The position numbers and the translations under genes are program-made. The notes below the pieces were generated by a model. The model was not told the DNA's origin and ran no database searches. It saw only the letters and a program-made list of their open reading frames with translations. A stretch of DNA of 53,822 bases from Sulfurimonas sp. (GTDB lineage: Bacteria; Campylobacterota; Campylobacteria; Campylobacterales; Sulfurimonadaceae): contig JAMOPL010000056.1 in assembly GCA_027064515.1 (NCBI GenBank), forward strand, positions 1-53,822. The letters run 5' to 3'. Shown piece by piece: positions 1 through 53,822 of the stretch; the first letter of the stretch is position 1, and every line of letters begins with the position of its first letter.

Positions 1-694
1 AAAACAGGTGGATGAAGTGATTCTACCAGCTTATGAAAAACTCAAAGCACAGTTTTTAGATGAGAAACTTTTTGAGCCAACTATTATTTACGGATATTTT
101 CCATGTCGTAGTGATGATAACACTCTTCTTGTTTTTGATGAGAGTGAGGGGTATAACTCAGAGGATGAGATTAACCGTGAGCCTTTAGAAAATGTTATAG
201 GACGAGCCATAAAACAATTCAGTTTCCCTAGACAAAGCAAACAACCACACCGTGCAATTAGTGACTTTTTTCACTCAGATAGACACGATGTGTTAGCACT
301 AACATGTGTGAGTGCTGGTGGAAAACTAAGCGATGCAGAGAGAGAGATTATGGATGCTGGTAACTACACAGAATATTATCAATTCCATGGTTTAGGTGTT
401 GAGTTAGCTGAAGCGTTAGCCGAGATTGCTCACAAACAGATAAGACTTGATTTGAATATTTCAGATAATGAGGGGAGTAAATTGAGTGATGTTCAGATGA
501 ACAAATATCAAGGAAGCCGTTACTCATTTGGTTATGCAGCCTGTCCAGATTTGGAGCTTAACCGTCCACTTTTTGACCTGTTAAAACCTGAAGAGTTTGG
601 AATCGAGTTAAGTGAAACTTTTCAGATTCACCCTGAACAATCTACAAGTGCATTAGTTGTTTATCATCCTAATGCTAGTTATTATAATGTTTAG
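1..694 (+). CDS. metH: Cobalamin-dependent methionine synthase, C-terminal activation domain (5'-truncated by window edge)
   Basis: The frame is open from the first bases of the window, so the GTG at 8 is internal and not a start; only the last ~230 residues are seen. They form the AdoMet-binding reactivation domain of MetH, which methylates homocysteine with methyl-cobalamin and reductively re-methylates oxidised B12. Visible family motifs are YGYFPCR near the start, the helix HGLGVELAEALAE, the AdoMet-binding R-x-x-x-G-Y signature (RYSFGY) followed by ACP, and the terminal HPEQSTSA block. The catalytic, folate and B12 domains must lie upstream of the window. It is the B12 consumer nearest the corrin-ring cluster found at 16-26 kb. 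An AGATAAGGT hairpin overlaps its stop codon. Confidence 0.95.
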   Translation, partial: KQVDEVILPAYEKLKAQFLDEKLFEPTIIYGYFPCRSDDNTLLVFDESEGYNSEDEINREPLENVIGRAIKQFSFPRQSKQPHRAISDFFHSDRHDVLALTCVSAGGKLSDAEREIMDAGNYTEYYQFHGLGVELAEALAEIAHKQIRLDLNISDNEGSKLSDVQMNKYQGSRYSFGYAACPDLELNRPLFDLLKPEEFGIELSETFQIHPEQSTSALVVYHPNASYYNV

Positions 695-714
695 ATAAGG
701 TTTAGACCTTATCT
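693..714 (+). terminator. Hairpin at metH stop codon
   Basis: A perfect 9-bp inverted repeat (AGATAAGGT / ACCTTATCT, 4-nt loop) begins inside the metH stop codon and lies between convergent genes. It is followed on the plus strand by ACTCTT rather than a long U tract, so it is a weak or factor-assisted terminator at best. Confidence 0.45.
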
Positions 715-730
715 ACTCTTACATAAATTA

Positions 731-1165
731 TCAATTATCTTTTAATTTAGCATAAAGATTATTTTCTTCAAAATCTATTCTTTTTCCAAGAACATTAATA
801 AGCTCTTTAAAATCATATATAAAATTTTCATCATATACTGCATCATCATATGTATACTTTGTCAAAAAAACTAAAACAGCTGTTTTTGCACCTTTAAAAG
901 TATTTCTAAATTCAACTATAAGTTTTTCCAATTTTCTATCTAGTTTTTTACTATCTCTTAAGAGATCTATTAATTCTGTATCCTCTTCCATCAAATGACC
1001 GATAGTTACTTTTTTTAATGTTTCTAATGTTTGGTGTATATATTTATTATTACCACTTTCATATGCAGAAACAACACTATTAGCTAAAGAAACTATCTCT
1101 ATATGATCACTAGACCAATGTTCCACAAGTTTTTGATTTTTTGATGAAAATAATGAAAAAAACAA
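731..1165 (-). CDS. Hemerythrin/HHE-like helical protein (degenerate metal ligands)
   Basis: A 144-residue all-helical protein. The TTG start is chosen because GAGGGG lies six bases upstream of it. The first half fits a hemerythrin-like cation-binding bundle: H16 and D20-H21 in helix 1, then H57-x-x-x-E61 (GHLMEEDTEL) in helix 2, and an acidic FEENNLY stretch in the last helix. The histidines expected in the C-terminal helices are not evident, so the di-iron site would be incomplete. The role could be oxygen/NO sensing or structural. It is monocistronic, convergent with metH and downstream of the comM-like gene on the same strand (56 bp gap). Family assignment is moderate and function is unknown. 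Confidence 0.5.
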   Translation of the reverse strand: MFFSLFSSKNQKLVEHWSSDHIEIVSLANSVVSAYESGNNKYIHQTLETLKKVTIGHLMEEDTELIDLLRDSKKLDRKLEKLIVEFRNTFKGAKTAVLVFLTKYTYDDAVYDENFIYDFKELINVLGKRIDFEENNLYAKLKDN

Positions 1166-1221
1166 AACAAACCCCTCTTTAAATAGTTGTACTATTAAAA
1201 ATATATTTATTGAATTATATC

Positions 1222-2730
1222 TTATCTTCTCCTATAACTCAAAGCCTCTAAAATATGTTTCTTCTTTATAATCTCACTAGAATCTAAATCAGCAATAGTT
1301 CTTGATACTTTTTGAACTTTTTTTATGGCTCTATATGATAAACCGAATCTATCTATTGCCATATCTAAAATACCTTTTACCTCATCATCCAATATACAAA
1401 ATTTTTCTATCTCTTCATCATTTAGCTTTGCATTAAATTTATCTTGCCCTCTATTTTTTGCAAATATATGCGATTCCACTACCATCTTATGAAACTCTTT
1501 TGATGAGTAGCTTGATTTATCATCTTTATTTACCTGTTGCATAACAACATTTATATCCACTCTATCCAAAAATGGATCTGATAATCTATTCTTATATCTT
1601 TTAATCTCCACTTCACTACACCTACACTCTTTAGAATCATTTAGTAAGTTTCCACAAGGGCAAGGGTTCATAGCTCCTACAAAAAGAAAATCTGCTTGAT
1701 ACTCCACTTTTGAATTTACCCTTGAGATTCTTATTTTATTATCTTGCATCGGTTCCCTTAGCGCTTCTAAAACATTTTTAGAGAAGTGTGGCAACTCATC
1801 AAAAAACAAGATTCCATTATGAGCCAAACCAACCTCACCTATCTGTGCCTTAAAAGAGCCTCCACCAAAGATACTTGCTTGTGTAGATGAGTGGTGAGGA
1901 GTTCTCATATTTCTATATGGTTTAAACTCTGGTTCTTTTAGATCTAAAGCTTGAAGCTTTGCTTCATTTAGAATCTCATCTATCTTCATAGGTGGTAAAA
2001 TATATCTTAGCCTTTTTGCTATCATACTTTTTCCACACCCAGGACTACCCTCATAAATTATATTATGAAATCCACAAGCTGAGATTAAAGTAGCTCTTTT
2101 TGCCACCTCTTGACCTTTTACATCAATAAAATCATATTGATACTCTTTAGTATAATAATAGTTCTCACCATCTATCTCATAAAATGGATAATCTATTGAA
2201 CTTGATTCTACTGTTGGGGAAGCACTCTCTTGATTTTTTAGTAAATCCATAGCCTCTTTAAGTGTCTTAACTCCGTAAAACTCTATATTTGGAATCTTAG
2301 ATAATTTTTTTAAAGCAGAAAATGGAACAATAGCTTTATGGATTAATTTCTGATTTGCCAAAGACAAGATAAGTGGATAAAGTTGAAGATTCTCCTTTAC
2401 AGAACCATCAAGTCCCAATTCACCAAAAACAAACCATTCACTAAAATCATCATCTATATAGTCTAATGCAATTAATAAGGCTATGCTCAAATCAAACTGA
2501 GAACCCTCCTTTTTCACATCACTAGGAGCTAGATTTATTGTTATCCGTTTTGGAGGAAAGGAAAACTCATTAGAGAGTAATGCAGATTTAGAACGCTCTT
2601 TAGCTTCTGTTATAGCTGTACTAGCCATCCCAACAATAGAAAAGGAGGGTAAACCTTTTGTAAGAGTTGATTCAACAGTAACTACTTTTGCTTCTATACC
2701 CTCATTTGTTGCACAATTTACACTTTTCAT
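1222..2730 (-). CDS. comM: YifB/ComM family magnesium-chelatase-like AAA+ ATPase
   Basis: A 502-residue protein with the full ComM/YifB layout: an N-terminal ChlI/Lon-like S5 fold (about residues 1-170), then an AAA+ Mg-chelatase module with Walker A GSPGCGKS, Walker B ILFFDELPHF and a Cys-rich CPCG/CRC insertion, and a C-terminal Mg_chelatase_C region. ComM is a hexameric helicase that promotes branch migration during natural transformation and is widespread even in bacteria not known to be competent. The ATG start has AGGAG eight bases upstream. It is divergent from the GGDEF/EAL gene across a 192-bp AT-rich gap. Confidence 0.9.
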   Translation of the reverse strand: MKSVNCATNEGIEAKVVTVESTLTKGLPSFSIVGMASTAITEAKERSKSALLSNEFSFPPKRITINLAPSDVKKEGSQFDLSIALLIALDYIDDDFSEWFVFGELGLDGSVKENLQLYPLILSLANQKLIHKAIVPFSALKKLSKIPNIEFYGVKTLKEAMDLLKNQESASPTVESSSIDYPFYEIDGENYYYTKEYQYDFIDVKGQEVAKRATLISACGFHNIIYEGSPGCGKSMIAKRLRYILPPMKIDEILNEAKLQALDLKEPEFKPYRNMRTPHHSSTQASIFGGGSFKAQIGEVGLAHNGILFFDELPHFSKNVLEALREPMQDNKIRISRVNSKVEYQADFLFVGAMNPCPCGNLLNDSKECRCSEVEIKRYKNRLSDPFLDRVDINVVMQQVNKDDKSSYSSKEFHKMVVESHIFAKNRGQDKFNAKLNDEEIEKFCILDDEVKGILDMAIDRFGLSYRAIKKVQKVSRTIADLDSSEIIKKKHILEALSYRRR

Positions 2731-2922
2731 AATAATTCTCCTAAAATCTAAAGAATTTTAAATTCCAGTATACTACCTCACTTTTTACTATACACTATAT
2801 AAAATTGCAATTTGTCATATTTTTTTTATATTCTCACAAATTTAGTTTAAATAGTTATAAAAACCATAAAATAAAGATTCAATAATGTAAAATATATCTA
2901 ATTATTTTAATAAAGGTCATTA

Positions 2923-5364
2923 ATGAAAAATATACAAAACTTAAAAACTTTAAAAACTTTAAAAAATGCTAGTGTTATAAATTCTATTATTGTTGCGGCT
3001 GTTATAATGGTGAGTGCTTTATTCTTTTTTATCCCTTATATCATGGAACAATATACTATTAAAACAATAATTGCTCATAGTAAAAATAGTGTTGAACAGA
3101 TTAAACTTATAAGAGCTTATTATGTAGATGCTGTTGTTGATGATATAAAAAAATATGCTCCAAACATAACATTTCATTATGACCATAAAGGGGTTAATGG
3201 AAGATTACCACTACCCACAACTACTATCTATGATTTAAGTAAGATTTTTAGTGAAAACACTGGGATAAAATATAACTTGTATAGTGATTATCCATTTGCA
3301 AACAGAAAAGATAGAGTACTTACTGATTTTCAGAAAGAAGCTATTAAATACACAAAAAAGAATAAAGATGGTGTATATGTAAAACGAGATACCATAAATG
3401 GAAAAGAAGTTTTAAGAGTTGCTACAACAGACTATATGACAGACCAATCTTGTGTTAATTGTCATAACAATCATATAGATAGAACTTGGGAAGCAAATAA
3501 ATGGAAGCTTGGTGATAAAAGAGGTGTCTTAGAGGTTATCACACCATTAGAAAATGAATTGGCTGATCATAAAATTATGAGAAACTATATCATTATTTTT
3601 ATCATCATAACCTTTGGAACAGTTTTATTGTATCTGTTTTATAAAATCAGAAAAAGAGAGAATGAACTTTTTGAAGTAAATGATAAACTAGAAGATACAG
3701 TAAACAACAAAAATAAAAAAATACAATCTATGGAAAAATTAACAAACCATTATATTATCTCATCAAAAACAGATACTAAGGGAATCATTACAGATGTTAG
3801 TCAAGCATTCATAGAGATTAGCGGTTATTCAAAAGAGGAGCTACTAAATAAACCTCATAATTTACTAAGACATCCAGATATGTTAAAAAGTACATTTAAA
3901 GATATGTGGAAGACTATACAATTAGGAAAAACTTGGAGGGGTGAAGTTAAAAATCTTAAAAAAGATGGTGATTTTTACTGGGTAGATGCTGTAATATCTG
4001 CTGATTTTGATGATGATAATAATATCATCGGCTATAATGCAGTTAGACAAAATATTACTGCTCAAAAAGAAGCTTACTATTTAGCTTATCACGATTTTTT
4101 AACATCTCTACCAAACAGAGCGAAGTTTGAAGAGATAGCCTCTCATGCGATTAAATCAGCCCAAAGAAATAATAATATAATTGCTATCCTTTTTATAGAC
4201 CTAGATAAATTCAAAAATATAAACGATACACTTGGTCATCATTATGGTGATGAGATGCTAAAAGTTGTTAGTAAAAGAATGCAAAATATTTTAAAAGATA
4301 TAGATACTATATCTAGAATTGGTGGGGATGAGTTTGTAATTTTACTAGAATCAATTACAAACACTAAACATATAGAAACTATTGTAAATAGAATTTTAGA
4401 CATTCTAAGAAAACCTATCGAAATCTTTAATAACACAGTTTACACTACTGCCAGTATAGGTATATCTATGTATCCTGATAATGGAAAAACTGTATCTAAA
4501 CTAATGAGATATGCAGATAGTGCAATGTACCATGCAAAAGATATGGGCAGAGATAGTTATCAATTTTATAGTGAAGAGCTAAACATCTTATTTACAAGAA
4601 AAATAGCTGTTGAAAAAGCTGTAAAAGATGCTATTACAAATAACTCTTTTGATTTTGTATTTCAACCAAAATATAATTTAATCTCTCATAAATGTAGCAG
4701 TTGTGAAGTTTTACTAAGATTAACAGATAAAGAGTTAGGATTTATTTCACCAGCAGAGTTTATACCAATAGCTGAAGAGAACAATATGATAATTGATATT
4801 GGAAATATTGTATTTAAAAAAGCTGTTCAAACATTTAAAAAATGGAAAGATATAGATTTAGGGATTGAACAAATATCTATAAATATATCAAGTACTCAAT
4901 TATCTGAAGAGAATATTGTTGCCAAGTATCTAAATATTATCAAAGAGAATAATATTCTCCCTACAAATATTGAATTAGAACTAACTGAACACTCTATGAT
5001 AGATGATTTAGATAAAAATATAAAAGTTCTAACAGAGCTAAGAGATTTAGGTTTTGAAATATCTATCGATGATTTTGGAACAGGTTATTCATCTATGAGT
5101 TATCTTAAAAAACTTCCTATTGATACGATTAAAATAGATAAATCTTTTATAGACGATATAGCTATAAATAAAGATGATTTAGCTATCGCTCATGCCATTA
5201 TTCAAATATCTAATGATTTAGGCTATAAGATAATCGCTGAAGGGATAGAGGATATAAAACAGGAAAATATTTTAATTGACTTAGGTTGTAAATACGGACA
5301 AGGATTTATATACTCTAAAGGATTATCAAATGAAGATTTCATCTCATTTATAAATAAAGAATAA
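2923..5364 (+). CDS. Membrane heme-sensor PAS-GGDEF-EAL c-di-GMP protein
   Basis: An 813-residue cyclic di-GMP enzyme. Order: cytoplasmic start, TM1 (~20-42), a periplasmic Tll0287-like/DUF3365 sensor with one heme-binding CVNCH motif near residue 180, TM2 (~221-243), a PAS domain (~270-375, aerotaxis-like GYSKEELLNKPHNLLRHPDM), GGDEF (~385-545) and EAL (~565-813). The cyclase signature RIGGDEF is intact. In the EAL domain the signature reads EVLLR instead of EALLR, while DDFGTGYSS, KIDKSFI and AEGIE are kept, so hydrolysis is plausible. The c-type heme suggests redox, O2 or NO sensing. It is a single gene convergent with def and separated from it by a strong bidirectional terminator. Confidence 0.9.
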   Translation: MKNIQNLKTLKTLKNASVINSIIVAAVIMVSALFFFIPYIMEQYTIKTIIAHSKNSVEQIKLIRAYYVDAVVDDIKKYAPNITFHYDHKGVNGRLPLPTTTIYDLSKIFSENTGIKYNLYSDYPFANRKDRVLTDFQKEAIKYTKKNKDGVYVKRDTINGKEVLRVATTDYMTDQSCVNCHNNHIDRTWEANKWKLGDKRGVLEVITPLENELADHKIMRNYIIIFIIITFGTVLLYLFYKIRKRENELFEVNDKLEDTVNNKNKKIQSMEKLTNHYIISSKTDTKGIITDVSQAFIEISGYSKEELLNKPHNLLRHPDMLKSTFKDMWKTIQLGKTWRGEVKNLKKDGDFYWVDAVISADFDDDNNIIGYNAVRQNITAQKEAYYLAYHDFLTSLPNRAKFEEIASHAIKSAQRNNNIIAILFIDLDKFKNINDTLGHHYGDEMLKVVSKRMQNILKDIDTISRIGGDEFVILLESITNTKHIETIVNRILDILRKPIEIFNNTVYTTASIGISMYPDNGKTVSKLMRYADSAMYHAKDMGRDSYQFYSEELNILFTRKIAVEKAVKDAITNNSFDFVFQPKYNLISHKCSSCEVLLRLTDKELGFISPAEFIPIAEENNMIIDIGNIVFKKAVQTFKKWKDIDLGIEQISINISSTQLSEENIVAKYLNIIKENNILPTNIELELTEHSMIDDLDKNIKVLTELRDLGFEISIDDFGTGYSSMSYLKKLPIDTIKIDKSFIDDIAINKDDLAIAHAIIQISNDLGYKIIAEGIEDIKQENILIDLGCKYGQGFIYSKGLSNEDFISFINKE

Positions 5365-5387
5365 TAATATTCTTTATTTATTTTTTA
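5352..5387. terminator. Bidirectional intrinsic terminator between convergent genes
   Basis: A perfect 12-bp stem (AAATAAAGAATA / TATTCTTTATTT) with a 4-nt loop, followed on the plus strand by ATTTTTT. It overlaps the stop of the GGDEF/EAL gene and sits just before the def stop codon on the other strand. The stem is AT-rich, but its length and U tract support termination. Confidence 0.7.
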
Positions 5388-5905
5388 GAAGTTTTTTTCT
5401 CTTTTAACATTCGCTTATACTCTTTTTCAAATTTTCTTCGTCTTGATGATGTTAATCTATCAATAAATAAAATTCCATCTAAATGATCTATCTCATGCTG
5501 TATAGCAATACTTAAAAGTCCATCAGCATCTATTGACTTTGAGATTCCATCTCTATCTTTATACTCTATTGAGACAGTGTCATACCTAACTATATCTTCA
5601 TAAAAAGATGGTACACTTAAACAACCCTCTTGATAAGTTGTTTCACCATTTTTTTTAATTACAACAGGATTAATAATCTCAATAAGATTCTCTTTTAGTT
5701 GTTCACCATCTTCTTGTGGAATATTTAATATCAAAACTTGTTTAGCATGGGCTACTTGAATTGCTGCCAAACCAATACCATTAGTATTCATCATTATTGG
5801 GTACATAGCATCTAAAAGTTTATGTAACTCTTCATCAAAGTTTTCAACAACTTTTGATTTTTCTTTTAATTTTTTATCTGGATACTCTACTATTTTTAAA
5901 TTCAT
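5378..5905 (-). CDS. def: Peptide deformylase
   Basis: A 175-residue metallohydrolase that removes the N-formyl group from nascent proteins. All three family motifs are present: GIGLAAIQV (~43-51), EGCLSVP (~92-98, metal Cys) and QHEIDHLDG (~136-144, metal His pair and catalytic Glu). Length is typical. The C-terminal tail is Lys/Arg-rich. It is the last gene of a minus-strand run tig-clpP-GGDEF-like-def with gaps of only 3-8 bp, so it is probably co-transcribed with chaperone and protease genes that also act on nascent or misfolded proteins. Confidence 0.95.
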   Translation of the reverse strand: MNLKIVEYPDKKLKEKSKVVENFDEELHKLLDAMYPIMMNTNGIGLAAIQVAHAKQVLILNIPQEDGEQLKENLIEIINPVVIKKNGETTYQEGCLSVPSFYEDIVRYDTVSIEYKDRDGISKSIDADGLLSIAIQHEIDHLDGILFIDRLTSSRRRKFEKEYKRMLKEKKTSKK

Positions 5906-5908
5906 TAT

Positions 5909-7018
5909 TTACTCTTCTTTCTTTTTAACTACTGATGTCTCTTCAATATTTGCATAATAATCCTTTTTAGGATTTTCATATGCTTTTTTGATTCCATTAA
6001 GAGCATTCATAACTATCTCTTCTACTGCAAATGGAAGTCTAATATCTGTAATACCGATAGAAACTTTTAATTGTATCTCCTTGTCAGCTAAGAAAAAGTT
6101 ACTATTTGACACTAGCTCACACAGTCTATGACTTGCTTTTTGCGCACTCTCTATATCAGTATGTTTTAAGAGCATAGAAAATATACCATTACCATAGTGA
6201 GCTACAATATCACTTCTACGAGATGTTTTCAACAGAAGCCTAGCAATTGTTTTAGTCATTAGATTGAGTGCTTTTTCATTCTTTACTTCATTCTTTAAAT
6301 CACGAGATAATTCAATCATAATAAGAGAACTTTTATGTTTGTAATTATCAACAAGCTCTATCTCTTGTTCTATTTTAGTAAGTAAATATCTTTTGTTATA
6401 CACACCAAACTTATTATCAAAAATAGTTTCATTCTCAACTTGTTTTACAATACCAGCAGTATCATCATAGATATTTTTCATCTGTAAACTTTGCTTTTTT
6501 ACTATTGTATTAAGTTTATCTACATCACCACCTAAAGTATTTATAATATTTATTGCTTCAGTTTCAGTAGAATTTTCAAGAAGTTCTTTTTTTCTTTTTT
6601 CTAGTATTTTTGACATTAAGTTCATATTTTTATATAAACCAACAGTAACACTTAAAATATTTTTAATTGATGAAAAACCTTGTTTTAAACTTTGTTCTAA
6701 CATTATAGTTTTATCATCATTATTATCATCATCATCTAACTCAAGTAATGATTTAATTTGCTTCTTAAGGTTTTCACTTTTTTTTTCTAGTAATCTATCA
6801 AAATAGAGCGAAAAATTATTTGGAGTTGGGGGAAGATTATCTTTTATAAGTGCATTTAATACCTCTTTAGCATAGATTTCAACTTCACTAACTGGATTGT
6901 TCAAATCTAATGCATCAAAAGTTATATCAGCTTCAGGTGACGATTCTGAAAATGATTCTAAATCAAATTCTGATGCTTTTGCTACACGACGATTTCTATT
7001 TCTTAATCCCCCTGACAT
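5909..7018 (-). CDS. GGDEF-like protein with degenerate active site
   Basis: A 369-residue soluble protein. The N-terminal ~190 residues are acidic and helical (a D/N run near residue 95, no recognisable sensor domain). The C-terminal ~165 residues have the diguanylate cyclase fold pattern: entry motif FGVYNKRYL, and the catalytic loop reads HYGNGIF where an active enzyme has R-Y-G-G-D/E-E-F. The Mg/GTP signature is therefore lost and the protein is more likely a regulator or c-di-GMP effector than a cyclase. It sits 8 bp downstream of clpP and 3 bp before def, so its job is probably tied to that operon or to cell envelope growth. No membrane segment is seen. Confidence 0.75.
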   Translation of the reverse strand: MSGGLRNRNRRVAKASEFDLESFSESSPEADITFDALDLNNPVSEVEIYAKEVLNALIKDNLPPTPNNFSLYFDRLLEKKSENLKKQIKSLLELDDDDNNDDKTIMLEQSLKQGFSSIKNILSVTVGLYKNMNLMSKILEKRKKELLENSTETEAINIINTLGGDVDKLNTIVKKQSLQMKNIYDDTAGIVKQVENETIFDNKFGVYNKRYLLTKIEQEIELVDNYKHKSSLIMIELSRDLKNEVKNEKALNLMTKTIARLLLKTSRRSDIVAHYGNGIFSMLLKHTDIESAQKASHRLCELVSNSNFFLADKEIQLKVSIGITDIRLPFAVEEIVMNALNGIKKAYENPKKDYYANIEETSVVKKKEE

Positions 7019-7026
7019 ACTAACTC

Positions 7027-7620
7027 CTATAACTCTTTAATACTTTTTTCCAAAACTTCATCTATCATACCATACTCTTTAGTCTCTTTGGCACTCATAA
7101 AGTTATCTCTATCGGTATCTTTTTCTATTGTTTTTATAGATTGACCACTATTTTTTGCTAAGATAGAATTAAGTTCTTTCTTCATTCTTAAAATCTCTTC
7201 AGCTTGAATAGCTATATCAGAAGCTTGACCCTGAGCACCACCTAAAGGTTGATGAATCATAATACGAGCATGTGGAAGAGCATATCTTTTACCCTTTTCA
7301 CCAGATGATAATAAAAAAGCACCCATTGAAGCTGCTTGACCTATACATATAGTAGCAACATTTGGGCGAATATAATTCATTGTATCAAAGATAGCCATAC
7401 CTGCTGTTACAACTCCACCTGGGGAGTTGATGTAAAAATAGATATCTTTTTCTGGATCTTCTGCTTCAAGAAATAAAAACTGTGCAACAATAGTAGAAGC
7501 AACTTGATCGTTTACCTCTCCACTAAGCATCACAATTCTATCTTTTAAAAGACGAGAAAAAATATCATAAGAGCGTTCACCACGACCTGTTTTTTCTACT
7601 ACATAAGGGATATAGCTCAT
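7027..7620 (-). CDS. clpP: ATP-dependent Clp protease proteolytic subunit
   Basis: A 197-residue serine peptidase that forms the tetradecameric ClpP chamber and works with ClpX/ClpA unfoldases. The catalytic triad is visible: Ser in [11 protein letters not shown] (~98), His in [10 protein letters not shown] (~123) and Asp in the DTDRDNF stretch (~172). The N-terminal [15 protein letters not shown] and the SRLLKDRI block are standard. It follows tig by 3 bp, the conserved tig-clpP order. A clpX gene does not follow; a degenerate GGDEF gene and def do. Confidence 0.97.
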
Positions 7621-7623
7621 TAT

Positions 7624-8925
7624 TTATGCTTCTTTTATTTTAGAGTTAAGTAATCCTGAAAGAACTTTATCTTCAACCATTGACATTTGAATTGCAGGAA
7701 TATATCCAGCATCTTTATACTGTTCAAAAGCTTTTTGAGGATCTTGACCCATTTGCATCGCTTCATAATAGATAGTTTGCATAACTTCTTGCTCTTCAAC
7801 AGTTACATTTTCAGCCTTAGCTAAATTATCAATAATAAATGTTGCTCTAACACTTTTTTCTGCATCATCTCGTAAAGTTTTACGAAGCTCATTTAGTTTA
7901 TCAGCATCTTCACGAAGCTCTTTAATCTCATCTTCACTCATATCACCAGCTTTCTTGTTTAAAGCCATATCAATCTCTTGTTCAACAACAAATTCTGGTA
8001 AATCAAATTTAAAAGTTGAAACAAAAGTTTCTAATAATGCAGGTTTCATATCATCATTATAAAGTTTTGATAATTTTTCATTTTCTATTTGAGTTTTTAC
8101 TAATTCTTGAAGTTTAGCTAAATCTGCATCCTCTTCACCTTGAAGCATTTTCTTAGCTAAAGCATCATCAAGAACAACTTCACCTTTAGTTTGAATAGCA
8201 TTAAGATTTACTTTGAATTCAGCATCTTTAGAAGCTAAATCTCCACCATAATTTTCTGGGAAAGTAACTTTGATGATTTTTTCTTCACCCTTAGTCATAC
8301 CAATCATTTGATCTTCAAACCCTGGGATAAATTGACCTGAACCAATTACAAGAGAGAAATCTTTTGATGAACCACCATCAAAAAGCTTACCATCTACTGA
8401 ACCTTCAAAATCAAAAAGAGCAGAATCATCTTTAGCTAAAGGACGATCATCTTCAACATCAACTAAATCAGCTTGATTCTGAGCTAAGTCTGTAATTCTA
8501 ACAGTAACTTCCTCTTCTGTCACTACTGGCTTATCAAATTCAGAAACCATTGAAGCATAATCACCCATATCTATTTCTGGTCTCATAGCAACTTTTACAG
8601 CTACCTCAATTTTATCTTCAGTTTTATCAAACTTAGAGATATTTGGCTCACCAATTAATGATTCATTAGCGATATTTAATTCAGCTAAACCTTTATCAAA
8701 AACTTCACGAAGTGCTTCAGCTTCTGCATCTTGAACAAGTTTCTCACCATACTGTTTTTTAACAGCAGAAACAGGAACTTTACCTTTACGGAAACCATCA
8801 ATTTTAGCTGTTTTAGTTAGCTCTTTAGCTATTCTTTCTAATTTTGCATTTACCTCATCCATAGGGATTGTTGCTTCAATTGTAGCATTTGCACCGTCGA
8901 TTCTATTTGATTTGATTTCCATCAA
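7624..8925 (-). CDS. tig: Trigger factor, ribosome-associated chaperone and prolyl isomerase
   Basis: A 433-residue chaperone of full length. The N-terminal ribosome-binding domain carries the signature G-F-R-K-G-K-V-P at residues ~45-52. A central FKBP-type PPIase domain follows (about 150-240, with the block FDGGSSKDFSLVIGSG and GFEDQMIGM), then a long helical C-terminal substrate-binding domain. The start codon is doubled (ATG ATG); either is possible. It is first in the run with clpP, so folding and degradation of new proteins are co-expressed. Confidence 0.96.
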   Translation of the reverse strand: MMEIKSNRIDGANATIEATIPMDEVNAKLERIAKELTKTAKIDGFRKGKVPVSAVKKQYGEKLVQDAEAEALREVFDKGLAELNIANESLIGEPNISKFDKTEDKIEVAVKVAMRPEIDMGDYASMVSEFDKPVVTEEEVTVRITDLAQNQADLVDVEDDRPLAKDDSALFDFEGSVDGKLFDGGSSKDFSLVIGSGQFIPGFEDQMIGMTKGEEKIIKVTFPENYGGDLASKDAEFKVNLNAIQTKGEVVLDDALAKKMLQGEEDADLAKLQELVKTQIENEKLSKLYNDDMKPALLETFVSTFKFDLPEFVVEQEIDMALNKKAGDMSEDEIKELREDADKLNELRKTLRDDAEKSVRATFIIDNLAKAENVTVEEQEVMQTIYYEAMQMGQDPQKAFEQYKDAGYIPAIQMSMVEDKVLSGLLNSKIKEA

Positions 8926-9012
8926 TTTCCTTTAATTTTTATAATATTTAGTTATTAGGTAAAACCTATTCCAAATCATTTTATTTTGGGCAATTTTATC
9001 AAAAAACTACTT

Positions 9013-9471
9013 TTAATTAGCTTTACATAATTTAGGCTTAAAATGTAAAATTAAAAACCATACCACTGCTATATCTATCATTACATCTGCAAAATTAAAT
9101 ACTGCAAAATTAAATTTACAATGCCAATAAACCATATCAACAACACCACCGTGGATAAATCTATCATAAATATTTGAAAATGCACCACCTAAAAGTAACC
9201 CAGAAGGGAAGGCATAACAAAATTCTCTTTTATAAAATAGGTAGATTAAAATACCACTAATAAGTACAAGTTGAATATATTTAAGCCACTCTTCTAGAAA
9301 TGATAACATTGAAAATGCAACACCTTTATTGTAAACAAGAATCAAATCTATACACTCTGTGTAATATCGAAATCCATCAACAAAAAGCATCTTTATATTT
9401 TGGTCAATTATAAATATACCAACCATTGTAAACAGTAAAATTAAACTAAATTTAAAATTTTTATTATCCAT
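9013..9471 (-). CDS. lspA: Lipoprotein signal peptidase II
   Basis: A 152-residue inner membrane aspartyl protease that cleaves prolipoprotein signal peptides after diacylglyceryl transfer. Four hydrophobic segments are visible. Conserved blocks are D-Q-N-I-K near the start, [26 protein letters not shown] and FAVFNFADV; the Asp residues in VVD and FAD are the catalytic dyad of the family. It overlaps the end of glmM by 8 bp and is translationally coupled to it. At least one lipoprotein substrate lies in this window, at 47.0-47.6 kb. Confidence 0.95.
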
Positions 9472-10804
9472 TTAATGCTTTTTTAAAAAATTCAATTAAC
9501 TTATCCATATTAAAATTCAATTGTTTATTATCCTTACATTCAAGTAAGATTCTTAGTTTATTTTCTGTTCCAGAATATCTAATTAGATGCCCAATATTTT
9601 GCTCATCTAAATTCTTTAAAATATCTTTTAATCCATCAATCTCTTCTAAAGGCTTTTTAACACTAATATTTACACCATCTAATCTTTGTGGATAAAGTTT
9701 AAAAGGTCGAAGAGCTAATGATGTTTTTGTAGACTTTCTAATAATTAAAGATAAAATTTGTAAAGCAGATAATAATCCATCACCAGTTTTAGCAAAATCA
9801 CTAATTACAACATGACCACTTTGCTCTCCACCAAAATTTATACCCTCTTTTTTCATCATCTCTACTACATGTTTATCTCCAACACTTGAACGAAATAGTT
9901 TTAAATTTTTAGATTCCATATACTCCTCTAAACCTTTATTACTCATCACAGTAGATACAATTCCTTTACCTTTTAAATCACCATTTTCATCCAAATATGC
10001 ACCTAATGCACCCAAAAGATGATCACCATCAACAACAACACCATTTTCATCAACAACAACTAATCTATCAGCATCACCATCAAGAGCAATCCCTATATCT
10101 GCTCTACACTCAATAACTTTTTTAGATAATTCCTGAGTATATAATGCACCACAATTGTTATTTATATTATTTCCATTTGGTTCATTATGTAAAACAACAA
10201 CATCTGCACCCAGCTCCTCAAGAACTGTTGGACCAACCTTATATCCAGCACCATTAGCCGTATCTAAAACAATTCTAACACCTTGTAATGATATATCTCT
10301 AGGAAATGAATTTTTAAGCTGAACAATATATCGTCCTATTACATCATCTATTCTTTTTGCTTTCCCAATATCTATACCTGTTGCTTGAGCATCAGCAATT
10401 AATTCATCGTTAAAATATATATCTTCTATCTCTTTTTCCACTTCAACAGAAAGTTTATTTCCATGCCCATCAAAAAATTTAATCCCATTATCTTCATAGG
10501 AATTATGTGAAGCACTAATCATAATTCCAGCATCACATCTCATATTTTCTGTAATAAAAGCGATAGCAGGGGTAGGCATAGGACCTATCTCGATAACATC
10601 ATAACCAATAGCAGTAAGTCCACTTACTATTGCATTTTCAATCATATAACCACTTTTTCTAGTATCTTTACCTATAAGTATTTTATTCGTAACTGAATGT
10701 TTCTTAAAATAGATTCCAGCAGCCATTGCTATTTTCATAGCCATTTGTGCAGTTAAGAAAGTTCCAGCTTCACCTCTAACACCATCTGTACCAAACAATT
10801 TCAT
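9464..10804 (-). CDS. glmM: Phosphoglucosamine mutase
   Basis: A 446-residue enzyme of the alpha-D-phosphohexomutase family, converting glucosamine-6-P to glucosamine-1-P for peptidoglycan and LPS synthesis. Visible: N-terminal FGTDGVRG, active-site phosphoserine loop [16 protein letters not shown] (~Ser100), Mg-binding DGDADRL (~241-247), the sugar-specificity GGEQSGH motif (~330) and the C-terminal phosphate-binding [10 protein letters not shown]. It heads the glmM-lspA pair on the minus strand. The upstream 129-bp gap to the divergent 70-codon ORF presumably holds both promoters. Confidence 0.97.
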
Positions 10805-10907
10805 AATATATCCAAGTTTTTAAAGTGTTGTATTTTAATATAATGTAGCTTATAGGGGTGTTTGTTTTTATTCTATTATTTAATTTTTTATATCTTATGT
10901 GGTACAA

Positions 10908-10913
10908 TATAAT
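10908..10913 (+). promoter_or_regulatory. -10 box for the 70-codon ORF
   Basis: A consensus TATAAT lies between two GTAC tetramers (positions 10902-10920), with a start expected at about 10920. This would leave a very short leader ending in AAAGGAGG, a near-perfect Shine-Dalgarno, before the ATG at 10934. Confidence 0.55.
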
Positions 10914-10933
10914 CAAGTACAAAGGAGGATATT

Positions 10934-11146
10934 ATGAATGTTTCAAGATATTTATTTCAATCACCTTATAATAATCAGGTTCAAGTTGGAAAACTGGATA
11001 CTAGTGCTAAACAAGAATCTAATTCAACAGAGAATATACCGATTCAAGATGAGATTCTAAAAAAAGCAGAAAACTTCCAAAATACACAAACTAAAGAGAT
11101 TACACCTAGTGTTGAATCTCCATCTCAGATAGATTTGTATGTTTAA
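10934..11146 (+). CDS. Small hydrophilic protein of unknown function
   Basis: A 70-residue, Gln/Asn/Ser-rich protein with no transmembrane segment, cysteine or recognised motif. It ends in a short ...SQIDLYV tail. Expression signals are unusually good: consensus TATAAT about 20 bases upstream of AAAGGAGG, then ATG. It is alone on the plus strand between glmM and minE, both minus. I do not recognise the family. The composition suggests a disordered protein or a flagellar/motility-type accessory, but nothing in the sequence proves that. Confidence 0.6.
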   Translation: MNVSRYLFQSPYNNQVQVGKLDTSAKQESNSTENIPIQDEILKKAENFQNTQTKEITPSVESPSQIDLYV

Positions 11147-11172
11147 TTATCTCTTTTAGTATCCAATCATAA

Positions 11173-11403
11173 TTAGGAATCTTCTAATTCAACTTCAATA
11201 GAGAGAGCTTCTATACCATCAACTGTCTCTTTTTTAATGTCAATGGTTTTTACACCAATATATTTTTTAACCACTTCCATAAGTTCAGCTTTCATCTCAT
11301 CCATAAAAGGATAAAGATTACTCTCTCTATCTGACATAATAGCGATAGTCAACCTATCTTTTGCCGTAGTTGCACTACTTTTTTTTCTGAAAAAAGAGAA
11401 CAT
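11173..11403 (-). CDS. minE: Cell division topological specificity factor MinE
   Basis: A 76-residue protein that stimulates MinD ATPase and drives pole-to-pole Min oscillation so that the Z ring forms at mid-cell. The N-terminal amphipathic membrane-targeting helix (MFSFFRKK), the DRL-x-I-A-I-M-S-DR contact segment (~17-27) and a C-terminal beta dimerisation part ending in EALSIEVELED are visible. Its ATG overlaps the minD stop codon by one base (TAATG), so translation is coupled. Confidence 0.93.
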   Translation of the reverse strand: MFSFFRKKSSATTAKDRLTIAIMSDRESNLYPFMDEMKAELMEVVKKYIGVKTIDIKKETVDGIEALSIEVELEDS

Positions 11404-12215
11404 TACTTAAACATCCCTTTTATTTTACTCATCAAACCAGTTTGAATAGTTTCAACATCTTCCATAGCAACCATCTCCCCACAGATACGAGTAGCTATTC
11501 TCTTATAAGCTTGTCCAGCAGGTGAATTTTTATCTAAAATTATTGGTTTACCTTGGTTAGATGCATCTATAATCCCTCTATCTTCAGGAACTTTACCAAT
11601 AAGAGGTATACTTAAGATTTCTAATATATCCTCACTTGTAAGCATCTCACCACTCTGAACCATTTTAGGGTCTATACGGTTGATAACAAGATACTTAATA
11701 ACCTCTTTACCCTCTTTTACTTTTTGTGATTTTGAATCTAAAATCCCAATAGCACGATCAGCATCACGGATAGAAGAAACTTCAGGGTTTACAACAATAA
11801 TAGCAGAATCAGCAAACTCAATAGTATGCTCATAACCACTCTCAATCCCAGCAGGGGCATCAAGAATCACATAATCAAAATCTTCTGCCAAATCAGTTAC
11901 AAGTTTTTGAATCTTATCAGAATCTAAAACAGATTTGTCTTTTGTTTGTGAAGCAGCTAAAAAGAAAAGATTCGCATCAAATTTACTTTTTATAAGAGCT
12001 TGTTTAACATTCGCTTCACCATCCATAACCTGAACTATATCAAAAACTACACGATTCTCTAGCCCAAGAATCATATCTAGATTTCTTTGACCAATATCAA
12101 AATCGACAACAACACATCTTTTATTATTTATCGCAATTCCAAGTCCAACATTTGCGGTAGTTGTTGTTTTACCAACTCCACCTTTCCCACTAATTACTGC
12201 TATTATGCTCCCCAA
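11403..12215 (-). CDS. minD: Septum site-determining ATPase MinD
   Basis: A 270-residue deviant Walker ATPase. The N-terminal SGKGGVGKTT (residues ~9-18) is the signature P-loop with the extra lysine; the switch regions VVDFDIGQRNLD and VILDAPAG are present. The C-terminus (GLMSKIKGMFK) is an amphipathic helix that attaches ATP-bound MinD to the inner membrane. It recruits MinC to block FtsZ assembly away from mid-cell. Its start overlaps the end of minC by 13 bp, and minE follows with a 1-bp overlap. Confidence 0.97.
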   Translation of the reverse strand: MGSIIAVISGKGGVGKTTTTANVGLGIAINNKRCVVVDFDIGQRNLDMILGLENRVVFDIVQVMDGEANVKQALIKSKFDANLFFLAASQTKDKSVLDSDKIQKLVTDLAEDFDYVILDAPAGIESGYEHTIEFADSAIIVVNPEVSSIRDADRAIGILDSKSQKVKEGKEVIKYLVINRIDPKMVQSGEMLTSEDILEILSIPLIGKVPEDRGIIDASNQGKPIILDKNSPAGQAYKRIATRICGEMVAMEDVETIQTGLMSKIKGMFK

Positions 12216-12862
12216 TTTTGTTCCTTTAATACTGGTGTTATAACTATCTCGTTATTTTTTAATTCTACTCTATTTAGTCTATCTTTTAAAAATGAGTTAT
12301 CAACTTCTACTCCATGAAAGATTATATTTGCTTTTGGTGAAGCCTTTAACATCATAAAATTTCCATTACATCTTATAGAACCATCTACCACTTGAGTGAT
12401 AATAAGATTCCCGTCTATTATAATTGTTGCTCCACTATTTACACGGTTTAGTAAAAGTAAATCTCCATCTATATTTAACTCCTGCCCACTACGAACAAGT
12501 GAATCTAACACTTTTAAATCTCTTTGTTGTACTGGCTCAGGTGTAGTTGATTTTAATAGTTCTGCTTCGAGTTGTTTTTGAGCATTGAGATATTTAGCTC
12601 TCTCATTTTCAAGCTCTTGTTCTACAGGTTTACGACCCTTACCCTTAGGTAAAGTTACATTTTGCAAAAAACTCAATTTTTTTTCGTTTAAATAACTCTC
12701 TATTTTTTCACTTATGTCCCCATTTATTACAATCAGATAATCTTTAAACAGATTATAGTTTGTATCAAAAAAAGATATAAACTCATCTTCATCTGTTATA
12801 GTTGTTTCACATACTTTTACTGAAGATTGTTTTGTTTGCAAAAAAATTCCTTTGTGAACCAT
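12203..12862 (-). CDS. minC: Septum formation inhibitor MinC
   Basis: A 219-residue FtsZ polymerisation inhibitor. The N-terminal ~100 residues are divergent, as is usual for MinC-N, followed by a charged linker. The C-terminal right-handed beta-helix (~115-205) has the family repeats: RSGQELNIDGDLLLLNRVN, GATIIIDGNL and a glycine-spaced series. This part dimerises and binds MinD. It is first in the minCDE run. Confidence 0.88.
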   Translation of the reverse strand: MVHKGIFLQTKQSSVKVCETTITDEDEFISFFDTNYNLFKDYLIVINGDISEKIESYLNEKKLSFLQNVTLPKGKGRKPVEQELENERAKYLNAQKQLEAELLKSTTPEPVQQRDLKVLDSLVRSGQELNIDGDLLLLNRVNSGATIIIDGNLIITQVVDGSIRCNGNFMMLKASPKANIIFHGVEVDNSFLKDRLNRVELKNNEIVITPVLKEQNWGA

Positions 12863-12904
12863 TTATATGAGAAGCATTTTATCAAAATTATCTAAAAATA
12901 AAGA

Positions 12905-13147
12905 TTACTGCTTTGAACTCTTATTCTCAATCATATCTAAATACAACTCTTCAACCTTAGCTCTAGCCCAAGGTGTTTTTCGTAAAAATTTAAGACTAGA
13001 GTTTATAGTAGGATCAAACAAAAAACATCTAATATCGATATATTGACTAAGTTTTTTCCATCCATAATGCTTTACTAAATCTTCTAAAATATTTTTAAGT
13101 TTAATCCCATGAAGAGGATTATTTTTATTTTTTTCTGCTTCACTCAT
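12905..13147 (-). CDS. VF530 family DNA-binding protein
   Basis: An 80-residue protein matching the VF530 (DUF2132) family of small alpha-helical, probably DNA-binding proteins. Recognisable are NPLHGIKLKNILEDLVKHYGW at the start, RCFLFDPTINSSLKFLRKTPWAR in the middle and a VEELYLDMI tail, which together cover almost the whole family profile. Biological role is not established. It lies 42 bp upstream of minC on the same strand and may be read through into the min operon. Confidence 0.85.
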   Translation of the reverse strand: MSEAEKNKNNPLHGIKLKNILEDLVKHYGWKKLSQYIDIRCFLFDPTINSSLKFLRKTPWARAKVEELYLDMIENKSSKQ

Positions 13148-13242
13148 AATTATTTATCCTTTGGGTGATTCTATCTAAATATACTCAGAACTTTAGCCTA
13201 ATAAATGTTTGATAATAAAAACATTCACAAATAATAGTTTAA

Positions 13243-14205
13243 CTATTTAGCAACTAAACAGTCACCTTGGATAAAACAAGCTATCGCATAACCATGATTC
13301 AAACCTAGAGCGATACTTCCACCACTCTCTTGAGTGATATCTCCAGCTACAAATAATCCAGCTACATTTGTTTCATAATTATCATCATGAACAGGTTTTC
13401 CATCTAACTCCTTGATTCCAGAACCAGCAAGAAATGAGCTTGGTGTTGTTCCACCTATCGCATATATCACTCTATCAAAAGTTTCATCTTCAGCTCCATT
13501 AAACAGCACTTTTACTTTGCCATCATCGTCCTCTAACCCATCTATATTTATCCCAAGAATCGGTCTTACCTCTTTGTGCATTATCGCATTTGCTATATTT
13601 GTTTGATTAGTTGGATTTGCTCTTCTAAATGTTTCTCTTCTGTAACAGATAGCTACCTCATTTTTTTCACTCAAGTCTACTGCATACTCCACAGCACTAT
13701 CTCCACCACCAACAACTAAAACTTTTTCACCCTCACTACATCCATCAAGTGTATAAGCTATCTTTTTCTTAATAGTCGATGGAATTTTATAGCTTGGTTT
13801 GTTAGGTTTTCCCATTCTTCCTATCGTTACAACAACTTTTTTGGCTTGTATACTTTTTCCAGCCATAAAAACTTCAAAGTATCCATCTTTTTTCTCTATG
13901 GTTTGCACCTCAACATGAGTTTGAAGTTCAACCGAGTGGTAATCTAATATCTCATCAAAAAAATCTAATGTTGTTTCCTTAGTCCCATCTACAAAATAGA
14001 TTCGTCCATCAAGTTCAACCTTTTGACCCTTCCAATCTTTATCTACTCTTTTGTTATCTTTATAATACTTACGAATTGTAGAGTTATGATTCACATCTTT
14101 TTCTAACAAAACTATATCTCTAATACCTTGTAAATAACTCTCTACTGCTGTCGCTATCCCTGCTGGTCCTGCACCAATTATCGCTAGATTATAAATATGA
14201 CTCAT
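13243..14205 (-). CDS. FAD/NAD(P)-dependent oxidoreductase, thioredoxin-reductase-like without CxxC
   Basis: A 320-residue two-dinucleotide-domain flavoprotein. FAD-binding GAGPAGIATA (~11-20), the NAD(P)-binding GGGDSAVEYA (~165-175) and the C-terminal FAD motif GLFVAGDIT (~283-291) are clear. There is no redox-active CxxC between the domains, so it is not a classical thioredoxin reductase. The pattern fits the TrxR2/YpdA-like group found in Helicobacter and Campylobacter. It is 12 bp upstream of msrA on the same strand, suggesting a role in thiol or methionine-sulfoxide redox repair. The physiological substrate is unknown. Confidence 0.85.
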   Translation of the reverse strand: MSHIYNLAIIGAGPAGIATAVESYLQGIRDIVLLEKDVNHNSTIRKYYKDNKRVDKDWKGQKVELDGRIYFVDGTKETTLDFFDEILDYHSVELQTHVEVQTIEKKDGYFEVFMAGKSIQAKKVVVTIGRMGKPNKPSYKIPSTIKKKIAYTLDGCSEGEKVLVVGGGDSAVEYAVDLSEKNEVAICYRRETFRRANPTNQTNIANAIMHKEVRPILGINIDGLEDDDGKVKVLFNGAEDETFDRVIYAIGGTTPSSFLAGSGIKELDGKPVHDDNYETNVAGLFVAGDITQESGGSIALGLNHGYAIACFIQGDCLVAK

Positions 14206-14217
14206 ACTATTTCCTTT

Positions 14218-14745
14218 TTATTTTAATTTTTCTGGGAACTTTGAAATAAATTTTTGAAGTTTCGGAGCAATTACCACTTGACAATACCCTTGAGAAGAGT
14301 TTAATTTATAGTAGTTTTGATGATAACTCTCTGCCTTATAAACTTCACCTAAAGTGCTTACTTCGGTTACTATCTTATCTGCAAAATCAGATGAGGCCTT
14401 AGATATAGAATCATCTATAATCTTTTTTTCCTCCTCATCTGCATAATATATAACAGAACGATACTGTGTACCTTTATCTGCACCTTGCTGATTCAATGTT
14501 GTTGGATTATGCACCACAAAAAATATCTCTAAAAGTTCTACTAAACTTACTATATCTGCATCATACTCAATATCTATAACCTCAGCATGACCACTAACAC
14601 CTGTACAAATATTTTCATAAGTTGGATTTGCTCTTTTACCACCTGTATAAGCACTAACTGCACTTAAAACACCTTTTACATCACTAAAAACTGCTTCAAT
14701 ACACCAAAAGCATCCACCACCTAAAACTAATCTTTGTATATCCAT
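14218..14745 (-). CDS. msrA: Peptide methionine sulfoxide reductase A
   Basis: Reduces methionine-S-sulfoxide in proteins and free methionine. The catalytic cysteine motif GGGCFWCIEAVF is at residues ~9-20, followed by YTGGKRANPTYENICTG and GHAEV, all standard for MsrA; resolving cysteine near the C-terminus (SQGYCQVVI). The ATG at 14745 is preferred: AAGAAGAG precedes it and a longer reading from a TTG at 14766 adds only seven residues. Length is then 175 aa. Paired with the flavoprotein gene immediately downstream. Confidence 0.95.
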   Translation of the reverse strand: MDIQRLVLGGGCFWCIEAVFSDVKGVLSAVSAYTGGKRANPTYENICTGVSGHAEVIDIEYDADIVSLVELLEIFFVVHNPTTLNQQGADKGTQYRSVIYYADEEEKKIIDDSISKASSDFADKIVTEVSTLGEVYKAESYHQNYYKLNSSQGYCQVVIAPKLQKFISKFPEKLK

Positions 14746-14962
14746 TTCATCTCTTCTTTTTAGCAAATTATTACATATTATTTTTATTGTTTATATATAT
14801 GAAAAAATTATAACTAAAATTTAAGAATCATTAATGATAGGGAGCGAAAATTTAAAGATGATAAAATTCAAAAGAAAATTGTAACATAGTTAGATAAAAT
14901 GCCATCTTCAATATTTAATTCAGTTTGGGTTCTATATTTATCTGAAAACTCATTAAATCGTA

Positions 14963-15853
14963 TTATAAAGCCTTATTTTTTAGAACGAGCCCCTCATACA
15001 TCTCTAGAATCTGTGGAGTTTCCACCCCATACTTTTTTCCATGCTCCACCACATAGCCAGTTAAACTTTCTAATTCTACTCTCTTTTTATTTTGAAAATC
15101 CAAGTGCATTGATGTTGATGAATCATAAGGGACTTTTGAAGCAGTTTGGAGTGATTTTTCTATCTCATCATAGATATCTATCTCCATAGAATTTGCTACA
15201 TTTGCTATCTCCTCTAAAACTTTTTTAACCTCATCCCTATGATTCTCATATACAAAACCTATACTTTTATCATAGTAAGATGTGCTAGTAGCAAAAGCAG
15301 ATATAAATATAAATTTTCTCCATATAGCTTGTTTAATATCACTAGGTGTTTTATACCTTAGTTTAGCCTCATCAAATATCTTTGATAACTTTTCAGTAGA
15401 CACAGAATCTCCACCAAAAACACAAGCAAATAGCTTCCCTTTTTTTCTAATGATTCCAGGTTCTTTGATATGAGACAAGATATAAACACAACCCTCTAAA
15501 ACTGTACTTTTAGTTAATCTTCTTAGTATATCACCATTATTTACACCGTTTGAAAGACTTAGAATCGTACTCTTAGAATCTATACATTTTGAGATTCTTT
15601 CATAAGATTCTACCAAATCATAACTCTTCACACAAAATAGTACCAAATCAAAATAACCACTACAATTATCTAACTCTCTAGCATCTATTTTCTCATTCCA
15701 AGATAAAGAATCTTCAACTATTTCCAATCCATTATCTTGAATCTTTTTAAGATGTTCACCCCTAGCAAAACCAACAACATTATGCTTAGTTTTATTAAAA
15801 CTAGCACAAATATACCCACCTACTCCACCAAGACCTACTACTGCTATTCTCAT
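14963..15853 (-). CDS. 2-dehydropantoate 2-reductase family protein
   Basis: A 296-residue ketopantoate reductase-like (PanE/ApbA) NADPH enzyme, reducing 2-dehydropantoate to pantoate for coenzyme A. The ATG at 15853 places the Rossmann motif VGLGGVGGY at residues 5-13 as in the family; an upstream-extended reading is unsupported. Also visible are LFCVKSYD, LSLSNGVNN (family Asn), EGCVYI, the catalytic Lys region (IWRKFIFISAF) and a C-terminal domain with ESLTGYVVEHGKKYGVETP. The match is good, although PanE paralogues with other substrates exist. It stands alone between msrA and a decayed oxygenase. Confidence 0.85.
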   Translation of the reverse strand: MRIAVVGLGGVGGYICASFNKTKHNVVGFARGEHLKKIQDNGLEIVEDSLSWNEKIDARELDNCSGYFDLVLFCVKSYDLVESYERISKCIDSKSTILSLSNGVNNGDILRRLTKSTVLEGCVYILSHIKEPGIIRKKGKLFACVFGGDSVSTEKLSKIFDEAKLRYKTPSDIKQAIWRKFIFISAFATSTSYYDKSIGFVYENHRDEVKKVLEEIANVANSMEIDIYDEIEKSLQTASKVPYDSSTSMHLDFQNKKRVELESLTGYVVEHGKKYGVETPQILEMYEGLVLKNKAL

Positions 15854-15934
15854 ATTTAGCCTTAAAATTATTTTATACATATTATAGCAAGTAAGTCTAA
15901 CTAATTTTATATACATATCTATTCTTTTAGTTGT

Positions 15935-16110
15935 ACTATTTATGATGAAAATGATGGTGGGGAATTAATTATTTACGATTCCAATAATAATTTTTCACAA
16001 AAGTGATTTCAGATGCAAACACTTTAGTGATATTTTTAAACGATGAAGTATTACCAGCGAAAAAGAGAAGATTCTCAATAGCTGGATGATTTAGGGTAGA
16101 TAAGGTTTAA
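15935..16110 (+). pseudogene. Remnant of an SM-20-type 2OG-Fe(II) oxygenase, C-terminal part
   Basis: Plus-strand translation gives TIYDENDGGELIIYD in one frame, a stop, then after a frameshift KVISDANTLVIFLNDEVLPA, KKRRFSIAG, an in-frame TGA where the family has Trp, and FRVDKV before TAA. This matches the C-terminus of prolyl-4-hydroxylase-like/SM-20 2-oxoglutarate oxygenases (DGGEL, F-x-SDE-x-x-HEVLPA, R-x-SIAGWFR). The upstream catalytic domain is gone, and a frameshift plus a nonsense codon are visible, so it is decayed. Confidence 0.75.
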
Positions 16111-16115
16111 AAAAA

Positions 16116-16952
16116 CTAAAGCCCAAACTTTTGAATCTCAACTGCTATATTCTCTCTAAAAATTTCACGAACTGCATCTTGCCCAAGTAGGTTAAATTTA
16201 GTTGTATTATCTAAAGGTTTTACAATAGAAGAATCACAATACTCACCAATCTCTTCAGATATCTCTATCATATCTTTAAAGTAATGATTTCCACTCACTA
16301 AAAGCATAGGAACAACCTGAACTTTTAACTTTGGATTCTCTTTTATTCTCTCTAATATTTGGGCTTTTATAGCATCTTTAACAGCATAAAAAGGGAACTC
16401 ACCCTCTAATGAACAAGTCAGATTATTCTTGTTTATCATTTTTAAAAAGTCAGCCGTATAAGATACAGATTCTAAACCACCAAGATTTAAAACTGGAACA
16501 CCATGAATCACATAAAGATTGATAATATTTTCATCCTCTTGACGGATTTGTGCATCAAGATTCTTAAGATATAGAGATGTCTCTTTTGTTTTGTATAGAA
16601 GTGGATTTGTATAACGGATATTTGCCAAAGAGAAGTTTTTAAACCCCTTCACCATACGAACTAACACCTCATGCTCATCAGTTGGAAAAATATTTACAGA
16701 TACAACCACATATCTTTTGTACCCCTCCATATCTACATCTGCCATAACCTGAGGAAGATTCTTATAAACCTTCCCCTCTTTAGCCAACTCTTTGATAACC
16801 ATCTTTGAAGAGAAAGCTGTAAACACAGGAATCCCCTCAAACTGCTCTTTCACATACTCTTGAAAGCTAAAATATTTATCTTGCTCAATCACAGAACCAA
16901 AACATGATAAAATAATTGCAGTCTCTTTGTTATAATGTCTATATCGTTTCAT
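16116..16952 (-). CDS. cbiK: Sirohydrochlorin cobaltochelatase, CbiK type
   Basis: A 278-residue class II chelatase that inserts Co2+ into sirohydrochlorin at the entry of the anaerobic B12 pathway. The ATG at 16952 is chosen because it puts the opening strand ETAIILSCFGS at the expected N-terminus; a longer reading to 17027 would overlap cbiA and add a spurious hydrophobic stretch. Family anchors: YVIHGVP (catalytic His) in the middle and PMLLVSGNHYFKDM (metal His) at ~215. Divergent from cbiA with only 38 bp between starts, so the two likely share a control region. Confidence 0.8.
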   Translation of the reverse strand: MKRYRHYNKETAIILSCFGSVIEQDKYFSFQEYVKEQFEGIPVFTAFSSKMVIKELAKEGKVYKNLPQVMADVDMEGYKRYVVVSVNIFPTDEHEVLVRMVKGFKNFSLANIRYTNPLLYKTKETSLYLKNLDAQIRQEDENIINLYVIHGVPVLNLGGLESVSYTADFLKMINKNNLTCSLEGEFPFYAVKDAIKAQILERIKENPKLKVQVVPMLLVSGNHYFKDMIEISEEIGEYCDSSIVKPLDNTTKFNLLGQDAVREIFRENIAVEIQKFGL

Positions 16953-16990
16953 AGTAAATCCAAATTTTTTAGTAATTATAAAGAGATAAG

Positions 16991-18262
16991 TTGAAAAAAG
17001 CATTAGTAGTATCAGCAATAGCATCAAATCAAGGTAAAACTTTATTAACTATGGCACTTTTAACCCATTTTAAAAATAGAGTTCGCCCTTTCAAAATAGG
17101 CCCCGATTTTATAGACCCCCAATTTCATGAAAAAGTGGCATCCTACCCATCAGTAAATCTTGATGGCTATATGATGGATGAGAATCAACTAAATTGGATT
17201 TTCAATAAATATAACGATAAAGATGTAGCCATCTGTGAAGGTGTTATGGGGTTTTATGATGGGATGGATAAAAATTCTAGTGCTTATGATGTGGCTAAAA
17301 TTTTAAATATCCCTACACTTCTGATTCTTGATGCTGGTGGGAGTTATATCACTATATCTGCCATCCTAAATGGGATGTTAAATTTTAGAGATGATAACAC
17401 TATAAAAGCAGTTGTACTCAATAAAGTATCTTCAAAAATGCACTTTGAATTGGTAAAAAAACATATAGAGTTAGAGTGTGAAAATGTTATAGTAGTTGGG
17501 TGGATAGAGAAAAACTTACCTAGTATCAGTTCTCGCCATTTGGGGCTTGATTTGGAGGAGTTAGAATCTGTTGCATTAGATTCTATCGCTAAAGATGTAC
17601 TTAAAAATATAGATACACAACTTTTAGAAACTATTATAGATATAAAAGTTCAAGATAAAAAAACATATCCATTTAAACCAATAATACAAAAAGATGAGAA
17701 GTGTATTTTAGTAAAAGATAAAAACTTCTCATTTATCTACCATGATAATATTGAGTATTTAAAAGAGTTATATAAAGAGGTGATTTTTATAGATTCAACA
17801 AAAGATGAAGAGATTCCAAATGATGCTGATATGGTAATAATAGCTGGTGGTTATGTTGAAACTGATGAGAGTTATGCAAGGGTAAAAGATTCCATAAAGT
17901 TTAAAAATTCACTCATAAACCATGCTTCTAAAAATAAAAATATATATGCCGAATGTGCAGGGCTTATCTATTTAGGTAAAAAAATAGATGAAAAAGAGAT
18001 GAGTGGAATCTTAGATATAGAGTTTAAACTAGGTAAAAAAAGAGAAAGACTTGGTTATTATAAAGGGATTGATTTTGATACCAACGAAGTGAAAAAAGGG
18101 CATGCTTTTCACTACTCTTACATCACTTCAGCACCAAAGGGTAAGATAGGACTTTATAAAGTATCAAAAAAAATGATGAAAGATGGTGGCTATAAAAAAG
18201 GCAATCTAGTTGGAACATATCTGCATACTATGTGGCGATGTGATAAAGGAGAAGAATTTTAA
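16991..18262 (+). CDS. cbiA: Cobyrinic acid a,c-diamide synthase
   Basis: A 423-residue glutamine amidotransferase that amidates the a and c side chains of cobyrinate (cob(II)yrinate). The start is TTG. An N-terminal ATP-binding half has the P-loop-like IASNQGKT (~11-18) and RPFKIGPDFIDPQFH; the C-terminal class I amidotransferase half has the catalytic Cys region NIYAECAGLIYLG (~335) and a late His (GTYLHTM). First gene of a plus-strand pair; the next ORF overlaps its stop by one base. Confidence 0.95.
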   Translation: MKKALVVSAIASNQGKTLLTMALLTHFKNRVRPFKIGPDFIDPQFHEKVASYPSVNLDGYMMDENQLNWIFNKYNDKDVAICEGVMGFYDGMDKNSSAYDVAKILNIPTLLILDAGGSYITISAILNGMLNFRDDNTIKAVVLNKVSSKMHFELVKKHIELECENVIVVGWIEKNLPSISSRHLGLDLEELESVALDSIAKDVLKNIDTQLLETIIDIKVQDKKTYPFKPIIQKDEKCILVKDKNFSFIYHDNIEYLKELYKEVIFIDSTKDEEIPNDADMVIIAGGYVETDESYARVKDSIKFKNSLINHASKNKNIYAECAGLIYLGKKIDEKEMSGILDIEFKLGKKRERLGYYKGIDFDTNEVKKGHAFHYSYITSAPKGKIGLYKVSKKMMKDGGYKKGNLVGTYLHTMWRCDKGEEF

Positions 18263-18480
18263 TGTGTGGATTTTACGATGATGAGCAAAAGATAAAAAAA
18301 GGTGATAAAGCGATTTATAAGAATCAAAATATCACAATAGTTTCAGCAAAACATATAACAACTAATAAAACTATGGATATAGTTTATATGATAGATTCTC
18401 AACCTGAAAATGGTGAGATTATGATAAATATTCCTTATAAAACTGTTGGGTATGGATTAAACTTACTAGGTAGAGCCTAA
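18262..18480 (+). CDS. Small protein of unknown function coupled to cbiA
   Basis: A 72-residue ORF whose ATG shares one base with the cbiA stop (TAATG), so it should be translated by reinitiation. No signal peptide, membrane segment or known motif; a single Cys at residue 2, beta-rich pattern and an SDP-like run IDSQPENGEIMINIPY. The tight coupling implies that it is a genuine gene linked to corrin amidation or trafficking, but I do not recognise it. It converges with bluB (3 bp between stops). Confidence 0.55.
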   Translation: MCGFYDDEQKIKKGDKAIYKNQNITIVSAKHITTNKTMDIVYMIDSQPENGEIMINIPYKTVGYGLNLLGRA

Positions 18481-18483
18481 ACT

Positions 18484-19107
18484 CTACCTATAAACCACAC
18501 ACTCCCCCAAACTCTTCTCATCTTTCCAACCCAATTTTTTTAACTCTGGCTCATCATAAAACTGATCTACATAACCGATACAAAGATAAGCGATAAGTTT
18601 ACTATTTTTTGGTGCATCAATTGTGTTTAAAACCTGTTTTTCATCTAAAATACTCACCCAACCAAGCCCAATATTTAAGGCTCTTGCCATTAGCCACATA
18701 TTTTGAATAGCACAAACTACACTGTACTCACCCATCTTTTTCATACTTGTAGCACCAAGAATCTCACCATCACTCTGCTCATATAAAACAGCTATATTTA
18801 TAGGTGATTCTTTGATTCCCTCTAGTTTTAGTTTGTTGTACAACTCTTTAGTTTTGAAAATCTCTTTTGCTTTCTCATTCTCATTTGAGAAGTTATTAAA
18901 AACTGCCTCTTTTATAGTTTTATCTTTTATCACTATAAATTTCCATGGCTGAGAATAACCAACAGATGGGGCAGTTAGACCAGCTTTTAGAATCAGCTTG
19001 AGAGTATCATCTTCTAGCTCCTGAGGTAAAAAATTGTTACCCCTTACATCGCGTCTATTTTTCATAATATTTAAGAGGTTTTCTGTATCATTTGAGTTAA
19101 ATTTCAT
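18484..19107 (-). CDS. bluB: 5,6-dimethylbenzimidazole synthase (BluB), nitroreductase fold
   Basis: A 207-residue flavoprotein that fragments FMNH2 with O2 to make dimethylbenzimidazole, the lower ligand base of B12. BluB hallmarks: RRDVRGNNFLP at ~18-28, APSVGYSQPWKFIVI (~46-60), GATSMKKMGEYSVVCAIQNMWLMARAL pattern (~116-142), GLGWVSILD and YLCIGYVDQF...ELKKLGW. Oxygen-dependent lower-ligand synthesis beside an anaerobic-type corrin pathway suggests a microaerophilic host. It lies minus strand between cbiA-ORF72 and cbiC. Confidence 0.9.
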   Translation of the reverse strand: MKFNSNDTENLLNIMKNRRDVRGNNFLPQELEDDTLKLILKAGLTAPSVGYSQPWKFIVIKDKTIKEAVFNNFSNENEKAKEIFKTKELYNKLKLEGIKESPINIAVLYEQSDGEILGATSMKKMGEYSVVCAIQNMWLMARALNIGLGWVSILDEKQVLNTIDAPKNSKLIAYLCIGYVDQFYDEPELKKLGWKDEKSLGECVVYR

Positions 19108-19169
19108 ACGCTATTATATCTTAATCAATATCTGATATAATCACTAAAAAATAATGGAAACTATAAATT

Positions 19170-19883
19170 ATGAACTTTGAACTACAAGAACCACCTATCA
19201 ATATTGGCGAAGAGATATCTGTAAAATCATTTGAGATGATTCAAGCTGAAGCAGTAAATTATGAGGGATTTAATCGTTTCGATACAAATGAAAAAGCTTT
19301 GGTTGAGAGACTGATTCATACAACCACTTGTTTTGAGCAAATAATCGACAATATCTACTTCTCAGATAATGCGATGATAAAACTAAAAGAGTTACTAGAG
19401 AAAAAAGCAAAACTTATAGTAGATACAAATATGATTCGCTCAGGATTAAGTAAATTTTACCTAGATAAATATGAAAATGAAGTTATCTGCTATGTAAATG
19501 AGCCTGAAGTTTTTGAGATGGCAAAAGTGAACAAAACTACTCGCTCTTATGCAGCAGTAGAGTTAGCGATAGAGAGATTCAAAGATGAGCCAATGGTTTT
19601 AGCTTGTGGAAATGCCCCGACATTTATCTATGCAGCGATAAATACACTCATAAAACAAAACATAAATCTTGATAATGTGATTCTACTTCTATTCCCAGTT
19701 GGATTTGTAAATGTTGTAGAATCTAAAGAGTATGGAAAAAAATTTATGAATCATTTTGGTGTTGAGGGAATCATCTTAGAGGGTCGTTATGGAGCTTCAA
19801 CTATGGTGGTAGCATCTCTTCATGCAGCATATAGACTTATAAAAGATTATGATTCTGAATTTGGGAAATATAACGGTAAATAG
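19170..19883 (+). CDS. cbiC: Precorrin-8X/cobalt-precorrin-8 methylmutase
   Basis: A 237-residue enzyme that migrates the C-11 methyl to C-12 giving cobyrinate. Recognised by SFEMIQAEA, the catalytic-His segment ERLIHTTTCFE (~46-56), VDTNMIRSG, ACGNAPTFIYAAI and PVGFVNVVESKEYG followed by the GRYGAST block. Divergent from bluB by 62 bp. Its 3' end converges with structured RNA copy 1, whose tail hairpin starts 8 bp past the cbiC stop. Confidence 0.93.
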   Translation: MNFELQEPPINIGEEISVKSFEMIQAEAVNYEGFNRFDTNEKALVERLIHTTTCFEQIIDNIYFSDNAMIKLKELLEKKAKLIVDTNMIRSGLSKFYLDKYENEVICYVNEPEVFEMAKVNKTTRSYAAVELAIERFKDEPMVLACGNAPTFIYAAINTLIKQNINLDNVILLLFPVGFVNVVESKEYGKKFMNHFGVEGIILEGRYGASTMVVASLHAAYRLIKDYDSEFGKYNGK

Positions 19884-19887
19884 AGAG

Positions 19888-20088
19888 GGACAAGGGGAAA
19901 AGCCCCTTGACTATACTAATTTAGTATAGGTGTGAAAACACACATAAGCAATATTGCGATTAAAAGCTTATTCATAAAATCCCCCTATTAAAATCTGGGA
20001 GGGCAAAAAAAAAGGTCAAGGGGTAATTAGTCCCTTGACCTTAAAAGCTTTTTACCACTCCGTAGATTCTAATAAGTTTTAATCGCAA
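19888..20088 (-). ncRNA. Structured RNA with micro-ORF, copy 1
   Basis: A ~200-nt transcript predicted from a TATAAT box (20099-20094) whose start would fall at the first base of helix P1. Helices: P1 20088-20077 with 19965-19954 (12 bp, TTGCGATTAAAA); P2 20074-20064 with 19996-19986 (11 bp, one G.U); P3 GGAG-U-GGU with GCCCUCC; P4 GGTCAAGGG/CCCTTGACC with 9-nt loop ACTAATTAC; P5 19943-19930 GTGTG/CACAC; P6 19929-19911 CTATACT/AGTATAG over the stop codon; P7 19909-19891 CAAGGGG/CCCCTTG. Every helix has a counterpart in copy 2 (25477-25663), most with different sequence, which is covariation. The ORF start and SD lie in a 20-nt bulge between P2 and P1. Confidence 0.8.
19916..19975 (-). CDS. 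19-codon hydrophobic micro-ORF, copy 1
   Basis: Encodes MNKLLIAILLMCVFTPILN, one hydrophobic segment after a short charged start, preceded by AGGGGG five bases before ATG. Aligned with copy 2, it begins M-N-K-L, shares LL-M-C and F-x-P, and most changes swap one hydrophobic residue for another, as expected for a translated membrane peptide. Size and composition resemble Ibs-type type I toxins of enterobacteria, but no homology can be claimed from such a short sequence. The codons also form arms of P1, P5 and P6, so RNA and protein constraints overlap. Confidence 0.6.
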   Translation of the reverse strand: MNKLLIAILLMCVFTPILN

Positions 20089-20093
20089 GTAAA

Positions 20094-20099
20094 ATTATA
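20094..20099 (-). promoter_or_regulatory. -10 box of structured RNA copy 1, overlapping the ferredoxin-cbi operon promoter region
   Basis: Perfect TATAAT read on the minus strand in context GATATAATTTTACTTGCG; copy 2 has GATATAATTACTTTGTG at the equivalent place. The predicted start is at about 20087-20088. The same 39 bp are the whole upstream region of the divergent gene at 20128 outside the RNA, so the two promoters must overlap or compete. Confidence 0.65.
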
Positions 20100-20127
20100 T
20101 CTAAAGTAGTTAAAAAAGGCAATTATA

Positions 20128-20574
20128 ATGGAAGTTAAAATCAATGAGATGGGTTCGGAAGTTGTAGATGGTTTTTTATGCAAACCTAAAGATTTTGACC
20201 CAAATCGCCCTATTATGCACTACAAAACTATCATTATGATTTGTGATGATGAGCGATGCTCAAAAGCTGGTAAGATTGACAAATCAGCACAGCTAAGAGA
20301 GATTCTAAAAGATATGGGTTTAAACAAGGGTGAGAACCGTATAAAAATCACAAGAACTGGATGTTATGGAGCTTGTAGATTTCGTCAGGTGGCACAAGTG
20401 GTGGAAAATACACAAGCTAATGGTGAGCCTAAAAATAATGCTCTTTGGTTAAAACATACCCATCAATATAGTGAAACGGAGTGGAGAAATATTTTTAGAA
20501 TCTTATCGGAAGGTAAAATTTTAAAAGATGAATTAGGTGAAGATGCTTTTATCCCTATGAAAGTGTATAACTAA
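20128..20574 (+). CDS. Thioredoxin-like [2Fe-2S] ferredoxin, first gene of cbi operon
   Basis: A 148-residue protein with a thioredoxin-like 2Fe-2S ferredoxin core: strand IIMICDDERC (first two Cys, C-x4-C) and TGCYGACR (last two Cys, C-x3-C), about 55 residues apart. Such proteins occur in anaerobic cobalamin operons (CbiW type) and may supply electrons for ring reduction, for example cobalt-precorrin-6A reduction or Co redox adjustment. It is 5 bp upstream of cbiD and thus heads a six-gene operon through cbiH. SD is AAGG at seven to eight bases. Confidence 0.75.
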   Translation: MEVKINEMGSEVVDGFLCKPKDFDPNRPIMHYKTIIMICDDERCSKAGKIDKSAQLREILKDMGLNKGENRIKITRTGCYGACRFRQVAQVVENTQANGEPKNNALWLKHTHQYSETEWRNIFRILSEGKILKDELGEDAFIPMKVYN

Positions 20575-20579
20575 AATTT

Positions 20580-21680
20580 ATGTCTAAAAAACTTCGTAGT
20601 GGTTACACAACTGGAACTCATGCCACAGCAGTTTTGGGTGCAGTTTTAAAAGATTTTTATGAGAATCAAGTAGATACTGTAATTGATGTAAGTTTAGAAA
20701 AATCTCAAGATGCGAAGATAAAGATAAAAAAAGAATCTACTCACCATTTTAGCACTATAAAAGTAGATAATGATGATTTGGATGTGACTAAAGGGTGTTG
20801 TATCCATGCTCAACTTTTTTTAGAGATTCCAAAAGATTTAAAACCACAGACAGCTTCACTCATAGAGATAGGTGAAACAAAACTCTTTATCTATGGTGGT
20901 AGTGGTGTTGGAATCGTTACAAAAGCTGGATTGAAAATAGCACCAAACTATCCAGCGATAAATCCTGTTCCATTAAAGATGATGAAACAGATAGGCTCAA
21001 CTATTGTAAAAAAAGAGAAAAAGCAGATTTTACATATAGTTTTTAGTGTTGAAAATGGTGAAGAGATAGCCAAAAAAACAGCAAATGAAAAAGTTGGTGT
21101 GATTGGTGGAATCTCCATTTTAGGAACTCGTGGAATCGTGAAACCCATCTCAGCAGATGCCTATCTTGATTCTATTCAAACAGAGATAGCCGTAGCAGAT
21201 GCAAGTGGTTTCAAAGAGGTGGTTTTCACTCTAGGAAATACAGCTCACGACTATTCAAACAAAAATTATGAGTTAAGCCAAGTTGTTGAGATTGGTAATT
21301 TTATCTACGATGCTTCACAAAAACTTCAAGAAACAAAGTTTAAAAAGATGATTTTTGTAACAAGTGTAGCAAAGATGTGTAAAATCGCTCAAGAGTGTAA
21401 AAACACCCATAACCGTTTTGGTGGGATAGACTTTGATGAAGTAAAACTTTGGCTGAAAGAGGAACTTGATTTTGATTTGGGAAGTGAAGAGTACTTAACT
21501 TTGAAAGCAGTTTTACAAAAATTAAGTTCTGAACAAATCAAACTTTTTGGAACTTTTTTAGGATATAAAGCTGGTAAGAGTTTTCAAAAATGGTTTTTAG
21601 AGTTAGGTATTGAGATAAAAGAGATAGAGATTATTACACTGAATGGTGCTGATATTTTTAAGAGGGAGATGAGATGGTAA
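20580..21680 (+). CDS. cbiD: Cobalt-precorrin-5B C1-methyltransferase
   Basis: A 366-residue CbiD, which methylates C-1 of cobalt-precorrin-5B. Signature LRSGYTTGTHATA at residues 5-17 and the glycine-rich block GGSGVGIVTKAGL (~107-119) with PAINPVPLKM following are diagnostic. The C-terminal third is more variable. Overlaps cbiET by 7 bp, so translation is coupled. Confidence 0.95.
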   Translation: MSKKLRSGYTTGTHATAVLGAVLKDFYENQVDTVIDVSLEKSQDAKIKIKKESTHHFSTIKVDNDDLDVTKGCCIHAQLFLEIPKDLKPQTASLIEIGETKLFIYGGSGVGIVTKAGLKIAPNYPAINPVPLKMMKQIGSTIVKKEKKQILHIVFSVENGEEIAKKTANEKVGVIGGISILGTRGIVKPISADAYLDSIQTEIAVADASGFKEVVFTLGNTAHDYSNKNYELSQVVEIGNFIYDASQKLQETKFKKMIFVTSVAKMCKIAQECKNTHNRFGGIDFDEVKLWLKEELDFDLGSEEYLTLKAVLQKLSSEQIKLFGTFLGYKAGKSFQKWFLELGIEIKEIEIITLNGADIFKREMRW

Positions 21681-22843
21681 CAATAGCAGGTTCAGGGATG
21701 GGTGGATATAACTTTGATAATATCCACTTAGATTTTACAAAATATGAGATTATTTTTTGTGACCAAAACTTTCAGACTGATTTAGAGAATGTTGTAAAAG
21801 GGAGTTTTAAAGTTGTTAAAGAAGAAATTTCAAAAAACTTAGATAAAGAGATTCTCTATATTGTAAGTGGCTCACCCACTTTTTTTTCGGGTGCGATTCT
21901 CATCTTAAATGTTCTAAAAAAAGAGAATATCCCTTTTAAAATCATAGATAACACTTCATCTTTAAACTATATGTTAGCCCACGAGGGTGTATCACTTGTA
22001 AAAACTGGAATTATCACTTTACATGGAAAAAATGATATAGATTTAGAGAATTTTTTAGTTAAAGATTATACATTTATCATTTGCGATGAAAATACACCTA
22101 AACTTTTAAAAGAGGCAATGCAATTTTTAGATAAAGATGATTTTAGTATCACTCTTGGGGAGCAATTTGGTTATAAAGATGAGAAGTTTTCAAACACTAC
22201 ACTAGATTCTATGATTCTAAATCCACCTAAAATGCCCTACTCTCTTCTGATAAAACGAAACTATAAACCACTACCAAATATATCAAGTGAAGATTCTATC
22301 GAACATGAAAATGGGATGATAACAAAAAGCTACAAAAGACATATCTCTCTACAAGTTTTAGAACTCCAACCTAACCAGCTTCTTTGGGATGTGGGTGCTG
22401 GTAGTGGTTCGGTAAGCATTGATGGATATAAAAGATATAAAATTAAAACTGTGCTATTTGAGAAGAATGAGAAAAGAGCAAAAATGATACAAAATTCACT
22501 CTCAAAACATAAGATTCTCAACACAAAACTCCAGATTGGTGAAGCGAGTGAACTTTACAAACTTGAAAAAACTACACCTGATAGAATCTTTGTTGGTGGT
22601 GGTGGGATGAAAGTTATCAGTGAATTGGATTACCTTTATGAGAGATTAGCAGATGATGGTTTAATGGTGGCAAATTTCGTAACACTTGAACATCTTACAA
22701 CTGCGATAAACACACTCAAAAAAGCAGAGATAAAATTTGATGTGAAAAGTATCTCACTCACAACATACAAGATGAGTTTGCTACTTCCTGAACCTGAGAG
22801 GGTTATGTATCAAATAATTGTGAAAAAGGAAAAAAATGATTAA
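21674..22843 (+). CDS. cbiET: Fused cobalt-precorrin-7 C5-methyltransferase / C15-methyltransferase-decarboxylase
   Basis: A 389-residue bifunctional enzyme (CobL-like fusion). The N-terminal ~190 residues are a tetrapyrrole methylase (CbiE) with IVSGSPTFFSGA and a DNTSSLNYMLA segment. The C-terminal ~190 residues are CbiT, a class I SAM methyltransferase with motif WDVGAGSGSVSID (~241-253) and an RIFVGGGG strand. It methylates C-5 and C-15 and decarboxylates C-12 acetate. Overlaps cbiD and cbiF by 7-8 bp. Confidence 0.93.
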   Translation: MVTIAGSGMGGYNFDNIHLDFTKYEIIFCDQNFQTDLENVVKGSFKVVKEEISKNLDKEILYIVSGSPTFFSGAILILNVLKKENIPFKIIDNTSSLNYMLAHEGVSLVKTGIITLHGKNDIDLENFLVKDYTFIICDENTPKLLKEAMQFLDKDDFSITLGEQFGYKDEKFSNTTLDSMILNPPKMPYSLLIKRNYKPLPNISSEDSIEHENGMITKSYKRHISLQVLELQPNQLLWDVGAGSGSVSIDGYKRYKIKTVLFEKNEKRAKMIQNSLSKHKILNTKLQIGEASELYKLEKTTPDRIFVGGGGMKVISELDYLYERLADDGLMVANFVTLEHLTTAINTLKKAEIKFDVKSISLTTYKMSLLLPEPERVMYQIIVKKEKND

Positions 22844-23585
22844 ATTTGTAGGAGCAGGTCCTGGGGATCCTGAGTTGATAACTGTTAAGGGGCAAAAAGC
22901 TTTACAAGAGGCTGATGTGGTTTTATATACTGGGTCTTTAGTTCCTAAAGAGCTTTTAAGTTGGTGTAAAGATGGGGCTATTATAGAAAATTCTGCTGAT
23001 ATGTCTTATGAGGATATTTTTGATTTTATAGAGAAATATCATAGAAATAAATTTGTAAGACTTCATACTGGTGATCCATCTATCTTCTCTACAACTGCTA
23101 AACAGATAGAGTTTTTAAACGAAAAAGGGATTGAATTTGAGGTGATTCCCGGAGTTACTGCTGCTTTTGCTGCGGCTGCTTCTGTTGGGGTTGAATATAC
23201 GATTCCCGGAGTTTCTCAAACTATGATTATTAGTAGAATCGAGGGGAGAACTCCAAACCCTGAAACCATAAAACAACTCCTTTCAAATAAAAATAGTTCT
23301 TTTGCTTTTTACCTCTCTATCAAACTTATCCAAACACTAAAAACTACTGCTTATGAGTTGGGTTATAAAGTCGATACCCCTTGTTGGGTGGTTGAAAAAG
23401 CCTCTTGGAGTGATGAGATGGTTTATAAAGGGACACTTGAAGATATTCAAGATAAAGTTTCACATATTAAGGGTGTAGCATTGATTCTTTTTGGGGAATT
23501 TTTAGAGCAAAAGGCAAAAGTAGAATCTCATCTTTATGCTAAAAAATACAAAAAAGAGGGTGAAAAATCCTCTAAATCATTATAA
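22836..23585 (+). CDS. cbiF: Cobalt-precorrin-4 C11-methyltransferase
   Basis: A 249-residue tetrapyrrole methylase. N-terminal VGAGPGDPELITVKG is the family signature; RLHTGDPSIFS (~74-84) and PGVTAAFAAAASVGVEYTIPG (~105-125) are typical of CbiF/CobM. The following SRIEGRTPNPE helps separate it from other Cbi methylases. Fourth gene of the operon, 8-bp overlap with cbiET. Confidence 0.94.
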   Translation: MIKFVGAGPGDPELITVKGQKALQEADVVLYTGSLVPKELLSWCKDGAIIENSADMSYEDIFDFIEKYHRNKFVRLHTGDPSIFSTTAKQIEFLNEKGIEFEVIPGVTAAFAAAASVGVEYTIPGVSQTMIISRIEGRTPNPETIKQLLSNKNSSFAFYLSIKLIQTLKTTAYELGYKVDTPCWVVEKASWSDEMVYKGTLEDIQDKVSHIKGVALILFGEFLEQKAKVESHLYAKKYKKEGEKSSKSL

Positions 23586-23594
23586 AGAGATAAT

Positions 23595-24632
23595 ATGAAA
23601 ATAGCGATAGCAACTATAAATAACCCTAGTTTAGAATCTGCGAAACAACTCTTACCAATTTTGAAGAATCACGACTGTACTATTTTTAACAAATCTGAAG
23701 AATCTGATGGTTTTGTGAAGTTTGATAAGGTTGATGATATTTTACCAACTGCTTGGGCTGAATTTGATGCGATTATTTTTATAATGGCAACAGGTGCAGT
23801 GATTCGCAAAATTGCTCCACACCTAAAAGACAAAGCAACCGACCCTGCTGTGCTTATAATGACACTTGATTTAAAGAGGATTATCCCCTTGGTTTCTGGG
23901 CATTTAGGTGGAGCGAATGAGTTGAGTGTTGAAATTAGCCAATCTCTTGATGAGTGTGTAAACTTTGTCACAACAGCATCAGACCAAATCAAGGTTCTAG
24001 CCTTTGATATGTTTGCAAAAAAGATGAATTATGAGATTAGTAACCTCAAATCATTGGCTCAGTTAGCTAATAGAATCATCAACAAACAAACTGTTCAAGT
24101 TGTTACATATCCCTCTATTATAGAGGAGTTAAAAAACTTTGAAGGTTACAATGAGGATAGCATTATATTTTTCACCCCTGATGATTTAGATGATTTTGAG
24201 AGTGAGATTTCAACCCTTTATATCACCCCTCAAAAGTTAGCAAATAACTCTTTACAGTTTCATCCAAAAGAGATAGTTTTAGGTTTGGGGATGAACAGAG
24301 GAACAGATTCTAAAGAGATAGATTTAGCAGTAAAAAGATTCTGTTTTGAGCATTCATTAGATTTTAAAAATGTAACCACTTTAGCGAGTTTTGAAGCGAA
24401 AGCTGATGAGATTGGTTTGTTAGAGTTTGCTAAAAATGCAAACAAAGAGTTAAAGTTTTTTAATGCCAATGAGATAAACAAGTTAGAGCAAAACTTCTCA
24501 CCCTCACAAGCTACAAAATTTTTCAACATAAAAGGTGTAGCCGAACCAGCTTCACTACTAGCAAGTAAAACAAAAACACTTTTTTTAAGTAAAAGAATCT
24601 ACGGCAATGTAACTGTTGCTTGTTCGTTTTAA
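23595..24632 (+). CDS. cbiG: Cobalt-precorrin-5A hydrolase
   Basis: A 345-residue CbiG, which opens the delta-lactone of cobalt-precorrin-5A with loss of acetaldehyde. The N-terminal domain has FIMATGAVIRKIAPHLKDKATDPAV-type residues (about 55-80) and VSGHLGGANELS; the C-terminal CbiG_C domain has LGLGMNRGTDSKEI (~228) and ends with GVAEPASLLAS and VTVACSF. Lies 9 bp after cbiF and 12 bp before cbiH. Confidence 0.95.
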   Translation: MKIAIATINNPSLESAKQLLPILKNHDCTIFNKSEESDGFVKFDKVDDILPTAWAEFDAIIFIMATGAVIRKIAPHLKDKATDPAVLIMTLDLKRIIPLVSGHLGGANELSVEISQSLDECVNFVTTASDQIKVLAFDMFAKKMNYEISNLKSLAQLANRIINKQTVQVVTYPSIIEELKNFEGYNEDSIIFFTPDDLDDFESEISTLYITPQKLANNSLQFHPKEIVLGLGMNRGTDSKEIDLAVKRFCFEHSLDFKNVTTLASFEAKADEIGLLEFAKNANKELKFFNANEINKLEQNFSPSQATKFFNIKGVAEPASLLASKTKTLFLSKRIYGNVTVACSF

Positions 24633-24644
24633 AAGGAAACAAAA

Positions 24645-25439
24645 ATGGGAAAATTAACATTAGTATCAACTGGAGCTGGTGGTAGTCGCTATCTTACAAA
24701 TGAAGCGATTTTGACGATAGAGGAAGCAGATTTAATTGTTGCTTACACAAAGTATGCAAAAGATTTACCTCACTTGATGGGGGATAAAGAGGTTTTTACT
24801 ACCCCTATGACAAAAGAGATAGAGAGGGTTGATTATGCGATAGAGGAGGCTAAAAAAGGTCGTAGCGTTGCTCTTCTCTCAAATGGTGATGCGAATGTTT
24901 ATGCTATGGGTTCACTTGTTGTTGAGTTGATTGATGTTAAGGGGTATTGGGATAGTATTGATTACTCTTCACTCCCTGGAATCTCTTCTGTTTTAGCATT
25001 GGCTTCTGAGGTTGGAGCTCCACTCTCACAAGATTTTTGTCTTATATCTCTTTCAGATAGATTGACAGATTCTGAATTGATTCAAAAGAGAATCAGACTC
25101 TCTTTGGAGTGTGATTTTGTGATAGCTATCTATAATCCTAAGAGTAGAAGTAGATTAGAGCCATATCGTGGGATGCTTGAAAAACTATCGGCTGTTGAAG
25201 ATTCTAGAATTGTAGTAATCGCTAGAGATTTGGGAAGAGAGAATCAAACCATAAAAATTACAACTGCCAAAGAGTTGATAGAAGCTGGTGTTGAAAATGA
25301 AGATGTAAATATGTCAACAACACTTCTTATCGGAAATTCAACAACAAAACTCACAACAAACGGAAAAGTTTTAACACCTCGTGGGTATCTTAGTAAATAT
25401 AATTTGAGTGGGGTAAAGAGAGAGGAATGGCAAAAATAA
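24645..25439 (+). CDS. cbiH: Cobalt-factor III C17-methyltransferase
   Basis: A 264-residue CbiH/CobJ-type methylase that methylates C-17 and contracts the ring. Visible: VSTGAGGSRYLTNEA near the start (a variant of the G-x-G-P-G-x loop), LLSNGDANVYAMGSLVVE (~80-97), PGISSVLALASEVGAPLSQDFCLISLSD (shared with CbiH), and AIYNPKSRSR (~163). SD AAAAGGA precedes ATG. Last gene of the operon; structured RNA copy 2 begins 38 bp after its stop. Confidence 0.93.
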   Translation: MGKLTLVSTGAGGSRYLTNEAILTIEEADLIVAYTKYAKDLPHLMGDKEVFTTPMTKEIERVDYAIEEAKKGRSVALLSNGDANVYAMGSLVVELIDVKGYWDSIDYSSLPGISSVLALASEVGAPLSQDFCLISLSDRLTDSELIQKRIRLSLECDFVIAIYNPKSRSRLEPYRGMLEKLSAVEDSRIVVIARDLGRENQTIKITTAKELIEAGVENEDVNMSTTLLIGNSTTKLTTNGKVLTPRGYLSKYNLSGVKREEWQK

Positions 25440-25465
25440 ATCTTTGAAAAATTATCTATTTTTGA

Positions 25466-25471
25466 TATAAT
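25466..25471 (+). promoter_or_regulatory. -10 box of structured RNA copy 2
   Basis: Perfect TATAAT in context TTGATATAATTACTTTG, just after cbiH. The expected start (about 25478) coincides with the first bases of helix P1, exactly as in copy 1. Confidence 0.65.
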
Positions 25472-25476
25472 TACTT

Positions 25477-25663
25477 TGTGAGTATAACTTTATGTGGTTT
25501 ACGGAGTGGCAAAAGCTAGGGGATTAATTACCTCCTAGCTTTTTTTTTGCCCTCCCAAATCACATAAAGGGGATTTTATGAATAAGCTTATACTCACACT
25601 ATTGCTTATGTGTATTTTTGCACCTATGCTTTATTAGCATAGTCAAGGGGTTTCCCCTTGTCC
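25477..25663 (+). ncRNA. Structured RNA with micro-ORF, copy 2
   Basis: Same architecture as copy 1. P1 25477-25487 with 25588-25598 (11 bp, TGTGAGTATAA); P2 25488-25500 with 25557-25569 (13 bp, one G.U); conserved AC bulge then GGAG-U-GGC (25503-25510) with GCCCUCC (25549-25555); P4 25514-25522 with 25532-25540 (9 bp) and loop ATTAATTAC; P5 25610-25623; P6 25624-25642 CTATGCT/AGCATAG over the stop codon; P7 25644-25660 CAAGGGG/CCCCTTG. P1, P2, P4, P5 and P6 all differ from copy 1 with pairing kept. An 18-nt bulge (25570-25587) holds part of the SD and the ATG. The U8-9 run after P4 resembles an intrinsic terminator and could stop some transcripts before the ORF. Confidence 0.8.
25578..25637 (+). 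CDS. 19-codon hydrophobic micro-ORF, copy 2
   Basis: Encodes MNKLILTLLLMCIFAPMLY with AAAGGGG six bases before ATG. Exactly the same length as copy 1, with L/I, I/L, V/I and I/M exchanges plus A/T swaps; only the last residue (N to Y) changes character. This is consistent with selection on a hydrophobic peptide. It is followed by no co-directional gene: cbiL ends on the opposite strand 34 bp beyond. Confidence 0.6.
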   Translation: MNKLILTLLLMCIFAPMLY

Positions 25664-25671
25664 CCTCTAAA

Positions 25672-26346
25672 TTAATCTCTTTTCGCAAAATTAATAAATA
25701 GAGTCATATATTTTCTAACTTTACTTATTTTTGAGGGTGTGATTTTTTCATCTTTAAGATACATATTTTCAAAAGTATAAAAATCACCTTCACCTAATTC
25801 TGTTGTATCCATACCAATTTTTGGTCGCATTAGAATCTCCGTAGTTCTAATATCTTTTCGTGGATTAATAGGTTTTATTATCAACTGTTCATCCCCTAAA
25901 CAAAGTGCTTTTTTTGCTTGTGCTGAACCAGCACTAAAAGATGTAACTCCAGCTATCACTTCACTATTTTTATAAAGTTGTTCATCAGATTCTTTGATTC
26001 TATCGAGAAGATAATAGATACTTGAGTAAACACCAGCATCACCAAGTGTCACAAAACACACTTTATTATTCTCTTTTAGAGTGTCTAAAATAACCTTTGC
26101 CTCATTATCCCAATCCTCCTCTAGGAAGTGCATAGGGGAATAAACAGGGATAATTTTCTTCTCAACTTCAAGAAGTTCTAGTGCTTGAGATACAATTTTG
26201 AAACTGATTGATTTTGTGAAGCTGTTATCTTCACTTTTTGTTGGTACACAAATAGCATCACAATCTTTAAAAGCATTGAGTGCTTTGAGTGTAAGAAGTT
26301 CTACATCGCCAGGCCCTAAAGAGACCATATAAAGTTTTGAAGTCAT
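25672..26346 (-). CDS. cbiL: Cobalt-factor II C20-methyltransferase
   Basis: A 224-residue tetrapyrrole methylase adding the C-20 methyl to cobalt-factor II. The ATG at 26346 places VSLGPGDVELLTLKA at residues 8-22 as in CbiL; a longer reading to 26493 would add an implausible hydrophobic extension overlapping hrpB. Further CbiL/CobI marks are VCFVTLGDAGVYSSIYYLL (~84-102), CVPTKSEDNSFTKS and GVTSFSAGSAQAK. It is on the opposite strand to the rest of the cbi genes and divergent from hrpB. Confidence 0.92.
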   Translation of the reverse strand: MTSKLYMVSLGPGDVELLTLKALNAFKDCDAICVPTKSEDNSFTKSISFKIVSQALELLEVEKKIIPVYSPMHFLEEDWDNEAKVILDTLKENNKVCFVTLGDAGVYSSIYYLLDRIKESDEQLYKNSEVIAGVTSFSAGSAQAKKALCLGDEQLIIKPINPRKDIRTTEILMRPKIGMDTTELGEGDFYTFENMYLKDEKITPSKISKVRKYMTLFINFAKRD

Positions 26347-26476
26347 AATTATCTTTCTTTTATATTTTCGGCAGTATATAAAGATTTTACTACTTATAAG
26401 GTTAAATAGTGTCAATATTTGATAAAATAATTGGATATTATTTATCTGATAAAAGGGACTAAATAAATAAACTAAA

Positions 26477-28981
26477 ATGAAAAAACTACCCATCTATGAA
26501 CTCTTATCAGATATAACAAGCACTTTAAAAACAAACAATACTTTAGTCTTAGAAGCACCACCTGGGGCTGGAAAAAGTACAGTTGTTCCAATCTCTTTAC
26601 TCGATGAACCTTGGCTTAAAGATAAGATTATCATTATGTTAGAACCTCGCCGTGTAGCTGTTAGAATGGTTGCAACTCAAATGGCTAAACTTCTTGGTGA
26701 AGAGCTTGGGCAAAGGGTTGGTTATCAGATAAAGATGGATTCTATCTATTCTAAAGAGACCAAGATTCTAGTAGTAACTGAAGCTATTTTAGTTCGTAAA
26801 CTTCAAAGTGATCAAGAGTTAAATGATATTGCATTAATTATTTTTGATGAGTTTCATGAGAGAAATATCCATACCGATCTCTCTCTTGCTCTATCTCTAC
26901 AAGTTCAAGAGTTACTTCGTGATGATTTGAAGATTCTTATTATGTCTGCCACACTTAACTCTGATAAAATTTCCACTTTAATTGGTGATGTTCCTGTAAT
27001 AACCTCAAAGGGTAAAACTTATAATGTTCAACATAACTATTTAGATATTAAAACAAAACAAGTTAATTACAAAACTCTAAACCAAACACTCTTAAATATT
27101 ACTCTAAAATCTATAAAAGAAGATTCTGGAGATATTTTAATTTTTTTAGCTGGTATAAAAGAGATAAAAGCTTTAGAAAAATCACTACAAAACTCACAAA
27201 TATCAAAAAATATTATGATTCTACCACTCTACTCTGCCCTAAATAAAAAGGAGCAAGATAGAGCAATTAACAAAGCAGATAAACGAAAAATAATTCTAAG
27301 TACAAACATTGCACAAACATCCTTAACTATTGAGGGTGTAAAAGTTGTTATAGATTCTGGCTTTGAGAAACTATCTAGATATAACTACTCAACTGGTATG
27401 AACCATCTTGAACTATCTTTTATATCTAAAGATTCTGCTACTCAAAGAGCTGGTAGAGCTGGAAGATTATCTGATGGGAGATGTTATAGAGTTTGGCATG
27501 AACAAAAAGTATTAGTACAATCTACTAAATCTGAAATTCTTCGTTGTGATTTAAGTTCACTTATCTTAGATTTATCTTTGTGGGGAGTTGATAAATTTGA
27601 AGAGTTACACTGGCTAGATATTCCAAATAAAAAAATTATAGATGGGACAAAAGAGATTTTAAATGAGTTAAAGATGCTTGATGAAAAATATCAAATTACT
27701 CAGTTTGGTAAAGATGCTCTTAGTTTAGGGATACATCCACGATTCGCATTTATGATTCTAAAAGCTAATGAGATAAACTATGCTTATGAAGCTTGTTTAT
27801 TAGCCTCTCTTTTAGTTGAAAAAGATATTTTTCAAAATACTACTAATGATAGTGATATATTACAAAGATTTACCCATCTATTTGAGAAAGATTTTGATTC
27901 TATATATATAAATAGATATAGAGCAAAAGAGGTTCTAATTCAAGCTGATTCTTTCTACAATAAACTAAAAACTATTAAAAAAATTTCAAAAAAAAATAAA
28001 ACTCTAGAACAAGATATAGTTGCTATTTTACTCCTTTTTGCCTATCCTGATAGGTTAGCAAAACTAAGGACAAAAAATACAAATAGATATAAACTTAGTA
28101 ACTCAAAAGGTGCAATTCTCAACCAAGATGACACTCTCTTTAACGAAGAGTTTTTAGTAGTTGCAAACCTAAATGCACAAGAGAGAGATTCTTTTATACA
28201 TCTTGCCATTAGAATCTCTTTAGAACAGATAGAAAACTATTTTAATTCACTTATAAAAACTAAAGAGACTATTATCTACAACAAAAAGAATAAAAAATTT
28301 GATATTAAAGTAAGTACCTATTTTTTACAACTAGAGTTATATTCAAATCCAGCTAAATTATCTAAAAAGCATAATTATAAAAAACTTTTTATTGATTTGA
28401 TAAAAAAAGAGGGTTTAGAGATTCTTAGTTGGAGTAAAAAAGCAAATAGTTTAAAAGATAGAGTAAAATTTCTAAATTTTCATAACTATACAGAATTTCC
28501 AAATTTTGATGATGATACACTACTAAATAGTTTAGAGATTTGGCTAGAACCATATTTAGATGGAATCTCAACTATAAAAGATTTAGAGAATCTTGATATT
28601 TATACAATTTTATTATCCTTAATCTCATGGGAAAATCAAAAACTTCTAGATTCTCTTGCCCCTATAAATATAAAAGTGCCAAGTGATTCAAGAATCAGTA
28701 TAGATTATTCAGAATATGAAAAACCATCTGTAAGTGTAAAGATTCAAGAAGTTTTTGGACTATATGAAACACCAAAGATTCTAGATAACTCCATCGCATT
28801 ACAGATGCAACTTTTAAATCCAGCTATGCGTGTAATTCAAATAACTTACGATTTAAAAAGCTTTTGGGAGAACTCTTATGAAGAGGTTAGCAAAGAGTTG
28901 AGGGGTAAATATAAAAGACACTACTGGCCAGTGAACCCTTACGAAGCAGTAGCAACAAAAAAAACTAAAAAATATATGTAA
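26477..28981 (+). CDS. hrpB: ATP-dependent RNA helicase HrpB
   Basis: An 834-residue DEAH/RHA-type helicase. Walker A APPGAGKST (~28-36), the motif II variant DEFH (in FDEFHERN, ~128), SAT motif (MSATLN), and helicase C motif VI QRAGRAGR (~316-323) are intact. C-terminal HA2 and HrpB-specific regions follow, ending with HYWPVNPYEA, typical of HrpB. Physiological substrate is not well established for the family. Monocistronic; a short leader separates it from cbiL. Confidence 0.93.
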   Translation: MKKLPIYELLSDITSTLKTNNTLVLEAPPGAGKSTVVPISLLDEPWLKDKIIIMLEPRRVAVRMVATQMAKLLGEELGQRVGYQIKMDSIYSKETKILVVTEAILVRKLQSDQELNDIALIIFDEFHERNIHTDLSLALSLQVQELLRDDLKILIMSATLNSDKISTLIGDVPVITSKGKTYNVQHNYLDIKTKQVNYKTLNQTLLNITLKSIKEDSGDILIFLAGIKEIKALEKSLQNSQISKNIMILPLYSALNKKEQDRAINKADKRKIILSTNIAQTSLTIEGVKVVIDSGFEKLSRYNYSTGMNHLELSFISKDSATQRAGRAGRLSDGRCYRVWHEQKVLVQSTKSEILRCDLSSLILDLSLWGVDKFEELHWLDIPNKKIIDGTKEILNELKMLDEKYQITQFGKDALSLGIHPRFAFMILKANEINYAYEACLLASLLVEKDIFQNTTNDSDILQRFTHLFEKDFDSIYINRYRAKEVLIQADSFYNKLKTIKKISKKNKTLEQDIVAILLLFAYPDRLAKLRTKNTNRYKLSNSKGAILNQDDTLFNEEFLVVANLNAQERDSFIHLAIRISLEQIENYFNSLIKTKETIIYNKKNKKFDIKVSTYFLQLELYSNPAKLSKKHNYKKLFIDLIKKEGLEILSWSKKANSLKDRVKFLNFHNYTEFPNFDDDTLLNSLEIWLEPYLDGISTIKDLENLDIYTILLSLISWENQKLLDSLAPINIKVPSDSRISIDYSEYEKPSVSVKIQEVFGLYETPKILDNSIALQMQLLNPAMRVIQITYDLKSFWENSYEEVSKELRGKYKRHYWPVNPYEAVATKKTKKYM

Positions 28982-29045
28982 TATTAAGAGTTTTATTGGT
29001 GAATTATTGTAGTATATAAACAACAATTTAGAGGATAATTAAATA

Positions 29046-30290
29046 ATGGAAAGAATATTAGTAGTTGAGGACAACAAAGGATTAGCTAAAATTATAGCGA
29101 GAAGAATTTCAGATACTTTAAAATTTGAAGTTGATATTGCTCATACTCTTCGTGAGGCAAAATTATTTTTAAAAAAATATAACTATTTTATAGCACTATT
29201 AGATTTAAAACTTCCCGATTCTTCTGACGGAGAGATTGTTGATTATGTCTTATCTAAAGATACTAGAGTTATAATTTTAAGTGGAACTATTGATAAAGAA
29301 TTTCGAGAAAGTATGCTTAAAAAGAATATAATAGACTATGTAAATAAAAGTGGTATTCACGACCTTCACTATATTGTTCAATCTATACAAAGACTTAAAA
29401 AAAATCAACAACATGAAATTTTAGTTGTTGATGATTCTATGATTATTAGAAAACATATACAAAGATTGTTGGAAAACCTACAATTTAATGTTCTTATGGC
29501 AGCTGATGGAGAGGAAGCTCTCGAGACAATAGAGAAAAATCCTGATATATCTTTAGTTATCACAGACTATCATATGCCTAAAATGGATGGATTTAAACTT
29601 ATTCAAGAGATACGAAAAATTTATAAAAAAGAGGATTTAAGTGTTATAGCATTATCTTCAAATTCCGATTCTGAAATAAATGCTATGTTTTTAAAGCATG
29701 GTGCAAATGACTACATCACAAAACCTTTCTCTAAAGAGGAGTTTTCTTGTAGAATTAACAATACTATTGAAGCTCTAGAAAATCTTCATATCGTCACACG
29801 CCATGCAAATCGTGATTTTTTAACTAGTCTTTATAACCGTAGATATTTTTTCTCCAATATGAATAAATATATTAAAGAAACATTAAAAGAAGATAAAAAC
29901 TATGCAATAGCTATGATAGATATAGATTTTTTCAAAAAAATAAACGACACTTTTGGTCACGATAATGGAGACAATGTTATTGTAGAACTAGCAAATATCT
30001 TAACTTCAAATACAAATCAGCATGATATAGTCGCTAGATTTGGTGGAGAAGAGTTTTGTATCGTACTGAAAGATATAGATAAAGCCAAAGCTGAAAGTGC
30101 TTTAAATAGATTAAGAGAAAAGGTAGAAAAAACTACTCTATACTCAGATAAAAATGAAAAAATTTGCTTCACAATCTCCATAGGAGCCGTTATGAATAGT
30201 GATAAAAATCTAAATGAAACTATCATCCAAGCAGATTCTATGTTGTACCGAGCAAAACAAAGTGGACGAAATAAAGTTGTTTTCGCTTAA
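29046..30290 (+). CDS. Response regulator with two receiver domains and GGDEF output
   Basis: A 414-residue diguanylate cyclase under two-component control. REC1 (~1-118) has the acidic pair in VVEDN and phospho-Asp in LLDLKLPDS; REC2 (~124-243) has VVDDS, phospho-Asp in VITDYHMPKMDG, and the KPF lysine. The GGDEF domain (~255-414) has the active signature RFGGEEF. The tandem REC arrangement resembles PleD. No partner kinase is adjacent; hrpB lies upstream by 64 bp. Confidence 0.93.
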   Translation: MERILVVEDNKGLAKIIARRISDTLKFEVDIAHTLREAKLFLKKYNYFIALLDLKLPDSSDGEIVDYVLSKDTRVIILSGTIDKEFRESMLKKNIIDYVNKSGIHDLHYIVQSIQRLKKNQQHEILVVDDSMIIRKHIQRLLENLQFNVLMAADGEEALETIEKNPDISLVITDYHMPKMDGFKLIQEIRKIYKKEDLSVIALSSNSDSEINAMFLKHGANDYITKPFSKEEFSCRINNTIEALENLHIVTRHANRDFLTSLYNRRYFFSNMNKYIKETLKEDKNYAIAMIDIDFFKKINDTFGHDNGDNVIVELANILTSNTNQHDIVARFGGEEFCIVLKDIDKAKAESALNRLREKVEKTTLYSDKNEKICFTISIGAVMNSDKNLNETIIQADSMLYRAKQSGRNKVVFA

Positions 30291-30322
30291 CTTATATCAC
30301 TTCTTATAAAGCTAGTTTCTTT

Positions 30323-31651
30323 TTAAGAAACTAACTCACGATTAAATTTTTTAGTTTTTAGTTTTGCTCCAAGATATTTACAGATTAACTCTGCATCTTC
30401 ATAGGCATTACCTAAACAACTTGTCGCTCCTGGTGATGGTGTCATGTTAAAAACAATTCCATCTCCAGTATCAATTTTAGCTTCACCTAAAAGTAACTCT
30501 TTGTTCTTTTTATCAATAACTTGTGGTCTAAGTCCACCAACACCCTCAGCAAACACAATGTCATCTTTTGTAAGTGATGGAACTATTTTTTGAACCTCTT
30601 TTGCAAACAGTTTTCTTCTTACACCTGGAACTTCATATAAAAAGTTTTTAACAGCGTAATCTCTAATATCTTTATCACCCATAAGTTTGTAAAATACTTC
30701 TATAACAGCAGGAGTAGGGCTAAGAGATTCTAAAAAGTCCATAAAGTGAGCATGATGGTATCTCTCTAGTTTTGGTAGAGCAATAGCAGTTGGACCAAAT
30801 CTAATAGTGTTATCATGCACTAAATCTGGATCACCATGAATAGCAGCAAATGGAAGTTTTGGGTTTTGAATAGTGTAAACTTTAGTTTTTAGTTTATTTA
30901 TCTTAGAGTAATAAAAACTCCCACCAATAGGCAAACAAGAGTAATCAAGTCCATGACCCATCTGATGAGCAAGTAAAAGTGAATGAGCTCCAGCATTTAC
31001 AACTACATAATCAGCAAAATATTTTTCACTCCCAACAGTAACTATATATTTATCACCTTTTTTCTTTATAGAATCTACCTCTTTGTTAAAGTGTACATCT
31101 ATCTCATCATTCTCTTTTTTTGCATTTCTTGCAAAACTTTTTGCAATCTCTCCAAAATCAACAGCACTATATCTCTCATTAGTCCCCATAGCTACGACAT
31201 CAACATCTTTATCCCGACCCTCAAGAAGAGCAGGTTCAATAGTCTCTAAATCTTTTCTACTCCATAGTTTCATATATGGGAAATCTTTTTTAAACTCTTT
31301 GTATCTAGCTTTGATAAACTTAACCTCTTCATCGCCAACACCTATCGCCATTTTAGGAATTTTAAACATATATTTATCATCATATCCATAAAGTTTTCCA
31401 TAGTTTTCAACCATAGTTGCTGTACGGTTTGTTTTTATAGCTTTTTCAAGTGTGTAGTTTGTCTCAATATCCCCACAATGAAGAGTTTGTGAGTTACCCT
31501 TAGCATTTGAATTTAGTGTAGCTAATTCATTATATTTTTCAAATAGTGCAATATTTTTTATATCTGTATATTTTGCTAGAGTATAAAGTAAAGCAGTCCC
31601 AGAAATACCCCCACCAATCACGATAACATCGTAGTAATGTTTTTTTGCCAT
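30323..31651 (-). CDS. mqo: Malate:quinone oxidoreductase
   Basis: A 442-residue FAD enzyme that oxidises malate to oxaloacetate and passes electrons to the quinone pool at the inner membrane. The N-terminal FAD loop VIGGGISGTALLYTLAKY is clear, with SNAKGNSQTLHCGDIETNY (~46-64), GATSCLGNA near the C-terminus and GPTAIALPKLER in the middle, all as in Mqo. It lacks any membrane-spanning helix, fitting peripheral attachment. Slightly shorter than the E. coli form and like the epsilonproteobacterial group. Converges with the double-REC cyclase. Confidence 0.88.
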   Translation of the reverse strand: MAKKHYYDVIVIGGGISGTALLYTLAKYTDIKNIALFEKYNELATLNSNAKGNSQTLHCGDIETNYTLEKAIKTNRTATMVENYGKLYGYDDKYMFKIPKMAIGVGDEEVKFIKARYKEFKKDFPYMKLWSRKDLETIEPALLEGRDKDVDVVAMGTNERYSAVDFGEIAKSFARNAKKENDEIDVHFNKEVDSIKKKGDKYIVTVGSEKYFADYVVVNAGAHSLLLAHQMGHGLDYSCLPIGGSFYYSKINKLKTKVYTIQNPKLPFAAIHGDPDLVHDNTIRFGPTAIALPKLERYHHAHFMDFLESLSPTPAVIEVFYKLMGDKDIRDYAVKNFLYEVPGVRRKLFAKEVQKIVPSLTKDDIVFAEGVGGLRPQVIDKKNKELLLGEAKIDTGDGIVFNMTPSPGATSCLGNAYEDAELICKYLGAKLKTKKFNRELVS

Positions 31652-31969
31652 TGTAAAAACCTTTAATTTAGTATTAAAATTATTATAACACTAAATTAAA
31701 TAAAACAGATAAAATTCAAGAAACACTATAAAAAATTCTTAGTTTATGTATCAATTATTTATTCTAATTCTCTTCTTATCGGCATATTATCTAACTTATA
31801 TCATTCTACTTTAAAATATTATAGTTCGATACAAACTAGTTATCAATATAAAGATATGTGTATTAGTGCGATATCTATATTTAGTATGCACCAAACTAGA
31901 ATAACAAACTAAAGAGTTATAAAGAATGGTTTTGATAAACTCACATCAATACTATTTAGGAGTTATTTA
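31652..31969. other. 318-bp intergenic region
   Basis: Lies between the divergent mqo and the HsdM-HsdS-like gene. AT-rich, with an imperfect hairpin (AGATAT/ATATCT around 31853-31885). A 22-codon hydrophobic reading starts with ATG at 31746 but has no Shine-Dalgarno and none of the RNA motifs of the structured loci. The strong AGGAG of the downstream TTG gene is at about 31961. I see nothing else. Confidence 0.4.
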
Positions 31970-33775
31970 TTGAAAGAGAATAAATTTATTGAACAGATTG
32001 AAAGAATTAATCTTAATTGTGGAAATCAAGAAAAAGCTTTCTATTTATTGTATGTACTAATGGCTTGGAAACACTCATCTAACGAGATTAAAGGGAAGTT
32101 TAGTTTTGAGAATTTTTATAACTCTAAAATAGAGGTAGATAGGCTTTTAAGTATATTTGAAGAGATAAAATCAGAACTATTATTTATAAGAATTTTTTTG
32201 TCTGCTGACGCTGTCCTTTTAAGAGAGCAATCATCCCCTTTAGAAAATAATGATTTAATTAAACTTTGTAATCTGATAAATACCACTAAATCACTACCAA
32301 ATGTTTCACTAGGATTTAAAATAATTCATCAGTTTTTTAATAAAAATGATAAAAATAATGAGTTATATATCAGTTCTAGTATCAATAAACTAACAAGTGA
32401 ATTAATAGATGATAATTCTAAAACTATATATATCCCTTTTAATAACTCTTTAGAATTTTTATACTCTTTGGATAAGAAGAGAGAGATATACACAGAATCT
32501 AAAACAAATCATCTCCTTTTCGAATTATTAAATATTTTGGATGGTATTAAGATTACACATAAGGATTCTGAACCATTAATAGAACCATCATATATAAATA
32601 AAAAAGCACCCCATCTACTTGAGCAATTTGATAGTTGTGTACTTTTTTTACCATTTGGCAGAAAAAATATAAATAACTCTATAAATGTAGAGAGTGATAA
32701 ATTTGATAGATTTCATTATCATAATGGTGTGATTCTTGATGTTAACTGTGTGGAGCATACTTTGGCTCAAACAGAGAAACAGGCAATCTTATATATGCCA
32801 GTAGGTTTTACATATAGAGGGGGTTCAGAGGCTAAATTGAGAAAGGATTTGATAGAAAATAATTATCTTGAATCAGTTATACAGTTAGCACCAAATTTAG
32901 ATTCAAATACATCCACTGAAACAACTATAATTGTGATAAACAAGAAAAAAAATGATGATAAGGTACATTTTATCAATTTAAAAGATTCTAGTTTTTTAAA
33001 AAAAGATGGAAGAAAAGTTATACTTGATAACTTTGATAAAATTATAGATATTTATAAAAATAAAATAGAGATTGACAACATATCGAGAGTTGTGAATAAT
33101 GAAGAGATTAAGAGTAATAAATTTTCATTTTCAGTAGAAAGATATATGAAATCTAAAGAATCTTTACTTATAAAAGAGTATTTAGAATCATATAAAACAA
33201 TAGAGTTACAAACAATCGCTACTGTTAGGAAATCTCAGCTTTTTAGTGATGAAAATGAGGGTAAAACTGTTTATGAAATATCCCCTTCCGATTTTAGTTC
33301 TGCTGGTTTTACTATGAAAGGGACAAAATCAAAAAAAATCAAAAAACAGTTAAGAAAGTTATATATATATAAATTAGAGAAATATGATGTGATTTTAAGC
33401 ACAAAAGGGACAATAGGTAAAATTGCTATTTATGATAAAGTGGCAACTCAAACAGATGATTTTATAGTATCTCAAGCAAATGTCATTATTAGAATTAATG
33501 AAGATGATAGTTTAAAACGGAAAAACAGAGCGATAGAGCTTTATATGTTTTTAAAATCAAATATAGGTCAAAATATTTTAAAAGAGTTGGTATCAGGTAC
33601 TGTAATGCCTCAAATATCTACCGATGATGTGAAAAAAATGAAGATTCCCATTATATATGAAGAGGAAAAAGAAAAAATTTCTAAAAATTTCTATAAAGAG
33701 ATAAAAATTTTTGAAAAAATTAATAAATTACAATTAGAGATAGAGAATATTCATAGTGAATTTTTAAAAGTATAA
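31970..33775 (+). CDS. HsdM-HsdS-like fusion with degenerate methylase motifs
   Basis: A 601-residue protein read from TTG (AGGAG seven bases before). Residues ~1-380 follow an HsdM N6-adenine methylase in order, but key motifs are gone: the SAM loop (D-P-x-C-G-S-G) is IPFNNSLEF, and the catalytic N-P-P-F is F-L-P-F (in FDSCVLFLPFG, ~219). The downstream HsdM part is well kept (PVGFTYRGGSEAKLRKDLIE, SVIQLAPNL, TTIIVINKK). Residues ~400-601 are a single HsdS target recognition domain (KYDVILSTKGTIGKIAIYD, VSGTVMPQISTDDVKKMKIPI) with a C-terminal coiled coil. No hsdR is nearby. Probably DNA-binding but not methylating. Confidence 0.75.
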   Translation: MKENKFIEQIERINLNCGNQEKAFYLLYVLMAWKHSSNEIKGKFSFENFYNSKIEVDRLLSIFEEIKSELLFIRIFLSADAVLLREQSSPLENNDLIKLCNLINTTKSLPNVSLGFKIIHQFFNKNDKNNELYISSSINKLTSELIDDNSKTIYIPFNNSLEFLYSLDKKREIYTESKTNHLLFELLNILDGIKITHKDSEPLIEPSYINKKAPHLLEQFDSCVLFLPFGRKNINNSINVESDKFDRFHYHNGVILDVNCVEHTLAQTEKQAILYMPVGFTYRGGSEAKLRKDLIENNYLESVIQLAPNLDSNTSTETTIIVINKKKNDDKVHFINLKDSSFLKKDGRKVILDNFDKIIDIYKNKIEIDNISRVVNNEEIKSNKFSFSVERYMKSKESLLIKEYLESYKTIELQTIATVRKSQLFSDENEGKTVYEISPSDFSSAGFTMKGTKSKKIKKQLRKLYIYKLEKYDVILSTKGTIGKIAIYDKVATQTDDFIVSQANVIIRINEDDSLKRKNRAIELYMFLKSNIGQNILKELVSGTVMPQISTDDVKKMKIPIIYEEEKEKISKNFYKEIKIFEKINKLQLEIENIHSEFLKV

Positions 33776-33776
33776 G

Positions 33777-33959
33777 TTTTAAAATAATTCTATGAATAAA
33801 TATAAGACTTGAATTTTTATCAAATTCTAATATTTTAAAATTCTCTAAAAAAGGTTCTATTATCTTTAGATTTTGCTCAATCCTAGCAGAATTATATACA
33901 CCATATATCAACTCTATGTAGTTTATTCTTGATATATATAGATTATCAGCAAGTATCAT
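33777..33959 (-). pseudogene. VapC-like PIN toxin remnant
   Basis: Reads MILADN then directly LYISRINYIELIYGVYNSAR, LKIIEPFLENFKILEFDKNS, then non-homologous residues. The middle and end of the first half of VapC match (I-S-x-I-x-x-x-E-L-x-x-G-V, and the FEILPFD-type strand), but the segment between the first Asp and the ISRI strand is deleted and the C-terminal acidic residues are missing. Just upstream a short frame ending RELYIARFKSKK overlaps the ATG in an ATGA junction, as an antitoxin tail would. Non-functional toxin-antitoxin relic. Confidence 0.65.
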
Positions 33960-34026
33960 TTTTTGCTTTTAAATCTAGCAATATATAATTCTCTTTCTCC
34001 TCTTGTTTAGCCACATTATGCAAGGA

Positions 34027-35013
34027 TTAGTACTGTTTTAGTACATCATTAATTTGAATATAAGCCTCTATTGGTGTAGTTTCAAAGTATTTTATATTAT
34101 GTTTTTTAGCAAAATCTTTTGTCATATCTTGTATTTTAAGCAGATTGAATCTTGGTGCTTTTGGAAATAGATGATGCTCTATTTGAGTGTTTAATCCACC
34201 ATAAAACCAATGTATAAATGCTCCACCTTTAAGTGAACGGGAAGTTCTCATCTGTAACTCCATCCACGACAAATCTTCACTTTCATCTTTTTCAAATACT
34301 TCACAACCTAGGTGATTTGTGATAAAACCAAAAGCTAACCATGGAGAGAGTACAAAGTGTAATGTTAAAAATACAACAATTGCATCACTAAATGGTAAAA
34401 AATAGAATATTGGTCCCCATATAATTGGCCAATGCATCAACATCAACACCAATTCACCATATTTTTTTCTTTTTATTGCAAAATTATATGATTGAATGAT
34501 AAAAGCTGAATACATAAAAAACATAGAACCCCAAAACACAAGATATTTAGAATTTCTAAGCCATGTTTTATCACCTTTATATTTAGGTGCAAAAGTACCA
34601 TCCATTGCTAAAATATCTTCATCTTTTTCAGGAACATTACACCAAGTATGATGATTAATATTATGTTTAAAATCCCACCATGATGATGAGTTACTCAAAA
34701 TAATTGCTGCAAATGGATAACTCAGTTTAAATGAAAGAGATTTATTTTTAAAATATTGTGTATGTAAAATATCATGAGATATAAATACAGCACGGGTAAA
34801 AATAATAGTCATAAAAAGACCTAGCACAAAAGCTGAACCTGCAGGTGGAGCGATTGTGTTCCAATTAACAACTATTATATATACAAGAGCCATACATAAA
34901 ATCGTAGCTATCATCTCGATAGAGCCTCTAACAGGGACACGATCTAAAAGTCCTGCCTTACGAACCTCATCTTTTAATTCATTAAAAACATCTGAATATC
35001 GAGCTACTGACAT
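34027..35013 (-). CDS. Membrane fatty acid desaturase
   Basis: A 328-residue integral membrane di-iron desaturase. Three histidine boxes are in place: HDILH (~89-93), HNINHH (~122-127) and QIEHHLFP (~284-291), separated by hydrophobic pairs at ~30-75 and ~170-235. It introduces a double bond into acyl chains, adjusting membrane fluidity, and needs O2. Pattern is closest to front-end/acyl-lipid desaturases (FAD family). Monocistronic, downstream of the porin on the same strand by 100 bp. Confidence 0.9.
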   Translation of the reverse strand: MSVARYSDVFNELKDEVRKAGLLDRVPVRGSIEMIATILCMALVYIIVVNWNTIAPPAGSAFVLGLFMTIIFTRAVFISHDILHTQYFKNKSLSFKLSYPFAAIILSNSSSWWDFKHNINHHTWCNVPEKDEDILAMDGTFAPKYKGDKTWLRNSKYLVFWGSMFFMYSAFIIQSYNFAIKRKKYGELVLMLMHWPIIWGPIFYFLPFSDAIVVFLTLHFVLSPWLAFGFITNHLGCEVFEKDESEDLSWMELQMRTSRSLKGGAFIHWFYGGLNTQIEHHLFPKAPRFNLLKIQDMTKDFAKKHNIKYFETTPIEAYIQINDVLKQY

Positions 35014-35113
35014 AATCTAACCTTAACTTTAATTTAATTTAAAAAAATATTATAACAATTATATTTTAAACTAATCTTTTTTATAATTATGTCTTTTATA
35101 AACATTTGAATAA

Positions 35114-36364
35114 TTACCACTTAACCTCAGCAGTAATCATACCTTTTGTATAATCTTTACTATCGCTTTCTTTGATATTATATGTCTCACCAGTAGCTAA
35201 CCATTTAATATTTTTGTTTTGTTGCCAAGCACCACCATAGATATAAACATCTTTTGTCTCAACAACTTTATCTGTTTTAAGATCTTTAGATTTCCATCTA
35301 TCATATCTACCTAATACAGAAAATTGTTTTTTCTCACCAAAACGACCAGTCATATTTATTGAATAACCATCACCATTAAAGTGTTTCTCTCCAGCTTCAT
35401 GACTATCATTTTCAGCATTTAAGTATTGAACAGCTACTAAGAAAGATGGCATATTGTAAACAGCATGTAAACCGTAGAAACTATAAGTTTCACCATTATT
35501 ATCTGTGTTGTCCATATTGTACTGACCATAAAAAGAGGCATCTAAGAAAGTATCTTTAGTTGGTTTTCTTTTTTTCTTACCATTACCAAGAGCAGCAAGA
35601 GTTGTTCTCCACTCTAAAGAAGTGCCATCACCAACATAAATTTTATCTCCACTAGAATCAACATCGTTTTCACCACCATAACCTTCACCATTGAAGATTC
35701 CAATTTCAGATGTAAAATAATCAGTTTTAGTTTTGAAGTTAACCCCTAAATCTGCTGAACTACCAAACTTAGCAGTACCTTCCATAAATACTTTAGAGAT
35801 TGAACGCATATACCAAGATGTAGCTTGTTCATAATCGTGCCATGGACGGTGAACTATACCAAGTTCTACACCAGTCGCTGGTAAAATATTGTTTAAGTAA
35901 AGGTAAGCATATTTAACAATTACATCTGCTTTACCACTAGCTTTTGAAGAATCGTAAGTAGCATCTAAAGTTACACGAACATAAGATTTCGGGTCTTCTA
36001 AAACATAAGCTTTTACTTGTAAGTAGTTACGACGCATCTCAAATGCACTTGTAGAATCACCATGGGTATCAGAAGCTCTCTCCTTATAGTCTTTATGTGT
36101 AAAACCTAAGTAGTGAGTACCACTAAATTTTAGTTTAGAAGCATTAGCAAATACTGCTGTATCCTCTTTTTTAGGTGCAGTAAGTTCAGGGTTTGCGATA
36201 AGATTCTCTTTAATATCTTGAGCTTCTTTAGAGTTAATAGAAACTCTACCCTTGCCTCCAGTCATAAATACTTGACCTTTCTCATCTACAAATAGTTCCA
36301 TCGCACTTACACTTGTAGCAGAAATAGCTAAAGCAGTTAATGCTGAAATTATAATTTTGTTCAT
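35114..36364 (-). CDS. Outer membrane porin with cleavable signal peptide
   Basis: A 416-residue beta-barrel protein: signal peptide MNKIIISALTALAISATSVSA (cleavage after SVSA), a short periplasmic segment with a coiled stretch (SKEAQDIKENL), then alternating-hydrophobicity strands to a C-terminal aromatic/hydrophobic end (KGMITAEVKW). Composition (Gly, Tyr, Asp, Lys) suits an Omp of the phosphate-selective OprO/OprP-like superfamily; selectivity cannot be read from sequence. Likely abundant, with its own promoter. Upstream two TGATTACA words are spaced by one helical turn. Confidence 0.75.
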   Translation of the reverse strand: MNKIIISALTALAISATSVSAMELFVDEKGQVFMTGGKGRVSINSKEAQDIKENLIANPELTAPKKEDTAVFANASKLKFSGTHYLGFTHKDYKERASDTHGDSTSAFEMRRNYLQVKAYVLEDPKSYVRVTLDATYDSSKASGKADVIVKYAYLYLNNILPATGVELGIVHRPWHDYEQATSWYMRSISKVFMEGTAKFGSSADLGVNFKTKTDYFTSEIGIFNGEGYGGENDVDSSGDKIYVGDGTSLEWRTTLAALGNGKKKRKPTKDTFLDASFYGQYNMDNTDNNGETYSFYGLHAVYNMPSFLVAVQYLNAENDSHEAGEKHFNGDGYSINMTGRFGEKKQFSVLGRYDRWKSKDLKTDKVVETKDVYIYGGAWQQNKNIKWLATGETYNIKESDSKDYTKGMITAEVKW

Positions 36365-36407
36365 TTTTTATCCCCTTTTTATTGTTGGTGAAATTATAAA
36401 ATATATT

Positions 36408-36425
36408 GATTACATAATGATTACA
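36408..36425. promoter_or_regulatory. Tandem TGATTACA words upstream of the porin gene
   Basis: Two perfect 8-bp words, 36408-36415 and 36418-36425, repeat with a 10-bp period in the 165-bp region between the divergent porin and PgbA-like genes. Spacing on one face of the helix is what a regulator binding site would show. No known regulator is assigned. Confidence 0.35.
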
Positions 36426-36529
36426 CTTTTGAATACAAATGTAAAATATATCAATACCATTAAAATAATTTTACTTTTGTGTGAGGTTTGTTCGCTATAA
36501 TCACAGTAATAAAGCACAAGGATTGAATT

Positions 36530-37300
36530 TTGATTAAATATATACTGATTTTTATTTTTGCAACAGGTTTGTTTGCAAATGTTATTAAATCACCCATACT
36601 AAGTGTAGAGCACTCTAGCGATACAGCAACAATAAAGATAGATAATATCAATGTTGGGATGAGTGGTTTTATCTCTCATAAACTATCTAATGAAAATAGC
36701 ATTATCTTAAAAGAGATTACAGTTGTAGCTTACAATAAACAAACAAAAATCGCTACTTTGAAAATGGATAATTTTAATGTGTTAAGACACAATTCACTTC
36801 CAAGTGGTAAATGGAAAGTTGAAACTGGTGACACAGCTATACTAGCTTTTGCATACTCAAGAGCCCTACTAATAGCTCCCAATGAAGAGGTTTATTATAG
36901 AGTTACAAAATCTACCTCTTCTCTACAATGGTTGCATCCCGATATATTCGCCACTATACTCTCTTTTAACTCTCATCCAACACCTCTAAAAAAGGATTTT
37001 ATAGCTATGAGTAATACTACTTCTGTTGGCTTAGTATTTTTCTTTATAGATGGAAACTTATATACGACAGATGCGAAAAGTTTTAAGATTTTAAATATTA
37101 CTGATGCTCCTGTTATACAAGATAGTACTAAACTACCTTTTTATAGCAGAATCGAAGAGATTGAAACAACTTGGTATGAATTTGGTGCAGGAACTGGAAA
37201 AATGAGTAATTATGAAAATTACTATTTTAAACTACTTATTGAAAATAATCCTAACAACCAAAAACTACAAAATTTATATAATAAATATAAAAGTAAGTAG
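36530..37300 (+). CDS. Secreted PgbA N-terminal family protein
   Basis: A 256-residue exported protein (hydrophobic signal MIKYILIFIFATGLFANV, TTG start with AAGGA seven bases before). It matches the N-terminal domain family named after the Helicobacter plasminogen-binding proteins PgbA/PgbB: DTATIKIDNINVGMSGFI and KMDNFNVLRHNSLPSGKW, AILAFAYSRALLIAPNEE, YY-x-VT-K. The C-terminal Lys/Glu-rich tail of true PgbA is absent, so plasminogen binding is not implied; a conserved envelope role in Campylobacterota is more likely. 6 bp upstream of glcD, likely one operon. Confidence 0.75.
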   Translation: MIKYILIFIFATGLFANVIKSPILSVEHSSDTATIKIDNINVGMSGFISHKLSNENSIILKEITVVAYNKQTKIATLKMDNFNVLRHNSLPSGKWKVETGDTAILAFAYSRALLIAPNEEVYYRVTKSTSSLQWLHPDIFATILSFNSHPTPLKKDFIAMSNTTSVGLVFFFIDGNLYTTDAKSFKILNITDAPVIQDSTKLPFYSRIEEIETTWYEFGAGTGKMSNYENYYFKLLIENNPNNQKLQNLYNKYKSK

Positions 37301-37306
37301 TAGATA

Positions 37307-38692
37307 ATGATAGATATAAAACATATAAAACACTTTACAACTATTGTTGGTGATGATAATATTTATAGTGACAAAGCACACTTAATCGCTTACTCTTATG
37401 ATGCGACAAGAGAACATTTTGAACCTGATGCTGTTATATTCCCAAGAGATGAAGCAGATATAAGTGAGATTCTAAAGTATTGTAATGAACATAAAATTGT
37501 AATTGTTCCTCGTGGAGCTGGAAGTGGTTTTACTGGTGGAGCATTGCCAAGTTCTGGTGGGATTGTTTTAGCTATGGAAAAGCATATGAACAAGATTCTA
37601 GAGATAGATGTGAAAAATATGGTAGCTATTGTTCAACCAGGGGTTGTAAATATGGACTTGCAAAGAGCCGTGGAAAAAATAGGTCTTTTTTATCCACCAG
37701 ATCCAGCTTCTCAAGATTACTCAACTATTGGTGGGAATGTAAGTGAAAATGCTGGTGGGATGAGAGCTGCAAAGTATGGAATCACAAAAGATTATGTGAT
37801 GGCTACAAGAGCAGTTTTACCAAATGGTGATGTTATTAAAGCTGGTAAAAAAACTATTAAAGATGTAGCTGGTTATAACATAAGTGGGATTCTGATAGCT
37901 TCTGAGGGTACTTTAGCCGTTTTAAGTGAGATAACACTTCGACTTATCCCTAAACCAAAACTTACAAAAACAGCGATGGGAATCTTCCCAACTGTAAAAG
38001 ATGCGATGGAAGCAGTTTATAAAACAATGGCAAGTGGAATCACACCAGTTGCTATGGAATTTTTAGACAACTTGACGATTCGTGCAGTTGAGCAAACTTT
38101 TAATAAAGGTCTTCCAGTTGATGCAGGTGCTTTACTTGTAACTGATGTTGATGGAAATTTAGAGGATGATTTAAACTTTCAACTCACTCAAATTGAAAAG
38201 GTATTTAAAGAGAATGGTTGTACAGAGTTTAAAATTGCAAAAGATGAGAAAGAATCAGCTGATATTTGGTTTGCTCGTAGAAATGCCTCTCCTGCCCTAA
38301 GTGTGTATGGAAGTAAAAAACTTAATGAAGATGTAACAGTTCCAAGAGCCGTTTTACCTGAACTACTAGAAAAGTTTTATGCGATAGCTAATAAATACCA
38401 AATTAATATCCCATGTTTTGGTCACACAGGCGATGGAAATGTTCATACTAATGTTATGGTAGATGGAAAAGACCCAGAGCAGGTAAAAATTGCTTATCTA
38501 GCTATTGAAGAGGTTTTCCAAGCGACTATTGATTTGGGTGGAACTCTAAGTGGTGAGCATGGAATCGGTCTTGCAAAAGCTCCCTATATGCACATGGCTT
38601 TTACAGATGAGGAGATGAACCTTTTCAAGTCTATCAAGATGGCATTTGACCCAAATAATATTTTGAATCCTGCGAAAATGGGACTAGATTAA
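37307..38692 (+). CDS. glcD: FAD-linked glycolate/D-lactate dehydrogenase (GlcD type)
   Basis: A 461-residue FAD-binding type 4 oxidase. PCMH-type FAD domain contains PRGAGSGFTGGALPSSGG (~64-81) and DPASQDYSTIGGNVSENAGG (~122-141). The C-terminal substrate domain has GHTGDGNVHTN (~374-384) and SGEHGIGLAKAPYM (~417-430), which carry active-site His residues. Oxidises 2-hydroxyacids such as glycolate or D-lactate; substrate cannot be fixed from sequence. No glcE/glcF partner follows. Confidence 0.9.
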   Translation: MIDIKHIKHFTTIVGDDNIYSDKAHLIAYSYDATREHFEPDAVIFPRDEADISEILKYCNEHKIVIVPRGAGSGFTGGALPSSGGIVLAMEKHMNKILEIDVKNMVAIVQPGVVNMDLQRAVEKIGLFYPPDPASQDYSTIGGNVSENAGGMRAAKYGITKDYVMATRAVLPNGDVIKAGKKTIKDVAGYNISGILIASEGTLAVLSEITLRLIPKPKLTKTAMGIFPTVKDAMEAVYKTMASGITPVAMEFLDNLTIRAVEQTFNKGLPVDAGALLVTDVDGNLEDDLNFQLTQIEKVFKENGCTEFKIAKDEKESADIWFARRNASPALSVYGSKKLNEDVTVPRAVLPELLEKFYAIANKYQINIPCFGHTGDGNVHTNVMVDGKDPEQVKIAYLAIEEVFQATIDLGGTLSGEHGIGLAKAPYMHMAFTDEEMNLFKSIKMAFDPNNILNPAKMGLD

Positions 38693-38701
38693 AATAAAAA
38701 A

Positions 38702-39529
38702 ATGACTGAATACAAACAAAAAATACATCAATTTTATAAATTTATAGTTATGCTTATAAGTAGTTTTGTAGACAAAGAGTTAACACTCTTTGCTGCATCT
38801 CTTAGTTTTTATACTATATTTACTATTATCCCTCTACTTCTTATTATGCTTACACTTTTAACATCTTTACCATCATTTGCAGATTATTATGAAACTATAA
38901 AAGTATTTATATTCTCTAATCTTATGCCTGTAAATTCTGAAGCTATTATGGGTCATATAGATGGTTTTTTAGAAAATTCAGGAAAGATGGGGGTTATTGG
39001 ATTAGCGATGATTTTAGTAGCATCATTACTCTTTTTTAAAAATTTTGAGTATATAGCAAATAGAATCTTCCATGCAAAATCTAGAACACTTTGGGAATCT
39101 ATAACTACATACTGGACTATGTTAACACTAACACCTATCGCATTGGGTATATCATTTTACATAACAGCAACACTTGCAACAGCAATAGAATCAAATGAGA
39201 TTACTTCGGGAATAGATATAGTTCCACTAATCCCTTATGTAATTATATGGGGACTATTTTTCTTGATTTTTCAGATAGGCCCTAACACTAAAGTAAATCC
39301 AAATGCTTCAATTATTAGCTCATTTATAATCTCCATAGTTTTTAGTGTTTCTAAAAATGCTTTTATCTACTATGTATTTTATAATAAATCATATACAACT
39401 ATGTATGGCTCTTTTGCAATTTTAATGTTTTTATTTTTGTGGATTTATGTATCTTGGATTATTTTTATATATGGATTGAAACTTTGTTACATTATAGACA
39501 AAGGAATCTCTAAAAAAGAGAAAGTTTAA
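38702..39529 (+). CDS. YihY/BrkB family membrane protein
   Basis: A 275-residue polytopic membrane protein of the YihY (formerly RNase BN) family. About six hydrophobic segments; family marks AASLSFYTIFTIIPLLLIML near the start, the FGSFAILMFLFLWIYVSWIIFIYGLKL-type C-terminal helices, and GPNTKVNPNAS in the loop. Function is unresolved (envelope-linked; not a ribonuclease). It follows glcD by 9 bp and probably shares its transcript. Confidence 0.85.
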   Translation: MTEYKQKIHQFYKFIVMLISSFVDKELTLFAASLSFYTIFTIIPLLLIMLTLLTSLPSFADYYETIKVFIFSNLMPVNSEAIMGHIDGFLENSGKMGVIGLAMILVASLLFFKNFEYIANRIFHAKSRTLWESITTYWTMLTLTPIALGISFYITATLATAIESNEITSGIDIVPLIPYVIIWGLFFLIFQIGPNTKVNPNASIISSFIISIVFSVSKNAFIYYVFYNKSYTTMYGSFAILMFLFLWIYVSWIIFIYGLKLCYIIDKGISKKEKV

Positions 39530-39670
39530 AGGATATTTTATAACTTTCTTAGTATAATCCACCATCAATTTTTAGTAGGGAAATCGATGCATTTATGTAT
39601 GGGTTGCTTCATTTTATTATGAGGTTACGCTATCCGAACAATTTTGTAATAATACTATATGGAGAAACAT

Positions 39671-39985
39671 ATGAAAAAAGTTCTATTTTTAATGCTAGCT
39701 TTAGCTACTGCTGCAATGGCATCTGACGGTGAGGTTGCAAACCAAACTCTTAAAGCATACTCAATGATCGCTGCTGGTCTTGGTCTTGGTCTTGCTGCTC
39801 TTGGTGGAGCTATCGGTATGGGTCATACTGCTGCTGCTACAATCGCTGGTACAGCTAGAAACCCAGGTCTTGGTGCTAAACTAATGACTACAATGTTCAT
39901 CGCTCTTGCAATGATCGAAGCACAAGTTATTTACGCACTAGTTATTGCGTTAATCGCTCTTTATGCTAACCCATATTTAGGTTAA
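39671..39985 (+). CDS. atpE: F0F1 ATP synthase subunit c
   Basis: A 104-residue rotor-ring proteolipid. The start at 39671 is preferred over an ATG at 39659 because GGAG then lies seven bases upstream. The N-terminal ~17 residues look like a signal peptide (MKKVLFLMLALATAAMA), as in other Campylobacterota AtpE. Hairpin helices follow: GLGLGLAALGGAIGMG, polar loop ARNPG (Arg-x-Pro), and helix 2 with the ion-binding Glu in MIEAQVIYALV. Translocates protons (or Na+; no clear Na-site signature). It is isolated from the rest of the atp genes and has its own terminator. Confidence 0.96.
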   Translation: MKKVLFLMLALATAAMASDGEVANQTLKAYSMIAAGLGLGLAALGGAIGMGHTAAATIAGTARNPGLGAKLMTTMFIALAMIEAQVIYALVIALIALYANPYLG

Positions 39986-40012
39986 TCTTTAAGATTTAAC
40001 TAAATATACCTC

Positions 40013-40045
40013 AAAGCTCAACTTTTCGGAGTTGGGCTTTTTTTT
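40013..40045 (+). terminator. atpE intrinsic terminator
   Basis: Stem AAAGCTCAACT / AGTTGGGCTTT (11 bp, one G.U) with TTTCGG loop and a following T run, 28 bp after the atpE stop and before tRNA-Leu. Confidence 0.85.
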
Positions 40046-40058
40046 ACTTCTTTTTTAT

Positions 40059-40143
40059 GCGATCGTGGTGGAACGGTAGACACGCTACCTTGAGGGGGTA
40101 GTGCCAATTTGGTGTGAGAGTTCAAATCTCTCCGATCGCACCA
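40059..40143 (+). tRNA. tRNA-Leu(GAG)
   Basis: A class II tRNA with a 7-bp acceptor stem GCGATCG/CGATCGC, D-loop TGGTGGAACGGTAGACA, anticodon stem CTACC/GGTAG with loop TTGAGGG (anticodon GAG at 40092-40094, reading CUU/CUC), a short variable arm and the T-arm GAGAGTTCAAATCTCTC; CCA is genomically encoded. Confidence 0.97.
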
Positions 40144-40352
40144 TTTATAAAACCCTATAATAGGGGAATTCAAAGCTTTTTAATTTAGTTGGTATCCGTT
40201 TAGATATCCAAACTTACTTATTTTTTAATCATTGTTGATAAGCTATTTTAATATCTTGATATTAAACTCTTTTCTAATTTTATTATTTTCATAATCATTC
40301 TTGCTTTTATCTTTTGGTAGTCTCTCATTCTCTTTTATCAATATTGTAAAAA
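40144..40352. other. Intergenic region between tRNA-Leu and micro-ORF locus 3
   Basis: Contains a CCCTAT/ATAGGG palindrome just after the tRNA (possible processing or termination site) and a minus-strand open stretch of about 30 Lys/Asn/Glu-rich codons ending at 40243 without a start or SD. No gene is assigned. Confidence 0.4.
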
Positions 40353-40494
40353 TTATTGTGTGGTGGGAGTGCCACCATAAAGGTTTCACGATGCTTTTAA
40401 GACTCATAGTCTTATTGCTAGTGCTTAGTTACTTAACTAAGCTATTCTAGTTTTACTTAGAGGGATTAACTACCCCTCTTATATAATCCCACAA
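40353..40494 (+). ncRNA. Structured micro-ORF locus 3 (divergent relative)
   Basis: Hairpins in order: TGTGGTGG/CCACCATA (40359-40378, loop GAGTG); TAAGAC/GTCTTA inside the ORF start; GCTTAGTT/AACTAAGC (40423-40442), 8 bp, at the ORF end; AGAGGG/CCCTCT (40459-40479) with 9-nt loop ATTAACTAC. That loop matches the P4 loops of copies 1 and 2 (ACTAATTAC, ATTAATTAC), but here it lies downstream of the ORF. TTG...TGGGA (40356-40368) may close with TCCCACAA (40487-40494). The promoter is not obvious on the plus strand. On the minus strand a TATATAAG (around 40486-40479) would start an antisense RNA at the hairpin. Confidence 0.5.
40391..40450 (+). CDS. 19-codon hydrophobic micro-ORF, locus 3
   Basis: Encodes MLLRLIVLLLVLSYLTKLF: a basic residue at position 4, then an almost unbroken Leu/Val/Ile run and a short polar/basic end. 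Same length as the two other micro-ORFs. AAAGG lies seven bases before ATG. Of the three it looks most like an Ibs-type toxin. It sits between tRNA-Leu and the convergent leuA, with no co-directional gene after it. Confidence 0.5.
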   Translation: MLLRLIVLLLVLSYLTKLF

Positions 40495-40585
40495 CATAAC
40501 CCTTTAATTAAACCACTAATCCACTTTCTAGCCATAACCTAAACACCTATTCACCTTCTAACTATAATGGACTGTAAAATCAATT

Positions 40586-40612
40586 TAATTGGTACATTTA
40601 AAGTACCAATTA
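40586..40612. terminator. leuA terminator, possibly bidirectional
   Basis: A perfect 10-bp stem TAATTGGTAC / GTACCAATTA with 7-nt loop, five bases past the leuA stop. T-rich sequence follows on the plus strand and AATTGATTTT on the minus strand. Confidence 0.7.
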
Positions 40613-40617
40613 GATTT

Positions 40618-42276
40618 TTATTTAAAAGCTCTATTTAAAGCACAAAACATAGCTTTTATAGAAGCTATTGCTATGTTATTATCTACACCTACACCAAAAC
40701 AAGAAAGTATTTTTTCTGTTTGAATCTCTATGTAAGCAACAGCTTTAGCACTACTTTTTTCTCCACAAGAGTGTTCTGAATAAGAGTTTATGTTAAAACT
40801 ATTTTTATAGTCTTTCATTAAAGCTTGTTTACAAGCATCAATAGGGCCATTACCCTCCCCATCTGCAGTTATTTCAACACCATTGTACTTATAAGTTAAA
40901 GTACATTTAGATGTAATACCATCAGATGAAGCTACAAAATCAACAAAAGATATATGCTCTTTAGTATTAAAGTAAGTATCTTTAAATATCTCTAAAATCT
41001 CTTTACTCTCTAACTCTCTACCCTCTTTATCGCTTACAGCTTGTACGATTCTTCCAATCTCTGGATGCATAGCTTTTGGAAGCTGAAAGCCATAATTTTT
41101 TTCTAGTATAAAAGCTACTCCACCTTTTCCAGACTGAGAATTTATTCGTATAATAGACTCATAAGTACGACCAACATCTTCTGGATCTATTGGTAGATAA
41201 GGTACTTCCCAAAAATTATCATCTCTTGACTTTTGATATGATAAACCTTTGTTAATTGCATCTTGATGTGAACCTGAAAATGCAGTATAAACAAGTTCTC
41301 CAACATAAGGATGACGAGCATGAGTATTCATCTCTGTACATCTCTCAACAACATCTAAAACTTCATCAATATCTGAAAAATCTAGCTGAGGGTTTACCCC
41401 TTGAGTTAACATATTTAAAGCTAAAGTTATAATATCTACATTACCAGTTCTCTCACCATTACTTAAAAGTGTCCCCTCAACTCTGTCAGCACCTGCTAGA
41501 AGTGCTAACTCAGTAGCAGCGATAGAAGTTCCTCTGTCATTATGTGTGTGTGTTGAAATAATTATATTTTCACGATTCTCTAAGTGATTACCCATCCACT
41601 CTATTTGGTCAGCATAAACATTTGGTGTTGCCATCTCTACCGTTGCTGGTAGGTTGATAATAACTTTTCTCTCATCACTAATACCCCAGCAAGATGTTAC
41701 GGCATTTGATATTTGTACTGAAAATTCTAACTCTGTTCCAGTAAAACTCTCAGGTGAATACTCTAAAAAAATCTTACCATTATGTTGTTTCTCATACTTT
41801 TTAACAAGTTCAACACCATCTATTGCAAGAGCGATTATTTCATCTTTAGTTTTTCCAAAAACTATTTTTCTTTGAGCAACAGAAGTTGAATTATATAGAT
41901 GAACAGTAGCTTTTTTAACACCTTTTAGAGATTCGAATGTTTTAGCAATAAGATGTTCTCTTGCTTGAACTAAAACTTGAACTGTAACATCATCAGGGAT
42001 TAGATTATCATCTACAAGTTTTCTTAGAAAGTCAAATTCTACTTTAGAAGCTGATGGAAAACCAACCTCTATCTCTTTAAAACCTATTTTTAGTAAGAGT
42101 CTGAACAGTTCAAGTTTTTTTTCCATATTCATAGGGTTGATTAATGCTTGATTACCATCTCGTAAATCTACACTACACCATTTAGGAGCATTTATAATTG
42201 TTTTAGTTGGCCACTGTCTATTTGGCAAATCTATTTGTGGGTAAGGTTTATATTTACCTATTTGCATTTGTTTCAT
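40618..42276 (-). CDS. leuA: 2-isopropylmalate synthase
   Basis: A 552-residue first enzyme of leucine biosynthesis (acetyl-CoA + 2-oxoisovalerate). It is the long LeuA2-type: N-terminal YKPYPQIDLPNRQWPTKTI, catalytic barrel with WCSVDLRDGNQAL (~33-45), GFKEIEVGFPSASK and STHTHNDRGTS metal-binding His pair (~240-250), then the C-terminal allosteric LeuA dimer domain (~430-552) that gives leucine feedback inhibition. Monocistronic, with terminator downstream. Confidence 0.95.
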   Translation of the reverse strand: MKQMQIGKYKPYPQIDLPNRQWPTKTIINAPKWCSVDLRDGNQALINPMNMEKKLELFRLLLKIGFKEIEVGFPSASKVEFDFLRKLVDDNLIPDDVTVQVLVQAREHLIAKTFESLKGVKKATVHLYNSTSVAQRKIVFGKTKDEIIALAIDGVELVKKYEKQHNGKIFLEYSPESFTGTELEFSVQISNAVTSCWGISDERKVIINLPATVEMATPNVYADQIEWMGNHLENRENIIISTHTHNDRGTSIAATELALLAGADRVEGTLLSNGERTGNVDIITLALNMLTQGVNPQLDFSDIDEVLDVVERCTEMNTHARHPYVGELVYTAFSGSHQDAINKGLSYQKSRDDNFWEVPYLPIDPEDVGRTYESIIRINSQSGKGGVAFILEKNYGFQLPKAMHPEIGRIVQAVSDKEGRELESKEILEIFKDTYFNTKEHISFVDFVASSDGITSKCTLTYKYNGVEITADGEGNGPIDACKQALMKDYKNSFNINSYSEHSCGEKSSAKAVAYIEIQTEKILSCFGVGVDNNIAIASIKAMFCALNRAFK

Positions 42277-42371
42277 AATGAACTCTTTAACTTGAAATTA
42301 TAGTAGACTCTTACATATACTATTAAGAGTGGAATTATAGCAGATTGTTTATTAGGGGATAGATAATGATT

Positions 42372-43283
42372 TTATATAATTGCATCTTGTAATACTATTG
42401 TAAACTTTGCACCATCTTTAATATTTTGTACACTAATCTTTCCATTATTTTTAGTTACAATTTTAGAACTCATATATAGGCCGATTCCTGTACCTTTTCC
42501 AATAGCTTTTGATGTAATATTTGCTTTAAAAATATCATCTATTATATGCTCTGGAATCCCTCCAGCATTATCAGAAACATCTATATAAGTTTTATTCTCT
42601 TTTCTATATATATCTATTTTTATATTTCTAACTTTTATTTTTCTTTCATTAAAAGCATCAATAGAGTTATTGATAAGATTTATAAACAGATGTTTATACT
42701 CATTTTTATTTCCAAATATTTTTATATTTTCATCAATATATTGTTCAATATGGATATTTTGAGAGATAAGTTCATCTTTCATAAGGATTTGAGTAGTATC
42801 TAAAACACTTGACATATGAAAAGTATCATTTTTAGTTGATGGTCTTAAAAAATTTCTAAATTCACTTAGAGTTGTAACCATATGTTCTATTTGCATTCGC
42901 ACAGTTGCATCTAACTCATCTATATAATATTCATTAACTTCACCATCAAGATAATCATCTTTAAGTAGTTCAACCATCATAGAGATAGCATTTAAAGGTT
43001 GTTTCCATTGATGAGCAACAGAATCTATCATCTCACCCATTGCAGCTAGTCTTGATTGTTGTTCTATTATTTTATCTTTATTTTCGTTGTCACTATTTTT
43101 ATTTTTTCTTTTATCAAATTTTTTTTTAAAAAATGTATTTTCTTTAAGAAGTTTTGCATTTTCTTTTTGTTGTGTAGTATATAACTCTATCAATTGATTT
43201 ATCTCATATCTTAATTCTAAATTACTATCTCTAGAATTAGCTATCAGATTATCTATTAAATTTGTATCTATATCTACATTCAT
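42372..43283 (-). CDS. Cytoplasmic sensor histidine kinase
   Basis: A 303-residue soluble kinase without membrane segments. An N-terminal coiled coil (~15-80) is followed by a HisKA-like dimerisation helix with the phospho-His in SVAHQWKQPLNAIS (~91-104), and a HATPase domain with N box NLINNSIDAF (~202-211), G1 DNAGGIPE and G2 GKGTGIGLYMSSKI. The VAHQWKQPL box is the type common in Campylobacterota. No response regulator is adjacent. It follows glnA by 101 bp after a terminator; a nitrogen role is only suggested by position. Confidence 0.88.
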   Translation of the reverse strand: MNVDIDTNLIDNLIANSRDSNLELRYEINQLIELYTTQQKENAKLLKENTFFKKKFDKRKNKNSDNENKDKIIEQQSRLAAMGEMIDSVAHQWKQPLNAISMMVELLKDDYLDGEVNEYYIDELDATVRMQIEHMVTTLSEFRNFLRPSTKNDTFHMSSVLDTTQILMKDELISQNIHIEQYIDENIKIFGNKNEYKHLFINLINNSIDAFNERKIKVRNIKIDIYRKENKTYIDVSDNAGGIPEHIIDDIFKANITSKAIGKGTGIGLYMSSKIVTKNNGKISVQNIKDGAKFTIVLQDAII

Positions 43284-43336
43284 AAATTAACTCCATATTT
43301 TATAGGATATTATAGCAAAAAAAAGTTTGTTAAGAG

Positions 43337-43391
43337 GAAAAATTTCCCACAAAAGTGGGAGAGGGATGTTAAGCTATAAAAAGCTTAACAC
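43337..43391 (-). terminator. glnA tandem terminator
   Basis: Minus strand: GTTAAGCT/AGCTTAAC hairpin overlapping the glnA stop, followed by CCCAC TTTT GTGGG then AAATTTTT. The second hairpin with its U tract is a good intrinsic terminator. Confidence 0.8.
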
Positions 43392-44815
43392 TGGTAAGTA
43401 GTTTTATACTCGTAAGCAGTTGGACGACCTTCATCTGGCCATACACAACGCTCAAAACGGTAATGTTGGTAAGCATCGATAAACTCTTGTGAAAACACAG
43501 GTTTAAGGAAATCATTATCACCAATAAGACCTTCAAGTGCTTCACGAAGAGTATGTGGCATTTGAGGAATACCTTTTTGACGAATCTCATCAAGAGATAA
43601 TTCATATAAGTCCTCATCCATAGGACCAACAGGAACATCACCATTTTTGATACCATCAAGACCAGCCATCATCATTACAGCAAATGCTAAGTAAGGACAA
43701 GCAGCAGAATCTGGGAATCTCATCTCTAAACGAGTAGCACCCTCACCAGCTCCATAAGGGATACGACAAGCAGCAGAACGATTTTTAGCAGAGTAAGTTA
43801 AGATACTTGGTGCTTCAAAACCTGGTAAAAGTCTTTTGTATGAGTTAGTTACAGGATTAGTAAATGCTGAAACAGCTGCAGAGTGTTTAAAGATACCACC
43901 AGCATAGTTAAGAGCCATCTCTGAAAGGTTACCATAAGCACCCTCTTTATAGAAAAGGTTTTTACCATTTTTCCAAAGTGATTGATGAACATGCATACCG
44001 TTACCATTATCACCAAACATTGGTTTAGGCATAAATGTTGCAGTTTTACCATTAAGGTGAGCTACCATTTTGATAACATATTTGTATTTTTGAACATTAT
44101 CAGCAGCACCGATAATATCATCATATACGATACCAATCTCATGTTGCCCTTGAGCAACTTCGTGGTGACCTAAAATAACAGTAAGACCAACTTGTTCTAA
44201 GATTTGCATCATCTCAGCACGCATATCAACAGCAGAATCTGTTGGAGCTACTGGGAAATAACCACCCTTAGTTCCTGGTCTATGACCTGTATTGTACATA
44301 TCTGGGTATGGGTTATTTGAGTTCCACTCACCCTCTTCAGTATCAACTTTGTAACCAGCTTCATTGATGTTATCAACAAAAGTTACAGAATCAAACATAA
44401 AGAACTCATTTTCAGGACCAAAGTAAGCAGCATCAGCAATACCTAAAGAATCAGCATGAGCAATAGCAGCTTTAGCGATTGAACGAGGACATCTCTCATA
44501 TGCTTGATTTTTGTAAATATCATAAACATCACAAAATACAATAATAGTTGGATCAGCAGTAAAAGGATCTAAGAAAGCACTTCCAACATCTGGAGTAAGC
44601 AACATATCTGATTCGTTAATTGGTTGCCATGCTTCGATAGAAGAACCATCAAAAGGAAGACCATTGTCAAGTTGACCAGCAGTAACAGCACTCATTCTAT
44701 AACTGATATGGTGCCATGCACCTTTAATATCTGTAAATCTAAAATCTACAAATTGAACATCATTTTCTTCACAAAAAGTAAAAAACTCTTCTGTATTGTT
44801 AACAAATTTACCCAT
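43385..44815 (-). CDS. glnA: Glutamine synthetase type I
   Basis: A 476-residue dodecameric enzyme making glutamine from glutamate, NH3 and ATP. Visible: [16 protein letters not shown] (~54-69), PENEFFMFD metal site, [15 protein letters not shown] (~207-220), [12 protein letters not shown] and [25 protein letters not shown] (~345-369). DLYELSLDE near residue 400 places a Tyr at the position adenylylated in GS-I-beta enzymes. Promoter candidate TATACT at 44850-44845 and AGGAG before ATG. Confidence 0.97.
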
Positions 44816-44844
44816 TCATTTCTCCTGAATTTTAATCTGTTCTT

Positions 44845-44850
44845 AGTATA
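44845..44850 (-). promoter_or_regulatory. Candidate glnA -10 box
   Basis: Minus-strand TATACT in context CAGATATACTAAG, about 30 bp before the glnA ATG, in the only intergenic space before the divergent end of the next operon. Confidence 0.4.
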
Positions 44851-44944
44851 TCTGATTAATTAGTAATGAAAGACTTAAATTTGATTAAAAAATCATCATA
44901 TCTAAGGATTGTTTCGTATAGTAAGTTTTATTGATAACTAGCAA

Positions 44945-46324
44945 CTAAAATTTTACACTAAATGTTGAACCCTCATTCTCAACACTTTTTATTTTTAGAG
45001 AAAAGTTATGTAGTTTAGTGATATTATTTACAATAAATAGACCAAGACCAAGTGAATTATTCCATGAGTTTTCATGAACTCTATAAAATTTATTTGTTAT
45101 GTTTTCAATATTCTTTTGAGATATACCAATTCCAGAATCTATAATATCCAAACCTTTTTCATCAAAATTTATAATAACTTCATATTCTGAGTATTTGAAA
45201 GCATTTTCAATTAAATTACTTACAACAACACTAAAAAGAGCAGGATCAGCTTTTATCTTTATCCCTTTATTACCCTTAATAATAGTTTTTCTTTTTGGGT
45301 AATTCAACTCTATATTTTCAGCAGTATCTACTACTAAATTATATAGATTTATGTTGATAAAGTTCATAGATTGTTGACCACTGTCTAGTTTTATTGATAA
45401 TCTTAGAGTATCTATTAAATCACTTAGTTTAGTTCCATTTTTATATATTTTAGTAAGAAATTTTTTACGAATAATTGGATTTATCTCTTCATCATCTAAA
45501 AGAGTTTGTGAATAGCCATTTATCACGGCGATAGGATTTTTAAACTCATGTGAGATGGCAGAGATGATGTCATCTTTTTGTTGGTTTGATGCTTGTAACC
45601 TATTTGTATATTTAGATTTTTGTTTCTCTTTTTTCACAAGTATTTGTGAAACTTTAGTTAAAAGGTTTGTCATAAGTGAAAATTCTACTGAAAAATCTGA
45701 ACTAATATAGGTAGATTTCTCTTTCTTTGTAAGTGATTTTAAAAAAGATACAATTTTGAGTGTTTCTTTTTCAATTTGTTTACTGATTTTATATGTAATC
45801 ATAAAGATGGCAATAAAAAATAGTGTTAAAACTATAAAAATTTTAAGACCAAGAGAAGATATTTGTTTATTAATACTGTTTAACTCTTTTGATAATCTAA
45901 TATAAATAATTTTCCCAGTAAGGTTATATTTTTTTGCTATATAAAGTAGGTCTTTATTGATTGTAGTAGAGTGTCTAATCTTGTAACCAAACTCTTTTTC
46001 ATTTGCTTGTAGTATCTCATCTCTATATTTATGATTATCCATTTTAGATTTATCTTTATGAGATTCTACGATTACAGTACCATCTTGAGCTATTACAGTT
46101 AGTCTTAAATCAAGATTTTGTTTAACTTTTTTTGCAAGAAGCTCTAGGTTAGAGTCTTTGTTCAGTTCAAAAGATATGATTTTTATATTGTTAAGAAGTG
46201 CATCTTTAGTTTGAACTATATACAACTCTTTTGACCAATAGTATAGAATAGCCCAAACAATAAAAAATAGTATAAAAAAAAGAAAAATAAATTTCCTAAG
46301 TATAATCTGATGAAATTTTAACAA
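44945..46324 (-). CDS. Membrane sensor histidine kinase
   Basis: A 459-residue two-component kinase. TM1 (~12-28) and TM2 (~160-180) flank a ~130-residue periplasmic sensor with a dCache/PAS-like pattern (LRLTVIAQDGTVIVES). The cytoplasmic part has HisKA with SHEFKNPIAVINGYSQTLL (~261-279) and HATPase with NLIENAFKYS, DSGIGIS and GLGLGLFIV. It overlaps the response regulator stop by 7 bp. This is the PhoR/ArsS-like layout. Its genomic link to the Mla operon suggests an envelope signal. Confidence 0.92.
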   Translation of the reverse strand: MLKFHQIILRKFIFLFFILFFIVWAILYYWSKELYIVQTKDALLNNIKIISFELNKDSNLELLAKKVKQNLDLRLTVIAQDGTVIVESHKDKSKMDNHKYRDEILQANEKEFGYKIRHSTTINKDLLYIAKKYNLTGKIIYIRLSKELNSINKQISSLGLKIFIVLTLFFIAIFMITYKISKQIEKETLKIVSFLKSLTKKEKSTYISSDFSVEFSLMTNLLTKVSQILVKKEKQKSKYTNRLQASNQQKDDIISAISHEFKNPIAVINGYSQTLLDDEEINPIIRKKFLTKIYKNGTKLSDLIDTLRLSIKLDSGQQSMNFININLYNLVVDTAENIELNYPKRKTIIKGNKGIKIKADPALFSVVVSNLIENAFKYSEYEVIINFDEKGLDIIDSGIGISQKNIENITNKFYRVHENSWNNSLGLGLFIVNNITKLHNFSLKIKSVENEGSTFSVKF

Positions 46325-46986
46325 AAAATATAACCCTCTCCTCTAACAGCTTGAATATAGTTTTTTTCACCTGTTGGGTCAATGTTTTTTTTAAGTCTTT
46401 TAATCGCTACATTTACAGTTTTAGTTTGTTTGTTAAGGCTATCTGCCCAAACTCTCTCTAGTAAAACATCACGACTTAACAGGATATTTTGATTTTTCAT
46501 AAACTCTAAAAGAAGGTCATGTTCAAGATGTGTTAGTTTTATATCTTTTCCATTAATATTAAATATTTTATTTGATCTATTGTAGATTATATCTTTATAT
46601 TTTATAATATTTTGAACTTTTTGAGTTCTTCTTATAAGTGCTTTTACTCGGGCTTTGAGTTCATTAAGATTAAATGGTTTTGTGATGTAATCATCCCCAC
46701 CAGAATCAAACCCCTCCACTATATCTTCAGAAGAATCTTTTGCACTTACATAAATTACTGGTTGGTTATAGCCCTCTTCACGAAGATTAGATATAAATTT
46801 ACTCCCCTCAACTCCAGGAAGATTTCTATCCATAAGAATCAATGAAATTTCTTCCTCATCTAAAATATCTCTAATATTTGAGGTATCAATACAAGTGATA
46901 ACATCATATCCCTCTTTAGAGAGTGTATACTCCATTAAATCTAAAATATCCTCTTCATCTTCTACTATTAATATCGTTGTATTCAT
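46318..46986 (-). CDS. OmpR-family response regulator
   Basis: A 222-residue regulator. REC domain: acidic pocket VEDEEDI (~8-14), phospho-Asp in LILMDRNLPGVEG (~53), Thr/Ser switch in VSAKDSSED, Lys in ITKPFNLNELKARV. C-terminal winged helix (~130-222) ends with VKRLKKNIDPTG...VRGEGYIF, the OmpR/PhoB signature. It precedes and overlaps its kinase. It is 20 bp downstream of the lipoprotein gene of the Mla-like operon, so it may be co-transcribed and control that operon. Confidence 0.94.
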   Translation of the reverse strand: MNTTILIVEDEEDILDLMEYTLSKEGYDVITCIDTSNIRDILDEEEISLILMDRNLPGVEGSKFISNLREEGYNQPVIYVSAKDSSEDIVEGFDSGGDDYITKPFNLNELKARVKALIRRTQKVQNIIKYKDIIYNRSNKIFNINGKDIKLTHLEHDLLLEFMKNQNILLSRDVLLERVWADSLNKQTKTVNVAIKRLKKNIDPTGEKNYIQAVRGEGYIFC

Positions 46987-47006
46987 TTTTCACCTTTAAT
47001 TTTCTA

Positions 47007-47648
47007 CTATAAATTATTATTTAATATATCTATTTTTTTCTCTATTTTTTCATCATTTGAACTTTTCAAACTCTCTTGTAGCCAAAACAATACAACTTTT
47101 TTATACCCATTAAAAGATGCGATTCTTATAATCTCATCTCTTGTTTTTTTAGATAATTTATTTTTTATCAAAGCACTTGAAACCATCATAGATGTTTGAT
47201 TTTTCATAGCCAATATATTTTTATTCGCACTTTTAAAGTCTGATTTTTTTATGCTTAAAGCATACTTCCTATAATCTTTTGGCAAGTAAATAATCTGCTC
47301 TTTTTTTATGGAATCTGTCATTAAAGCATAGTAAGAATCAAGTTCTTTGTTGTTAAGCAGATTAGAAATATTTGCATACTTTTCACATCCGTTTTCTACA
47401 CCAGTAGCGATATTTAATGCACATTCACCTAGATATATTTTAGCTAGTTGAGTTAAATTCGCACTTTTTTTAGCATGTTTAACTGCTCTTGATAAATCAT
47501 TTCTAGCCAACATATCATTTGAACTTAGAAAATTTTTAGTATATGAGTTAAAAGCATTAGCACTTTTATACTGCCACTCATTTTTTGGTGTTTTAAATGA
47601 ACATCCACTTAAAAAAATAAGGAAAAATAAAATTACAACTGTTTTCAT
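47007..47648 (-). CDS. Lipoprotein of Mla-like operon, unknown function
   Basis: A 213-residue protein with a type II signal peptide and lipobox FLSGCS (Cys ~16), thus an LspA substrate anchored in the outer or inner membrane. The rest is helical, TPR-like in feel (ARNDLSRAVKHAKKSANLTQLAKIYLGECALN), with two further Cys pairs around C71 and C82. I do not recognise the family. Position after mlaD, where other phyla carry mlaC or an ABC auxiliary lipoprotein, suggests a periplasmic role in lipid handling. It overlaps mlaD by one base. Confidence 0.6.
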   Translation of the reverse strand: MKTVVILFFLIFLSGCSFKTPKNEWQYKSANAFNSYTKNFLSSNDMLARNDLSRAVKHAKKSANLTQLAKIYLGECALNIATGVENGCEKYANISNLLNNKELDSYYALMTDSIKKEQIIYLPKDYRKYALSIKKSDFKSANKNILAMKNQTSMMVSSALIKNKLSKKTRDEIIRIASFNGYKKVVLFWLQESLKSSNDEKIEKKIDILNNNL

Positions 47649-48562
47649 TATGGTAGTGTTACCTCTGAACTACTCTCATCTTGCATCAAGGCATCAACCT
47701 TATCAAGAATCTGGTTTGATTTTTGGATAGTAACAATCACCTGCTCCTTTAACTCAATAAGTTCAGTATCGTAAGAGCCTACTGATTTAACCGTTCCATC
47801 GATAGTATCTAGCTTTTGTTTTACATCTTTCATTATCATCTCTAACTCTTTAAGAGATGAGGAGGCAGGGCTTACTATATCTTTACCTAAAGATGATGTA
47901 ATTTTACTTATATCTTGTAGTATTTTAGTGGTTTGTTTTAAAGATTCTATAATGTTTTGAGTAGATTTTTTATCTCCCGTTACTGATGTCAATAGAGAAT
48001 CATCATTAGCAAGTTTTGCACTAAGTTTATTGACATTTTTTAGTATCTGCATAAAATCGGAATCTTCTTTAGCTAGATATGAAGTGATAGTATTAACATT
48101 ATCTAAAATATTTATAACCTGTTTCACTGCTGGTTCTAGTTTGATAACTAAATCATTTATATCATCATTTACTATTATAGAAAGTGTAGAGTTGTTTTTT
48201 AGAAGTTTACTCCCTAAAGATGAGTAAAAAACTATATATGGAGAGCCTATTAAAGGTTTGATTATCATCAAAACACTCCCCTCACTTATCCATTTTCTGT
48301 TATCTTCATTTACAGAAAATGTTATATTTACTGAGCCATCATCTTCTAAAACAACCTTATCAATAGTACCTATAATAAAACCAGAAAACTTAAGAGGCAT
48401 ACCAACATATATATATTCAGCAGAATCTGTTTTAAAATGATAATAATATCTTTTATCAAAAGTACCCTTCTCCTCTAAAAGTAGAAATAAAAAGGTAAAC
48501 ATAGAGATAAACAGAGCTAAAACAAATAAGCCTACTGCTAGTTTCATCTTATTATATTGCAT
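47648..48562 (-). CDS. mlaD: MlaD/MCE-domain lipid-binding protein
   Basis: A 304-residue MCE protein. An N-terminal membrane anchor (~8-28) is followed by the MCE domain (~38-118; YHFKTDSAEYIYVGMPLKFSGFIIGTIDKVVL, then VLMIIKPLIGSPYI) and a long helical region (~125-290) that would form a coiled-coil or tunnel. MCE hexamers carry phospholipids between membranes. Its start overlaps the degenerate ATPase gene by 19 bp. Confidence 0.88.
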   Translation of the reverse strand: MQYNKMKLAVGLFVLALFISMFTFLFLLLEEKGTFDKRYYYHFKTDSAEYIYVGMPLKFSGFIIGTIDKVVLEDDGSVNITFSVNEDNRKWISEGSVLMIIKPLIGSPYIVFYSSLGSKLLKNNSTLSIIVNDDINDLVIKLEPAVKQVINILDNVNTITSYLAKEDSDFMQILKNVNKLSAKLANDDSLLTSVTGDKKSTQNIIESLKQTTKILQDISKITSSLGKDIVSPASSSLKELEMIMKDVKQKLDTIDGTVKSVGSYDTELIELKEQVIVTIQKSNQILDKVDALMQDESSSEVTLP

Positions 48563-48960
48563 CTATAATCCTCATATTTAGTCTCATTTTCAAAAGTATC
48601 TAATATTATAATATCTTTGTCTTGATTTAATTCATCTAGTATCTCTATATTTATTATCTCCTCTAGAATTAAGTAAGGAGATTCCACTAAAATAGTACCC
48701 CTATTCATCATCAATGCTCGTATAAACATCACATAAAATATCTCTAAATCTGAACATTTATCTATACTCATCAAAGCTATATCCAACAGTCCTATTTTCT
48801 CAAGTGATTCTTTTGCAATACCCTCAGCCTTATCAACTGACAAACCAATATGAACCTCTTTTATAAGTGCAATATTTTCAACTATATTCAAACTTAAGAT
48901 AAGTGGTATTTTAGAGGAGACTAGAGAGTAGTTTTCTTGTGTGAGTTTAAACTCCAGCAA
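48544..48960 (-). CDS. Truncated/degenerate ABC ATPase of the Mla operon, lacking Walker A
   Basis: A 138-residue protein aligned to the second half of an MlaF-type ATPase: SSKIPLILSLNIVENIAL corresponds to the Q-loop and following 'SLTVFENVAF' helix, CSDLEIFYVMFIRALMMNRG to the LSGG signature and following helix, and TILVESPY to Walker B (L-L-L-D-E-P). There is no P-loop: only 24 bp separate the start from the mlaE stop. LSGG is lost and the catalytic Asp-Glu is Glu-Ser. It cannot bind ATP by itself in the usual way. The reading frame is open and overlaps mlaD, so it may still be made, for example as a structural or regulatory subunit. Confidence 0.65.
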   Translation of the reverse strand: MLEFKLTQENYSLVSSKIPLILSLNIVENIALIKEVHIGLSVDKAEGIAKESLEKIGLLDIALMSIDKCSDLEIFYVMFIRALMMNRGTILVESPYLILEEIINIEILDELNQDKDIIILDTFENETKYEDYRCNIIR

Positions 48961-48983
48961 CTCTTTTTGAGTTGAAAATAGTT

Positions 48984-49772
48984 TTAAAGTGATTGAATTA
49001 TTAATGATAACACCTCAATAAAAAATATAGTAATAAAAAGTTTAACCATCCCACTCAAAATAGATTTAGGAATATCTGCATTTTTATTTACACTCTTTAA
49101 CCCACTATAAATAGGGATAATCATAATTACAAAACCAAAAGCAATACTTTTAAGTAACAAAGTAACTACATCTTGAACCATTATCGCATTCAATATAAGA
49201 TACTTATAAGTGTGCAAGTCCATATTCATATAAAACAGAGTAAAAATATAACCACTAGTAAGCATTATAAGTGCAAATAAAATTGATAAAGAGACACTAC
49301 TTATAACACCACTGATAAGCCGAGGAAGAACAAGATAATTTATAATATCAATCTTATATTCTTTTAAAGTGTCAAGTTCTTTGTTGAGATTCATTACAGC
49401 CATCTCTGTATTTATCGTTGTAGCCGAGCGAAGAGAGATAAGTAAAGCTGTGAAGAAAGGAGCAAACTCATCTATCACAAATGTAACGATAATAGAACCT
49501 ATCTCATATTGTAAATTATATTGTGTTGCTAAAACAATTACAACTCCAATGATGGCAGAACCAAAAAAAATCGCCAACATAATAAAAAATGGAAGAATCG
49601 TTACTGAAGTATGGTAAATTTGCTTAACTAAAACCATTCTCATTGCGGGGTTATAACTATTTGGGTTTATTAAATGCACAATAGATATAAAAGTAAATCT
49701 TATGATTTCATAGAATGAAAGTATAAAGTTTATAGCCTTATCCCCTATGCTCTCTATGAATCTTACTATCAC
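48984..49772 (-). CDS. mlaE: MlaE-type ABC transporter permease
   Basis: A 262-residue integral membrane permease of the MlaE family (phospholipid/toluene tolerance). Five to six hydrophobic segments, N-terminal amphipathic interface helix, family marks YHTSVTILPFFIMLAIFFG, the ERRE-like charged loop replaced by SLRSATTINTEMAVMN, and GLKSVNKNADIPKSI near the C-terminus. First gene of the operon mlaE - degenerate ATPase - mlaD - lipoprotein - regulator - kinase. Confidence 0.88.
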   Translation of the reverse strand: MIVRFIESIGDKAINFILSFYEIIRFTFISIVHLINPNSYNPAMRMVLVKQIYHTSVTILPFFIMLAIFFGSAIIGVVIVLATQYNLQYEIGSIIVTFVIDEFAPFFTALLISLRSATTINTEMAVMNLNKELDTLKEYKIDIINYLVLPRLISGVISSVSLSILFALIMLTSGYIFTLFYMNMDLHTYKYLILNAIMVQDVVTLLLKSIAFGFVIMIIPIYSGLKSVNKNADIPKSILSGMVKLFITIFFIEVLSLIIQSL

Positions 49773-49829
49773 TTATAACTCCTAATTTTTAATTATTATA
49801 CTACATATAGTAGTTATAATTTAATAAAG

Positions 49830-49913
49830 TTTACTGTAAGTGTAGATATAGCTGAGTTTAAATCGATAGAGGAAGATATTGACGATACATTAAAAAGAAC
49901 AGATACAGAGTGA
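49830..49913 (+). pseudogene. Short coding-like tail of unknown gene
   Basis: Plus strand, 27 codons FTVSVDIAEF...LKRTDTE then TGA, acidic and protein-like in composition, with no start codon or SD. It may be the end of a lost gene. Weakly supported. Confidence 0.2.
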
Positions 49914-49917
49914 ATTG

Positions 49918-49945
49918 TATAGAATCTCCATAAGAAGATTCTATA
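49918..49945. repeat. 10-bp inverted repeat downstream of nhaA
   Basis: TATAGAATCT / AGATTCTATA with 8-bp loop, just after the nhaA stop on the minus strand. The A/T run lies on the wrong side for a nhaA terminator, so its role is unclear. Confidence 0.4.
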
Positions 49946-49953
49946 TAAAAAAA

Positions 49954-51249
49954 CTACTTAGCTATATTTTTTTTAGCATAAGCTTTTAAAATAAGTATAA
50001 TACCTAATACACCTGCTATAAACGAAGCGAAGAAGATTCCAATCTTAACAGCATCGATAATATTTTGATCTAAAAATGCAAGTTGAGTGATAAAGATAGA
50101 CATAGTAAAACCGATTCCACCTAAAAAACCAACAGCTATAACCTCATCCCAACCCAAATCATCAGGCTTTTTAACTATATTTAGTTTTGATGCTAGATAT
50201 GTGAAACCAACTATACCGATAGGCTTACCAATAATAAGTCCAAGAACTACACCAATAACTATTATCATATTTTGAGATACTGCTGAAAAGTCAAGTATAA
50301 CCCCTGCATTTGAAAATGCAAATAGTGGCATAATTATAAAAGCTGAAAGCCCATGGAGTTGATGCTCTAACTTTACTAATGGGTTTTGTACCTTATCATA
50401 GTTATATGCAATATCCTCTAGTGCATCTATCTGATGATGATTTAAAATTGGGATAGTGTCTATATTTTTTTCAAACTCTTTTACAGACAATTTTGTATTC
50501 TCTATAAATTTATGCTCATCCACTTTTGATGTAATTGGAATCGCAAAGGCAAGTAAAACACCAGCAATGGTAGCATGAATACCGATAGAGTGTATAAATA
50601 TCCATAGGGCAATACCTAGCAATAGATATGGCATAAGCATAGTTACTTTTTTAAAATTTAGTATCCAGATAAGCGCATAGATAAAACCAGCATGTAAAAA
50701 ATACTCAGAATGAATCTCACTAGTATAAACAGTAGCAACAACAAGAATAGCACCCAAGTCATCAACAACAGCAAGAGCAACTAAAAATAGTTTTAGAGCT
50801 GGATTCACTTTTTTACCAAGTAACATCAAGATTCCAAGAGCAAAAGCGATATCAGTAGCCATCGGTATTCCGAAACCTTTTGGATTATCAAGGTTAAAAG
50901 ATATATAAACCAAAGCTGGAACAATCATCCCACCAATAGCTGCAACAATAGGGAAACTAGCCTTTTGTATAGAAGATAACTCCCCAATAAGAAGCTCCCT
51001 TTTTATCTCTAGTCCAACCATTAAAAAGAAGATAGCCATCAAGCCATCATTTATCCAGTGCATTAAATCCATAGATATTACAAAATCACCAAATGTTACA
51101 CCTAGTGCCATATTCCATAGCTTAAAATACTCATCACTTAGAGATGAGTTAGCAACCATAACTGCTGTTAAAGTTGCTACAAATAGTAGAACCCCACTAA
51201 ACGATTCATCTTTTATAAACCGTTCAATTGTTTTTATATGTTTTGTCAT
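49954..51249 (-). CDS. nhaA: Na+/H+ antiporter NhaA
   Basis: A 431-residue antiporter exchanging Na+ for protons at the inner membrane, for salt and pH homeostasis. About 12 membrane segments; family marks NDGLMAIFFLMVGLEIKREL (~65-84), ATDIAFALGIL with the Asp pair of the pore and VVDDLGAILVVA (~155-170, the two adjacent Asp of the ion site), and FLGGIGFTMSIFI near the end. An insertion of ~35 residues around 240-285 lies between helices. SD AAGGAAGAT before the ATG. A marine-type trait. Confidence 0.95.
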   Translation of the reverse strand: MTKHIKTIERFIKDESFSGVLLFVATLTAVMVANSSLSDEYFKLWNMALGVTFGDFVISMDLMHWINDGLMAIFFLMVGLEIKRELLIGELSSIQKASFPIVAAIGGMIVPALVYISFNLDNPKGFGIPMATDIAFALGILMLLGKKVNPALKLFLVALAVVDDLGAILVVATVYTSEIHSEYFLHAGFIYALIWILNFKKVTMLMPYLLLGIALWIFIHSIGIHATIAGVLLAFAIPITSKVDEHKFIENTKLSVKEFEKNIDTIPILNHHQIDALEDIAYNYDKVQNPLVKLEHQLHGLSAFIIMPLFAFSNAGVILDFSAVSQNMIIVIGVVLGLIIGKPIGIVGFTYLASKLNIVKKPDDLGWDEVIAVGFLGGIGFTMSIFITQLAFLDQNIIDAVKIGIFFASFIAGVLGIILILKAYAKKNIAK

Positions 51250-51324
51250 TATCTTCCTTTTATTTCTTTAATCATTTTGACATTTTGTTACTTCATCAAA
51301 CATCGCTATTGCTGTATTTCTTGT

Positions 51325-51449
51325 TTACATTAGTAAAATAGGGATTACAGATATATCTTGAAAAAGTAATACACCTAAAACTTTACAACCATAAGATTTA
51401 TAAATCTCACCATTTTCATTGAGAATCTTTATAACTTTTACTGTTTTTG
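51325..51449 (-). pseudogene. Decayed CPA2-type cation:proton antiporter fragment
   Basis: Minus-strand frame KTVKVIKILNENGEIYKS then YGCKVLGVLLFQDISVIPILLM followed by TAA. This matches the KefB/KefC-like membrane segment (STAVVLK-L, GVLLFQDIAVIPLLLL). The start and rest of the ~600-codon gene are missing, although a short in-frame tail (to about 51269) may belong to its C-terminus. It lies immediately upstream of nhaA. Confidence 0.65.
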
Positions 51450-51521
51450 ATTTTTATAATTATAACTAAATTAAATACTAAAAAATTATCATGAAATACA
51501 CCCTAATCCTCTAAAAACGAC

Positions 51522-52200
51522 TTAATGCAAAAAACGGGTGCTTAAATCATAATTTTTTATGATAATTAACCAAATAGAAATCTACTATTTTTAGCTTTAA
51601 ACTTTTACTTAATCCAGCATGAACATGTATTAACTTTTTCATAGGTGAAAAGATTCCTCCATCAATAGCATTTGTAGTATTGTGAATGTTTAAATTAGGA
51701 TATTTTTATAGGTAAAAAGGTAAGGTAGATTTCTCCCAATATATCTTTGTATTTTTCATACCATATATCGAGTTTTAGAGTAAACTTTTCTTCGCTCACA
51801 GCACATCACAAACAATAAGAATAGGTCTTGGATTAAAGGTTAGTTCTGGTGGTTCATAGTCGAAGATTTTAGCTCTAATCCATGGTATGCTTCTATCACA
51901 CCATCAAGGAGTACCCAGTAATCTTGGGCTAAATTATTTAATGTTTGTCGTCTTAAAATATATTTTTTGAAGATTATTTCTGGTAACTTATTTGGTCTTC
52001 TTTTTGAGCTAAAAGATTGTTTGCATTCAGTACAAAAATACCTGATTATTCCTCTTCTTTTGCCCTTCTTAATAACTCCATTTGAACCACAATTTATACA
52101 ACTTTTAGTATTTTTTTATATTAATTTGTAAATAAACCTTTTTTAAGCCCCATATTACCGAGTCTAACTTAAGGTTTTAAGCACCCGTTTTTTGCATTAA
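51522..52200. mobile_element. Degraded IS element with 25-bp terminal inverted repeats
   Basis: Perfect inverted repeats TTAATGCAAAAAACGGGTGCTTAAA (read in parts: left 51522-51546, right 52176-52200) delimit 679 bp. The interior encodes, on the minus strand, only fragments of a transposase. No clear target-site duplication is visible. It separates nhaA and the antiporter relic from the ABC transporter genes. Confidence 0.8.
51547..52121 (-). pseudogene. IS256/IS1249-like transposase remnant
   Basis: Minus-strand fragments: an N-terminal zinc ribbon CINCGSNGVIKKGKRRG followed by RYFCTECKQSFSSKRRPNKL and a RRQTLNNLAQDY helix; frame-broken middle (FNPRPILIVCDVL); and a C-terminal piece NTTNAIDGGIFSPMKKLIHV with HAGLSKSLKLKI ending HKKL-stop. 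The Cys pairs and the N-T-T-N-x-I-D/E-G C-terminal block are typical of zinc-ribbon transposases of the IS1249 group of IS256. Most of the DDE catalytic domain is deleted. Confidence 0.75.
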
Positions 52201-52208
52201 ATCAAACT

Positions 52209-52949
52209 TTACTTAATACTATTTGTATCCTCACTAAGAAACTCATCTGATAAAACCAACATATTTTTATAAATAAACTCATTATCTCTTTTAGAAAATT
52301 CTAAATCAAATTTATATCTATTTGTGATTTTACTTCCAGTAGATTCTGATTTTAAAACCAAAACTTCATTACTTAAAACCACAGTTTCCATCAAATCATG
52401 AGTTATAAAAAGTATCCCCAATTTATCTTTTTTTACCTCTTCTATCAAGATTTTATACAACTCTTTTTTTAGTCCTATATCTAGTGCAGAAAATGGCTCA
52501 TCTAAAAATAGCAAAGATGGTTCAACCACTAAAGCCCTTGCAAAAGAGACTCGTTGTTTCATCCCACCACTCAAGTCTTTTGGAAATTTTTTAAAATCAT
52601 TCTCTTTTAGTCCAAGTCGAAGTGCCATCTTTTGAGATTTTTCTACCATCTTGTCTTTAGATAGATTTATCTCTCTTAGGGGAAGTGAAATATTATCAAT
52701 CACATTTTGCCAAGGGAGTAATCGTGGTTCTTGAAATACAAATGATGACTTTTTAAATGAGTTTCTTATAGTTCCATCTGTTTGTTTTAGAAGATTCGCA
52801 CATATCTGTAAGATGGTTGTTTTTCCACAACCACTAGCTCCTAAAATAGAGATTATCTTGCCTTTATTTAAAGTAAAATTTATATCAGTAACAATATTTT
52901 CTTTACCATCAAAACTATGTGAGATTCTATCTATTACTATCTTCTCCAC
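52209..52949 (-). CDS. ABC importer ATP-binding protein, SsuB/TauB type
   Basis: A 246-residue ATPase: Walker A GASGCGKTT (~35-43), Q-loop VFQEPRLLPWQ (~70-80), signature LSGGMKQRVSFARAL (~125-139), Walker B LLFLDEPFSALD (~145-156) and switch His (ITHDLMETV). The PRLLPW Q-loop is characteristic of the nitrate/sulfonate/taurine (NitT/TauT) family. Substrate cannot be read from the ATPase. It overlaps the permease gene by 13 bp. Confidence 0.93.
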   Translation of the reverse strand: MEKIVIDRISHSFDGKENIVTDINFTLNKGKIISILGASGCGKTTILQICANLLKQTDGTIRNSFKKSSFVFQEPRLLPWQNVIDNISLPLREINLSKDKMVEKSQKMALRLGLKENDFKKFPKDLSGGMKQRVSFARALVVEPSLLFLDEPFSALDIGLKKELYKILIEEVKKDKLGILFITHDLMETVVLSNEVLVLKSESTGSKITNRYKFDLEFSKRDNEFIYKNMLVLSDEFLSEDTNSIK

Positions 52950-53677
52950 GATTCTAACCTCTGCTTCATTGGGTCTAAAAACAATCTTTCAAAAACTATA
53001 AGCAAACTCACCATTAACATTAAAAGTGCCATCACAGAAGTTGTATCTATATGGCTTCTAGCAATTGCAAGAAGTGAACCCATCCCATCGTCCGAAGAGA
53101 TTAACTCTGCCATTATTACTATCTTCCAAGAGAGACCTATCGCCGTGAGCCAAGCTGGAAATATGAAAGAAAATATATGGGGAAAGTAGATATTTATAAG
53201 TCTTGTTTTTAAAGATAGTTCAAAACTATCTGCCATTGTGAGCAGATTCTTATCTATACTCTGCATCCCAGCAAATGAACCCAAAAAAATGATAGGAAAA
53301 GTAGCTACAAAAACAACAAATATAACAGTAGGGTCACCCATCCCAAACCATATCATTGCCAAAACTATCCAAGCGATGGAGGGCATCCCAAGCATTATAG
53401 TTACTATGGGTTGAATCATATAAGCAACTGGATTTATAAAACCAGCTAACACCCCAAACAGAGAAGCTATAAGAATCGAAGCACTTAAACCTATAAAAAT
53501 TCTTTTCATTGTTATAATCATATTTGTTAGAACTTCAGGCTCTTGAAGTAGTTGAAAAAACATAGAAAATGTATCTAAAATAGGTGGCAAAACTAAATCA
53601 CCAAAGATTCTATACCCTAGTTCCCAAAGAAGAAAAAAGATTATTAAGGAAAGGAGTGAGTATAGAAATTTTTTCAT
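52937..53677 (-). CDS. ABC importer permease, SsuC/TauC type
   Basis: A 246-residue BPD-type permease with about six membrane helices; the EAA-like loop MADSFELSLKTRLINIYFPHIFSFIFPAWLTAIGLSW is at ~145-180. Pairs with the overlapping ATPase and the upstream solute-binding protein. NitT/TauT family; candidate substrates are sulfonates, nitrate, or a thiamine precursor. Confidence 0.9.
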   Translation of the reverse strand: MKKFLYSLLSLIIFFLLWELGYRIFGDLVLPPILDTFSMFFQLLQEPEVLTNMIITMKRIFIGLSASILIASLFGVLAGFINPVAYMIQPIVTIMLGMPSIAWIVLAMIWFGMGDPTVIFVVFVATFPIIFLGSFAGMQSIDKNLLTMADSFELSLKTRLINIYFPHIFSFIFPAWLTAIGLSWKIVIMAELISSDDGMGSLLAIARSHIDTTSVMALLMLMVSLLIVFERLFLDPMKQRLESWRR

Positions 53678-53686
53678 AAAATGATT

Positions 53687-53822
53687 TTACTTTTGAAAAT
53701 AAAACCCATCATCAGGAAGTTTTTTCCCCATTGATTTTGGATTATTTATCATTAAAGTATTTAACAACTCTTTTATAAGCTTTTTCTCCTTACTAGTTTC
53801 TATTGTATAAAAAGAACTATTT
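53687..53822 (-). CDS. ABC solute-binding protein, C-terminal fragment (window edge)
   Basis: Minus-strand frame open to the window edge, ending SKEKKLIKELLNTLMINNPKSMGKKLPDDGFYFQK before TAA (quoted here only in part: LPDDGFYFQK). Its position 9 bp before the permease start fits the periplasmic binding subunit of the same importer. Too little is present to name the substrate. Confidence 0.6.
   Translation of the reverse strand, partial: NSSFYTIETSKEKKLIKELLNTLMINNPKSMGKKLPDDGFYFQK

Follow-up and report, generated by a model that had tools for sequence, protein, structure and literature searches.

What does a type I modification gene do when it lacks its catalytic motifs and yet keeps its reading frame whole? 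The question arises in a 53,822-nucleotide stretch of DNA from Sulfurimonas sp. (assembly GCA_027064515.1, contig JAMOPL010000056.1; the whole stretch is hereafter "the window"), where one gene, which we call X, joins a methylase fold to a single specificity domain. A first-pass annotation, made from the letters alone, had read X as an orphan HsdM–HsdS fusion with both methylase motifs destroyed, and had suggested that it binds specific DNA sequences without methylating them, perhaps as part of regulation or of a defence system.

A methylase fold without its catalytic motifs

The gene and its parts are as follows.

31970-33775, plus strand: gene X, fusion of a catalytically dead HsdM and a half-size HsdS (601 aa, TTG start; open reading frame, Pfam, alignment and model)
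31958-31962, plus strand: Shine–Dalgarno sequence AGGAG (sequence)
31970-33169, plus strand: HsdM-like part of X, residues 1-400 (Pfam and structure match)
32426-32461, plus strand: degenerate motif I (SAM loop), residues 153-164, IYIPFNNSLEFL (alignment)
32645-32656, plus strand: degenerate motif IV, residues 226-229, FLPF (alignment)
33179-33649, plus strand: single target recognition domain (TRD), about residues 404-560 (Pfam, model and structure match)
33659-33769, plus strand: long C-terminal helix, residues 564-600, at the place of the HsdS conserved region (model); likely a dimer helix

The frame runs uninterrupted for 601 codons, from the TTG at 31970 to a stop that ends at 33775, and AGGAG stands before it; the first-pass annotation had stated an open frame of this length and a good Shine–Dalgarno sequence. 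Its claim that HsdM segments and one TRD are kept is likewise borne out: Pfam assigns residues 121-397 to N6_Mtase (E 3.4e-28) and residues 408-592 to a single Methylase_S domain (E 1.5e-6), and the AlphaFold model (mean pLDDT 83.8) agrees. By structure comparison of this model, residues 1-394 match type I M subunits (PacII M, Z 30.6) and residues 399-601 match the single-TRD protein Esub1 (Z 19.3); the fold of X is therefore that of an HsdM plus half an HsdS, with one Methylase_S stretch and one C-terminal helix rather than the two TRDs of an HsdS. What X lacks are the two motifs of an active HsdM. In the alignment with relatives, the place of SAM motif I (of the D-P-x-C/F-G-x-G-G type) is taken by IYIPFNNSLEF and that of the catalytic N-P-P-[YFW] by FLPF, the replacement described earlier. 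Without a SAM loop and a catalytic motif, X should not methylate.

An old loss shared by a family

The same dead fusion occurs at 17 different Campylobacterota loci, which came from searches of 99, 135, 397, 398 and 397 genomes (overlapping draws) and one genome-contig scan. That scan, made with a nine-member alignment, yielded 13 loci. L066, which covers residues 473-575 only, was excluded, and L054, L057 and L062 come from genomes that were in the set before; a first scan with a single X protein as query gave no matches. More distant members are found in Geobacteraceae and Prochlorococcus (genome-contig scan) and on plasmids of Oscillatoria, Cyanobacterium, Geminocystis, Annamia, Aromatoleum and Aliivibrio. 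In Roseovarius, X is broken into two frames, and it does not figure in the protein alignments. No relative appeared in a viral contig scan, and tblastn of a phage collection returned 22 records, none of them over 80% of the query.

Motifs I and IV are absent from all 24 aligned X proteins (16 from Campylobacterota and eight others): none has the glycine loop (G-x-G), none has N/D/S-P-P-[YFW], and the place of motif IV mostly reads FPP or IPP in the relatives. The seventeenth Campylobacterota protein (G636) is also dead at these motifs, by reading. Structure prediction and alignment to HsdM, the check that the first-pass annotation had proposed, thus returned the fold and left the motifs missing. 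As the loss is common to all aligned members, the dead state is old, and the word "destroyed" does not fit an absence that is not local. Decay of a normal hsdM–hsdS pair at this locus was considered as the cause and rejected, since all 24 share the loss.

A separate observation concerns two cyanobacterial copies (L069, Cyanobacterium Dongsha4, at about 4430; L070, Geminocystis, at about 8715), in which the frame of X apparently starts further upstream and changes register at a stretch of nine T. Both copies have this stretch, which points to slippage or phase variation.

Operon position and a conserved specificity domain

The second check that had been proposed, a search for the same fusion and its neighbours in other genomes, places X mostly beside type I restriction–modification (RM) genes. 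X lies directly before hsdM (eight loci) or hsdR (three) in 11 of 16 Campylobacterota loci, and in nine of these 11 it overlaps the next hsd gene or is separated from it by at most 11 bases (in the genome loci, HsdM, HsdS and HsdR were assigned by visual inspection of size, order and motifs; annotation was present in the plasmid records only). In the other five (G000, G491, L059, L060 and L061), the window among them, no RM gene follows; in G636, the seventeenth locus, X comes after hsdR. The label "orphan" therefore holds for the window copy and not for the family. In a tree, the five lone copies fall without resolution among the RM-linked ones.

Among the named records, plasmid pSULKU03 of Sulfuricurvum kujiense has the order small gene, "subunit M/S", methyltransferase, S and, further on, R, and plasmid 2 of Aromatoleum EbN1 has DUF4258, X, helicase, M, S. 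Within Campylobacterota and outside them, the gene before X is often a small one resembling DUF4258. A WYL regulator precedes it in two loci, where X may therefore not be the main regulator. Beyond the hsdR of G011, at L031:4604-5368 (plus strand), lies a 254-residue protein that reads like a lone half-specificity subunit, for which no Pfam family matched at the threshold used.

The partners of X vary more than X itself. Across the eight loci with both HsdS and HsdM, the HsdM beside X belongs to three distinct classes of about 25-28% mutual identity, and X accompanies each of them. Median identity over the 28 pairs of these loci is 58% for the X TRD, 47% for the X M part, 27% for HsdM and 26% for HsdS; for the pair G474 and L063 the values are 95% (X TRD) and 47% (HsdS). 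The specificity domain of X is thus not diversifying, from which we infer that it is probably fixed on one DNA target.

Paired palindromes at the X promoter

Two candidate targets lie in the promoter of X in the window (pattern scan).

31822-31838: putative operator O1, TAGTTCGATACAAACTA
31882-31898: putative operator O2, TAGTATGCACCAAACTA, 60 bp from O1

The pattern, TAGT-N9-ACTA, was first spotted by eye in upstream regions of the same loci that were later used for counting. In a word-free test, which enumerated all palindromic 4+4 words with gaps of 0-20 in the 250 bp upstream of 16 modules, TAGT-N9-ACTA nevertheless ranked first, being exact in 12 of 16 Campylobacterota loci; in 200 dinucleotide shuffles the best count of any word was 8, and TAGT-N9-ACTA averaged 0.175. 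With at most one mismatch the site stands before X in all 16 loci, and 12 have paired sites 48-62 bp apart. These loci are related, so they amount to fewer than 16 independent cases. The exact word occurs 19 times in 4,000 bp of promoter vs five times in the remaining 256,724 bp of these loci, and three times in 99,030 bp of 28 ordinary-hit loci; it was found upstream of 0 of 27 ordinary-hit genes, some of whose upstream regions may be operon-internal.

The layout is also shared. In 14 of 16 loci TTGAC, the −35 box, begins 17-18 bp downstream of the first base of O1, so that O1 abuts the box. Columns beyond the site and the promoter boxes show hardly any conservation, and in some loci the inner letters of the site covary (TAGTTTG...CAAACTA, TAGTTAT...GTAACTA, TAGTAAA...ATTACTA), which is what the reading of a palindrome by a dimer would predict. 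In Sulfuricurvum kujiense, the putative sites before X (WP_013450026.1) lie at about 5168-5184 and 5226-5242 of NC_014756.1. Both window sites are exact and are the sole occurrences of TAGTNNGNNNCAAACTA in the window genome. The looser TAGT-N9-ACTA occurs there 67 times, below the 115 of a reversed control pattern; the four-plus-four letters alone are therefore not very specific. The 4-N9-4 geometry exceeds the spacers of 5 to 8 that are usual in type I targets (PMC6158711). From reading the loci, X is the only gene observed in common across those that bear the sites. At one of them (L055, about 1730-1840) an apparent, internally deleted DUF4258 remnant lies between O2 and X, and the operators are kept.

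Beyond these 16 loci the picture is mixed. G636, examined after the motif had been defined, has an exact site 64 bp upstream of X and none before hsdM; its locus is rich in exact sites (five in 18,501 bp), and the support is therefore modest. The Annamia X promoter has two copies of ACTAT-N3-ATAGT at a distance of 62 bp, the layout that Campylobacterota show; that of Aromatoleum has GTACG-N-CGTAC twice, around the −35 box; and AGTA-N5-TACT occurs once each in Oscillatoria, Geminocystis and Cyanobacterium, as the only such word in each fetched locus. No clear palindrome pair was found in the X promoters of Geobacteraceae, Prochlorococcus or Aliivibrio, and a de novo per-locus test for repeated palindromes gave p ≤0.053 in only 10 of 25 loci.

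A dead modification enzyme as a probable regulator

Dead motifs, a conserved TRD, the place in the operon and paired conserved sites are the computed basis on which we consider it likely that X derives from a type I modification enzyme, survives as a dead M-half-S dimer and now acts as an autoregulator of type I restriction operons. Two copies, each folding as HsdM, one TRD and one conserved helix, would probably pair through the C-terminal helix, as in engineered M-half-S fusions, so that two TRDs could read a palindrome. The dimer would bind TAGT-N9-ACTA at O1, directly upstream of the −35 box, and at O2, past the −10 box, and would thereby set the level of its own operon, hsdM, hsdS and hsdR included in most relatives. 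Because O2 lies downstream of the −10 box, repression seems likelier than activation; by analogy with C proteins, activation from O1 at low dose is possible.

The DNA-binding role without methylation that had been suggested for X, in regulation or defence, is thus supported by the family-wide loss of motifs, by a TRD more conserved than the M part, by the position before type I genes in 11 of 16 loci and by the paired palindrome in the promoter, which X would bind. Together these features suggest that X is now a switch controlling bacterial anti-virus genes.

The lone copy in the window

The window contig has no other N6_Mtase, HSDR_N or Methylase_S match. The window genome (80% complete) carries M-S-R sets on contigs C139 and C89, and its contig C150 encodes a long enzyme in one piece; the earlier statement that there is no hsdR or second hsdM is thus right for the contig and wrong for the genome. 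The promoter of this copy differs from that of its relatives (locus comparison).

31840-31845, plus strand: TTATCA where 14 of 16 loci have TTGAC (−35); a weak or decayed promoter

No good forward promoter was found at X in the window. A minus-strand promoter-like sequence, TTGATA-N17-TATAAT (31818-31846, 11/12 match, O1 in its spacer), is better than any forward one and faces an oxidoreductase gene at 30323-31651. Beside X, at 33776-33959 on the minus strand, lies a remnant of a PIN-domain (VapC-like) gene (61 residues, E 0.0017, below the curated cut-off). A search for an empty site through the neighbouring oxidoreductase gene in the two nearest relatives met a contig end beside the gene in one and, before the contig end, no desaturase neighbour in the other.

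With the restriction operon absent and X alone with both operators, the window copy may be either a solitary autoregulator or a recent relic. The second possibility, in which this copy is the decaying remainder of a lost restriction operon and has ceased to function, independently of what its relatives do, applies to the window copy alone and is compatible with the regulatory role proposed for the family. The gene stands alone with a degraded promoter hexamer, the PIN-domain remnant adjoins it, and it has five private changes at otherwise invariant positions vs 0-3 in RM-linked copies. Against this, 601 codons remain without a stop, only one private change falls in the TRD, and both operators are exact at their 60 bp spacing. 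We regard decay without function as possible, though rather unlikely.

Alternative readings of the family

The tight coupling to hsdM or hsdR could also mean that X acts as a structural partner within the type I enzyme. Such a dead subunit would associate with HsdM, HsdS or HsdR and modulate restriction (for instance, as an antirestriction or assembly factor), in which case the promoter sites would belong to another regulator. Dead partner subunits do occur in other methyltransferases. However, the same X accompanies HsdM classes only about 25-28% identical, X and its sites persist without a nearby RM gene in 5 of 16 loci, and no other gene was observed in common among the site-bearing loci; we therefore think a partner role improbable.

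Still less probable is that the DUF4258 gene and X form a toxin–antitoxin pair, in which X would be the DNA-binding antitoxin that represses the pair and the RM genes would be passengers. DUF4258 is listed among putative type II toxins (PMC4861877, PMC4963859), and in 10 of 24 loci, from more than one phylum, a DUF4258-like gene stands before X (unscored genes were assigned by resemblance). However, the Pfam cut-off was passed in only three of seven tested, and X and its operators occur without DUF4258 in the window and elsewhere. That X still methylates through an unusual active site is, despite its complete fold, hardly credible, as neither the G-x-G loop nor N/D/S-P-P-[YFW] is present in any of 24 members. 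An autoregulator that has ceased to methylate remains our preferred reading.

Comparison with known systems

Regulators of RM operons are a known kind, and X resembles several of them in part. A structural parallel is the engineered M-half-S of the Staphylococcus aureus CC398 type I system, in which HsdM fused to half an HsdS dimerised and methylated the palindrome ACC-N5-GGT (Bower et al., PMC6158711). X shares the architecture of HsdM and one TRD with this fusion, which dimerises and reads a palindrome; unlike it, X is natural, dead and paired with promoter sites.

With C (controller) proteins, X would share the role of a dedicated regulator in an RM operon, and paired palindromic, putative operator sites at its own RM promoter are found in the X family as well. 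C proteins, however, are helix-turn-helix proteins of mostly type II systems, and a Pfam scan found no helix-turn-helix domain in X; one C protein is reported upstream of a type I locus, in Mycoplasma gallisepticum (PMC12707154; for the general behaviour of C proteins see also PMC3874152). RptR (PMC12255303) is likewise the first gene of a type I RM operon and a repressor with palindromic promoter sites. It is a 79-residue helical protein of Gammaproteobacteria with TAGCTA repeats overlapping the −10 box, whereas X has 601 residues and a methylase fold. Methyltransferases that repress RM promoters through a fused domain are also known (PMC12707154). Those of EcoRII, SsoII and Ecl18kI are active type II enzymes with a fused repressor domain, whereas X would use the specificity domain itself. 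Finally, all 22 X members scanned match NF047740, the named specificity-subunit family MAD5 of MADS; P0001, however, matches with its residues 220-443 over only part of the profile, at 51.5 bits against a cut-off of 400, and a literature search found no paper describing MAD5 of MADS.

Implications for the control of type I restriction

The control of type I restriction operons is poorly known—a 2025 review speaks of surprisingly little information (PMC12707154, section 20)—and our literature search, with most subscription journals outside its scope, found no description of a dead M-S fusion as a regulator. In a wider model, restriction operons of several phyla might be run by a class of transcription factors derived from their own enzymes, M-half-S dimers that no longer methylate and whose TRD stays fixed on the operator of the operon. 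As such a factor would read DNA in the way that a restriction enzyme does, titration by site-rich incoming DNA, or a response to operator methylation, could raise restriction when foreign DNA enters; this model is doubtful at present. Proteins annotated as "type I restriction-modification system subunit M/S" may not methylate, which is a warning for the use of such labels, and named putative operators are available in sequenced bacteria such as Sulfuricurvum kujiense. If X binds its sites, it would be another way to control type I restriction operons, in which an RM enzyme, and not a helix-turn-helix protein, has supplied the regulator, and dead Cas9 would have a counterpart in nature.
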